From Deltaproteobacteria bacterium RIFOXYD12_FULL_56_24 (lineage in GTDB: Bacteria; Desulfobacterota; Desulfobulbia; Desulfobulbales; Desulfurivibrionaceae): a stretch of DNA of 42,589 nucleotides. The stretch lies in NCBI GenBank assembly GCA_001799285.1, contig MGTD01000020.1:1-42589 (forward strand). The letters are read 5' to 3'. Shown one piece after another: positions 1 to 42,589 of this stretch; the stretch's first letter is position 1; each line of letters starts with the position of its first letter. Position numbers and translations under genes: made by a program. The notes under the pieces were generated by a model. That model did no database searches, was not told the DNA's origin, and was given only the letters and a program-made list of their open reading frames with translations.

Positions 1-1430
1 AGTAACAGGCCAACCTGCATGTTCTCCCTATGAGCTATTTTCAGTTCGTGCCCCAGACATTCGTACAAGAGGTTTCGGTTGGCAAGTCCGGTGATTCCGT
101 CATAGTTGGCCCGATAGGCGATCTCCTCTTCCGCCTGTTTCCGGCGGGTGATGTCGTGGAAAACGATCACCGCTCCGGTAACGAGGCTCCCTTCCATCAC
201 CGGATTTATACTGTATTCGACAGGGAAAGGACTGCCGTCCTTGCGAAGGAAATTATCGGTATCCGAATTGTGAGGTACGGCACGCTGGAGAACCGATTTG
301 ATTGGGCATTCGGTGGTCGGTTTCTGGTCATCAGGCGCCGGGAAAATCAACAAGCAAGGGTCACAGCCAATGAACATGTCTTCCTCGCGACCGAGAATTT
401 GCAGGGCCGCTCTATTCACGAAAATAGTTATTCCTTGCGCATCAACGCCAAATACCCCTTCCCCGGCAGCCTGGAGAATCGAATCATTTCTGGCGGCAAG
501 TTCCCATCTCGCCCGTTCGTCAGCGTTGAGTTTCTGGGCCAGACGCCTGGCCCAGAGGAAAAAGAAGACGGCGAGAACAATAATGCAGAGCCCCCCAATG
601 ACCGTTATCCAGGTCATCCCGGAAGTAAGAAAACGGCCTGGCCGAGGCTGAGTCCAGGCAACCAGGCCGCCTGGGGTGGCGTCAGCGAGAACCAGGGGGA
701 CGGCGGCGTTTCCCCCCAGCGGGTTGTCGGAGATGCCGAGATCATGGACCCCCATGATTTTTCCTGCTTCGCTCAGCAGATCGTCCCTTATTGAACGGGC
801 GAAAATCAGAACTGCCAGCTGATCAGGATTGGGAGGGGAGTCATCCTCTTCCGGAGAAAAACGGACGGCGGCCGCCAGATGCAGGGTGTCATCATATTCG
901 ACGATGCCGATGGCGACGGAGTTCGTGGCTGGAGCTGACAAGGGGAGTCTCTGCGCTTTGGCCACCAGGGCCGCCATGGATGGGGATATGCGGATGGCCG
1001 CCGGGTCGGGTCCGGCTTCCATCTCGCCGGTGGCCAGAAAGCGGGGCCGGCCTGAGCCGTCAAGCATCATGCTGAACGAAAGTCCGAAGCTTTGCCGGGC
1101 ATAATCTCCGGCGTTGTTTTCCCACCATTCCCCATTCGGCTTCTTGATCAGATTTTCAATGGCATCATCCCAATTAGTGTAGTCCCGGACATGGGAGGCC
1201 ATCTGTTTAGCCTGGAGGGTGGTCAGCCCCTGGTAAAGGGAAATAGAAGATTCCTTTGCCTGAGTGTTCTGGAGATCGGCGATGTGCATTAAAAGTGTCA
1301 GCCCTATCGTGAGTCCGAGCCCGATGGCAATGACCGTCACTTTTACCAGAACGGTGAGAAGCCTGACGGTTGATGGGGCGGTGCCGGGTGGGATTTTGCT
1401 TTCCGGCAAGTGAATATCTGGTTTTACCAA
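1..1430 (-). CDS. Membrane sensor diguanylate cyclase (CHASE4-like, PAS, GGDEF), C-terminus outside window
   Basis: Continuous minus-strand reading frame open at the left window edge. Residues about 19-41 form a first membrane segment. A periplasmic region follows with the CHASE4 hallmark DYTNWDD near residue 75, then a second membrane segment near 263-285, a PAS domain (about 300-420, with GEGVFGVD and NPVMEG... FHDITRRKQAEEE) and the start of a GGDEF domain (YDGITGLANRN near 447). The GGDEF signature itself lies beyond the edge, so activity cannot be judged and an EAL domain may follow. It probably senses an extracellular cue and makes cyclic di-GMP at the inner membrane. The chosen start is TTG at 1430, preceded by GAGG about 8 bases upstream. 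An in-frame GTG at 1499 is the alternative but lacks a ribosome site. Confidence 0.85.
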   Translation of the reverse strand, partial: MVKPDIHLPESKIPPGTAPSTVRLLTVLVKVTVIAIGLGLTIGLTLLMHIADLQNTQAKESSISLYQGLTTLQAKQMASHVRDYTNWDDAIENLIKKPNGEWWENNAGDYARQSFGLSFSMMLDGSGRPRFLATGEMEAGPDPAAIRISPSMAALVAKAQRLPLSAPATNSVAIGIVEYDDTLHLAAAVRFSPEEDDSPPNPDQLAVLIFARSIRDDLLSEAGKIMGVHDLGISDNPLGGNAAVPLVLADATPGGLVAWTQPRPGRFLTSGMTWITVIGGLCIIVLAVFFFLWARRLAQKLNADERARWELAARNDSILQAAGEGVFGVDAQGITIFVNRAALQILGREEDMFIGCDPCLLIFPAPDDQKPTTECPIKSVLQRAVPHNSDTDNFLRKDGSPFPVEYSINPVMEGSLVTGAVIVFHDITRRKQAEEEIAYRANYDGITGLANRNLLYECLGHELKIAHRENMQVGLL

Positions 1431-2127
1431 AATAACAACCTCATCGGTGGGGAAGGCAGGATACGGAAGGTCCGTCCGGTGTTTTTGCGAGAAACCCACG
1501 GAGGATCAAGTAATTCCCCGGTTTTTGCTTGTGGTCAATATTTATATTAATTGTAATCAGTTGGTTAACTCGTACGGGTGGGCCAAACTAAATCTTCCGT
1601 GAAGGGGAAGCCCCCTGGAGATGGCAAATGGATGTCTGATCGCCGGACCACATAAAAAGATCAAAAAGTTCGGACAGGATGGAAGGTGGTCAAATAATCC
1701 ACAGGGATAACTCTCGCGGTGGAAATGGGAAATCTCTGTTTTCCCCTTGACTTTACTTATCATGGATTTCCCCGATTAGGCTCTTGGCTTGGCTTGGCGT
1801 GGCATGAAATGCTGATAGCATAGTGTGAAAATATTTTAAATATTTAAATCTTAAGTGCGTTATATACTGTCTAGTTTGCCTTTTCTCGCTTGACTCCTTT
1901 TGCTTATTTTAAGGAATGAGCGAGTATAACATGACCCTACGGGGAAGCCATTCTTTAACTTGTTGAATTAACGGAATTAAACCTTTTTTTATTGTGGAGT
2001 CTCAGGTTAAGTCCGAAAAGCTCCTGGTGTTATGTATATTGACAGAAAACAGGTTACTGGTACGATGTGGTATGAGTGTAACCGCCAAAATTTTTATTGT
2101 ATGTGGGAGTTATTTCTGGGGATGATA
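1431..2127. other. Intergenic region without a recognised gene
   Basis: About 700 bases between two divergently transcribed genes. It is much more AT-rich than the flanking genes, especially 1825-1870 and 1960-2000. No tRNA, riboswitch of a known class or convincing ORF was found. A 68-codon minus-strand frame (1557-1763) has no recognisable motif and atypical composition. The region presumably holds both promoters; only the minus-strand candidate at 1541-1568 could be pointed to. Confidence 0.6.
1541..1568 (-). promoter_or_regulatory. Possible sigma70 promoter of the diguanylate cyclase gene
   Basis: On the minus strand a -35-like TTAACC (1563-1568) lies 16 bases before a -10-like TATAAA (1541-1546), in an AT-rich stretch about 105 bases upstream of the TTG start. 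Matches are 4/6 and 5/6. This is a weak prediction. Confidence 0.3.
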
Positions 2128-4932
2128 ATGCGGCTTGTAATAGGGATCGGTATCGTTTTGATTTCGATCTCATTGTGTTTTCCTGCCTTATCCACGGAAC
2201 AGCGCAGACTTGCGCTGGTTATCGGTAACGATGATTACCAGAAAGTAAGCAAGTTGAAGAAAGCCGTCAATGATGCGGATGCCATGGCCGGTGAGCTGAA
2301 AGCAGCCGGCTTCGCAGTTGTCCAGTACCATAATCTCGATTACCAGGATATGGTAAAGGCGGTGGAGTCTTTTGCAAACCGCGTCAATGGCGGGGATCAG
2401 GTCGTGGTGTTTTTCGCTGGTCATGGGGTGCAAATCAAGACCGGTGGATATCTGTTGCCTGTTGATATAGAAGCTGGCAGCGAAAGGCAAGTTGAGAAAA
2501 CTTCTTATGGACTGGCTGATCTTACAGACAGGCTGAGCGAAGCTAAACCTTCCTTTACGCTGGTCGTGGTTGATGCCTGCCGGGATAACCCGCTTAAATC
2601 CCGGGGGCGTAGTATTGGCAATACCCGTGGTTTGAGTGCCATAGAGCCGCCAAAGGGTCAAATGGTGGTGTACTCGGCCAGCAAAGGCCAGCAGGCTTTG
2701 GATCGCTTGAGCGAAGAGGACGAAAGCCCCAACAGCGTGTTTACCAGGGCATTCATCGCTAGGATGAAAAAACCTGGGGTTAGAATCGAAGAGATGATGA
2801 GGGAAGTACAGGATGCTGTGGAAAAGCTTGCCCAGTCAGTGGACCACGAACAACGCCCTGCAATTTATAATGAATCGCGCGGCAATTTTTATTTTTTTGG
2901 TCCGACCACGGTCAATGTGCAGACATTTCCCCCTCCCTTATCACATGTCGGTAAATCACAGTCTAATGCCTTGGTCGTTCATGATGATACTGAAACCTAT
3001 TTCTGGAACGATGTGAAGGCTGGTGGAAGCAGAGAATATTTTGATGCCTACCTGAAGAAATATCCAAATGGAAAATATGTCGATTTGGCCAGGATCGAAT
3101 TGAAGAAAATGGCCGACCGGGAAAAAACTGGAAAAGGCAGGGAAAACGACAGTAACAAACAAACAGCCAAACAGTTAGAAGCGAGAATCGCCAGGATCGA
3201 GTTGGAGAGCTGGGAGCAGGCGAAGTCCGGGAACAGCATCAGCGCTTACGATGATTATCTGAGCCGCTATCCTGAGGGCCAGTTTGCGGCTCTGGCCCAG
3301 GCGGCCCGAAAGAAACTCGTGCAGGAGGCCGCAGAGCGGGAGCGTCAGGCGCGCGAAGAGGCGGCGAGCCAGGAGATGCAGGCGCGCAAGAAGCGCGAAG
3401 CTGAGGCGAGAGTTGCCCGGATCGAACAGGAGAGCTGGGAGCAGGCGCAGTCGGTTAACAGCATCAGTGCTTACGATGATTATTTGAGCCGCTATCCAGT
3501 GGGGCGGTTTGTGGCGTTGGCTCAGGGAGTCCGAAAGAAACTCGTGCAGGAGGCCGCAGAGCTGGAGCGTCAGGCGCGCGAAGAGGCGGCGAGCCAGGAG
3601 ATGCAGGCGCGCAAGAAGCGCGAAGCCGAGGCGAGAGTTGCCCGGATTGAACAGGAGAGCTGGGGGCAGGCGCAGTCGGTTAACAGTATCAGCGCTTACG
3701 ATGATTATCTGAGCCGTTACCCGGAGGGGCGGTTTGGGGCGCTGGCTCAGGCGGCCCGGCAGAAACTCGTGCAGGAGTCTGCAGAGCGGGAGCGTCAGGC
3801 GCGCGAAGAGGCGGTTCGGCAGGAGGAGCAGGCGCGCAAGAGGCGCGAGGCCGAGGCGCGGGCGGCTAGGATTGAACAGGAGAGCTGGGAACAGGCGAAG
3901 TCCGGGAACAGCATCAGCGCTTACGATGATTATCTGAGCCGCTACCCGGATGGGCAGTTTGTGGCGTTGGCCCAGGGAGCCCGGCAGAAACTCGTGCAGG
4001 AGGCCGCAGAGCTGGAGCGACAGGTGCGCGAAGAGGCGGTTCGGCAGGAGGAGCAGGTGCGCAAGAGGCGCGAGGCCGAGGCGCGGGCGGCCCGGATCGA
4101 ACAGGAGAGCTGGGAGCAGACGAAGTCGGTTAACAGCATCAGCGTCTACGATGATTACTTGATCCGCTACCCGGATGGGCGGTTTGCGGCGCTGGCCCAG
4201 GAGGCCCGGCAGAAACTCGTGCAGGAAGCAGAGGCGCTGGCGGCAAAGATCGAGCAGGAGAGCTGGGAACTGGCCAAGTCCGAGAACAATCTCTCTGTTT
4301 ATGAGAACTTTTTGAGTAGGTATCCAAAAGGGCGGTTTTCTGTTAAGGCTCAGGGAAATTATCAGATTTTACTGAAACAAAAGCGTGAAGAAGAAGCACG
4401 GATGATGGCCGTCCAAGTCGAGCAGGAGACCTGGGAACTAGCTAAATCCGAGAACAGTGTCAGCGCTTATGATAATTATTTGAACAAGTATCCTGATGGC
4501 AGGTTTGCAGATCTTTGCCGCGTCGCCAGTCAGAAAATTTTAAGGGATGATTTGGTTTATGCCGCCAAGAACCTTTTTGCGGTGACAGCGGATGGGGTGA
4601 TAAGCGATGCTCAGAGCGGTCTTGAATGGGTCGCTGGCCCGGATGAGAATACCGATTACTCTCAGGCCGAAAAGTGGGTGGTCACCTGTGGCGTTGCTGG
4701 AGGTGGTTGGCGGATGCCCACCATGCTTGAATTGAAGGAACTGTACGCAAAAGGTGTCGATACGCACAATTTTCAGCAGATATTCAAGACCTCCGGCGCT
4801 TTTGTCTGGGGTGAGCCAAAGGATTGGTTGTCTGCCTGGAATTTCAACTTTCGCATCGGCAAGGAGCAATGGGATACCCGCTACGACTCTGCTAACAACA
4901 GGGTTTTTGGGGTGCGCGCACGACAAAGATAG
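2128..4932 (+). CDS. Secreted caspase-like (peptidase C14) protein with tandem repeats and C-terminal DUF1566/Lcl domain
   Basis: A 934-residue protein. I chose ATG 2128 because GGGG lies six bases upstream and the product then begins with a signal peptide (MRLVIGIGIVLISISLCFPA); the frame is open back to 2032. The p20 caspase fold is clear: ALVIGNDDY near 29, catalytic His99 in FFAGHG and Cys151 in VVVDACRDNP. After residue 290 come about eight units with the core YDDYLSRYP.G.F, five of them at an exact 225-bp step and separated by Arg/Glu-rich coiled-coil linkers (REEA..QE.QARKKREAEAR). The last 120 residues resemble DUF1566/Lcl (GLEWVAGPDE, WRMPTMLEL, FGVRARQR). Family members cleave after basic residues or act as signalling scaffolds; the substrate is unknown. 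It stands alone, with no obvious partner gene. Confidence 0.88.
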   Translation: MRLVIGIGIVLISISLCFPALSTEQRRLALVIGNDDYQKVSKLKKAVNDADAMAGELKAAGFAVVQYHNLDYQDMVKAVESFANRVNGGDQVVVFFAGHGVQIKTGGYLLPVDIEAGSERQVEKTSYGLADLTDRLSEAKPSFTLVVVDACRDNPLKSRGRSIGNTRGLSAIEPPKGQMVVYSASKGQQALDRLSEEDESPNSVFTRAFIARMKKPGVRIEEMMREVQDAVEKLAQSVDHEQRPAIYNESRGNFYFFGPTTVNVQTFPPPLSHVGKSQSNALVVHDDTETYFWNDVKAGGSREYFDAYLKKYPNGKYVDLARIELKKMADREKTGKGRENDSNKQTAKQLEARIARIELESWEQAKSGNSISAYDDYLSRYPEGQFAALAQAARKKLVQEAAERERQAREEAASQEMQARKKREAEARVARIEQESWEQAQSVNSISAYDDYLSRYPVGRFVALAQGVRKKLVQEAAELERQAREEAASQEMQARKKREAEARVARIEQESWGQAQSVNSISAYDDYLSRYPEGRFGALAQAARQKLVQESAERERQAREEAVRQEEQARKRREAEARAARIEQESWEQAKSGNSISAYDDYLSRYPDGQFVALAQGARQKLVQEAAELERQVREEAVRQEEQVRKRREAEARAARIEQESWEQTKSVNSISVYDDYLIRYPDGRFAALAQEARQKLVQEAEALAAKIEQESWELAKSENNLSVYENFLSRYPKGRFSVKAQGNYQILLKQKREEEARMMAVQVEQETWELAKSENSVSAYDNYLNKYPDGRFADLCRVASQKILRDDLVYAAKNLFAVTADGVISDAQSGLEWVAGPDENTDYSQAEKWVVTCGVAGGGWRMPTMLELKELYAKGVDTHNFQQIFKTSGAFVWGEPKDWLSAWNFNFRIGKEQWDTRYDSANNRVFGVRARQR
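3205..4257 (+). repeat. 225-bp in-frame tandem repeat inside the caspase-like gene
   Basis: The GAGAGCTGG motif recurs at 3205, 3430, 3655, 3880 and 4105, exactly 225 bp apart. More diverged, shorter units follow at 4258 and 4426. The first units are nearly identical at DNA level, which implies recent duplication or homogenisation. Each encodes one helical YDDYLSRYP unit plus a charged linker. Confidence 0.92.
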
Positions 4933-4988
4933 TAGGGGGGCTGTGCCATCCTGGGGGTAGAAGCAATTTGCAAAGTGCATAACCTGAG

Positions 4989-5023
4989 GTAAATATTCGG
5001 GCGCATAGCACCCGGATATTTAC
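4989..5023. terminator. Strong palindrome, possible bidirectional terminator
   Basis: GTAAATATTCGGG (4989-5001) pairs with CCCGGATATTTAC (5011-5023) over 13 positions with one G-T pair, around a 9-base loop. It lies between the end of the caspase gene and the convergent tRNA-Gln gene. Neither side has a run of T, so intrinsic termination is uncertain. Confidence 0.4.
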
Positions 5024-5204
5024 TCTGGTGGGGAAGGCCACACGGTGTACCGCGTTATCGCGAGTGGTGCAGCGGACCCGCGGAGTCAAAGAGCCAGGGC
5101 ATGTATTGGCATTTTTTTGCTTGATCAGGGGAGGCGCGATATTTGACTGGAATGAATTGCCTGGTGCATAATCCTACGGTTAGGGGGGCTGAAGAAGGGT
5201 TGCT

Positions 5205-5278
5205 TGGCTGGGGGACAGGGATTCGAACCCCGATAGGCAGAGTCAGAGTCTGCAGTCCTACCGTTAGACGATCCCCCA
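5205..5278 (-). tRNA. tRNA-Gln (anticodon CTG)
   Basis: Minus-strand cloverleaf of 74 nt including an encoded CCA. The acceptor stem is TGGGGGA/TCCCCCA, the anticodon stem GCAGA/TCTGC encloses the loop CTCTGAC giving CTG at positions 34-36, and the T arm contains GGTTCGAATCC. U1-A72 and discriminator G are typical glutaminyl-tRNA identity elements. It reads CAG codons. Confidence 0.95.
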
Positions 5279-5412
5279 TTGGGTGCCGGGCAAAGAACCG
5301 TTGAAAAATAGAGGAACAGGCCGATTATGTCAAGGAGAATTGTGGCTCTTTCGCAGGTTTGTTCATGAGTAACAGAGAAGCCGGGACCGGAAAGAAGTAT
5401 AATCAAGAAGGT

Positions 5413-5544
5413 ATAACGGTCCAGCAGTGCCGCAGATGCGCGTGTCAATTGTCGGCAGAAGTGCCGACAAAGAGGTCTGCAAAGTGTGCTATTGCACATG
5501 AGCAGGCCGATGACAAAGCAGATGCGGTGCTGCTGGACCGTTAT
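5413..5544. repeat. Fold-back element copy A (132 bp)
   Basis: The ends are a perfect 15-bp inverted repeat: ATAACGGTCCAGCAG (5413-5427) and CTGCTGGACCGTTAT (5530-5544). Inside are hairpin 1, TTGTCGGCA/TGCCGACAA (5449-5470, loop GAAG), and hairpin 2, GGTCTGC/GCAGGCC (5474-5508) with TGTGC/GCACA at its tip. A 42-base core (5422-5463) is identical to 16154-16195 of copy B. It begins 2 bases after the amrB stop codon, so it may form the 3' end of that transcript. Confidence 0.9.
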
Positions 5545-5546
5545 GC

Positions 5547-6350
5547 TCAGGAAATCACAAAGCCTGCGTACCCGACCACCTGATTGGTGTCGCCGCTGGC
5601 CTCGCCGGAATCGGTATAGCGGATGAGCCGAGCCTGGGTCGCCCCCAGGCGGAGGGCGGCAATCAGGGCAATGGTGGTGGGCATGATGCCGCACATGGTG
5701 ATCTTGTTGACCAGCACAGTGTTGTACAACCCCTCGGGGTCCAGGGTCTTGATCTGCTGCATGGCCAGGGAATCCTTGGCCGTGGCGGAATCCCGGGATT
5801 CGTAATGGGTCATGTCCGAACTGGCCACGATGAGGACGGGCTTGCCGTATTGCGTGATGGCGGCGGCGAGCGCTTCCCCGACAATCTGGCAGGATTTGAA
5901 GGAAAGATGGGAGATCACTATTGGGGTCAGGGTCATGTCCGGGCGGAAGTACTGCAAAAACGGCACCTGCACCTCAAGGGAATGTTCAAATCGGTGGGCC
6001 AGGGTGTCTGCCTCGACCAATTCTGTTTGGGCAAGGATGCTGTGGGCAAGAACGGTGTTGATCGGCACTTCGCCCAAGGGCATTTTCCAGGCACCTTTCT
6101 CCATCACGGCCACGGGCGCGCCGTAGCCATGATGATTGGGCCCCAGCACTACGATGTTCTGGGGAATCTCCACCGCAGCAAAGGTTTCCCCTGCCACCGC
6201 CCCGGAATAAACATAGCCGGCATGGGGCGAGACCACGGCCAAGGCTTTTTGTTTTGCGGTGGTGGCGGGGATGAGTCCGTCAAGGGCCTGTCTGAGGGTG
6301 GCTGGGTTCCCGGGGTAAAACTGATTGGCAACCGCAGCCTCTCGCTTCAT
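5547..6350 (-). CDS. amrB: AmmeMemoRadiSam system protein B (MEMO1 family)
   Basis: A 267-residue cytosolic protein of the MEMO1/AMMECR dioxygenase-like fold. Conserved metal-site candidates are visible: His43 in SPHAGYVYSG, His73/74 in GPNHHG, HSLEVQVPFL, SSDMTHYE and the cysteine in MCGIMP. In bacteria this family usually accompanies an AMMECR1 protein (AmrA) and a radical SAM enzyme (AmrS). Neither lies in this window, so this is an orphan copy here. The reaction is not established. The start is supported by GGAGG on the minus strand (6355-6360). The stop is 2 bp from repeat copy A. Confidence 0.93.
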   Translation of the reverse strand: MKREAAVANQFYPGNPATLRQALDGLIPATTAKQKALAVVSPHAGYVYSGAVAGETFAAVEIPQNIVVLGPNHHGYGAPVAVMEKGAWKMPLGEVPINTVLAHSILAQTELVEADTLAHRFEHSLEVQVPFLQYFRPDMTLTPIVISHLSFKSCQIVGEALAAAITQYGKPVLIVASSDMTHYESRDSATAKDSLAMQQIKTLDPEGLYNTVLVNKITMCGIMPTTIALIAALRLGATQARLIRYTDSGEASGDTNQVVGYAGFVIS

Positions 6351-6478
6351 GGCAGTCCTCCAGACGCGTTGATGGAAACAGACAGAAAAGGTGTTTTTTA
6401 ATTATAGCCCAGAACGAGGGAGCGATGCAAAGAGATATCTGATTGTCTGAGTAATCAGCAAGCGATGCAGGGGGGGAA

Positions 6479-7945
6479 TTACGGAAGCTTGACCTGCCAT
6501 GAGGTGCCGGTAGGACCATCTTTAAGGTCAATGCCTTGGGCCAGAAGCTGGTCGCGGATCTCATCGGCCCTGCCCCAGTTTTTTGCTTCCCTTGCTGCTG
6601 TTCTTTCTGCGATACCCTTTTCGATCTCTTCCGTGGTTACAGAGAGGGTTTTAAGGATTTTATCCTGCTCTTTTTGCATGTACCTCACCGGATCCTCGCT
6701 GAGCAGCCCCAGGGTATTGGCCATTTCCCTGGTGGTTTTCGCGCCGTCCTTGAGCAGTTGCAGGTCGAGACTGGCCGGCCTGCCAGGCAGATGCTGGCGG
6801 ATCTTGTTGAGAATTTTCACCCCTTCGAAAAGATGCCCCAGGGCCTGGGCTGAATTGAAATCGTTGTCCATGGCCTTTATGAAACGCTCGGCCATGGACT
6901 CGATCTTCTCCCGGTCCTGTTTGGAGATGGCGCCGGCCGCCTGATCGTTGCCAATGGCGGGCAGTTGTTCGATCTCTGCCAGGCAGGTGTACAAGCGGTT
7001 GAGTCCGGCCACCGCATCGAGCAGGGCCATTTCCGAATAATCAAGCGGGTTGCGGTAGTGGGTGGAAAAGATGAAGAGCCGCAAGGCCTCCGGGGCAAAC
7101 TTGGCGAGCACCTCCCGGATGGTGAGGAAGTTGCCCAGGGACTTGGACATCTTTTCCTCTTTGATCGTGACAAAGCCGTGGTGGACCCAGTACTTGACGA
7201 ACTCTTCCCCTGTGGCGCCTTCGCTTTGGGCCATTTCGTTTTCGTGGTGGGGAAAGATCAGATCCTTGCCGCCGCCGTGGATGTCAAAGGAGTTGCCCAG
7301 GTATTTGCGGCTCATGGCCGAGCATTCGATGTGCCAGCCGGGCCGGCCTGGGCCCCAAGGGCTTTCCCAGGTGGGTTCCCCCGGTTTGCTTCCTTTCCAG
7401 AGGGCGAAATCCATGGGGTGGTCTTTTTTCTCGTTCACCGAGATGCGGGCGCCTGCCTGCATGTCTTCCAGATTGCGGCCGGAAAGGGAGCCATAGCCGG
7501 TAAAACCGGTCACCCTGTAGTAGACATCGGCGTCAACCTGGTAGGCGAGGCCTTTCTTGATGAGATCTTCGATCAGGGCGATGATCTCCGGCAGATGTTC
7601 GGTGGCCTTTGGCTCGATGGTGGGGGGGAGAACATCGAGGCTGGCCATGTCTTCGTGAAACATGGCGATGAAGCGGTTGGAGAGCTCTTCGCAGGTGGTG
7701 TTTTGCTCTTGGGCGCGCTTGATGATCTTGTCGTCGATATCGGTAAAGTTGCGGACAAAGGTGACCTCGAAGCCCCGGTAGCGCAGCCAGCGGACGATCA
7801 TGTCGAACACTAGGGCGGATCTGGCATGGCCGATGTGGCAGTAGTCATAGGCGGTGATGCCGCATACGTAGAGCTTGATTTTCCCCTCTTCCAAGGTGAC
7901 CAGGGGGGATTTCCGACCGGTTTTGGTGTTGTAGATCTCGATACT
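6479..7945 (-). CDS. cysS: Cysteinyl-tRNA synthetase
   Basis: A class I aminoacyl-tRNA synthetase of 488 residues that charges tRNA-Cys in the cytoplasm. It shows Cys29 of the zinc site, the HIGH motif (38-41, CHIGHA), GPGRPGWHIECSAMS with further zinc ligands, GGGKDLIFPHHENE and KMSKS at 265-269. The anticodon-binding region fills the C-terminal 170 residues. The open frame extends to 8014, but the family begins with M..IYNT, so I start at ATG 7945; the ribosome site (GGGACAG) is modest. Length is normal for bacteria. Confidence 0.96.
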   Translation of the reverse strand, partial: SIEIYNTKTGRKSPLVTLEEGKIKLYVCGITAYDYCHIGHARSALVFDMIVRWLRYRGFEVTFVRNFTDIDDKIIKRAQEQNTTCEELSNRFIAMFHEDMASLDVLPPTIEPKATEHLPEIIALIEDLIKKGLAYQVDADVYYRVTGFTGYGSLSGRNLEDMQAGARISVNEKKDHPMDFALWKGSKPGEPTWESPWGPGRPGWHIECSAMSRKYLGNSFDIHGGGKDLIFPHHENEMAQSEGATGEEFVKYWVHHGFVTIKEEKMSKSLGNFLTIREVLAKFAPEALRLFIFSTHYRNPLDYSEMALLDAVAGLNRLYTCLAEIEQLPAIGNDQAAGAISKQDREKIESMAERFIKAMDNDFNSAQALGHLFEGVKILNKIRQHLPGRPASLDLQLLKDGAKTTREMANTLGLLSEDPVRYMQKEQDKILKTLSVTTEEIEKGIAERTAAREAKNWGRADEIRDQLLAQGIDLKDGPTGTSWQVKLP

Positions 7946-8188
7946 CATGGTCTGTCCCAGCGAGTTGATATGCGCAAGAGATAAAGTCGAGGACAGGAAA
8001 GGGGAGACAAGCACCTGCTTTACGTCCGTTGGTCTCTGCCGTATTTAAGATAAAGGAGTTATCCCCTTTAGGGAAAGTTATGTTATATACCCGTTTCCAG
8101 GAAAGAGGGCAAGCCTTGTTGCGGGCAGAGGCAGATGGCAAGACAGGGTCTTCGTCCCAAGCGAAGCAGAGATCAAGGAGTTGTGGTC

Positions 8189-8659
8189 ATGAAGATAATC
8201 GAGCAGCGCAATCTTGAAAACAATATGACCTTAACCGTCTATGACCAGTCAAAAAAGATGGTCGGAGACCGTTGGCTGATCAAGATTATCTGCGAGGCTG
8301 ATCTGCCGGTGGCTGACGAGTTTTTCTCCCGTCTGCCCGAGGCGGATCTTGCCTTGCAGGAAGAGGTCCGGGAGAAGATGGCTGGGTCGGTAAAGTTTTC
8401 CGCCACCAAGGAGAGAACCTTTGTTGCCGAAAACGAAAGGGCTGCGCTGGTGGAAGGCATGGTGGCCGATATTTTGACCAACATGGTTACCTATCTCAAC
8501 AAGCCGGGATTTCCGGAAAAGCTCTTTGCCCGCAAATATGAAGAGATGCGGAAAGCCTGCGAGACGGCCCGGCATTACCGGCGCCTGCAGGATGAGGACC
8601 GTGGGGGGGATGAGGGCGAGGAAGAGCCCGCTGATTTTTCCGCCTGCTTTAAAGAATAG
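8189..8659 (+). CDS. Conserved hypothetical protein, 156 aa
   Basis: I do not recognise the family. The start at 8189 is set by AAGGAG eight bases upstream; the frame is open to 8135. The product is hydrophilic and probably helical, begins MKIIEQRNLENNMTL, and has no signal peptide, membrane segment or cysteine pair. Phrases such as DRWLIKIICEADLPV and TNMVTYLNKPGFPEKLFARKYEEM suggest a compact folded domain, followed by an acidic tail (DEDRGGDEGEEEP). It is the first of the plus-strand genes, is followed by repeat F1 and has no operon partner. Confidence 0.75.
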   Translation: MKIIEQRNLENNMTLTVYDQSKKMVGDRWLIKIICEADLPVADEFFSRLPEADLALQEEVREKMAGSVKFSATKERTFVAENERAALVEGMVADILTNMVTYLNKPGFPEKLFARKYEEMRKACETARHYRRLQDEDRGGDEGEEEPADFSACFKE

Positions 8660-8698
8660 GAAAAGGGGCGCCAAGGCAGGGCGGTCGCCCATGTTTTA

Positions 8699-8752
8699 CA
8701 CCCGAAGGGCATAAGTTTCGTAGGAGCAGACAAGTTGCTCAACTCAGCTTTA
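8699..8752. repeat. 54-bp dispersed repeat, copy F1
   Basis: Matches 42352-42405 at 46 of 54 positions with no gaps, from CACCC to CTCAACTCAGCTTTA. Its centre is a hairpin, GAGCA/TGCTC around GACAAGT. It lies just after the 156-aa gene and directly before the serA promoter candidate. Confidence 0.85.
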
Positions 8753-8755
8753 TCC

Positions 8756-8784
8756 TTGACAAACTCCCCTGATAACATAATATT
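8756..8784 (+). promoter_or_regulatory. Likely sigma70 promoter of serA
   Basis: A perfect -35 box TTGACA (8756-8761) is followed after 16-17 bases by TAATAT/AATATT (8778-8784). This would give a leader of about 135 bases before the serA start. Confidence 0.5.
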
Positions 8785-8858
8785 CCGCTTTTTAGCTGGC
8801 CGGAAATTTGGGTTATTTTAGGTTTTTTTTGGCCTGCATTGTCGGCGCACTATCTATA

Positions 8859-8882
8859 TTGATTGCCAAATTGATTGCCAAA
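8859..8882 (+). repeat. 12-bp tandem direct repeat in the serA leader
   Basis: TTGATTGCCAAA occurs twice with no spacer (8859-8870 and 8871-8882), about 45 bases upstream of the serA start. It could be a binding site for a dimeric regulator or a chance duplication. Confidence 0.5.
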
Positions 8883-8927
8883 ATCCGGGAATGATCTTGG
8901 CCGCTTTTTTTAAACAAAGGAGAAATA

Positions 8928-10535
8928 ATGAAAGTTCTGATCAGTGACAACCTGTCGCCCATAGGTGTTCAGATTCTCGAGGAGGCCGGGCTTGAGGTTG
9001 ATGTGAAAACAGGCCTTCCTCCGGAGGAGCTTAAGGCTATAATTTCTGAATACGACGGCCTGGTGATCCGCAGCGCCTCCAAGGTTACCGAGGAGATCAT
9101 CGAAGCGGCTACGAAACTGCGGGTGGTGGGGCGGGCCGGCATCGGCCTTGACAACGTCAATATTCCCGCGGCAAGCAAGAAGGGGATCATTGTCATGAAT
9201 GCCCCGGATGGCAACGCCACAACCGCGGCGGAACACGCCATTGCCATGATGATGTCGCTGACCAGAAACATCCCCCAGGCCACGGCCTCCATGAAGGAAG
9301 GCAAGTGGGAGAAAAAGAAATTCTCCGGGCGGGAAGTAACCGGCAAAACCGTGGGTATTGTAGGGATCGGCCGGATCGGCAGCATTTTTGCCGACCGAGC
9401 CCAAGGGTTGAAGATGAAGGTTATCGCCTTTGATCCCCACATGCCCAAAGAGCTGGTCGAGAAAATCGGCGTCGAGTTGGTCAGCCTGGAAGAGCTGTGC
9501 AAACGGGCCGATTTCATCTCCGTCCATGTGCCGCTCACCAAGGAGACCAAGCATCTGCTCTCCACCAAGGAATTCAAGCTGATGAAGAAGGAGTGCGTTT
9601 TTCTCGATTGCGCCAGGGGCGGGGTGGTTGACGAGGATGCGTTGTACCATGCCCTGAAGGATGGAGAGATCCGCGGCGCCGGGCTGGATGTCTTCGAGGT
9701 GGAGCCCACCACCAGGGAAAACTGCAAGCTGCTGAGTCTGGATAATTTCGTCTGCACCCCGCATCTGGGCGCTTCCACTGCGGAGGCCCAGGAAAATGTC
9801 GCCGTGGCCATCGCTGAACAGATGGCGGACTATCTGCTCCGCGGCACCATTACCAATGCGGTCAACGTGCCTTCCGTGAGCGCGGATGTTCTCTCCAAAG
9901 TCGGCCCGTACATTACCCTGGCAGAGATGCTCGGCTCCTTCCACATGCAGATCGCCAAGGGCGGGGTGGAGGAGGTCAATATCGAATTCTGCGGCGATCT
10001 TTCCGAGATGGTCACCAGCCCGATCACCGTTGCCTTCCTTAAAGGGTTGTTTACCCCGATCCTGCAAGACGCCGTCAACTATGTAAATGCGCCGATTATT
10101 GCCCAGGAGCGCGGCATCAGGGTGGTTGAGGCAAAAACCAGCAAGAGTGATGATTTTCTCAATCTGGTAACCATTCGGGTGAAAACCACCGAGGGAGAAA
10201 ACGTCTTGGCCGGCACAGTGTTCGGCAAGAACGAGCCGCGGCTGGTGCGCCTCAACGGCTTCCGCATGGAGGCCCTTCCCGCCGGGCCGATGCTTTTTGT
10301 CCAGAACAACGATGTCCCAGGGGTGATCGGCCTGCTCGGCACCACGCTGGGCAGCGAAGGGGTTAATATTGCCCGAATGACCGTGGGTAAGCAGCGGGAA
10401 GGGGATCTAAACCTCAATGTGATCCTGTTGAATACCGATGTCTTGCTGCCCAAAACGGTGCTGGACAAGGTTCTTGCTCTGCCGAACATCCATGCCGCCA
10501 TGGTTCTTGAGTTGCCTGAGTTGCTGGGCGCTTAG
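8928..10535 (+). CDS. serA: D-3-phosphoglycerate dehydrogenase, long form with ACT domain
   Basis: First enzyme of serine synthesis; it oxidises 3-phosphoglycerate to 3-phosphohydroxypyruvate with NAD. The 535-residue protein is the long three-domain type. It has an N-terminal substrate domain, a Rossmann fold (GIVGIGRIGS near 143), the active-site arginine in CARGGVVDEDAL, the glutamate in FEVEPTT, the histidine in TPHLGASTAEAQ, an intervening domain (about 320-450) and a C-terminal ACT domain (QNNDVPGVIGLLGTTLGSEG) that usually binds serine for feedback inhibition. AAGGAG precedes the ATG. The DUF1844 gene follows 32 bases later and probably shares the transcript. Confidence 0.97.
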   Translation: MKVLISDNLSPIGVQILEEAGLEVDVKTGLPPEELKAIISEYDGLVIRSASKVTEEIIEAATKLRVVGRAGIGLDNVNIPAASKKGIIVMNAPDGNATTAAEHAIAMMMSLTRNIPQATASMKEGKWEKKKFSGREVTGKTVGIVGIGRIGSIFADRAQGLKMKVIAFDPHMPKELVEKIGVELVSLEELCKRADFISVHVPLTKETKHLLSTKEFKLMKKECVFLDCARGGVVDEDALYHALKDGEIRGAGLDVFEVEPTTRENCKLLSLDNFVCTPHLGASTAEAQENVAVAIAEQMADYLLRGTITNAVNVPSVSADVLSKVGPYITLAEMLGSFHMQIAKGGVEEVNIEFCGDLSEMVTSPITVAFLKGLFTPILQDAVNYVNAPIIAQERGIRVVEAKTSKSDDFLNLVTIRVKTTEGENVLAGTVFGKNEPRLVRLNGFRMEALPAGPMLFVQNNDVPGVIGLLGTTLGSEGVNIARMTVGKQREGDLNLNVILLNTDVLLPKTVLDKVLALPNIHAAMVLELPELLGA

Positions 10536-10567
10536 CGTTTTTTTCTTTTGCCCGTTGGGGATGGTCC

Positions 10568-10885
10568 ATGACTGAAAACGAGAAAAGCGAAAAGGGGTGC
10601 TGCCCGGAGGGCTATATCCGGAAGGGCGGCAATTGCGTGCTGCCGGAGGTAACCTTTACCACCCTGATCATGTCCTTGAATTCCTCAGCCCTCTATCATC
10701 TGGGTGAGATGCAGAATCCGGAAACCGGCCAGACCGGCAAGGATCTGGCCTTGGCCAAGCACACCATCAGCACCTTGCAGTTGTTGAAGGACAAGACCAA
10801 GGGGAATTTGATCGACAAGGAGGAGGCGCTTCTCGGGCATGTGCTTGCCGACCTGAAACTGCGTTATGTGAAGGTCAAAGGCTGA
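10568..10885 (+). CDS. DUF1844 family protein
   Basis: A 105-residue soluble protein. The segment from PEVTFTTLIMSLNSSALYHLGEM to the end, including AKHTISTLQLLKDKTKGNL, is the DUF1844 domain, found in many bacteria and of unknown function. A short cysteine-containing N-terminus (CCPEGYIRKGGNC) precedes it. It lies 32 bases after serA and directly before an intrinsic terminator, so it is the last gene of the serA unit. Confidence 0.88.
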   Translation: MTENEKSEKGCCPEGYIRKGGNCVLPEVTFTTLIMSLNSSALYHLGEMQNPETGQTGKDLALAKHTISTLQLLKDKTKGNLIDKEEALLGHVLADLKLRYVKVKG

Positions 10886-10912
10886 TCTTTTTCGTCCACT
10901 CGCCCAATCACG

Positions 10913-10954
10913 ATCGCCTGGTTTTCAATTTCTGAAATCAGGCGATTTTCTTTT
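10913..10954 (+). terminator. Intrinsic terminator after serA-DUF1844
   Basis: ATCGCCTG (10913-10920) pairs with CAGGCGAT (10939-10946), extended inside by TTTCA/TGAAA. The T-rich tract TTTTCTTTT follows. Confidence 0.8.
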
Positions 10955-10983
10955 GCGCCTTCGGAAACAGGGGTAATAAACCT

Positions 10984-11880
10984 TTGCTGAACAAAAAGAT
11001 CGGCAGCCCGGCTGAGCTTGTCTGCGAGGCGCCAGCAAAAATAAATCTCTATCTTGCCATCAAGGGGAAACGAGCGGACGGGTTTCACGACCTTGAAACC
11101 AGAATGGTCAAAATCACCCTGGCCGACCGGCTGCGTCTGACTAGGCGGGATTTCGGGATCACGGTGCATTGCCCGGCCAGCGACCTGCCCACCGGGGAGG
11201 GCAATCTGGTCTACCGGGCCGCGCAAAGTTTTTTTACGGCCCTGGGCACCGGGGGGGGCGTTGATATTGTCCTGGAAAAAAAGGTGCCGATTGCCGCAGG
11301 GTTAGGGGGGGGAAGCAGTGATGCCGCCGCCGTCCTGCGGGGGCTGAATATGCTCTATGGTTTGCCGTTTTCCTCCGGGGAGCTTGCCGATCTGGCGCGG
11401 CCGTTGGGGGCCGATGTGCCTTTCTTTGTTGATGAATGTGCCGCCGCCTGGGCTACCGGGATTGGCGACGAGATCAAGGCCGAGGATATTTTCTATTCCG
11501 GCTGGATAGTTTTGGTAAACCCTGGATTTCCCGTGTCCACCAAGTGGGTGTATGAGAATTTTACGTTGACAACGGGTGGCAATCCATATATCTTAGGCCG
11601 CGAATTCGTGCATGGTAATGATGCATGTGCCGGGCCGGGGAATCTTCCTTTATATAACGAGTTAGAGGCCGTGACCATCCGAAAATATCCGGAGCTCGGC
11701 CGCATCAAAGACGAGCTTCTGGCTGATGGTGCCCACGGGGCCTTGATGTCCGGCAGCGGCCCCACCGTGTTTGGTCTTTTTGCCAACGAGGCGCAAGCGC
11801 AACAGAGCGTTGCTCGATTTGCAAAGCGTTTCGGCCGGAATGTTTTTCTTGCCCGACCACTGAGCACGGCAAAGCGTTGA
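10984..11880 (+). CDS. ispE: 4-diphosphocytidyl-2-C-methyl-D-erythritol kinase
   Basis: GHMP-family kinase of the MEP isoprenoid pathway; it phosphorylates the 2-hydroxyl of CDP-methylerythritol. The 298-residue sequence shows APAKINLYL (substrate and catalytic lysine), the glycine-rich ATP loop AAGLGGGSSDAAAVL, the catalytic-aspartate region LGADVPFF, and the C-terminal SGSGPTVFGLF. The start appears to be TTG 10984 with AGGGGT about 10 bases upstream. tRNA-Gln and prs follow closely, a common order in this part of bacterial chromosomes. Confidence 0.95.
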   Translation: MLNKKIGSPAELVCEAPAKINLYLAIKGKRADGFHDLETRMVKITLADRLRLTRRDFGITVHCPASDLPTGEGNLVYRAAQSFFTALGTGGGVDIVLEKKVPIAAGLGGGSSDAAAVLRGLNMLYGLPFSSGELADLARPLGADVPFFVDECAAAWATGIGDEIKAEDIFYSGWIVLVNPGFPVSTKWVYENFTLTTGGNPYILGREFVHGNDACAGPGNLPLYNELEAVTIRKYPELGRIKDELLADGAHGALMSGSGPTVFGLFANEAQAQQSVARFAKRFGRNVFLARPLSTAKR

Positions 11881-11885
11881 GAAGT

Positions 11886-11960
11886 TGGGGCGTCGTCAAG
11901 CGGTAAGACACAAGACTTTGACTCTTGCACTCGCAGGTTCGAATCCTGCCGCCCCAGCCA
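11886..11960 (+). tRNA. tRNA-Gln (anticodon TTG)
   Basis: A 75-nt cloverleaf with encoded CCA. Acceptor stem TGGGGCG/CGCCCCA with U1-A72 and discriminator G, anticodon stem CAAGA/TCTTG around CTTTGAC giving TTG, T arm CGCAGGTTCGAATCCTGCG. It reads CAA and probably CAG. It starts 6 bases after the ispE stop and is probably co-transcribed with ispE. Confidence 0.96.
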
Positions 11961-12041
11961 TTTACTCTCCTCTGGCGCGCAAGGTTTGCGGGGGAGTTTC
12001 GAAGCGGCCAAAACAAGATAACTCGAAATTCAGGCAACAGA

Positions 12042-12980
12042 ATGAAAGATATGAAGGTGTTTGCCGGCAACGCTAACCGCCCCTTGGCCGAAGATATCTG
12101 CAACTATATCGGGGTGCCCCTTTCCAAGGCGGAAGTTCGTCGTTTCAGCGATGGGGAAATCTTCGTCGAGATCGGTGAAAACGTCCGCGGTCGCGATGTC
12201 TTTATCATCCAGCCGACCTGCCCGCCAGTTAATGATCATCTCATGGAGCTGGTGATCATGGTTGACGCCTTGCGGCGCGCCTCCGCCCGGCGGATCACCG
12301 CAGTTCTCCCTTATTACGGCTATGGCAGGCAGGATCGCAAGGTGGCGCCCAGGGTGCCAATCACCGCCAAGGTTGTAGCTGAGATGATGATGGTGGTCGG
12401 GGTACGGCGGGTTCTGACCATGGACCTCCATGCCGGGCAGATTCAGGGATTTTTCAATATCCCGGTGGACAACCTGTTTGCCGCCCCTGTTCTGCTTGAT
12501 TACATCTCGCATAAATTGAGTAATGACGTGGTGATGGTTTCCCCGGATGCCGGCGGGGTAGAGCGGACTCGGGCCTTTGCCAAGCGGTTGAATGCCAGCC
12601 TGGCGATTGTTGATAAACGCCGGGAGCGGGCCAACGAATGCAAGGCGATGAACGTCATCGGCGACGTTGCCGGAAAGACCGCGATTTTGTTGGATGATAT
12701 GGTCGACACCGCCGGAACCCTGTGTGCGGGGGCTGATGCCCTCATCGAAGCGGGCGCCAAGGATGTCTATGCCTGTTGTTCCCATGGGGTGCTTTCCGGC
12801 CCGGCCATTGACCGGCTGGAAAAATCCAAGATTACAACCCTGATCATCACCGATAGTATTCCCCTCAGCGAGGCCGCCCGGAATTGCCCGAAGATCAAGG
12901 TGCTTTCCGTCTGCAAGTTGCTGGGGGAGGCGGTGAAGCGAATTCATAGTGAGGATTCTGTCAGTTCATTATTTGTGTAG
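12042..12980 (+). CDS. prs: Ribose-phosphate pyrophosphokinase
   Basis: Makes PRPP from ribose 5-phosphate and ATP for purine, pyrimidine, histidine and NAD synthesis. The 312-residue protein has the usual length and motifs: [10 protein letters not shown], the ATP flexible-loop region [55 protein letters not shown] and the PRPP loop [12 protein letters not shown]. The frame is open upstream through the tRNA to 11925; ATG 12042 fits the family start ([13 protein letters not shown]), though its ribosome site is weak and ATG 12051 is possible. rplY and pth follow, the standard bacterial arrangement. Confidence 0.96.
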
Positions 12981-13080
12981 TGAGTAAGGCAGAGACATAT
13001 ACAACCGGAGGCCACCATCTGCTGTGATGGCCGTGGCTGGTTTTTTGGTATGAGAATCGGTACATGAGGAGATTATTGCA

Positions 13081-13650
13081 ATGTTACAAATCGATATGAC
13101 GGCGCGAGTCCGGAAAAGTGTTGGTAAAGGTGCGGCAAGGACAATGCGCAGGGCGGGGAACACCCCTGCTGTTATTTATGGTCCGCTGGGTGCTCCTGTT
13201 TCCCTGGAATGCAACACCAGGGATCTCACCAGAGGGCTGCTCTCGATTCACCGAAAGAATGCCTTCATCAATCTGGAGATTGAGGAAGACGGCAAGAAAA
13301 CGATCCGCCAGGTGATTACCCGGGAGATTCAAACCGATCCTGTTCAGGATACGGTCATTCATGCCGATTTTTATGAAATCTCCCTTGACAAGCCCATGGT
13401 GTTTCAGGTGCCGCTCAAATATGTTGGCAAGGCCAAGGGCGTTGACCTGGGCGGCGACATGACCATCGTTAAGAATAAGGTTGCCGTATCTGGCAAGCTG
13501 CTTGATATCCCCGATGTTATCGAGGTTGATGTTGCGCCTCTGGATCTGGGTATAGCCTTAACCTGCAAGGAACTCGGTCTCTCCGAGGGAGTGAGCCTCG
13601 TGAGTGATCCGGATGCTGTTTGCGTGTCTATATCCGGCGCTGCAGAGTAA
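13081..13650 (+). CDS. rplY: 50S ribosomal protein L25 (long Ctc-type form)
   Basis: Binds 5S rRNA in the large subunit. The 189-residue product has the L25 N-terminal domain (VRKSVGKGAARTMRRAGNTPAVIYG, residues 8-95) and the C-terminal beta domain of Ctc-type proteins (VFQVPLKYVGKAKGV to the end). GAGGAG lies ten bases before the ATG. It sits between prs and pth, and a strong terminator follows. Confidence 0.95.
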   Translation: MLQIDMTARVRKSVGKGAARTMRRAGNTPAVIYGPLGAPVSLECNTRDLTRGLLSIHRKNAFINLEIEEDGKKTIRQVITREIQTDPVQDTVIHADFYEISLDKPMVFQVPLKYVGKAKGVDLGGDMTIVKNKVAVSGKLLDIPDVIEVDVAPLDLGIALTCKELGLSEGVSLVSDPDAVCVSISGAAE

Positions 13651-13689
13651 AATCTCTGAAATAATTTTTTTCATTCAATACCGCGTGGT

Positions 13690-13739
13690 AAAAGCCGAAG
13701 AGAGGAGCTTCCTTTTTTCGGCTTTTTTTGTTCGGACAG
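13690..13739 (+). terminator. Intrinsic terminator after rplY
   Basis: AAAAGCCGAA (13690-13699) pairs with TTCGGCTTTT (13727-13736), continuing into a run of T. The stem is 10 bp. The pth start lies only 48 bases on, so pth expression depends on read-through or a promoter inside this interval. Confidence 0.85.
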
Positions 13740-13786
13740 GGGCGGCAGCTGCGTGGTGATTGTTTGCCTGTAGAGAGGGGAATACC

Positions 13787-14356
13787 GTGTACATCGTGGT
13801 TGGCTTGGGGAATCCAGGGAAAGAATATGCTGCTACCAGGCATAATATCGGTTTTATCTTTCTTGATTATCTGGCGGAAAAATATCGTTTCGCCTTCAAA
13901 GGGACAAAATGGCAGGCGGATACGGCGAAAGATCTGTCCTGGGGGTATCCCGTTCTTTTCGTCAAGCCGCAGACCTATATGAACAGAAGCGGCCTCGCCG
14001 TTAGAGCGGTTGCCGATTTTTATCAGGTCGCCTCCAGCAGGATCATCGTGATTCATGACGATCTTGATCTTCCTTTGGGACGCACCAAGATCATGACCAA
14101 CCGGGGCGCCGGCGGGCATAACGGGATCCGTTCCCTGATTGAGCATCTGGGCACCAATGATTTCGTGCGGGTGCGGGTTGGGATCGGGCGTCCGGATAAT
14201 CTCGAGAGGGTTAGCGATTTTGTCCTTTCCCGCTTTGAGCAAGAAGAAACGGAAAAGATGTGCGAAGAGCTTAACCGCCTGGAGATGGGGATACGTCTGG
14301 TCATGGAAGAAGGGCTTCCCGTGGCCATGAACCGGATCAACGCTGATCAGATGTAG
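13787..14356 (+). CDS. pth: Peptidyl-tRNA hydrolase
   Basis: Releases tRNA from prematurely dropped peptidyl-tRNA. The 189-residue enzyme shows Asn9 in VGLGNPG, catalytic His19 in TRHNIGF, KPQTYMNRSG, Asp91 in VIHDDLDLPLG and GGHNGIRSL. The start is GTG 13787 with GAGAGGGG upstream; this gives the normal N-terminus MYIVVGLGNPG, whereas the open frame reaches back to 13760. It follows rplY, as in many bacteria. Confidence 0.96.
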   Translation: MYIVVGLGNPGKEYAATRHNIGFIFLDYLAEKYRFAFKGTKWQADTAKDLSWGYPVLFVKPQTYMNRSGLAVRAVADFYQVASSRIIVIHDDLDLPLGRTKIMTNRGAGGHNGIRSLIEHLGTNDFVRVRVGIGRPDNLERVSDFVLSRFEQEETEKMCEELNRLEMGIRLVMEEGLPVAMNRINADQM

Positions 14357-14394
14357 CCTAATATGTTGTAATATCATGTTTTTTTAAGTTTGGA

Positions 14395-14422
14395 TTGATA
14401 ATTCTGACAGGTGTGGTATATT
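14395..14422 (+). promoter_or_regulatory. Sigma70 promoter of carD
   Basis: TTGATA (14395-14400), 16-base spacer, TATATT (14417-14422), each 5/6 to consensus. It lies about 95 bases upstream of the carD start. The leader includes a small perfect hairpin, TTCCTT/AAGGAA (14461-14480). Confidence 0.65.
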
Positions 14423-14515
14423 GCCCCCTAATCTTCATTTATTCGTCGGTACCGGAGCGCTTCCTTGTAGAAAAAAGGAACAGGGTGTTCCATAATTGAC
14501 GAAAGGGAGGCACGA

Positions 14516-15001
14516 GTGTTTAACGTTGGTGATATGGCAGTATATCCGGCCCATGGCGTTGGCAAGATAGAATCCATCGAGCAGAGGCAGGTCGGGGACA
14601 AGCAGCAATCCTTTTATGTGATGAAGATTCTTGATTCCAGCATGGTTATCATGATTCCAACGGTTAGTTGCAAGAGTGTAGGGTTGAGAAATATCATCAG
14701 CTCCCAGGATGTGAGTAAAATCTATGACATCCTGAATGAAAAGGATGTGGCCATCATCTCCCAGCCCTGGAATCAGCGATACAGGGCGTATATGGAAAAG
14801 ATCAAGACCGGTTCGGTCTACGAAATTGCTTCGGTGCTTCGTGATCTTTTTCTCTTGCGCGTGGATAAGGACCTTTCTTTTGGCGAACGCAAGATGATGG
14901 ATACCGCGAAAAGCCTTTTGGTGAAAGAAATTGCCCTGGCCAATGAATTTAACGAAACCGAGATCCAGGTGGAAAAGAACATCGAGCAGATTTTTTCCTG
15001 A
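14516..15001 (+). CDS. carD: CarD/CdnL family transcription regulator
   Basis: A 161-residue RNA polymerase-binding protein. The N-terminal CarD_CdnL_TRCF domain is plain (FNVGDMAVYPAHGVGKIESIE to about residue 62); this domain contacts the beta subunit and stabilises open complexes, often at rRNA promoters. The C-terminal half is helical (GSVYEIASVLRDLFLLR, SFGERKMMDTAKSLLVKEIA), as in CdnL. The start is GTG 14516 after GGGAGG. It has its own promoter and terminator, so it is a single-gene unit. Confidence 0.93.
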   Translation: MFNVGDMAVYPAHGVGKIESIEQRQVGDKQQSFYVMKILDSSMVIMIPTVSCKSVGLRNIISSQDVSKIYDILNEKDVAIISQPWNQRYRAYMEKIKTGSVYEIASVLRDLFLLRVDKDLSFGERKMMDTAKSLLVKEIALANEFNETEIQVEKNIEQIFS

Positions 15002-15050
15002 TTCCGCCAGAGGGGCCGAGATGTTCTCCTCTTACCTTTCTTTGTAATTT

Positions 15051-15091
15051 CCCGCCTGTGCTATCATTTGGTAGCGCGGGCTTTTTTTTTT
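15051..15091 (+). terminator. Intrinsic terminator after carD
   Basis: CCCGC (15051-15055) pairs with GCGGG (15076-15080), with inner GCTA/TAGC. A run of ten T follows (15082-15091). Confidence 0.82.
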
Positions 15092-15154
15092 GCTTTTCCT
15101 GAATTTGGCTTTTTCGCATTTTAAAAATGACCCTACTTTACCCACTGTGAGCCT

Positions 15155-16102
15155 ATGAGTCAGAATAGCCTTTTTATCGTCGAGAGAGGAGGGCAGCGTC
15201 TTGATCTGTATCTGGCAAGCCAACTCGACCGTGAAGGCTTGACGCGGTCACGGATTCAGCAGCTTATCCGGGGCGGCATGGTCCTGGTCAATGGGACTGT
15301 CCAGAAAGCCAAGTATCTTCTTCAGGCCGGGGACCGCCTTACGGTGACTATCCCTCCGAGTCCTTCTTCGGAGCTGGTTGGTGAGCCTGTCGATTTTATT
15401 ACTTTGCATGAGGACGAGGATCTCATTGTTCTCGCCAAACCCCCAGGGATTGTGGTGCATCCAGCATCAGGTCACCGTTCGGCAACCCTGGTCCATGGCC
15501 TTCTTCATCATTGTGGCGGGTTATCCGGGATAAATGGGGAGTTGCGCCCCGGTATCGTTCATCGCCTTGATAAGGACACTTCCGGCGTCATGGTGGTTGC
15601 CAAAAGCGATTTTGCCCATCAGGCGCTGGCCGGCCAGTTCAAGCAGCGCCAGGTGAAAAAGATCTATCAGGCCCTGGTCGAAGGCAAGCCGACCATCCAA
15701 TCCGGCCGGGTTGCTCTGCCCATCGGCCGGCATCCCGTGCAGCGGAAAAAAATGGCGATTCGGGAGGATGGCCGGGAGGCCGTGACCAACTGGCGGGTTC
15801 TGGAGAGATTTGCCCAGGGGTTGACCCTCTTGGAGCTTAGTCTGGAAACCGGGCGCACCCACCAAATCAGGGTACATATGGCTGCCCTGTCTCACCCGGT
15901 TGCCGGTGATTCCGTATATGGCCGGAAGAATTCCCGTTATGCCGAGATGGGGATCAGCCGGCAATGCCTGCATGCCCATACCCTGGCCTTTATTCATCCC
16001 CGGACCGGGGAGGATCTGCAGTTTATCGCGCCGCTTTGGCCGGATATGCTATATACTCTTGAGTTGTTGCGACAGACAGGCGGCGCTTCGCTTATGGGGT
16101 AA
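15155..16102 (+). CDS. rluD: RluD-type 23S rRNA pseudouridine synthase
   Basis: A 315-residue RluA-family enzyme. An S4 RNA-binding domain (about 14-75, RLDLYLASQL, SRIQQLIRGGMVLVNG) precedes the catalytic domain with GIVHRLDKDTSGVMVVAK, Asp139 being the nucleophile, and ETGRTHQIRVHMA near the end. RluD modifies helix 69 of 23S rRNA; the S4 domain and length favour RluD over RluA, but RluC-type specificity cannot be excluded. The TAA stop lies within a half-copy of the fold-back repeat (16099-16120). Confidence 0.9.
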   Translation: MSQNSLFIVERGGQRLDLYLASQLDREGLTRSRIQQLIRGGMVLVNGTVQKAKYLLQAGDRLTVTIPPSPSSELVGEPVDFITLHEDEDLIVLAKPPGIVVHPASGHRSATLVHGLLHHCGGLSGINGELRPGIVHRLDKDTSGVMVVAKSDFAHQALAGQFKQRQVKKIYQALVEGKPTIQSGRVALPIGRHPVQRKKMAIREDGREAVTNWRVLERFAQGLTLLELSLETGRTHQIRVHMAALSHPVAGDSVYGRKNSRYAEMGISRQCLHAHTLAFIHPRTGEDLQFIAPLWPDMLYTLELLRQTGGASLMG

Positions 16103-16144
16103 GCGTTCACCAGGGGCACCCAAATTTCAGGTAAACACGGAACT
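16099..16144. repeat. Half-module of the fold-back repeat, left of copy B
   Basis: GTAAGCGTTCACCAG starts at 16099, followed by GGGGCACC, CAAATTTCA and finally ACT before copy B. The same order GTAAnCGTTCACCAG ... CAAATTTCA ... ACT is found on the reverse strand at 21856-21900 next to copy C. It overlaps the rluD stop codon. Confidence 0.75.
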
Positions 16145-16279
16145 GTAAGCGTTCAGCAGTGCCGCAGATGCGCGTGTCAATTGTCGGCAGAAGTGTCCGA
16201 CCAAGAGGCCTGTTCGCTATACATAAGGTATGCGGACCAGGCCGATGACAAAGCAGATGTGGTGCTGCTGAACGCTTAC
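16145..16279. repeat. Fold-back element copy B (135 bp)
   Basis: Perfect 15-bp terminal inverted repeat GTAAGCGTTCAGCAG (16145-16159) / CTGCTGAACGCTTAC (16265-16279). The core is identical to copy A over 42 bases. Hairpin 2 keeps GGCCTG/CAGGCC but has a completely different tip (CGC-T-ATAC/GTATGCG) that still pairs. It ends 20 bases before the coaE start, so it would lie in the coaE leader or the rluD-coaE transcript. Confidence 0.9.
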
Positions 16280-16299
16280 CTTGTGGGGGGAGGGTAACA

Positions 16300-16920
16300 G
16301 TGGCAGAGCAGGCACAGACATCGGTGGTTGCCATCACCGGGGGGATGGGCTCCGGCAAGAGTTCCGTGGCTGCCTGTCTCTGCGAGATCAGCGGAGCCAG
16401 AGGGCTTAATGCCGATACCGTTTGCCGGCAGCTTCTTGAGCCTGGGGCTACTGGTTGGTTGGCCGTGCAGGGGGCCTTTGGCGAGAGATTTTTTTTGGCG
16501 GATAAGCGGCTTGACCGGACCTTGTTGCGTAAGGTTCTTTTTGCAGACCACGAATTTCGCCGGGAACTCAATGCCCTGCTTCACCCCTTGGTGCGAGAGG
16601 AAATCGCCGCCTGGCTAGGCAAAGAGAAAGGAAATTTTTCCCTGGCCCCAGTGCGGTTTGTGGTGGAGGTGCCCCTTTTGTATGAGGCGCACTGGGAGCC
16701 TGATTTTTCGCAGATTGTAGTGGTATATTCAGATAAGCAAGCCTGCCTGCGCAGAATCATGCTTCGTGACCGGATAGGCGAGGCTGAGGCCCAAAAAGCT
16801 TTTGCGACCCAGATGCCCTTGCTGGACAAGGCCCTTCGCGCGGCTCATGTTATTGATAACAGCGGGCCTTGGCCTGATACCGCCTTGCAGATCGTGCATC
16901 TCCGAAATTTGCTTTGGTGA
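16300..16920 (+). CDS. coaE: Dephospho-CoA kinase
   Basis: Last step of coenzyme A synthesis, phosphorylation of the ribose 3'-hydroxyl. The 206-residue P-loop kinase shows GGMGSGKSS (14-22), LNADTVCRQLLEPG with the conserved aspartate, HPLVREEI, and VVEVPLLYEAHWEPDFSQIVVVYSD. The start is GTG 16300 behind GGGGGGAGGG. coaBC lies elsewhere in the window (29238-30455); coaD was not seen. The gene converges with folE2, 9 bases between stops. Confidence 0.93.
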   Translation: MAEQAQTSVVAITGGMGSGKSSVAACLCEISGARGLNADTVCRQLLEPGATGWLAVQGAFGERFFLADKRLDRTLLRKVLFADHEFRRELNALLHPLVREEIAAWLGKEKGNFSLAPVRFVVEVPLLYEAHWEPDFSQIVVVYSDKQACLRRIMLRDRIGEAEAQKAFATQMPLLDKALRAAHVIDNSGPWPDTALQIVHLRNLLW

Positions 16921-16929
16921 TGAATCAGG

Positions 16930-17667
16930 TCAGCGGATTTCGTCGCTGTCCACATAGGCATAGGCACTGTGCTTGTGGATGGACTCAAAACTTTCCACAC
17001 TCACGGAAAACCAGGTGATGGCCGGATGGGCCATGGCTTGTTCCGCCACCTTGCGTACCGCGTCTTCGACGAACATCGGGTTGTTGTAAGCCTTTTCCGT
17101 CACATATTTCTCATCCGGCCTTTTCAAAAGGGAATAGACCTCGCAGGAACCGCCCGCCTCGGCCATGGAGATGAGCTCTTCCATCCAGATGAAGCCTGAA
17201 TACTTGACGGTGAGGTTTACCTCGCCCCGCTGGTTGTGTGCCCCGCAATCGCTGATTTCCCTGGAGCAGGGGCAGAGGGTGGTCACCGGCACCCAGACTG
17301 CCAGAACGAAATCCTCATCCCGGCCAAGGCCGCCGGTGAACCGGCAGGTATATTCCATGAGCCCGGCCGTGCCGGTGACTGGCGCTATTTTTTCCAAAAA
17401 ATATGGAAAGGTCATTTCCACATGGGCCGATTCGGCCCGCAACTCTTCCTTCACCTCGGCCAGCAGGTTTCGAAAGATCCGGTTGCTCATCTCGTCCTGG
17501 TAGGTGTTGAGAACCTTGATGAAGGTGGAGACGCAGGACTCCCGGTATTGGCGTGGCAGACTGACCTGCAGGCTGATGCTGGCCACGGTCTCCTGGATGC
17601 CCCCGGATTTTTCGCGCACCCGCACCGGATAACGGATATCTTTTATGCCGACGGTATTGAGTTTCAT
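16930..17667 (-). CDS. folE2: GTP cyclohydrolase FolE2
   Basis: The zinc- or other-metal-dependent type IB enzyme that converts GTP to dihydroneopterin triphosphate for folate and queuosine. It has PVTTLCPCSREISDCGAHNQRG with the metal-binding cysteine, VEMTFPYFLEKIAPVTG, and MFVEDAVRKVAEQAM near the C-terminus. The frame is open to 18336, but that extension overlaps the plus-strand S4 gene. I start at ATG 17667 (MKLNTVGIKDIRYPV), giving 245 residues. No Shine-Dalgarno sequence is visible there, and the N-terminal DTQ-like stretch of many homologues is missing. Confidence 0.92.
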   Translation of the reverse strand: MKLNTVGIKDIRYPVRVREKSGGIQETVASISLQVSLPRQYRESCVSTFIKVLNTYQDEMSNRIFRNLLAEVKEELRAESAHVEMTFPYFLEKIAPVTGTAGLMEYTCRFTGGLGRDEDFVLAVWVPVTTLCPCSREISDCGAHNQRGEVNLTVKYSGFIWMEELISMAEAGGSCEVYSLLKRPDEKYVTEKAYNNPMFVEDAVRKVAEQAMAHPAITWFSVSVESFESIHKHSAYAYVDSDEIR

Positions 17668-17799
17668 GATGCAGATATATACACCATTTGCGTGCGTGCG
17701 GAAAGTGGGAAACGGGGAGAGGGCCGGGCTGTGGATGGGCCTTGGCCGGAGGGCGCGAACTGTGGTAGGCTGGAGTGTGCAGGGGAGGCGGATCGAACG

Positions 17800-18192
17800 A
17801 TGAGTGAGGAGATTCAGGTCCGGCTGGACAAATGGCTGTGGGCCGCCCGTTTTTTCAAGACCCGCGCCCAGGCCTCCCAAGCGGTGGCCGGGGGCAAGGT
17901 TCAGGTGGGTGGCCAACGGGTAAAGCCCTCCCGACTGGTGGCGGTGGGCGATGGGCTGCAGATCCAGAAGGAGCAGGATGAATTTGTCATAGTTGTCCGG
18001 GCTCTCAGCAGCCAGCGGCGGGGCGCGCCGGAGGCGCAGCTGCTCTATGAAGAGACCCCGGAGAGCATCGCGGCCCGTCTCCAGGCCAGGGAGGCCCGGC
18101 GGCTCTTGCGCATTGTTGGCGCCGCGCCGCCGGGCCGGCCTGGCAAGCGGGACCGGAGGTTGATCAGGAAGTTTACCAAGAAGGATTTGTAG
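17800..18192 (+). CDS. hslR: S4-domain RNA-binding protein, Hsp15 type
   Basis: A 130-residue basic protein with an S4 domain (VRLDKWLWAARFFKTR, SQAVAGGKVQVGGQRVKPSRLV) followed by an Arg-rich tail (GRPGKRDRRLIRKFTKKDL). E. coli Hsp15 binds 50S subunits carrying stalled nascent chains; this has the same layout. GGGGAGG lies upstream of the ATG. It is divergent from folE2, with starts about 130 bases apart. Confidence 0.88.
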   Translation: MSEEIQVRLDKWLWAARFFKTRAQASQAVAGGKVQVGGQRVKPSRLVAVGDGLQIQKEQDEFVIVVRALSSQRRGAPEAQLLYEETPESIAARLQAREARRLLRIVGAAPPGRPGKRDRRLIRKFTKKDL

Positions 18193-18234
18193 GGTGCCGA
18201 GCTGGCCGATTTTTTTCGCCGGACCATCTGTTTG

Positions 18235-18260
18235 CTTTGCGTCTTCGCCTCTTTGCGTTA
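18235..18260. repeat. Short repeat of a widespread type (CTTTGCGTCTTCGCCTCTTTGCGTTA region)
   Basis: The 26-base segment with CTTTGCGTC and CTTTGCGTTA resembles a repeat recalled from intergenic regions of many unrelated bacteria. Recognition is from memory only. It lies in the 230-base hslR-purH spacer. Confidence 0.45.
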
Positions 18261-18318
18261 CAGTGTCGAGGCAAGGTTGACGGGTTCGTATCAACTCGAA
18301 ACTTGCTTCAAACAGGTG

Positions 18319-18386
18319 CTTCGACAAGCTCAGCATAAACGGAATATGCGTTAAGGAAATGTCCGTTCGCCCTGAGCCTGTCGAAG
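18319..18386. repeat. REP-like inverted pair
   Basis: CTTCGACAAGCTCAG (18319-18333) and CTGAGCCTGTCGAAG (18372-18386) are inverted with two mismatches. Inside, GCATA/TATGC (18334-18349) and AACGGA/TCCGTT also pair. The arms match a REP-type sequence seen between genes in many bacteria. It lies 35 bases before the purH-N start. Confidence 0.8.
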
Positions 18387-18421
18387 GGTAGTTATTTTGA
18401 GATGAAATTCAGGAGAAGATC

Positions 18422-19036
18422 ATGAGAAAGATAGAACGGGCATTGATCAGTCTGACCGATAAATCCGGGATCGAGGGATTCGCCCGGGAGCTTGAGCAGC
18501 TGGGGATCGAGATCCTCTCCACCGGCGGTACGGCTAAAAAGATGCGGGATAACGGGATCAAGGTCAAGGATGTTTCCGAATTTACCGGTTTCCCGGAGAT
18601 GCTCGACGGCCGGGTCAAGACCTTGCACCCCAAGGTGCATGGCGGCATCCTGGCCCAGAAGGGCAACCCGGACCATGTGCGGCAGATGGCCGAGCATGGC
18701 ATTCAGGCCATCGACATGGTGGCGGTCAATCTTTACGCCTTTGAGAAAACCGTGGCCAATCCGGCCTGCACTTTGGGGGAGGCCATTGAAAACATCGACA
18801 TCGGCGGTCCCACCATGCTGCGCTCAAGTGCCAAGAATTTTCAGGATGTCACCGTGATTGTCGACCCGGCCGATTATCCGCAGGTGCTGACCGAGATCAA
18901 GGCCACGGGCAACACCACCCTCAAGACCCGTTTCCGCCTGGCGGTAAAGGTTTTTGCCCTGACCAGCAGCTACGACACCGCCATCGTCAACTGGCTGAAT
19001 ACCGTGGATGTCGAAGCCAATCCCTATTTCAAGTAG
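18422..19036 (+). CDS. purH: IMP cyclohydrolase (stand-alone PurH N-terminal domain)
   Basis: Closes the purine ring, FAICAR to IMP. The 204 residues cover the MGS-like cyclohydrolase domain only: [62 protein letters not shown], and end ANPYFK. Normal PurH continues with a 300-residue AICAR transformylase domain, which is absent; a true stop and an adjacent purN show this is a naturally short gene rather than a frameshift. The transformylase step must be encoded elsewhere. GGAGAAGATC precedes the ATG. Confidence 0.92.
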
Positions 19037-19045
19037 GTGGCGCCA

Positions 19046-19612
19046 ATGAAGATGGCGGTATTGCTCTCCGGCTCCGGCCGGACTCTCGATAATTTTCATG
19101 CGCGGATTGCGGCCGGTTCTATGCAGGGGAGCATAGAGGTGGTCATTGCCAACCTGCCCGACGCCCTCGGCTTGACCAAGGCCAGGAAGTACGGCTATCC
19201 GGCCTTTTTTGCCCAGGATAATGGGGCCATCAACGCGATTCTGCATGAGTACGGGATCGAGCTGGTACTGCTGGCCGGATATTTGAAGCTTTATCAGCCT
19301 CCGGTCAACTTGCAACGGGCAGTGCTCAATATCCACCCTTCCCTGATCCCTTCCTTTTGCGGGGCTGGGATGTACGGCATGCGGGTACACCGGGCTGTCA
19401 AGGCGCGGGGGGGCAAGGTGAGCGGCTGCACGGTCCACTTTGCCAATGAGGTGTATGACGAAGGGCCGATTGTGGTCCAGCAATGCGTGGCCGTTGACGA
19501 TAACGACACGCCCGATGATATCGCGGCCCGGGTTTTTGCCGCGGAATGCGAAGCCTATCCAGAGGCGATCAACATGGTGGTGGCCCGGGGTATCGATTCT
19601 TTCTGGCCGTAA
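19046..19612 (+). CDS. purN: Phosphoribosylglycinamide formyltransferase
   Basis: Third step of purine synthesis, formyl transfer from 10-formyl-THF to GAR. The 188 residues show VLLSGSGRTLDNF (phosphate loop), the catalytic pair Asn95 and His97 in NIHPSLIPSF, and Asp138 in VYDEGPIVVQQ. TAGGTGG lies before ATG 19046; GTG 19037, directly after the purH-N stop, is an alternative. The gene is nearly fused to purH-N, so both are translated from one purine transcript. Confidence 0.93.
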   Translation: MKMAVLLSGSGRTLDNFHARIAAGSMQGSIEVVIANLPDALGLTKARKYGYPAFFAQDNGAINAILHEYGIELVLLAGYLKLYQPPVNLQRAVLNIHPSLIPSFCGAGMYGMRVHRAVKARGGKVSGCTVHFANEVYDEGPIVVQQCVAVDDNDTPDDIAARVFAAECEAYPEAINMVVARGIDSFWP

Positions 19613-19650
19613 TCAGGCGGTTGACATCCTTTAATTTCGGAGGTGAAAAG

Positions 19651-20184
19651 ATGGAAAAACGGATCATGTCGGCCGAGGATATAGACCGATCCTTGCACCG
19701 GATCGCCCTGCAGATCGTGGAAAACAACCACGGGGTTGCCAATCTGGCCATAATCGGCATTCATACCGGCGGGGTTTTTCTCGCTGACCGGATTCAGAAG
19801 CTGATTCAGGACCGGGAAAAAATTGTGCTGCCCACCGGCACCCTGGACATCACGCTCTACCGGGATGACTGGAGCCTGGCCAGCCAGAATCCCATCGTCA
19901 AGAAAACCAGCATCGCCTTTCCCATGGAGGAGATGGTCGTGGTCCTGGTGGATGATGTCATTTTCACCGGTCGCACCATCCGGGCTGCCATGGATGCCCT
20001 GATGGACATCGGCCGGCCGCAGTGCATCCAGCTGGCCGTTTTGGTTGACCGGGGTGGGCGGGAGTTGCCGGTCCAGCCCGACTATGTGGGCATGGACATC
20101 CCAGTAAAAGCCGATGAACATGTGCATGTTCGTCTTGCCGAAAAGAGCGGGGCCGACGAAATCGTGCTTGTCGGCCGGAATTAG
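19651..20184 (+). CDS. pyrR: Bifunctional pyr operon regulator / uracil phosphoribosyltransferase
   Basis: A 177-residue type I phosphoribosyltransferase with IIGIHTGGVFLADRI, the PyrR signature LPTGTLDITLYRDDWS and the PRPP loop VVLVDDVIFTGRT. In Gram-positives it binds pyr mRNA with UMP; in Gram-negatives the role is often only UPRTase. No pyr gene or PyrR-binding loop is seen nearby, and it follows purN by 38 bases, so a pyr attenuation role is not supported here. Start is fixed by GGAGGTGAAAAG. Confidence 0.93.
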   Translation: MEKRIMSAEDIDRSLHRIALQIVENNHGVANLAIIGIHTGGVFLADRIQKLIQDREKIVLPTGTLDITLYRDDWSLASQNPIVKKTSIAFPMEEMVVVLVDDVIFTGRTIRAAMDALMDIGRPQCIQLAVLVDRGGRELPVQPDYVGMDIPVKADEHVHVRLAEKSGADEIVLVGRN

Positions 20185-20268
20185 TTTGCTTTCGCGTCAA
20201 CCCCAGGGAGAGGATTTTTTTTGTAATTCAGGAAGTGGTGCGGGACGCTCTTGTTGCTCGGGGGGATC

Positions 20269-21669
20269 ATGAGTAAGGAAACCCATTCAGACACGGACTT
20301 GCAGCAAATCAGGCTGCGGATCAAGGAAAAGCAGCGGAGCTACGCGAGCTATAACCTAAGCCCTGCCCAGAATGATCTGTTGCGCACCTTTTTCGATCTT
20401 GCCCAGGAGTTCGACTCCAACGAGGATTTTTACAGGGTTTGCGTGGCGGCCCTCTTCGAGTTTCTCGGCCTGCATAGCCGGCTTTATCTTTTTGATAAGG
20501 AGCAGGAGAAACTGGGGCTTGTCTGCGAAAGCCGAAAGGGACTGTTGCTGAAACCGCTTGCCGCCCCGGACCATGTGCGGTTGAGCTTTAAAAGTTACGA
20601 GAGCGAGCATTCATTTTTGGTGCCGATTCATCGCAAACCATCCCACGACACGCAGGACAGCGAGAGGCAATCGTTCAATCCTCAGATACTGGGGGTTCTT
20701 GAAGTATATCCCCTTGAAAAAATCTCCCAGGCCGATCGGTTTTTTCTGCGCAAATATACGAACCGTATCGGCTACAATCTTCATAACCGTTTGATTGCGC
20801 ACGAGAATATCAAGCATCTTCAGTTTATCAACAATCTGGTGATGGACATTGAACACAACGTCATCACCCCCAACATGTATTTTAAACATCTGTTCAATCA
20901 ACTTAAAGCCATGATCGAGGATATTGCCGAGCTGGAGAAACTCCTTGCCGGATTTAATGCCGCTCCGGCTGTGCCAGGTGTGAGCGTTGAACTGGTGGCC
21001 GGCAAGGTGAGCGACCTGCACCGGGGCCTGCTTGAGAATCATCGGGAGTTGCTGGAGCATCATGCCAACTACAGCCTTTTCCTGGAGAGTCTGTTCCGGC
21101 GGGATCACTTTGCCCAGGGTCGTTTTGTTCTGCGTCTGAGGAAATGCGCCATTGATCGGGAGATTGTTTCTCCGCAGCTGGACCATTTTTTGAGCAGATT
21201 CGGGGCTCGGGGGATTGCGGTGGAAAAGCCCGAGGATATGCAGGAGGAAGAAATTTTCCTGCGGGTGGATGTGGGACTGCTCTCACAGGTCTATGCCAAT
21301 CTTTTTTCCAATGCGGTTAAGTATACTGGGGAAATAACGAATCGGAAAGGGAAGATCAGAAAGGCCATGGCCTATGGCCGCGAAGTGCTCGCCGATTATT
21401 TTGGCCCTGGCAAGCCTGGGGTAAAGTTCAATGTTTTCACCACCGGAGAGCACCTTTCCAAGGTTGAGGCGAAGACGGTTTTTAGCGAAGGCGTCCGTGG
21501 AGAACGGGGTAAGTCTCGGCCCGGAACCGGACATGGCCTGACTTTTGTTAAGCAGGTGGTGGAGATTCATGGCGGTGTGGCAGGTTACGAGGCCACGGAA
21601 GAGGGGAACAACTTTTATTTCATCCTGCCTCTGCCGGAACCGGACAGCCTCACCGTTGCCCAGGCTTGA
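20269..21669 (+). CDS. Cytoplasmic sensor histidine kinase (GAF-like, HATPase)
   Basis: A 466-residue protein without membrane segments. Residues about 40-190 look like a GAF domain (FYRVCVAALFEFLGLHSRLYLFD, LGVLEVYPLEKISQADRFFL). The probable phosphoacceptor is His196 in an unusual box, MDIEHNVITPNMYF. The ATPase part has VYANLFSNAVKYTG (N box), KFNVFTTGEHL in place of a standard G1 box, and GTGHGLTFVKQVVEIHGG (G2). No response regulator gene is adjacent, so its partner is unknown. ATG 20269 is preceded by GGGGGG. Repeat copy C starts 25 bases after the stop. Confidence 0.82.
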   Translation: MSKETHSDTDLQQIRLRIKEKQRSYASYNLSPAQNDLLRTFFDLAQEFDSNEDFYRVCVAALFEFLGLHSRLYLFDKEQEKLGLVCESRKGLLLKPLAAPDHVRLSFKSYESEHSFLVPIHRKPSHDTQDSERQSFNPQILGVLEVYPLEKISQADRFFLRKYTNRIGYNLHNRLIAHENIKHLQFINNLVMDIEHNVITPNMYFKHLFNQLKAMIEDIAELEKLLAGFNAAPAVPGVSVELVAGKVSDLHRGLLENHRELLEHHANYSLFLESLFRRDHFAQGRFVLRLRKCAIDREIVSPQLDHFLSRFGARGIAVEKPEDMQEEEIFLRVDVGLLSQVYANLFSNAVKYTGEITNRKGKIRKAMAYGREVLADYFGPGKPGVKFNVFTTGEHLSKVEAKTVFSEGVRGERGKSRPGTGHGLTFVKQVVEIHGGVAGYEATEEGNNFYFILPLPEPDSLTVAQA

Positions 21670-21693
21670 AGCGGAATTGCCGAGTCATGTTCC

Positions 21694-21855
21694 GTAAACG
21701 TTCACCGGGCACCTCATCTGCGTTATCGGCACTGCTGCCGATGATTGACAGTCAGCGGCCTGCTCATGTGCGACTTGCACACTTCGCAGGCCGCTTTGTC
21801 GGACACTCCTGCCGACGACTGACACGCGCATCTGGGGCACCCGGTAAACGTTTAC
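21694..21855. repeat. Fold-back element copy C (162 bp)
   Basis: Ends GTAAACGTTCACCGGG (21694-21709) and CCCGGTAAACGTTTAC (21840-21855) pair with one mismatch. In reverse orientation it aligns with copies A and B: GATGCGCGTGTCA, a TGTCGGCA-type hairpin and the GCGGCCTGC/GCAGGCCGC hairpin with TGTGC/GCACA tip. It carries an extra hairpin, ATCGGCA/TGCCGAT (near 21733-21750), absent from A and B. Confidence 0.88.
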
Positions 21856-21900
21856 AGTCCGGTGAAATTTGCACGTTCAACGATACTGGTGAACGATTAC
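21856..21900. repeat. Half-module of the fold-back repeat, right of copy C
   Basis: Read on the minus strand it runs GTAATCGTTCACCAG ... CAAATTTCA ... ACT and then copy C, the same order and side as the half-module beside copy B. It ends one base before the rhomboid ATG. Confidence 0.75.
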
Positions 21901-21901
21901 T

Positions 21902-22600
21902 ATGTTCCCCCTAAAAGATGATATTCCCTCCCGTCATTTCCCGGTAGTCAATCTCTGGCTCATCATCGTCAATATCCTCTGCTTTGTCTATCAGTCGAGT
22001 CTTGGCCCGGAACTGGAAGGGTTCATCATCACCCATGGTTTTGTCCCGGTTCGCTTTGCCGCCGAACAGGCGGGAAACGTTAGCTCTCTTGGCAGTTACC
22101 TGCCGATTTTCAGCGCCATGTTTCTCCATGGCGGCTTGCTGCATCTCTTTTCCAATCTGTGGATGCTGTGGATTTTTGGCTATAACGTGGAAGGCCGAAT
22201 GGGGCCTGGCCGCTATCTGCTCTTTTATCTTCTCTGCGGGGTAGCCGCAGCCCTTGCCCAGTTCTGGGCCAACCCCCAGGCCCAGGTGCCGATGATCGGG
22301 GCGAGCGGCGCCATTGCCGGGGTGCTGGGCGCCTATTTTCTTCTCTATCCCCGCGCCCGGATTCTTACTTTTATCCCGGTGTTCATCCTTTTTTATCTGG
22401 TGGAAATTCCGGCCTACTTTTTTATCGGCGTCTGGTTTCTCATGCAGTTTCTGCAAGGCGCCGCCCAACAGGCTGCGGTGGGGTTGGGCGAAGGCGGAGT
22501 GGCATGGTGGGCCCACGTCGGCGGCTTTGTGGCAGGAGTATGTCTGTTGTATTTTTTTAAACGAAGCCCTGGGGAAAAGTCGAGGCAAGTTTTATTGTAG
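21902..22600 (+). CDS. Rhomboid family intramembrane serine protease
   Basis: A 232-residue inner-membrane protein with about seven hydrophobic segments. Catalytic Ser135 lies in MIGASGAIAG and His205 in WWAHVGGFVAG; HGGLLHLFSNLWMLWIFG is the conserved HxxxN region. Substrates are not predictable from sequence. The ribosome site before ATG 21902 is poor (TGGTGA about 13 bases upstream) because the repeat half-module occupies the leader, which may limit or control its translation. It converges with trxB, 17 bases between stops. Confidence 0.92.
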   Translation: MFPLKDDIPSRHFPVVNLWLIIVNILCFVYQSSLGPELEGFIITHGFVPVRFAAEQAGNVSSLGSYLPIFSAMFLHGGLLHLFSNLWMLWIFGYNVEGRMGPGRYLLFYLLCGVAAALAQFWANPQAQVPMIGASGAIAGVLGAYFLLYPRARILTFIPVFILFYLVEIPAYFFIGVWFLMQFLQGAAQQAAVGLGEGGVAWWAHVGGFVAGVCLLYFFKRSPGEKSRQVLL

Positions 22601-22617
22601 CCTGGACTATGGATGTC

Positions 22618-23565
22618 TTATTGGCCATAACCGCTTTTCTTGTGCTCGACATAATGGGCCGCGGCCAGAGCCGCAGTGCAGCCATCCGCTGCGGCAGTGA
22701 CTATCTGTTTGGCGTATTTTTCCTTCAGATCGCCAATGGCAAAGATGCCCGAGGTGCTGGTTTCGCATTTGTCATCGGTAATCACATAGCCGTTGGCATT
22801 CATCCTGGTGCCCGCCGGCACCAGGGAATTGTTCGGTTCAAAACCAATAAAGATGAATACTCCGTCGGTGGCCAGGATGGAGATTGCCCCGTCCAGGGTA
22901 TTTTTGGTGGTCACTGCGTTCACCCCCTGCTCATCCGCCTGAATCTCTGCAAGAACCGTGTTCCAGAGCACGGTGATCCGCTTTTCATTCAGCACCCTTT
23001 TTTGCAGGATCATCCCGCCCCGGAAGGCGTCCCTTCGGTGAGCAATATAGACTCGCCTGGCGAGTTTGGCCAGATACAGGGATTCTTCCAGGGCGCTGTC
23101 GCCTCCGCCCACCACCACCACGGTTTTGTCGCGGAAAAAGAAGCCGTCGCATACGGCGCAGTAGGAAACCCCCCGGCCATAATAGCGGTCTTCCCCAGGA
23201 ACCCCAAGTTTTCGCGGGCTGCCGCCGGTGGCAAGAATAACTGCGTGGGTTGATAAGCTTTCCCCGTTATCCAAAATGACGGTATGGTGGTCAAGCCCCG
23301 GCTCAACACCAACAACCTCGCGATTCATCATCTCAAGGCCATAGGCGGCGGCATGCCGGGAAAATTGCAGGGCTAGATCCGAGCCGCTGATTTTTTCTGT
23401 GCCGGGCCAGTTTTCGACCTCGCCGGTATTGTTCAACTGCCCGCCGGGGATGCCTTTTTCGATGAGCACTGTCTTCAGGGCGGCCCGTTGGGCATAGATC
23501 CCTGCGGTATAGCCGCCTGGCCCGCCGCCGATGATGATAAGGTCCTGGTGCGCTTTCTTGCTCAT
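22618..23565 (-). CDS. trxB: Thioredoxin reductase
   Basis: A 315-residue FAD/NADPH enzyme that reduces thioredoxin in the cytoplasm. FAD site GGGPGG (13-18), redox pair Cys136/Cys139 in YCAVCDG, NADPH loop VVVGGGDSALEE, and the C-terminal GIFAIGDLKEKYAKQIVTAAADG. The start is supported by AGGAG upstream on the minus strand. Length and motifs are standard. Confidence 0.96.
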   Translation of the reverse strand: MSKKAHQDLIIIGGGPGGYTAGIYAQRAALKTVLIEKGIPGGQLNNTGEVENWPGTEKISGSDLALQFSRHAAAYGLEMMNREVVGVEPGLDHHTVILDNGESLSTHAVILATGGSPRKLGVPGEDRYYGRGVSYCAVCDGFFFRDKTVVVVGGGDSALEESLYLAKLARRVYIAHRRDAFRGGMILQKRVLNEKRITVLWNTVLAEIQADEQGVNAVTTKNTLDGAISILATDGVFIFIGFEPNNSLVPAGTRMNANGYVITDDKCETSTSGIFAIGDLKEKYAKQIVTAAADGCTAALAAAHYVEHKKSGYGQ

Positions 23566-23731
23566 AGAGAACTCCTGTGCAGATGGGGTTGGGAATATTT
23601 TATTATACTGTAAATATGGCGGTGATCAAGGAAGTTACTGATCCTGTTGGCGATGGGGATCGACTTTGGTATGATAGGTTGCCGGGATTTTCTTCCCGTG
23701 GCGGGCGAGAGAAAAAATACGGAGGTTGCTA

Positions 23732-23998
23732 GTGTTGTTGAATGACTGCAAGCAAAAGGTCGAGCTGGCTTATCCCTGTCCGTGGGTCTACAAGATCATC
23801 GGTCGGGATCAGGAGGAGCTGCGGGCGGCCATCGTCGAGGTTGTCCAGGCGCGGGAATGTCTGGTCTCCCAGTCCAATTCGAGCAGCGGCGGCAAGTATC
23901 TCTGTCTGGACGTGGAACTTGTCGTGGTCAGCGCCGAGGATCGGGAGGCCCAGCACCTTGCCTTCAAGGGGCATCCGGCGGTACTCCTGGTGCTGTAG
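23732..23998 (+). CDS. DUF493 (YbeD-like) family protein
   Basis: An 88-residue protein of the DUF493 ferredoxin-like fold: VELAYPCPWVYKIIGRD, a central helix AAIVEVV, and GGKYLCLDVELVVVSAEDR, then HPAVLLVL. The E. coli member is implicated in lipoate/lipoyltransferase regulation, but the general role is unknown. Start GTG 23732 has GGAGG six bases upstream; a TTG at 23726 would lie within that site. It is a single gene, convergent with copZ. Confidence 0.85.
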   Translation: MLLNDCKQKVELAYPCPWVYKIIGRDQEELRAAIVEVVQARECLVSQSNSSSGGKYLCLDVELVVVSAEDREAQHLAFKGHPAVLLVL

Positions 23999-24061
23999 GC
24001 CGCTGGCCGGGAAGGAGTTCCTTCTTGCTGCGCCGCAACAGTCCGGGGGCGCGGTCTGTTT

Positions 24062-24262
24062 TTATTCCACCACCTCGAAGCCGATGGCGGCGATGGCTTG
24101 TTTGATGGCGGCTATCGGCACCTCTTGGTTCTGCTTGAAGGTGGCTTCGTTTTTTTCGAGGGAGATGTTCACCTCGCTGATGCCGTCGATGGCGTTGAGC
24201 GCCGAAGTGACCGAGGCCACGCAGTGGCCGCAGCGCATACCCTTGATCTGGATGGTTGGCAT
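24062..24262 (-). CDS. copZ: Copper chaperone (heavy-metal-associated domain)
   Basis: A 66-residue single HMA domain with the metal-binding pair in IKGMRCGHCVASV and the typical ending AIAAIGFEVVE. It probably carries Cu(I) in the cytoplasm to the adjacent, divergent ATPase CopA. AAGGAG precedes the ATG on the minus strand. The 134-base divergent spacer to copA is AT-rich and should hold both promoters; no clear CueR or CsoR operator was recognised. Confidence 0.92.
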   Translation of the reverse strand: MPTIQIKGMRCGHCVASVTSALNAIDGISEVNISLEKNEATFKQNQEVPIAAIKQAIAAIGFEVVE

Positions 24263-24396
24263 GGGAAACTCCTTTGTCGGGGTTTGTGGTTGAATGCTGT
24301 AAAGGATTATATTAAAAGCTGAATTATGATCGGGCGCAATATTTTTTATCCGATAAAAAAATACCGTGAAAGAGCAGGACAAGCAAGGGAGTATCC

Positions 24397-26898
24397 ATGG
24401 CCTCGACAATTGAAAAACAACGGCTCGCTATCCGGGGCATGCACTGTGCATCTTGTTCCTCCCGCATCGAAAAGGTGCTGGCCACCACCGAGGGTATTCG
24501 GAAGGCTACGGTGAATCTTGCCGCCGAGAGCCTGGAGGTGGAGTGGGATGCCGGTCAGCTCAGTCTGGCTGATATTGCCGGGATAGTCAAGGGGCTTGGT
24601 TTCGAGCTGGTGCTGCCGGAAAAGGAAGTCCGGCTGGCGTTGGCCATTGCCGGCATGACCTGCGCTTCTTGTTCCGCCAGGATAGAAAAGGTGGTGGGCG
24701 GTCTTGCCGGGGTGCGGAGTATGCAGGTGAATCTGGCCACGGAATCGGCAATGGTGATTTTTGCTCCCGAACTGGTCAGTCAAAGACAGATCCGCGAGAC
24801 CATCGCGCGCCTTGGCTTCAAGGCCAGGGTGGCCGGGCCGGCCGGTCGAACTGATTTTGAGCGGCAGCAGGAGGAAGCCCTTGCCCGGCTTGGGGCCATG
24901 GAAAGGCGTCTCTATCCGGCTTTTGCCTTTGCCGTTTTGTTGCTGCTTCTTTCCATGGGCGAGATGGCCGGTTTACCGCTGCCCTCGTTTTTGGCTCCCC
25001 ATCAGGCGCCTTTCACCTTTGCTTTTGTTCAGTTTTTTCTGGTGCTGCCGATCATGTGGTCGGGCCGGAATTTTTATCTGCTCGGCCTCCCGGCCCTCTG
25101 GCGGGGGGCGCCCAACATGGATTCGCTCATCGCTATCGGCACCGGGGCCGCCTTTGTCTACAGCACCTGGAACCTGATCGAGATTGGCCTGGGCATTGAG
25201 GTCATGGCCAGGGTTATGGATTTGTATTTCGAGTCCGCCGGGGTGTTGATCGCTCTGGTTTCCCTGGGTAAATACCTGGAGGCCCGTTCCAAGGTGCGCA
25301 CCTCGGACGCCATTCGCCAGCTCATGGCCCTGGCCCCCGAGGAGGCCACCCTGGTGGTGGAGGGGGCGGAGGGGCAGAAAAAAATCCCGGTGGCCGAGAT
25401 CGAGGTCGGCGATGTCCTGCTGGTCAAGCCCGGCGAGCGCATCCCGGTGGACGGCTCGGTGATCAAGGGGCGCTCCAGTGTGGACGAGTCTATGCTCACC
25501 GGCGAATCCCTGCCGGTTTCCAAGGAGGTCGGCGATCCGGTGGTGGGCGCTACTCTGAACAAGAACGGCTTATTACAGGTGCGGGCCGACAAGGTGGGGC
25601 AGGACACGGTGCTGGCCCGGATCATCACCATGGTCCGCGAGGCCCAGGGCTCCAAGGCGCCCATCGCCAATCTGGCGGATCGGATCAGCCTTTATTTCGT
25701 GCCCACCGTTATTGTTCTGGCTATTATTGCCGGTCTGGCCTGGTATTTTCTCGGCCAGGCAGAGTTTCCCTTTGCCTTGCGGATCTTCATCGCCGTGCTG
25801 GTCATTGCCTGTCCCTGTGCCATGGGACTGGCTACGCCGACCTCGATCATGGTCGGCACCGGACGCGGCGCCCAGCTTGGGGTACTGGTCAAGAGCGGCG
25901 AGGCTCTGGAGATGGCCCAGAAGATTGACGCCATCATCTTTGACAAGACCGGCACCCTGACCCACGGCCGCCCGGAATTGACCGACCTGCATCCGGTCTC
26001 CCCGGAGATGGATCGTGACCGCATTCTTTTCCTGGTGGCCAGCGCCGAGAGCGGTTCGGAGCATCCCCTGGCCGAAGCCATTGTCAAAGCGGCCAGGGAA
26101 AAGGGGCTGACCCTGGCCGAGGTTGTTGATTTCGAGGCGGTTCCCGGCCGGGGGATCCGGGCCATGGTTCAGGGCGAGAAGGTGCTGCTCGGTAACCGGG
26201 AGTTCATGACGGAGCAGGAGGTGGCGGGGCTTGGTGAAGCGGTTGCGCAAATCGCCCATGGTTTTGCCGGGGCGGGCAAGACCGCGCTCTACTGTGCGGC
26301 CGACGGCAGGCTTATCGCTCTGCTCGCCATTGCCGACCGCTTGAAAGCCGAGGTGCCCGCGACCATCCGTACGTTGGAACGCATGGGGATCAAAATCTTC
26401 ATGCTTACCGGCGACAACGAGCTTACCGCCCGGGCCATTGCCGCCCAGGCCGGGATCAGCGAGGTTTTTGCCCAGGTGCTGCCGGACCGGAAGGTGGAAA
26501 AGGTGGCGGCCTTGCAGGCCGAGGGGTTTCGCGTTGCCATGGTGGGTGACGGCATCAATGACGCCCCGGCCCTGGCAAAAGCCGATGTCGGCATTGCCAT
26601 GGGCACCGGCATCGACGTGGCCATCGAGGCTGGGGATATCGTGCTGATGAAGGGCCATCTCTCCGGCCTGCTCACCGCGCTGTCCTTAAGCCGCGCTACC
26701 ATGCGCAATATCAAGCAGAATCTTTTCTGGGCTTTCATCTACAATATCATCGGCATTCCGGTGGCGGCCGGGGTTCTGCATCTCTTCGGCGGACCGACCT
26801 TAAATCCCATGATCGCCGGCGGGGCCATGGCCATGAGTTCGGTTTCCGTGGTCTCCAATGCCCTGCGGCTGCGGTTCTTCAGGAGCCGTTACGAATAA
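24397..26898 (+). CDS. copA: Copper-exporting P1B-type ATPase
   Basis: An 833-residue inner-membrane pump that exports Cu(I). Two N-terminal HMA domains carry CxxC (Cys17/20 in GMHCASC, Cys89/92 in GMTCASC). It then has eight membrane helices, TGES in the actuator domain, the transmembrane metal motif CPC (472-474, [13 protein letters not shown]), the phosphorylation motif DKTGT at 516, HP in [10 protein letters not shown], and [20 protein letters not shown]. The C-terminal [14 protein letters not shown] fits the P1B-1 copper class. CAAGGGAG lies before ATG 24397. It is divergent from copZ. Confidence 0.96.
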
Positions 26899-26900
26899 TC

Positions 26901-26952
26901 GCGCTGGCAAGAGCGCCGTTGTTTTACAGGCTATTCCGTTAGGGTGCTAACG
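26901..26952 (+). terminator. Possible terminator after copA
   Basis: Two small hairpins follow copA: GCGCT/AGCGC (26901-26916), then GTTGTTTT, and CGTTAG/CTAACG (26937-26952). The T tract is short, so this is only a weak prediction. Confidence 0.3.
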
Positions 26953-27114
26953 CCATCAGCACCGCTGGCATCTTCGGCAGTTTAATATAATAGGCCGCAT
27001 CCACAGCATCCTCTTGACAATTCTTGTAAATCCTGCGTTGATGGTAGCAAGGGCCATGGGGTTTGCGGAGTGTATACCCTGTTTCTGTCTTGTCCGGTTT
27101 AAGAGGAGCATCCC

Positions 27115-28173
27115 ATGAAAAAAATTGTTGCAACAGCGGTGGTTATCGCCTCTGCCTGCGGAGTCTTTGGCGGCGGGGAAATTCTGGCGGAAAATACAAT
27201 CACTCATACGGTAAAAAAGGGGGACACCCTCTGGGATTTGAGCGGAAATTATCTCGATAATCCACTGCTCTGGCCGAAAATCTGGAACATCAATCCAGGG
27301 ATTGCCCACCCCCACTGGATCTACCCCGGTCAGGTCTTCAAGATTCCAGGCCAGGGAAGTGCTCCGGCCATGGCGAGACCCGCGGACAGCGGTGTCGGCC
27401 CTGTGGCTTCTGATTCCTCGGCCCTGGCAAAGGCTGGTATGGCGTCGTTTTCCGAACCGCTCCCTCTCCTCGTGGTAAAAAAAGACTTGCCCCCGCCCGA
27501 GCTACAGGCCAAGGCTGGTCAGGAGAGTGTTCAGGCCTTGGATTATGGCCAGGGGATCGGCATGCTCACCAACGAGATCCCCAACGAGGGACGGGTGCTG
27601 CATACCGAACAGGGCTGGAAGGGCGCGGCTGTCGGCGAGGCCATCCTCATCTCTGCCCCTGGCGCGCCGGTTGGCCGGCAGTTCGGCGTTTACCGGGATA
27701 TGGGCAAGGTCGAGTCCCTGAGTTATTTTGGGGCAAGTCCCGGCCATCTGCTGGCGGACATTGCTGTTGTCGAGATTGTCGCCTCGGACGCCTCCGGCCA
27801 GCGGGGGGTGATCAGGCAGGCTTTTGCCGAAGTAAAAACCGGTGACGTTCTAGGACCGGTTCAGGAGCGGACCAAGGTTTCTCCGCGTCCGGCCCAGGCA
27901 GGGACGGCCCCGGCAAATGGTTCGGTGGTGGCGTTTTATTTCATGCGTCAGCTTGCCGGACCAGGTGATATCGTCTATCTGAATATCGGCGCTAATCAGG
28001 GGCTTATGCCTGGCGACCTGTTGTCGGTGGCCGGGACGGATCAGGCTGAGGTTCGGACTTCCGGAGAGATCATGATCCTGCGGGTTGCGGCAAACACCGC
28101 AGCTGCCGTGGTGACGAAACGGAGTGCCCACGAGGTGCGCCGGGGGGATGTGGTCGGAGTACCGGTTTTGTAA
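27115..28173 (+). CDS. Secreted LysM-domain protein
   Basis: A 352-residue protein with signal peptide ([20 protein letters not shown]), then one LysM domain near residues 33-80: [47 protein letters not shown]. The spacing and PLLWPKIW phrase match LysM proteins common in Desulfobacterota and relatives. The rest, about 270 residues, has no recognised catalytic domain but contains repeated beta-type segments ([40 protein letters not shown]). It probably sits in the periplasm bound to peptidoglycan. AGAGGAG precedes the ATG; the HDOD gene follows 49 bases later. Confidence 0.88.
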
Positions 28174-28222
28174 GGTCTGTTGCTGTTTTGCCGGCTGAAA
28201 TTATCAGAGAAGGTGATGCTCC

Positions 28223-29107
28223 ATGGATGGTGAGGAAAAAACCGATAATTCCCTAGCCGGTCTGCTGGAACTCGTTGAGACCTCGCCTCTCGCTTCCATC
28301 AAAGGGACGGTGAGCAGAATCCTGTCCCTTATCAGTGATCCTGCCGCCAGTTCTTCAGAGCTCATCCAGCTTATTGAGCTTGATCCTCCGCTGACGGCAA
28401 AGATTCTCCGGGTTGCCAATTCCGCATACTATGCCACCTCAAAGGATATCAGCGATATCCATCAGGCCCTGATCTGGATAGGTTTAGACACGCTCAAGGA
28501 AATAATCCTCACCCAGAAGATGAGCGAACTCTACCACGGCGGCACGTCCGTTGCCGGTTATTCCCGTTTCCAGTTGTGGCGGCACAGTCTGGCTGTCGCC
28601 TTTCTTGCCAAGAATATCTACCGCCGGGAATTTGGCGAAAAAGGAAACAATGCCTATGCCGCGGGATTGATGCACGACATCGGGATCATTGTGGAAGACC
28701 AGCTTCTGCACCAGGAATTCATGCAACTGGTGCAGAGCATGAAGGATGCACCCCGCTCCCTGTCCGACGGCGAGACCTCCCTCTTTGGCTATGACCATGG
28801 CCTGGTTGGTATGGCCCTGGCCGAGAGCTGGAATTTTCCGGCGGAACTCAAGGAAGGCATCGGCTTTCATCATAATCCCGAGGGCGCCAGCAAAGAACAC
28901 CGCCTGTTTGTGAAAACAATCTTTGTCGCCGATTATCTCATGTTTGCACAGGGATATGGCTATGTTGCCATGCCGCTTCCCGATCGGGAGATTTTAGAGC
29001 AGTACGTCCGGGATCTTGGCTTGCAGTGGTATGCCTTGCGCGCCCTCGTTGAACTGGTTCGGGAAGAGATGGAGAAAGTCGAGCAGAAAGGCTATCTGGT
29101 TGCCTGA
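28223..29107 (+). CDS. HDOD domain protein
   Basis: A 294-residue cytoplasmic protein whose whole length is an HDOD domain: SIKGTVSRILSLISDPAASSSELIQLIELDPPLTAKILRVANSAYYA, WRHSLAVAFLAKNI and AAGLMHDIGIIVEDQ. HDOD proteins are degenerate HD phosphohydrolases that mostly work in signalling rather than catalysis, although the His and HD pair are still visible here. No output domain is attached. AGAAGGTG lies before the ATG. It may share the LysM transcript. Confidence 0.9.
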   Translation: MDGEEKTDNSLAGLLELVETSPLASIKGTVSRILSLISDPAASSSELIQLIELDPPLTAKILRVANSAYYATSKDISDIHQALIWIGLDTLKEIILTQKMSELYHGGTSVAGYSRFQLWRHSLAVAFLAKNIYRREFGEKGNNAYAAGLMHDIGIIVEDQLLHQEFMQLVQSMKDAPRSLSDGETSLFGYDHGLVGMALAESWNFPAELKEGIGFHHNPEGASKEHRLFVKTIFVADYLMFAQGYGYVAMPLPDREILEQYVRDLGLQWYALRALVELVREEMEKVEQKGYLVA

Positions 29108-29237
29108 GTAGCTGCTGCCCGGAGTTCCACGAGGAGTTGCCGCGGCGTCTGAAGGAATGACCGGCGCCATGATGGGCGACCCTGGGAGTTTGTTCCCGTG
29201 GGGGCTTATGGCTGCGGGGTTCTGTTGCGAACCCGAC

Positions 29238-30455
29238 TCAGCGGTTGTCCGTCCTGAGTCTGATCACCGCATCCCAGATCCGGTGGGCGGTTTCTTCCTT
29301 GCTCAGCAGCGGCATATCCTCCTGCCCGCCATTGCGGTCAAGCAGAGTGACTCTGTTGGTGTCGGCCGCAAAACCGGTTTCCGTTCCGCTGATATCGTTG
29401 ATCACGATCAGATCAAGATTCTTTTCCTTGAGTTTTCTGTTTCCTTCCGCCAAATGATCCCGGCTTTCTGCGGCAAAGCCGATGAGCAGGGGGAAATTCG
29501 CCGATGTTCGCCGACGGTCTCCCAGCTCCTTGAGGATGTCCGGGTTGGCGACCAGCGGCAGGGATAAGGCGGCCTGGCCTTTTTTTACCTTGTGGGGTTG
29601 AGGCTCGGCTGGACGGTAGTCGGAAACAGCTGCGGCCTTGACGATAATGGTATTTGCAGCGAGACAGCCCATAACCTGAGCCTGCATCTCGGCGGCGGAG
29701 GTGACCTGGATGTACCTGACTCCTGGCGGGGGGACAAGGGCGGTCGGCCCGCTGATCAGGGTCACCATTGCCCCCCGTTGTCTGGCCGTGGCCGCCATGG
29801 CATACCCCATCTTGCCGGTGGAGGGATTGCTCAAGAAACGGACCGGATCAAAGGATTCCCTGGTAGGGCCGGCGGTAATGAGCACCTGTTCGCCGGCAAG
29901 ATCCTGGGGGGCAAGGGCGGAGAGAATGGCCTGCCTGGCATCTTCCCAGTCGGTCAGGCGGCCGGGGCCTTCTTCGCCGCAGGCCATCTTGCCGCAATCC
30001 GGGTCGAGAACCATGTGCCCGTAAGACCTGAGGGTGGCAAGGTTGGCCTGGGTGGCCGGATGCTGGAACATGACGCTGTTCATGGCCGGGCAGACCAGCA
30101 CCGGCCCGGAAAAGGCCAGGGCGATGGTGGCGAGCAGATTATCGGCCAGGCCGTGGGCCAGACGGGCGATGGTCTGGGCCGAGGCCGGGGCAATGACCAG
30201 CAGGTCGTGCTCCCGGGCCAGATTGATGTGCGGAATCTTTTCCGGCGCCTCGGCGGCGAACATGCTGGTGTGTACCGGATTGCCGGAAAGGGCCGCCATG
30301 GTCAGAGGAGTGATGAGCCGGCAGGCGGACTCGGTCATGACCACGGTAACCTGGCAGCCTTCCCGGCGCAGGGCACGAACCCAGTCCGCCACCTTGTAGG
30401 CCGCGATGCTGCCGCTAATTCCGAGCAGTATTTTTTTGTCGGTCAGAAGAGACAT
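29238..30455 (-). CDS. coaBC: Bifunctional phosphopantothenoylcysteine decarboxylase / phosphopantothenate-cysteine ligase
   Basis: Joins cysteine to phosphopantothenate and decarboxylates the product in CoA synthesis. The 405 residues show the CoaC flavodoxin-like part with GISGSIAAYKVADW, catalytic His76 in IPHINLARE, PAMNSVMF and Cys159 in CGKMACGEEGPGRL, then from about 185 the CoaB part with ITAGPTRESFDPVRFLSN, GKMGYAMA and the LKEKNLDLIVIND motif. I start at ATG 30455; the frame also allows GTG 30476, which overlaps the stop of the upstream lipoprotein gene (TAGTG), so the two may be translationally coupled. Confidence 0.95.
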   Translation of the reverse strand: MSLLTDKKILLGISGSIAAYKVADWVRALRREGCQVTVVMTESACRLITPLTMAALSGNPVHTSMFAAEAPEKIPHINLAREHDLLVIAPASAQTIARLAHGLADNLLATIALAFSGPVLVCPAMNSVMFQHPATQANLATLRSYGHMVLDPDCGKMACGEEGPGRLTDWEDARQAILSALAPQDLAGEQVLITAGPTRESFDPVRFLSNPSTGKMGYAMAATARQRGAMVTLISGPTALVPPPGVRYIQVTSAAEMQAQVMGCLAANTIIVKAAAVSDYRPAEPQPHKVKKGQAALSLPLVANPDILKELGDRRRTSANFPLLIGFAAESRDHLAEGNRKLKEKNLDLIVINDISGTETGFAADTNRVTLLDRNGGQEDMPLLSKEETAHRIWDAVIRLRTDNR

Positions 30456-30475
30456 GATTCTCGCAGCCTCGATCA

Positions 30476-30997
30476 CTATTTGCGGTAACCAAAGGGATCC
30501 GTTTGATTAAGCCCGCCCGAACCTGCTGCTGCGGTATCCTCGGCGACATAGATGGAGACCAGGGTCCGCATCAGCAATTTATCTTCGTACAGAACAATAG
30601 TGCAGGTCTTGTTCGGTTTGACAAAGGCGAGGAGAATATTCTTGTACTTGGCAGAGCCCGCAAGCTTCCAGCCGTTCTTGCCCATACTGTTGGTGAAGAA
30701 ATCGGCCAGCGAAGCTATGTCGACTCGGCCTGAGTAGTACAACACCCCGCCGGCAAAGGACTCGGTCCGGACGAGCATGCTTTTTTCCCGGTCCCAGGAA
30801 AGTTCACCGGGAATCAGCAGATCGGAAAATTCGTTGGCGCGATAGGGCTGGTTTTCCATGGCTGAGGAGGCTGCGGTTCCTTGGTCGCTGCGGCTGCCCA
30901 GACCCATTTCCGCACAGCCGCTGAAAACGACGAGGCTGGTCAGGGCAAGAATGGTTGAAAGGATAACATTGTGAAACGATTTGCGTGGTGTGGTCAT
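30476..30997 (-). CDS. Conserved lipoprotein, 173 aa
   Basis: Start ATG 30997 follows AGGAGG. Residues 1-28 form a lipoprotein signal with lipobox VFSGC and acylated Cys28; residues +2/+3 (Ala-Glu) give no inner-membrane retention signal, so an outer-membrane location is likely. The mature part has VRTESFAGGVLYYSGRVD, LADFFTNSMGKNGWKLAGSAKYKN and LLAFVKPNKTCTIVLYE, a pattern I associate with uncharacterised lipoproteins of this phylum; the function is unknown. It directly precedes coaBC on the same strand. Confidence 0.85.
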   Translation of the reverse strand: MTTPRKSFHNVILSTILALTSLVVFSGCAEMGLGSRSDQGTAASSAMENQPYRANEFSDLLIPGELSWDREKSMLVRTESFAGGVLYYSGRVDIASLADFFTNSMGKNGWKLAGSAKYKNILLAFVKPNKTCTIVLYEDKLLMRTLVSIYVAEDTAAAGSGGLNQTDPFGYRK

Positions 30998-31037
30998 GAA
31001 AAATCCTCCTTGGTATATGGTTGGGCAAGACAAATTG

Positions 31038-31207
31038 GTTATAACGTAAGCGATCACAGGGCACCACATCTTGCGGCGATCGGTCCGGCTCACGGACAAA
31101 AGTACGCATCGCCGTCCCGCTTGCCGCAACCTGTGGCACCCTGTGGTCGCTTATTCCGTGGTTATTTGACCTTTGTGGGCTCATCCCGTGATTGGTTACG
31201 TTATAAC
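31038..31207. repeat. Fold-back element D (170 bp), relative of A-C
   Basis: The outermost 12 bases, GTTATAACGTAA (31038-31049) and TTACGTTATAAC (31196-31207), are a perfect inverted repeat. Inside, 31046-31077 and 31123-31154 pair at 26 of 32 positions, and smaller GGCGAT/ATCGCC and GTCCG/CGGAC hairpins lie in the centre. Its start GTAAGCGATCACAGGGCACC resembles the end of copy C. It sits 40 bases upstream of the lipoprotein start and overlaps the stop of the nitroreductase remnant. Confidence 0.8.
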
Positions 31208-31389
31208 TCTTTGACGATGAATTCCGCCAATGGTTTTCTCTGTGACTGCTGATCGCGTCGGCTAGAGTGGCCGATGGCGATCACCGCCATCAGTTCCAGA
31301 TTGTCGGCAAGGCTGAGAATTCGGCTAACCGGGAGCGGATTGTCCGGAACACCCTGAAATTTAAAGAAAATAATAGTCGGTTGGGTCAT
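31201..31389 (-). pseudogene. Remnant resembling a nitroreductase C-terminus
   Basis: The 62-codon frame ends NLELMAVIAIGHSS... QSQRKPLAEFIVKEL, which is the normal C-terminal pattern of nitroreductase-family flavoproteins (VPDNLELMAVIAIG then RKPLEEF). GVPDNPL is repeated in altered form before it. There is no flavin-binding N-terminal part in any frame upstream (31390-31470). It is best read as the leftover 3' end of a deleted gene. The stop codon lies in the inverted repeat of element D. Confidence 0.5.
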
Positions 31390-31471
31390 GTTTTGTCAAA
31401 CGGTTTCCCATGATCGGTGATGTTGCGCAAGAAATAAAAACCTGTTAGAAGGTGCGGCCAGGGAGGCGTGC

Positions 31472-32302
31472 ATGGAAAAACCAGCAAAAAAAACAGAGAT
31501 TCCCCTGCCGGTTTCCGGCCACGGGACAGAGCTGATCGACACCCATTGTCACCTCGATATGTCGGCGTACGCGGCCGATTTTGAGGCGGTGTTGGCTCGG
31601 GCCTCGGCGGCGGGGGTTAGCCGGATCATCAGCGTGGGCATCGATCTGGCAAGCTCGCGCCGGGCCATTGGACTGGCGGAACAGCACGCAGGCATCTATG
31701 CCACGGTGGGGGTGCATCCCCACAATGTCGCGGAGCTCGGCGCGGGCGATTATGCGGAGTTGCGGGGTTTGTGCGCTCATCCCAAGGTCGTGGCCTACGG
31801 CGAGATCGGCCTTGATTATGTGAAAAATTATGCTCCGGTTGCCCTGCAAAAGGAGCATTTCATTAGGCAGGTCGCTCTGGCCAAGGAATTGCAACTCCCC
31901 CTGGTGGTCCACGACCGGGAGGCCCATGAGGATATCATGGAAATCCTTGAGGGGGCCGGGCCGTTTCCCGCCGGCGGGGTGATGCACTGTTTTTCCGGGG
32001 ATGGTGTCTTTGCCAGGCGGGTTCTGGCCCTGGGCTTTCACATCTCCATCCCCGGGGTGGTGACCTTTGCCAAGGCCGAGATGCTCCAGGAGGCGGTGCG
32101 CGAGATCCCCCTCGCTTCCCTGATTCTGGAGACGGACGGACCTTTTCTTGCCCCGGTGCCGTATCGGGGGAAACGCAACGAACCGCGCTTGCTGCTCTTT
32201 ACCGCCCAGAAGGTGGCGGAGCTGAAAGGGATCTCCCTTGAGGAGGTGGCCAGGCAGACCACCATCAATGCGGGGCAGCTTTTCGCCTTGGAAGGATGGT
32301 GA
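31472..32302 (+). CDS. tatD: TatD family metal-dependent deoxyribonuclease
   Basis: A 276-residue TIM-barrel hydrolase with the metal ligands in IDTHCHLD, EIGLDY, VVHDREAHED, VMHCFSG and LETDGPFLAP. TatD-type enzymes act as 3'-5' exonucleases or on D-aminoacyl-tRNA depending on subgroup. An N-terminal extension of about 20 residues precedes the barrel. GGGAGGCG lies upstream of the ATG. Its stop overlaps the next start, so it is coupled to the PLP-binding protein gene. Confidence 0.92.
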   Translation: MEKPAKKTEIPLPVSGHGTELIDTHCHLDMSAYAADFEAVLARASAAGVSRIISVGIDLASSRRAIGLAEQHAGIYATVGVHPHNVAELGAGDYAELRGLCAHPKVVAYGEIGLDYVKNYAPVALQKEHFIRQVALAKELQLPLVVHDREAHEDIMEILEGAGPFPAGGVMHCFSGDGVFARRVLALGFHISIPGVVTFAKAEMLQEAVREIPLASLILETDGPFLAPVPYRGKRNEPRLLLFTAQKVAELKGISLEEVARQTTINAGQLFALEGW

Positions 32303-33009
32303 TCTTGATGGGAACGGTGGCGGAAAATATCGAGACAATCCGGGCCCGGATCCGGGCTGCGGCTACGCGGGTCGGGCGCGATCCGGATTCGGTGCGGCTG
32401 GTGGCGGTGAGCAAGCATCAACCGCTTGCGGCCATCCGGGAGGCATTGGCTGCCGGGCAGGTGATGTTTGGCGAGAACTATCTCCAGGAGGCGCAAGAGA
32501 AGGTCGCAGCCCTGGGCCAGGGGCTAGTCTGGCATTGCATCGGCCATCTGCAGTCCAACAAGGCCCGGCTTGCGGCGGAGATTTTTGACTGCATTGAAAC
32601 CCTCGACCGGCTCAAGCTTGCCAGGGCGCTGGAAACGAGGCTCACCGAGCTGGGCAAAAGCATGCCCGTCCTGGTGCAGGTCAACGTGGGCGGGGAGGCG
32701 CAGAAGGCCGGGGTTGCCCCGGAGAAAGCCCGGCAGCTGTGCCGCGAGCTGCAAAAGTTTCCGCACCTGATTCTGCAAGGGCTCATGACCATGCCCCCCT
32801 TTGTCGCAGATCCGGAGGAAAGCCGGGGTTGCTTCCGCCGGCTTCGCCTGCTGGGGGAAGAGCTTGCCGCCCAGGGTCTTCTCGGCCGGCATGGACCGGT
32901 GCAGCTTTCCATGGGCATGTCCGGGGATTTCGAGGTGGCCATTGAGGAAGGCGCCACTTTGGTGCGGGTGGGCACGGCCCTGTTTGGCGAGAGAGGCCAG
33001 GCGGTATAG
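32296..33009 (+). CDS. YggS/PLPBP family pyridoxal phosphate homeostasis protein
   Basis: A 237-residue one-domain fold type III protein that binds PLP and buffers vitamin B6 and amino-acid pools. Lys40 in LVAVSKHQP is the expected PLP lysine; FGENYLQEAQEK, WHCIGHLQSNKA, VQVNVGGEAQKAG, LMTMPPF and LSMGMSGDFEVAIEEGATLVRVGTALFG are family hallmarks. ATG 32296 overlaps the tatD stop; ATG 32308 is an alternative. It is followed by the U32 peptidase gene after 79 bases. Confidence 0.93.
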   Translation: MVILMGTVAENIETIRARIRAAATRVGRDPDSVRLVAVSKHQPLAAIREALAAGQVMFGENYLQEAQEKVAALGQGLVWHCIGHLQSNKARLAAEIFDCIETLDRLKLARALETRLTELGKSMPVLVQVNVGGEAQKAGVAPEKARQLCRELQKFPHLILQGLMTMPPFVADPEESRGCFRRLRLLGEELAAQGLLGRHGPVQLSMGMSGDFEVAIEEGATLVRVGTALFGERGQAV

Positions 33010-33088
33010 CCCACCATTTTCCCTTCCAAGGCTGGCCCCGCTGATTTTGCCGGAAGCGAATCGGCTCCCGATCTGGTACAGTAAATTC

Positions 33089-35377
33089 ATGGAAAAACAA
33101 CCCGCACGAAACATGGAACTGCTGGCCCCGGCCGGCACCATCGAGGCCTTTGAGGCGGCGGTGGAGAGTGGAGCCGACGCGATCTATATCGGCGCTCCGG
33201 CCTTTAATGCCCGGGCTCTGGCCCGCCATTTCTCCCTGGCCGAGGTCGCGGCCATGATCGATCATGCCCACCGGAACCGGGTCAGGGTCTATCTGGCCAT
33301 GAACAGCCTGATGAAGGAGGAAGAGATCACCAAGGCGGTGGAGGAGCTGGCCGCTCTGGAGGCGCTCAAGGCCGATGCCCTTATCATCCAGGATCTCGGC
33401 ATTTCCTATCTGGCCCGCAAATTCTTTCCTTCCCTGCGCCTGCATGCCAGCACCCTCATGGGCGCCCACAACTCCCTCAATGTGAGGCAGTTTGCCGAGC
33501 TGGGTTTTCAGCGGGTGGTGCTGGCCCGGGAGATGACTCTGGCTGAGATAGGGCAGATCCACCAGCAATGCCCGGTGGAGTTGGAGGTGTTTGTCCATGG
33601 CGCCCTCTGTTTCGCTTATTCCGGCTTGTGTCTGTTCAGCAGCTATCTCGGCGGCAAAAGCGGCCTGCGGGGCCGTTGCGTCCAGCCCTGCCGGCGGCGC
33701 TATACCTGGGGCGGCAAGGGGCGCAGCCCAGGGAGCCCGGCGGGCTATCTTTTTTCCATGAACGATCTGGCCGGGCTTGAGTTGATCCCCCAGCTGCGCC
33801 AGGTCGGGGTCAGCTCGCTCAAGATCGAAGGCAGGATGCGCAGCGCCCAGTATGTGGCCTCGGTGGTCAAGGCCTACCGGCTGGCCCTGGATAATCCCGC
33901 GACCCCGGCGGTGCTGGCCGAGGCCAAGGAGCTGCTGGAGCAGGCCATGGGCCGCAAACCCTCGCTGGGTTATTTCAAGAAGGCCCAGCCAACGGACATC
34001 ATCGCCCCGCAACACTCGGGCAATATCGGCCTGTTTCTGGGCAAAACCGAGAAGGTCACGGCCAATCGCGCCCAGATGACCCTGAAGGAACCGCTCCGGC
34101 TCGGCGACCGGCTGCGCATCCATCAGGAAGGCTCGGGCGAACGGCAGTCCTTTACCCTGAAAGGCCTGTGGCAGGGAAAGCTGGCCCTGGACAAGGCTGC
34201 GGCGGGCAACAAGGTGCAGCTCGATCTGCCGCCGGGCGCGCAATGGGGCGACAGCCTCTACAAGGTGGACTCGGAAGAGGGTCGCCGGCAGGCAGCCAAG
34301 AATGGTATCCAGCCGGGGTTGTTCAGCAAGAAGGTGGCCAATCTGGTCGATCCCCGCAAGCTCGCCCAGATTACCCATTTCCTGAGAATATCGGGCAACC
34401 GGCCTGCCCCGGCCAAGACCAGGGAGGAGCGGCCTCCCCGCGCCCAGGTTCCGGCCCGCGGCCAAATGCAGGATCAGGCCCAAGGCCGCCGGGGCGTGGC
34501 CCAGGTGCAGCTGCCCCTGGAATGGTGGCTTAAAATCGACGATTTTGAATCGTTTAAAGTCCAGCTGCCCACCCCGCCCTCGCGGCTGGTCATCACCCTC
34601 TCCCGGCAGACCTTTGCCCAATACGCCCGGCAGCAGAAACGGCTGACCCCGTACCGGCGGCGGCTGGTCTGGGCTCTGCCGCCGGTGATCCTGGAGGCGG
34701 ATTTGGAGTTTTACCGGGAGGCCATCTCCCATCTGCGCGGGAGCGGCTACCACGCCTGGCAGATCGGCCACATCGGCCAGCGGTTGCTCTTTGCGGCGGA
34801 TGTCCAGACGGCCCCAGCGGTTGGTGAGCCGGAGGGGGAGAACCATCCTCCCGGCCGCAAAAAAGGGAGGGGTGGGGAGGCTCCGTCCGAGAAGCTGCTT
34901 CTTTTTGGCGACTATACCCTGAATGTCTTGAACAGCATGAGCGTCCAGGCCCTGGCCGGACTGGGGCTCAGCAACGCCCAGCTGGCCATTGAAACCGACC
35001 GGCAGAACCTGTTCGATCTCTTCGGCCATAAAAACGCCCTGCCAATGGGCTTGACCATTTATGGCCTGCCGCCGCTTTTTACCGCCCGGTTGGCCTCCTC
35101 GTTTTTCAAATACGACCAGCCCCTGGTCAGCCCCAAGGGCGAGGTGATCGTGCTCAAGCAGTGCTGGGGCCAGACCGTGGCCGTGGCTGATCAGCCCTTT
35201 TCCCTGGTGCCGCATAGCATTGAGCTTGCCGCCCGGGGGGTTGCTTACGGGGTGGTGGATCTCTCCCATATGCGGCCAAGGCCGGACGAGCTGGTCGGGA
35301 TCTTCCGCCAGTCGGGCCAGCCCGGACGCGGGGGGAGCAGGCTCAGGACCTTCAACTATACGGGAACCCTGTTGTGA
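33089..35377 (+). CDS. U32 family peptidase (YhbU/RlhA type), large form
   Basis: A 762-residue protein. Residues 10-300 form the U32 domain: MELLAPAGTIEAFEAAVESGADAIYIG, ASTLMGAHN, VFVHGALCFAYSGLCLFS and the cysteine cluster ending GRCVQPCRRRY, which in RlhA-type relatives holds an iron-sulfur cluster. Some relatives hydroxylate 23S rRNA or ubiquinone precursors rather than cleave collagen, so peptidase is a family label. A Pro/Gly/Arg-rich stretch (about 435-470) links to a C-terminal domain (500-760). The start is uncertain: no ribosome site precedes 33089, and an in-frame ATG at Met9 is possible. The next gene overlaps its stop. Confidence 0.9.
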   Translation: MEKQPARNMELLAPAGTIEAFEAAVESGADAIYIGAPAFNARALARHFSLAEVAAMIDHAHRNRVRVYLAMNSLMKEEEITKAVEELAALEALKADALIIQDLGISYLARKFFPSLRLHASTLMGAHNSLNVRQFAELGFQRVVLAREMTLAEIGQIHQQCPVELEVFVHGALCFAYSGLCLFSSYLGGKSGLRGRCVQPCRRRYTWGGKGRSPGSPAGYLFSMNDLAGLELIPQLRQVGVSSLKIEGRMRSAQYVASVVKAYRLALDNPATPAVLAEAKELLEQAMGRKPSLGYFKKAQPTDIIAPQHSGNIGLFLGKTEKVTANRAQMTLKEPLRLGDRLRIHQEGSGERQSFTLKGLWQGKLALDKAAAGNKVQLDLPPGAQWGDSLYKVDSEEGRRQAAKNGIQPGLFSKKVANLVDPRKLAQITHFLRISGNRPAPAKTREERPPRAQVPARGQMQDQAQGRRGVAQVQLPLEWWLKIDDFESFKVQLPTPPSRLVITLSRQTFAQYARQQKRLTPYRRRLVWALPPVILEADLEFYREAISHLRGSGYHAWQIGHIGQRLLFAADVQTAPAVGEPEGENHPPGRKKGRGGEAPSEKLLLFGDYTLNVLNSMSVQALAGLGLSNAQLAIETDRQNLFDLFGHKNALPMGLTIYGLPPLFTARLASSFFKYDQPLVSPKGEVIVLKQCWGQTVAVADQPFSLVPHSIELAARGVAYGVVDLSHMRPRPDELVGIFRQSGQPGRGGSRLRTFNYTGTLL

Positions 35378-36171
35378 ACCGGGCATCCGTTTCAGTCTGT
35401 CTTTTCCTGGCCCTGATGGTGGGCGGGGGGATTTTTTTGCAGGCCGGAACCGTTGCCTCCGCTCCGCCCCCCCCATCTCTTGACGAACAGGAGGCCCGCG
35501 CCATTCTCCTGGAGATCGACGATCTCTGGCGTGCCACCAGCTCCCAGGGCACGGTGCGCATGCAGGTAAAAACCGCCAACTACACCCGGACCATGCGCAT
35601 GGAGATGTGGTCCAAGGGCAAGGACAAATCCCTGGTCCGCATCATCTCCCCGCTTAAGGAAAAGGATACCGCCAGCCTGAAAACCGGCAACACCATGTAC
35701 ACCTATCTTCCCAAGACCGACCGCACCATCCGCCTCACCTCCAGCATGATGATGAGCTCCTGGATGGGCAGCCATTTCACCAACGACGATCTGGTCAAGG
35801 AGTCGCGGCTGGCCGAGGATTACGAGCCTCGCCTCAGCTTTAAGGGGAAAAGGGAGGGCCGAGAGATCATCGAATTCACCCTGCAGCCGCACCCGGATGC
35901 CGCCGTGGTCTGGGGCCGAATCGTCATGACCGTGACGGCCCAGGGCCATCTGCCGCTGCTTGCCACCTACTTTGACGAGGACAATGTCCTGGCCCGCACC
36001 ATCTATTTCAGCGAGGTCAAGAACATGGGCGGCCGTCTCCTGCCTGCCCTGCTCAAGGTGGTGCCCGCGGACAAGCCCGGGGAATATACTGAGCTGGTCT
36101 ACGAATCCCTGCGTTTTGATCTGGATCTGCCGGAGTCGCTTTTTTCCCTGCTGGAGTTGCGGCGTCGCTGA
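35374..36171 (+). CDS. Outer membrane lipoprotein-sorting (LolA-like) periplasmic protein
   Basis: A 265-residue exported protein. GTG 35374 overlaps the U32 stop (TTGTGA), and the first 29 residues are a signal peptide. The mature part matches COG2834-type LolA-like carriers: VRMQVKTANYTRTMRMEMWSKGKDKSLVRI, GNTMYTYLPKTDRTIRL, MMMSSWMGSHFTNDDLVKES and SEVKNMGGRLLPALLKV. Such proteins form an open beta barrel that ferries lipids or lipoproteins across the periplasm. With two FtsX-type permeases and an ATPase following, it is probably the periplasmic carrier of that exporter. Confidence 0.9.
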   Translation: MNRASVSVCLFLALMVGGGIFLQAGTVASAPPPPSLDEQEARAILLEIDDLWRATSSQGTVRMQVKTANYTRTMRMEMWSKGKDKSLVRIISPLKEKDTASLKTGNTMYTYLPKTDRTIRLTSSMMMSSWMGSHFTNDDLVKESRLAEDYEPRLSFKGKREGREIIEFTLQPHPDAAVVWGRIVMTVTAQGHLPLLATYFDEDNVLARTIYFSEVKNMGGRLLPALLKVVPADKPGEYTELVYESLRFDLDLPESLFSLLELRRR

Positions 36172-36201
36172 GAGGATCTTGTTTCCGGAGAGGTGAAACG
36201 T

Positions 36202-37422
36202 GTGATTGTTTCCTTTGCCCTGAGAAATTTCAATCGTGCCCGGACCAGAACCAGGATCACCGTGGGGGCCATGGCCTTTGCCTGCGCGATCATGATCTTC
36301 TATGCCAGTCTGCTGGAAGGCTGGTTCGCCGGCATGGAGAAAAACGCGGTGGGCATGGATCTCGGGGAGTTCCAGGTGCATGCCAGAGGCTTTCGCGCCG
36401 ATCCCGACCTCTATAAGATCATTGCCGAAGACGAGACCGTGCTGGCCCAACTCGGCCGCGCTGGTTTTGTTGCGGCCCCGCGCCTGTACGCCAGCGGCCT
36501 GGCCGCGGCGGGCAATGCCTCAAGCGGCATCGAGCTGCGGGGGGTGGATTTGCTTCGGGAGCCGCTGGTTACCGCCATTAATCAGCATGTCTGGCAGGGG
36601 CAATGGCTTGCCGCAGAGGATCAGGCCGGGGTGGTGCTCGGCCGCAAGCTGGCCCGGATCCTCGGCCTGGCGGTGGGAGACGAGGTGGTGGTGGTGGCTC
36701 AGGCTGCGGACGGCTCCACGGCCAATGAGCTCTTCCGGGTGCGGGGGGTCCTGAAATCGGTGGGAGAAGGGGTGGACCGCAGCGGGTTTTTCCTCTCTGC
36801 CACCAGCTTCCGCCGCCTGATGATCGTGCCGCAGGGGGTGCAGCAGATCGTGGTCAAGCGGCAGCAGGCCACCGAGGATCTTGGTCGGGCCACGACCCGG
36901 CTGGCCCGCTTGCTGCCCAACTACGAGGTGCGCAACTGGCGGCAGCTCCAGCCGGTGCTGGCCCGGCTTTTTGAGATGGGCGATATCTCCCTGGTGATCA
37001 TGTTGCTCATCACCTATGCCGCCGTGGGCATCCTGACCCTCAATGCCCTGCTGATGAGTGTCTTTGAGCGGATCCCCGAGTTCGGGGTGATGAAGGCCCT
37101 GGGCTTTTCTCCCTGGGGGCTTTTTGCCATGATCGTGGTGGAGAGCATGCTCCAGGTCACCGTGGCTGTGTTGCTGGCCCTGACCGCGGGTCTGCCATTT
37201 TCCTTTTACTTTAGCATTCATCCCATTGATTTTTCACAATTTGTTCAATCATCATCAACCATTGCCGGGGTTGCCCTGGATGCGAAATGGTATTGCGTGG
37301 TCACGGTCAACAGTGTGATGCTGCCCATCCTTTTTCTCTATCTGGTATCCGGGCTGGCCATTCTCTATCCCGCGCTCAAGGCGGCGCTGCTCAAGCCGCT
37401 TAACGCCATCTACCACCACTAG
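36202..37422 (+). CDS. FtsX/MacB-type ABC transporter permease
   Basis: A 406-residue inner-membrane protein of the LolC/E-MacB fold: one N-terminal helix (TVGAMAFACAIMIFYASLL), a large periplasmic domain (about 45-265) and three C-terminal helices (FEMGDISLVIMLLITYAAVGILTL, LFAMIVVESMLQVTVAVLLAL, and one near 370). The coupling loop is ERIPEFGVMKALGFSPWGL. GTG 36202 is favoured because AGAGGTG lies five bases upstream; GTG 36193 is possible. The second permease follows after 10 bases. Confidence 0.9.
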   Translation: MIVSFALRNFNRARTRTRITVGAMAFACAIMIFYASLLEGWFAGMEKNAVGMDLGEFQVHARGFRADPDLYKIIAEDETVLAQLGRAGFVAAPRLYASGLAAAGNASSGIELRGVDLLREPLVTAINQHVWQGQWLAAEDQAGVVLGRKLARILGLAVGDEVVVVAQAADGSTANELFRVRGVLKSVGEGVDRSGFFLSATSFRRLMIVPQGVQQIVVKRQQATEDLGRATTRLARLLPNYEVRNWRQLQPVLARLFEMGDISLVIMLLITYAAVGILTLNALLMSVFERIPEFGVMKALGFSPWGLFAMIVVESMLQVTVAVLLALTAGLPFSFYFSIHPIDFSQFVQSSSTIAGVALDAKWYCVVTVNSVMLPILFLYLVSGLAILYPALKAALLKPLNAIYHH

Positions 37423-37432
37423 GAGAGCGTTG

Positions 37433-38674
37433 ATGCAGCTTGGACCCATGGCCTGGCGAACCTTGATGCGCAGCAAACGGAGGAGCGTGATCACCGCCTT
37501 TTCCGTGGCCTTCGGCGTCTTGCTTTCCGTGACCTTTACCGCCTCCGGCGACTATGCCTACACCAACATGATCAACACCAGCGCGGTGATGGGTCTGGGG
37601 CATCTGAGCGTGGAGCATCCGGACTACCAGGATACCCCGACCCTGGACAAGCGGCTGCTCGAGGCAGAAGCGGTGTGGCAACGGGCCTTGCAAATTCCGG
37701 GCGTTACCGGTGCCCAGGTCCGCATCATGGGCCAGGCCATGTTTGCCAGCGGTGCCAAGAGCGTGGGCGGCGCCTTTATCGCCATCGATCCGGCCCGGGA
37801 GACCCCGTCCCATAATATCTTCCTGCGCACCCTGGTTGAGGGCCGCTCTTTTTCCGCCGGCGAGGAGCGCGGGGTGGTGGTCGGGGCAAAGATGGCGGAA
37901 AAACTGAACCTGCGCCTGGGCAAGAAGCTGGTCTTCACCCTGACCGATAAGGATGGGGAGCTGGTCAGCGAGCTTGGCCGGGTTAGCGGCATCTTCAAGA
38001 CCGGGGACGATTCGGTGGACGGGAGTGTGGTCCTGTTGCCTCTGGCCCTGGTGCGGAAGACCCTCGGCTATGAGCCCAAGGCAGCCTCCCTGGTGGCGAT
38101 CTTTCTTGCCGATCACCGGGAGGCTGAGTCGGTCAAGGAAAACCTGGCCCGGCTGTGGGCAAAAAGGCCGGATATCGGGGTGCTCACCTGGCAGGAGAGC
38201 CAGCCTGACCTGGCCGGGCTGATCAAGGTAGACCGCTTGTTTAACCATCTGCTTCAGTTTCTTGTTGGCCTGGTCATCGCTGCCGGGATCATGAACACTC
38301 TGCTGATGAGCGTCATGGAAAGGCAACGGGAATTCGGGATCATGATGGCCCTGGGGATGATGCCGGGCCAGGTGGTGTGGCTGGTGTTGCTGGAGTCCTG
38401 CTGGTTGGGGATTCTGGGTCTGGTCCTGGGGGTGATCATCACCACGCCCTGGTTTTGGTATATGGCCACGGTCGGCCTTGATTTCAGCAGCCAGATTGGG
38501 GAGGATTACAGTGCCGGCGGGGTTCTTGTGGATCCGGTCATGAAGTTTCGGCTGTACAGGGAGAGCGCCTTGTGGATAGCCGGGGCGGTTTTTTTCCTGA
38601 CCCTGGTGGCCGGGATTTTTCCCGCTTTTAAGGCGGGGAGGACTACGTCGGTGGAGAATTTGAAGCAGGGGTAA
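37433..38674 (+). CDS. FtsX/MacB-type ABC transporter permease
   Basis: A 413-residue paralogue-type partner of the preceding permease with the same plan: N-terminal helix (SVITAFSVAFGVLLSVTF), periplasmic domain (about 45-270) and three C-terminal helices (FLVGLVIAAGIMNTLLMSV, VVWLVLLESCWLGILGLVLGVIITTPWFW, SALWIAGAVFFLTLVAGIFPA). The coupling loop reads MERQREFGIMMALGMMPGQ. AGGAG precedes ATG 37433. The pair probably forms a LolCE-like heterodimer with the ATPase at 38981. Confidence 0.9.
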   Translation: MQLGPMAWRTLMRSKRRSVITAFSVAFGVLLSVTFTASGDYAYTNMINTSAVMGLGHLSVEHPDYQDTPTLDKRLLEAEAVWQRALQIPGVTGAQVRIMGQAMFASGAKSVGGAFIAIDPARETPSHNIFLRTLVEGRSFSAGEERGVVVGAKMAEKLNLRLGKKLVFTLTDKDGELVSELGRVSGIFKTGDDSVDGSVVLLPLALVRKTLGYEPKAASLVAIFLADHREAESVKENLARLWAKRPDIGVLTWQESQPDLAGLIKVDRLFNHLLQFLVGLVIAAGIMNTLLMSVMERQREFGIMMALGMMPGQVVWLVLLESCWLGILGLVLGVIITTPWFWYMATVGLDFSSQIGEDYSAGGVLVDPVMKFRLYRESALWIAGAVFFLTLVAGIFPAFKAGRTTSVENLKQG

Positions 38675-38733
38675 AAGGGGGGAGATGATTACCATCAATC
38701 TTAGCAGCCAGGGAATCGCTTTATCCGTCTGTT

Positions 38734-38915
38734 CATTTCTTTGCTTGCCCAAAGAAACGAACCAAAGAAAGGGCACCCGGTGTCCCTTGTCCCGCCGTGG
38801 GCGGGATGCCCTGCGCTCCTCGATGCTGCCGGGGCTTTGCAAACTCGCTTCGCTCAAACAGTGCAAAGCCCTTTTTCGGCAGCCTCTCCGGTGCTCGGCT
38901 GCGGGCCAATGGGAT
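38734..38915. repeat. Dispersed palindromic repeat inside the exporter cluster
   Basis: This 182-base stretch between permease and ATPase genes contains CCCAAAGAAACGAACCAAAG and GGGCACCC, a start I recognise from repeats in many proteobacterial genomes. It includes CCCGCC/GGCGGG (near 38791-38805), GGGCTTTGCA/TGCAAAGCCC (38832-38871) and outer GCTGCCG/CGGCAGC (38825-38883). A 91-codon frame (38685-38960) over it has the kind of translation that is often wrongly annotated as a protein. The remaining spacer has no gene. Confidence 0.75.
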
Positions 38916-38980
38916 TTTGACTGCATGGGAATAAAGAACTTGACTGAGATTACTTCGTAATAGGGACAAAAGATCCGACC

Positions 38981-39676
38981 ATGAACAACACGCCGCTTGT
39001 GCAGCTCGAAAATGTCAGCCGGATTTACCAGCAGGGCAAGGTGCAGGTCGCTGCGGTGACGGAGTTTTCCTTTAGGGTGCAGGCCGGGGAATTCAGTGTG
39101 CTCTGCGGGCCTTCCGGCTCCGGGAAAACGACGATTCTCAATCTGATCGGCGCGCTGGACGAACCTTCCCAGGGCAAGGTGCGGCTGGAGGGACGCGATC
39201 TTGCCGAGTTGGGGCGCAGCGCCCTGGCCCGGCTGCGGCGCGACCGCATCGGTTTTGTCTTCCAATCGTACAACCTGAATCCGGTGCTGACCGCCTGCGA
39301 GAATGCCGAGTTCGTCCTGGCCCTGCAGAATATCCCCCATGCCCCGCGCCGTCAGCGGGTCATGGCGGTGCTGGCCGAGGTCGGCATGGCCGAGCTGGCG
39401 GACCGGCGGCCGGATGAGCTTTCCGGCGGCCAGCAACAGCGGGTGGCCATTGCCCGGGCCATCGTTTCCCGGCCCGCCATAGTTCTGGCGGATGAGCCCA
39501 CCGCCAATGTGGATTCGGCCACGGCGGATGCGATCCTCGATCTCATGGAGCGTCTCAACCGGGAGCAGGGGATAACCTTTCTTTTTTCCACCCATGACCA
39601 GCGGGTGATGGATCGAGCCCACCGGCTTATCCATCTCCGGGACGGCAGGCTGGAACGCGATGAAGTGCGCGGGTGA
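38981..39676 (+). CDS. ABC transporter ATP-binding protein (LolD/MacB type)
   Basis: A 231-residue ATPase with Walker A GPSGSGKTT, the Q loop in GFVFQSYNLNPVLTACENAEF, signature LSGGQQQRVAIARAI, Walker B IVLADEPTANVD and switch STHDQRVMDRA. The MacB/LolD subgroup works by mechanotransmission, pulling substrates from the inner membrane into the periplasm. It is separated from the permeases by the 306-base repeat-bearing spacer but is on the same strand. No ribosome site is obvious near ATG 38981. Its stop overlaps the next gene. Confidence 0.93.
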   Translation: MNNTPLVQLENVSRIYQQGKVQVAAVTEFSFRVQAGEFSVLCGPSGSGKTTILNLIGALDEPSQGKVRLEGRDLAELGRSALARLRRDRIGFVFQSYNLNPVLTACENAEFVLALQNIPHAPRRQRVMAVLAEVGMAELADRRPDELSGGQQQRVAIARAIVSRPAIVLADEPTANVDSATADAILDLMERLNREQGITFLFSTHDQRVMDRAHRLIHLRDGRLERDEVRG

Positions 39677-40914
39677 GAAGGGTGCTGCTCTCGCTGCCCA
39701 TGGTTTGCCTGGGCGCTTTGTTGCTTTTTCCCGGCTTAGGGCAAGCGTTCAGCGAATGGCAGTCCGAGGAGGCCTCGCTCAGCCTGCGGGGGTTTACCGG
39801 CCTGGGCGCTGCCTACAGCCGCAATCCTGAGGCGGCAGCGTTCTATGACAGCCGGGAGGATCTGTTCTGGGATCTGGACCAACGACTGCTGGTTACGGCA
39901 AACTATCGGGAGAATAGCCGGTTCGATCTGAACCTCCTGCAAAATATCCGCGCCACGCCCAATTCCGGTCTTAGCGCCAGCCCGGCCGGGGCCGAACGGA
40001 GCGGTCTACTTACCTGGCAGCAGCATGCGAGCACCAACTCTGAGGCGAATTTGAGCGTGGACACCGCCGCCTTCCACTATGTGCAGGGCAATACCGAGTG
40101 GAGTCTTGGCCGGCAACCGGTGAATCTGGCCACCACCATGTATTTTTCCCCCAATGATTTTTTCGCCCCCTTTTCGGCGCAAACCTTTTACCGGGCCTAC
40201 AAGTCGGGGGTGGACAGCGGCCGGGCCGAGGTACGGCTTGGGAATCTGGCCCAGCTGAGCCTGATCGGGGTGCTGGGCTATTCGCCGGAGAGCGATACCG
40301 ATGCCGAGTGGCGAAACCGGCCCGACTGGAGCCGGAACTCACTGCTGGCCAGGCTGGCCGTCAACCGCCACGATTGGGAATGGGCGCTGCTGGGAGGCTC
40401 GGTGCGCGACCAGCGGATAACCGGCGGTTCCCTGCAGGGCGAGCTTTTCGACTGGCTGGGCGTCCGGGCGGAGGGGCATTACGCAGCCCCGGAGCGGGAG
40501 GGGGTGGCCGGTGGGGCCGAGGTGAGCGTGGGAATCGAGCATCGTTTTGCCAACAGCCTTGAGCTGCGGCTGGAACAGTTCCACCATGGTCAGGGGTACA
40601 GCTCCCGCGAGGCCTTGAATCAGGCCCTGGCCGCCGGCAATCTGCGGGAGGGGTATACCGGGCGGGACTACACCGCCCTGGGCGTAAGCTACGAGTTTTC
40701 CCCGCTGCTGACCGGGCAGGCCTTGCTGCTTGTCAACTGGAGCGATCATTCCCAGCTGCTCAGCCTCAATGGGGTGTATTCGCTCTCCGACGAGGCGGAG
40801 CTGGCGGTCACCCTCTCCTTGCCCAAGGGCAAACGGCCAGAGAACGGCTCCGTCGGCTCCGAATTCGGCCTTGTTCCCATCACCCTCGCCTGTGCGTTTC
40901 GGGTATATTACTAA
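39673..40914 (+). CDS. Putative outer-membrane beta-barrel protein
   Basis: A 413-residue exported protein. GTG 39673 overlaps the ATPase stop (GGTGAG), and the first 25 residues are a signal peptide (LLSLPMVCLGALLLFPGLGQA). The mature part has alternating amphipathic strands (SLSLRGFTGLGAAYSR, AEVRLGNLAQLSLIGVLGY, SVGIEHRFANSLELRLEQF, LAVTLSLPKG) and ends in CAFRVYY, an aromatic terminus typical of barrels inserted by BAM. No named family was recognised. Coupling to the ATPase suggests it is the outer-membrane part of the exporter. Confidence 0.82.
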   Translation: MRRVLLSLPMVCLGALLLFPGLGQAFSEWQSEEASLSLRGFTGLGAAYSRNPEAAAFYDSREDLFWDLDQRLLVTANYRENSRFDLNLLQNIRATPNSGLSASPAGAERSGLLTWQQHASTNSEANLSVDTAAFHYVQGNTEWSLGRQPVNLATTMYFSPNDFFAPFSAQTFYRAYKSGVDSGRAEVRLGNLAQLSLIGVLGYSPESDTDAEWRNRPDWSRNSLLARLAVNRHDWEWALLGGSVRDQRITGGSLQGELFDWLGVRAEGHYAAPEREGVAGGAEVSVGIEHRFANSLELRLEQFHHGQGYSSREALNQALAAGNLREGYTGRDYTALGVSYEFSPLLTGQALLLVNWSDHSQLLSLNGVYSLSDEAELAVTLSLPKGKRPENGSVGSEFGLVPITLACAFRVYY

Positions 40915-40996
40915 AAAAGCAAAAGATCGGTGGCCGGAGACAGCCTTGCGTGGTTTTTGATTATGTGCGGCCGGACCGGTCGCATTTTTTTCAGGT

Positions 40997-41212
40997 TCAG
41001 GAAAAACCAGATTTGCTGGAACAGCCCGAGAGCGCCCCGGAGGGAATGGCGCTTGAGCCGGAGGAAATCCGGAAGCTTGAGGCGGAGATGGTTTTTTTTA
41101 CGATGTTGCTGGAGCATTTCGGGCAGCTCACCTCGGTTGTTGCTTCTGTTGAGGTGATGATAGCCTCGAACAGTCCCTTGCATTCCTGACAGCGGTATTC
41201 ATAGATGGGCAT
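40997..41212 (-). CDS. FmdB family zinc ribbon protein
   Basis: A 71-residue protein that begins MPIYEYRCQECKG and carries two CxxC pairs (Cys8/11, Cys30/33), the FmdB regulatory-type zinc ribbon. The C-terminal 35 residues are Ser-rich (ISASSFRISSGSSAIPSG) and probably disordered. The name derives from a formamidase regulator, but the function of most members is unknown. CAAGGAG precedes the ATG. It converges with the barrel gene. Confidence 0.9.
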   Translation of the reverse strand: MPIYEYRCQECKGLFEAIITSTEATTEVSCPKCSSNIVKKTISASSFRISSGSSAIPSGALSGCSSKSGFS

Positions 41213-41350
41213 GGCGTTCTCCTTGCAACTTGCCGATTATCTCTGCGATTCCATGTGCGAATATAATTTAAGCTTTATCTTAACCTTTGTCCAGGGAAAA
41301 ATGTGGTGCCGTGCGCAATGGGTCGGTTGGCTAAGTTGTTTCCCTTGCTT

Positions 41351-41707
41351 TTATTGCGGGAGATAGTATCGGGCCTTGAGGCCACTGGTTCGGAAAACCA
41401 GAGCGGAGAGCAGGGTGCAGAGGGCGATCAGGCCGAGAATAATCGCGAGCCGCAGCCAGGGCAGCCCCTGGGCCTGCCGAAAGCTGACCAGCCCGACTGC
41501 GGTGGCAAGCCATTCGCCGGCGCCGGCCACGAGCAGCCCTTGCATGAGCCGGACCGCCAAGGGCCGGCGGATGCAGAGCAGGCCGAGGGAAAGCAGCGCA
41601 CCCCCGGCAAGAAGAAGGTGGCCTGCCCGGAAGAAATGGGCGCCAAGCATCAGCATGCTGAAAAGCACGGGCAAGAGTCTTAACAGATTCATAATGGCTC
41701 CAGTCAT
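41351..41707 (-). CDS. Small integral membrane protein, 118 aa
   Basis: Four hydrophobic segments cover most of the protein (LLPVLFSMLMLGAHFF, LLLAGGALLSLGLLCI, LMQGLLVAGAGEWLATAVGL, LAIILGLIALCTLLSALVF). No family was recognised. Its ATG overlaps the stop of the methyltransferase gene (ATGA), so the two are translationally coupled and may act together; an internal ATG at 41692 is possible. Confidence 0.78.
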   Translation of the reverse strand: MTGAIMNLLRLLPVLFSMLMLGAHFFRAGHLLLAGGALLSLGLLCIRRPLAVRLMQGLLVAGAGEWLATAVGLVSFRQAQGLPWLRLAIILGLIALCTLLSALVFRTSGLKARYYLPQ

Positions 41708-42321
41708 GGCACCCGGAAGAGAATCGGCAGCACGCCCATATGTTGCAGTCGTTCAATGAAGTGGAACAGGATGTAAAGCCAGATGAACATGGTGGCATCC
41801 AACAGCGACCGCCGGTAGACCCGGACATTGACCAGATAAAAATCCGGCTCCTTGAGCAGGCTCAGCCGGGGAATAAAACGCGGCACCCTTTTCAGGTATT
41901 CGGCATAGATCTCGCCGAATCGTGCCAGCAGGTATCTTTCCTCCGACCGGACCACAAACTGGTAATAGAGCAGAAAGGCCAGGGGCGCCAGCACCAGGAT
42001 CAGGAGGTTTTCTGAGACCAGTCCCATGCCGAGCACGCCGATGAAGCTGAAGAGATAGAGCGGGTTGCGGACCGCTGAATAGGGGCCGTTGGCGATAATC
42101 ATCTCATCCTTGTAGCCGCAGGCATACACCGAACTCCATAGCCGGCCGAAGGTGCAGACCACGATCAGGAAAAGGCCCGCAACCTCGAAGAGCAGGTCAA
42201 TGGGGCTGTCCCTTTCCCAGGAATGAGTAGAAAAGAGAAGGAGAAACAGGAACCCGAAGATGAGCACCCAGGAGACACCCTTTCGGTATTTTTGGGACCA
42301 GGTCAGACTTGGCAGCGTCAT
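41704..42321 (-). CDS. Isoprenylcysteine carboxyl methyltransferase-type membrane protein
   Basis: A 205-residue protein with about five hydrophobic segments and the ICMT/PEMT signature near residues 80-150: IANGPYSAVRNPLYLFSFIGVLGMGL followed by VVRSEERYLLARFGEIYAEYLKRVPRFIP, where the RNPxY and EE motifs bind S-adenosylmethionine. Bacterial members methylate lipids or small molecules; the substrate is unknown. The frame is open to 42354, but ATG 42321 (MTLPSLTW) gives the natural N-terminus. It is coupled to the downstream 118-aa protein. Confidence 0.85.
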   Translation of the reverse strand: MTLPSLTWSQKYRKGVSWVLIFGFLFLLLFSTHSWERDSPIDLLFEVAGLFLIVVCTFGRLWSSVYACGYKDEMIIANGPYSAVRNPLYLFSFIGVLGMGLVSENLLILVLAPLAFLLYYQFVVRSEERYLLARFGEIYAEYLKRVPRFIPRLSLLKEPDFYLVNVRVYRRSLLDATMFIWLYILFHFIERLQHMGVLPILFRVP

Positions 42322-42351
42322 GATGTATTCTCGTTTGCAGGTTTGATATTG

Positions 42352-42405
42352 CACCCAGAGGGTATACGTTTCGTTTGAGCAGGCAAGCTGCTCAACTCAG
42401 CTTTA
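42352..42405. repeat. 54-bp dispersed repeat, copy F2
   Basis: Second copy of the 8699-8752 repeat (46/54 identical). Its hairpin is longer, TTGAGCAG/CTGCTCAA around GCAAG. The last three bases are the stop codon of the TauE/SafE gene on the minus strand. Confidence 0.85.
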
Positions 42406-42589
42406 AATGATCCCGCTGCCGAGCAAAATAGCGATCAGGAAAAGCATGACCGCCACCACAACCTGCACGGTGCGGAGCGTTACCTTCTTGACCAGGCGGC
42501 TGCCCCAGAAAGCGCCGGTGAAGGCGGCCAGGGTGGCGATCAGGATGAGGGGCAGGTTGCCCATGACCTCCGCTGAGCCTAGGAGATCC
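42403..42589 (-). CDS. TauE/SafE family permease, C-terminal end only
   Basis: An open frame running in from the right edge encodes the last 61 residues of a membrane protein: NLPLILIATLAAFTGAFWGSRL, then the basic loop VKKVTLRTVQ and the final helix VVVAVMLFLIAILLGSG. This is the C-terminal half-repeat of the TauE/SafE (DUF81) sulfite or organosulfonate exporter family. The substrate cannot be inferred from this part. The stop lies inside repeat F2. Confidence 0.75.
   Translation of the reverse strand, partial: DLLGSAEVMGNLPLILIATLAAFTGAFWGSRLVKKVTLRTVQVVVAVMLFLIAILLGSGII

Follow-up and report, generated by a model that had tools for sequence, protein, structure and literature searches.

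Copy B, one of at least four elements of this kind (A, B, C and D, the last absent from the initial annotation) in the window, i.e., the whole stretch of 42,589 nucleotides analysed here, is, as judged from its sequence, a bacterial MITE, a non-autonomous transposon-like element of a known kind, unusual in that its long fold evolves by paired changes and with a strand bias. The hairpin tip that had originally drawn attention caps the second hairpin in a near-palindrome of 135 nt (16145-16279), and this near-palindrome makes up the right part of an element of 181 bp (16099-16279). We consider it probable that copy B is a MITE with IS66-type ends whose plus-strand fold was selected during spread, and whose IS66-like mobiliser was external or has been lost. 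The parts of copy B and the other elements in the window are as follows.

16091-16098, no strand: left target duplication (CTTATGGG), matching the right duplication at 7 of 8 positions
16099-16279, plus strand: copy B, whole element of 181 bp with GTAAGCG...CGCTTAC ends; GTAA/TTAC with an 8-bp flanking duplication; junction element-free in 16 of 16 relatives
16099-16144, plus strand: left end of copy B, 46 bp; in aligned flanks, similar sequence precedes the palindrome in many other copies
16145-16166, plus strand: 5' arm of the outer stem, 22 nt, including one side of the tandem T.G/G.T
16167-16168, plus strand: internal-loop GA opposite GA (possible tandem G.A); AGAT/AGAT in 135 of 164 elements
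16183-16201, plus strand: first hairpin, from copy alignment and fold
16207-16243, plus strand: second hairpin, from direct reading, folding and alignment; its tip, 16213-16237, is the feature first noted
16256-16257, plus strand: internal-loop GA opposite 16167-16168, from the AGAT/AGAT counts
16258-16279, plus strand: 3' arm of the outer stem, pairing with the 5' arm at 16145-16166
16280-16287, no strand: right target duplication (CTTGTGGG), matching the left duplication at 7 of 8 positions
5413-5544, plus strand: copy A hairpin, a diverged copy, with a possible left end from 5369 and a possible duplication GTTCATGA/GCTCAGGA (6 of 8), both by eye
21694-21900, minus strand: copy C, 207 bp, with a third hairpin; duplication CATGTTCC/TATGTTCC; site element-free in 13 of 13 relatives
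31046-31199, minus strand: copy D, the fourth copy, with a related core (AGGT facing AGAT), a rod-shaped apex and the duplication GTTATAAC (8 of 8)

Copy B is situated between a pseudouridine synthase gene and coaE. Aligned flanks place the outer left end about 45 bp ahead of the palindrome, and the elements delimited in this way start with GTAA, finish with TTAC and are flanked by 8-bp duplications. The duplications were perfect in 43 of 163 cases and matched at 7 or more of the 8 positions in 70; with flanks dealt anew the average was 0.6 and the highest value 3, the ends having been picked as the best within a small range and the control keeping the same end choices. The coaE gene is found in all 16 other genomes of the genus, and the element occupies the junction of copy B in none of them (0/16), the length of this junction varying among the relatives; the site of copy C is uninterrupted in all 13 relatives that have the neighbouring gene. 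We count copy B as mobile DNA because of the GTAA/TTAC ends, the 8-bp duplications and the element-free sites in relatives. The elements also show the general traits of MITEs, being short, bounded by terminal inverted repeats, flanked by duplications and present in many copies. When the B palindrome was used as the query, its own genome yielded at least 49 matching pieces, in at least 40 places after merging of neighbours, which is a lower bound as 40 of 182 candidates were scored. Some copies are 97-99% identical to B, and such near-identical copies suggest recent movement. Matches were obtained in 26 of the 38 genomes searched (own genome included), among them all 17 of the genus, and the core pattern was present in 47 stretches of named metagenome-assembled genomes titled Deltaproteobacteria, Desulfobulbaceae, uncultured delta proteobacterium or Proteobacteria. 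Going by these titles, we take the hosts to be members of the order Desulfobulbales. The plasmid and phage collections searched gave no match to the elements.

Several other features of the locus and the window were observed along the way. The upstream pseudouridine synthase gene takes its stop from the left end of copy B (TAA at 16100-16102, inside the element's GTAA), and in 16 other genomes of the genus this gene ends without the element (region 16091-16102 of the window). Positions 3172-4561 hold tandem copies, mostly 225 bp apart, within an open frame of 966 aa (2032-4932). A separate dispersed repeat of 57 bp is present at 8696-8752 and 42349-42405, and also at loci L145 and L223; by eye, a MITE is inserted in a copy of this repeat at L145, and a copy of the repeat lies within a MITE hairpin tip at L223.

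Extracts of PMC11946415 describe IS66 elements as having ends that start with GTAAGCG and 8-bp duplications, and a GTAACCG-type end is given for an IS66 element in a portion of PMC12888890. The elements described here share both traits expected of an IS66-derived MITE, namely GTAAGCG-like ends and an 8-bp target duplication. Within the same order, 8 of the 44 IS66 loci examined had GTAAGCG, GTAACCG or GTAACTG ends together with 8/8 duplications, and one IS66 element of the order reads GTAACTGTTCAG, matching one MITE subfamily. As for internal sequence in common with a parent IS, the core pair was sought in the 44 IS66 loci and was absent save for one loose match, located in the L237 transposase region and without paired arms. 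The IS66 DDE transposase (PF03050) was detected in 0 of the 17 genomes of the genus, drafts that may miss it, and in 73 of the 193 genomes of the order; the accessory IS66 protein TnpB (PF05717) was also detected in 0 of these 17 genomes. Multi-copy elements can drop out of draft assemblies. Loss of the transposase, its absence from the drafts only, or the use of another transposase are all possible. A search of part of the genomes for an autonomous partner (GTAA/TTAC ends, duplication of at least 7, 60-6000 bp) gave 52 end pairs. Besides elements of 108-245 bp, these comprised three IS66 elements from other genera and a 1043-bp pair with poor ends, which was taken for chance. As to the means of mobility, we infer an IS66-like transposase, from elsewhere or since lost.

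Direct reading of the second hairpin of copy B gives GGCCTG at 16207-16212, TTCGCTATAC at 16213-16222, an ATAAG loop, GTATGCG at 16228-16234 and GACCAGGCC up to 16243. The tip pairs as CGC/GCG, a bulged T and ATAC/GTAT, so that the pairing on top of GGCCTG/CAGGCC, claimed in the initial annotation, is borne out; the tip is present, but at 16213-16237, a few bases off the 16216-16247 assigned to it at that stage. Copies A and C have TGTGC/GCACA in this place, the lower stem of A being GGTCTG with one T.G pair. Folded as DNA, the B palindrome reached z = -8.95, and none of 200 shuffles was equally good. The idea that the tip had been rewritten specially in copy B did not hold, as four more copies from its own genome (L002-L005) carry the same tip and the B class makes up 67 of the 151 parsed hairpins, a share inflated by the use of B as the query with which relatives were gathered. 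Nor is the B tip unrelated to that of A and C, since alignment shows paired changes linking TATAC/GTATG and TGTGC/GCACA. With the top five pairs aligned, B differs from A/C by two changes of a G-C to an A-U pair (columns 81-94 and 83-92) and one of U-A to a U-G wobble (80-95); below them, A-U is replaced by G-C at 78-96 and C-G by U-A at 75-99. Copy L081 (GTGTGC/GCATAT) has the G.T form of one pair that differs between the A/C and B tips. We had entertained the B tip as a separate helix unrelated to A/C, and dropped this once the alignment showed the matched pair differences. Thus, the B tip is a variant helix, and its difference from A/C is common to many copies and not private to B. Most other copies having unpaired tips would have spoken against a kept fold, and this was not the case: the minimum-energy fold of the second hairpin, taken as a whole, contained under 10 pairs in 3 of the 151, and of these L168 was misparsed on account of an insert.

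The view that the fold, and not the sequence, is kept gains support from paired change throughout the family, though not from copy B alone, on which it was first based. For 22 copies from the own genome, i.e., the full-length two-hairpin ones among 30 loci fetched, RNAalifold predicted 52 pairs, 15 of which changed on both sides. In these copies 51 cells were changed on both sides versus 13.1 after shuffling (0 of 500 shuffles as high), and 97.6% of cells were paired, compared with 93.8% in shuffled alignments and 24-43% in slid controls; further pair types were not raised (29 vs. 29.5 expected; 381/500 shuffles). In a larger sample, in which relatives of B and intact cores are over-represented, pairing of the outer stem in 169 elements amounted to 93.0%, and to 81.2% after arms were swapped among copies. 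Five of these 169 parsed palindromes, all with low pairing, were left out by eye as misparses, a choice that tilts the remaining 164 elements slightly towards pairing; seven others with poor pairing were retained. The second hairpin was parsed in 151 of the 169, leaving 18 without one, and the tests of tips used distinct hairpins of a single length: 42 36-mers with a loose B pattern, including six with the intermediate CTATAGCC form, and 34 A-type 35-mers. Counted on trees, paired changes numbered 54 in the outer stem of the 164 elements (6.7 expected), 10 in the B-type hairpin (1.3 expected) and 4 in the A-type hairpin (0.8 expected). Single changes that break a pair of the outer stem were depleted on internal branches (27 vs. 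51.3 expected, null minimum 37), and no depletion was observed on terminal branches (89 vs. 96.4 expected). A phylogeny-aware, R-scape-style covariation test of each pair, the check proposed in the initial annotation, gave a signal in 2 of 48 pairs only; corrected over all column pairs, this test of little power was significant for 1 of 20 outer pairs, for none of the 15 pairs in the B-type hairpin and for 1 of 13 in the A-type hairpin. Because the per-pair test is much weaker, the case for the fold leans on the whole-structure measures.

Sorting of the 151 hairpins by regular expressions gave 67 B, 58 A, 12 rod, 6 intermediate and 8 other tips; in the own genome (n = 49) there were 30 A, 12 rod, 5 B and 2 other. 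When tip class was mapped for 50 elements onto a tree built from their remaining sequence, 12 changes were counted versus 16.7 after shuffling, a value equally low in 2 of 200 shuffles. Well-supported branches of this poorly resolved tree force at least three changes of tip class for A and for B. It seems that tips move between backbones, which would be a third route besides selection and repair. Members of a second family (GTAACCGTTCACCGGGG..., 154-156 bp for those with both ends located) closely resemble the first in outer stem and core and differ from it in their rod-like apex, and among the matches listed there are others with a third hairpin or with other small repeats within the tip. By comparison of these copies, the shared module is the outer stem with the T.G/G.T and AGAT features.

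Individual copies show further rearrangements. A small hairpin repeat (AGCCCCTA...) sits at the same spot of the B-type tip in L009, L024, L162 and L168; these four copies may form a subfamily, or else insertions may favour this tip. In L088, L189, L028, L168 and copy C of the window, the module of the first hairpin (TGTCAATCGTCGGCAG...GCCGACA) is present again, either as a third hairpin or nested within itself, as if copied as a unit. In L087, L121, L125, L110, L048 and L184 the left outer arm is GCGCCGCTTCGCTGCTG instead of the usual arm, and the outer stem is largely broken.

More tentatively, the element, which has no transposase gene of its own, may spread as a folded single strand: selection for the structure of one strand, either a transcript or single-stranded DNA, with its fixed non-standard core and cassette-like apices, would then determine which copies multiply, and this within a genus in which IS66 transposase was not detected.

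Any G.T mismatch in one strand of a duplex palindrome appears as A.C in the complementary strand, and equal numbers of the two are therefore expected under strand-symmetric mutation. We counted 233 G.T and 39 A.C cells in the outer stem, the two nearly always T.G pairs excluded, 30 and 7 in the B-type hairpin, and 38 and 10 in the A-type hairpin, all of these being numbers of sequences and not of events. Counted as events on internal branches, three trees gave G.T:A.C ratios of about 40:7, 37:7 and 39:5. For terminal branches the ratios were 36:28 (outer-arm tree), 124:31 (apex tree) and 72:33 (whole-element tree); free decay of resident copies, as read from these tree-dependent values, was not relied on. 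Mismatches other than G.T or A.C were common (144 outer cells, 46 B-type cells). The plus strand folds better than the opposite one in 162 of 164 elements with RNA parameters and in 163 of 164 with DNA parameters. The tandem T.G/G.T is nearly fixed (157/164 at each of its two pairs), and AGAT stands opposite AGAT in 135 of the 164.

These observations bear on foldback repair, to which replacement of the B tip had also been ascribed. Arm-to-arm template switching or foldback repair could make paired changes in a fold that has no function, and parts of PMC8794818 present it as a known mechanism that can create and maintain hairpins. Arm copying may indeed contribute in places: L123, an example-like case, has one perfectly symmetrised arm, and of 247 element pairs with close apices 131 differ by at least one paired change and 2 by runs of six adjacent paired changes. 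However, copying of one arm from the other would erase the T.G/G.T and AGAT/AGAT features, which persist, and does not predict the excess of G.T over A.C. We thus disfavour it as the main cause and regard it as an unlikely account of the whole pattern; the data favour selection for a fold of one strand, as RNA or single-stranded DNA, over foldback repair alone.

It is more doubtful still that the core is kept as duplex DNA for a bound protein, its pairing being incidental. GCAGATG and GTGC, present on the same strand in both arms, are among the most conserved columns, but helices 1 and 5, i.e., the outer pairs and second hairpin, where the paired changes occur, lie outside these motifs, and the wobble bias is also seen in the outer 12 pairs alone (129:35), though it is stronger in the core (104:4). 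Least probable, and in our opinion very unlikely, is an ordinary MITE whose stem symmetry reflects two copies of a transposase end, with no separate structural selection: the outer stem does include the right terminal repeat along with an inverted copy, and the palindrome, which may itself carry two working ends, is flanked on its own by 7/8 duplications in 3 of 132 cases (L137, L167 and L191; control mean 0.07, maximum 2 of 1000 deals), but pairing runs inward beyond the ends into apices that differ by family, the outer left end is unlike the inner arm, and the wobble bias is strand-specific.

If the plus-strand fold of an IS66-type MITE was selected during spread, copies whose plus strand still folds would leave more descendants. 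Selection, as we infer for both the folding molecule and its role, would act on the single-stranded plus strand, most likely in a transcript and less likely in single-stranded DNA arising as the element is replicated or transposed. The B tip would have arisen by paired substitutions, at least partly via G.U intermediates, and tips would also have been exchanged between copies.

The orientation of the elements showed no significant bias, either to upstream genes (49 sense, 39 antisense, p 0.34) or to downstream genes (33 sense, 49 antisense, p 0.10), which speaks against a role in host mRNAs. Rfam 15 gave no match over the whole window at gathering scores, and none at 16050-16340 with E up to 1. 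By both length and ends, the elements are unlike those of REP/RAYT systems, which are palindromes of 20-40 bp bearing an unpaired tag, for example GTAG. A description of the family was not found in the open-access literature searched.

Among known systems, IS66 insertion sequences and the MITEs they might move are alike in their GTAAGCG or GTAACCG ends and 8-bp duplications, as far as portions of PMC11946415 and PMC12888890 describe them. In contrast to IS66 itself, the elements have no transposase gene, their host genus has no IS66 transposase found, and they contain a long near-palindrome, none being seen in the terminal 150 bases of eight folded IS66 elements. Correia/NEMIS, ERIC, YPAL and other bacterial MITEs are, according to sections of PMC2229807 and PMC10969869, about 100-200 bp long with transcripts predicted as long stem-loops. 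They have other names and ends, and are set apart here by their descriptions rather than by sequence comparison; for the present elements paired change and strand-biased wobbles were measured, and the apices vary between copies. REP elements (GTAG- and CGTC-tagged) are characterised in part of PMC3733652 as dispersed hairpin palindromes of 20-40 bp with an unpaired tag at one end. The dispersal of hairpins is alike, whereas the elements studied here are about 110-245 bp long, with GTAA/TTAC ends and 8-bp duplications. The CIR repeats of Caulobacter, as outlined in a passage of PMC2229807, are intergenic and have two hairpin arms joined by a linker. In our elements two arms sit on one closing stem, the comparison being one of descriptions and not of sequences.

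Bacterial MITEs are commonly said to fold because their ends are inverted repeats. Here, the paired changes, the fixed wobbles and the strand bias together suggest a fold that is selected in one strand, and folding as such seems to count during the spread of the element. The many diverged copies provide a natural test of selection versus template switching as the source of paired changes.
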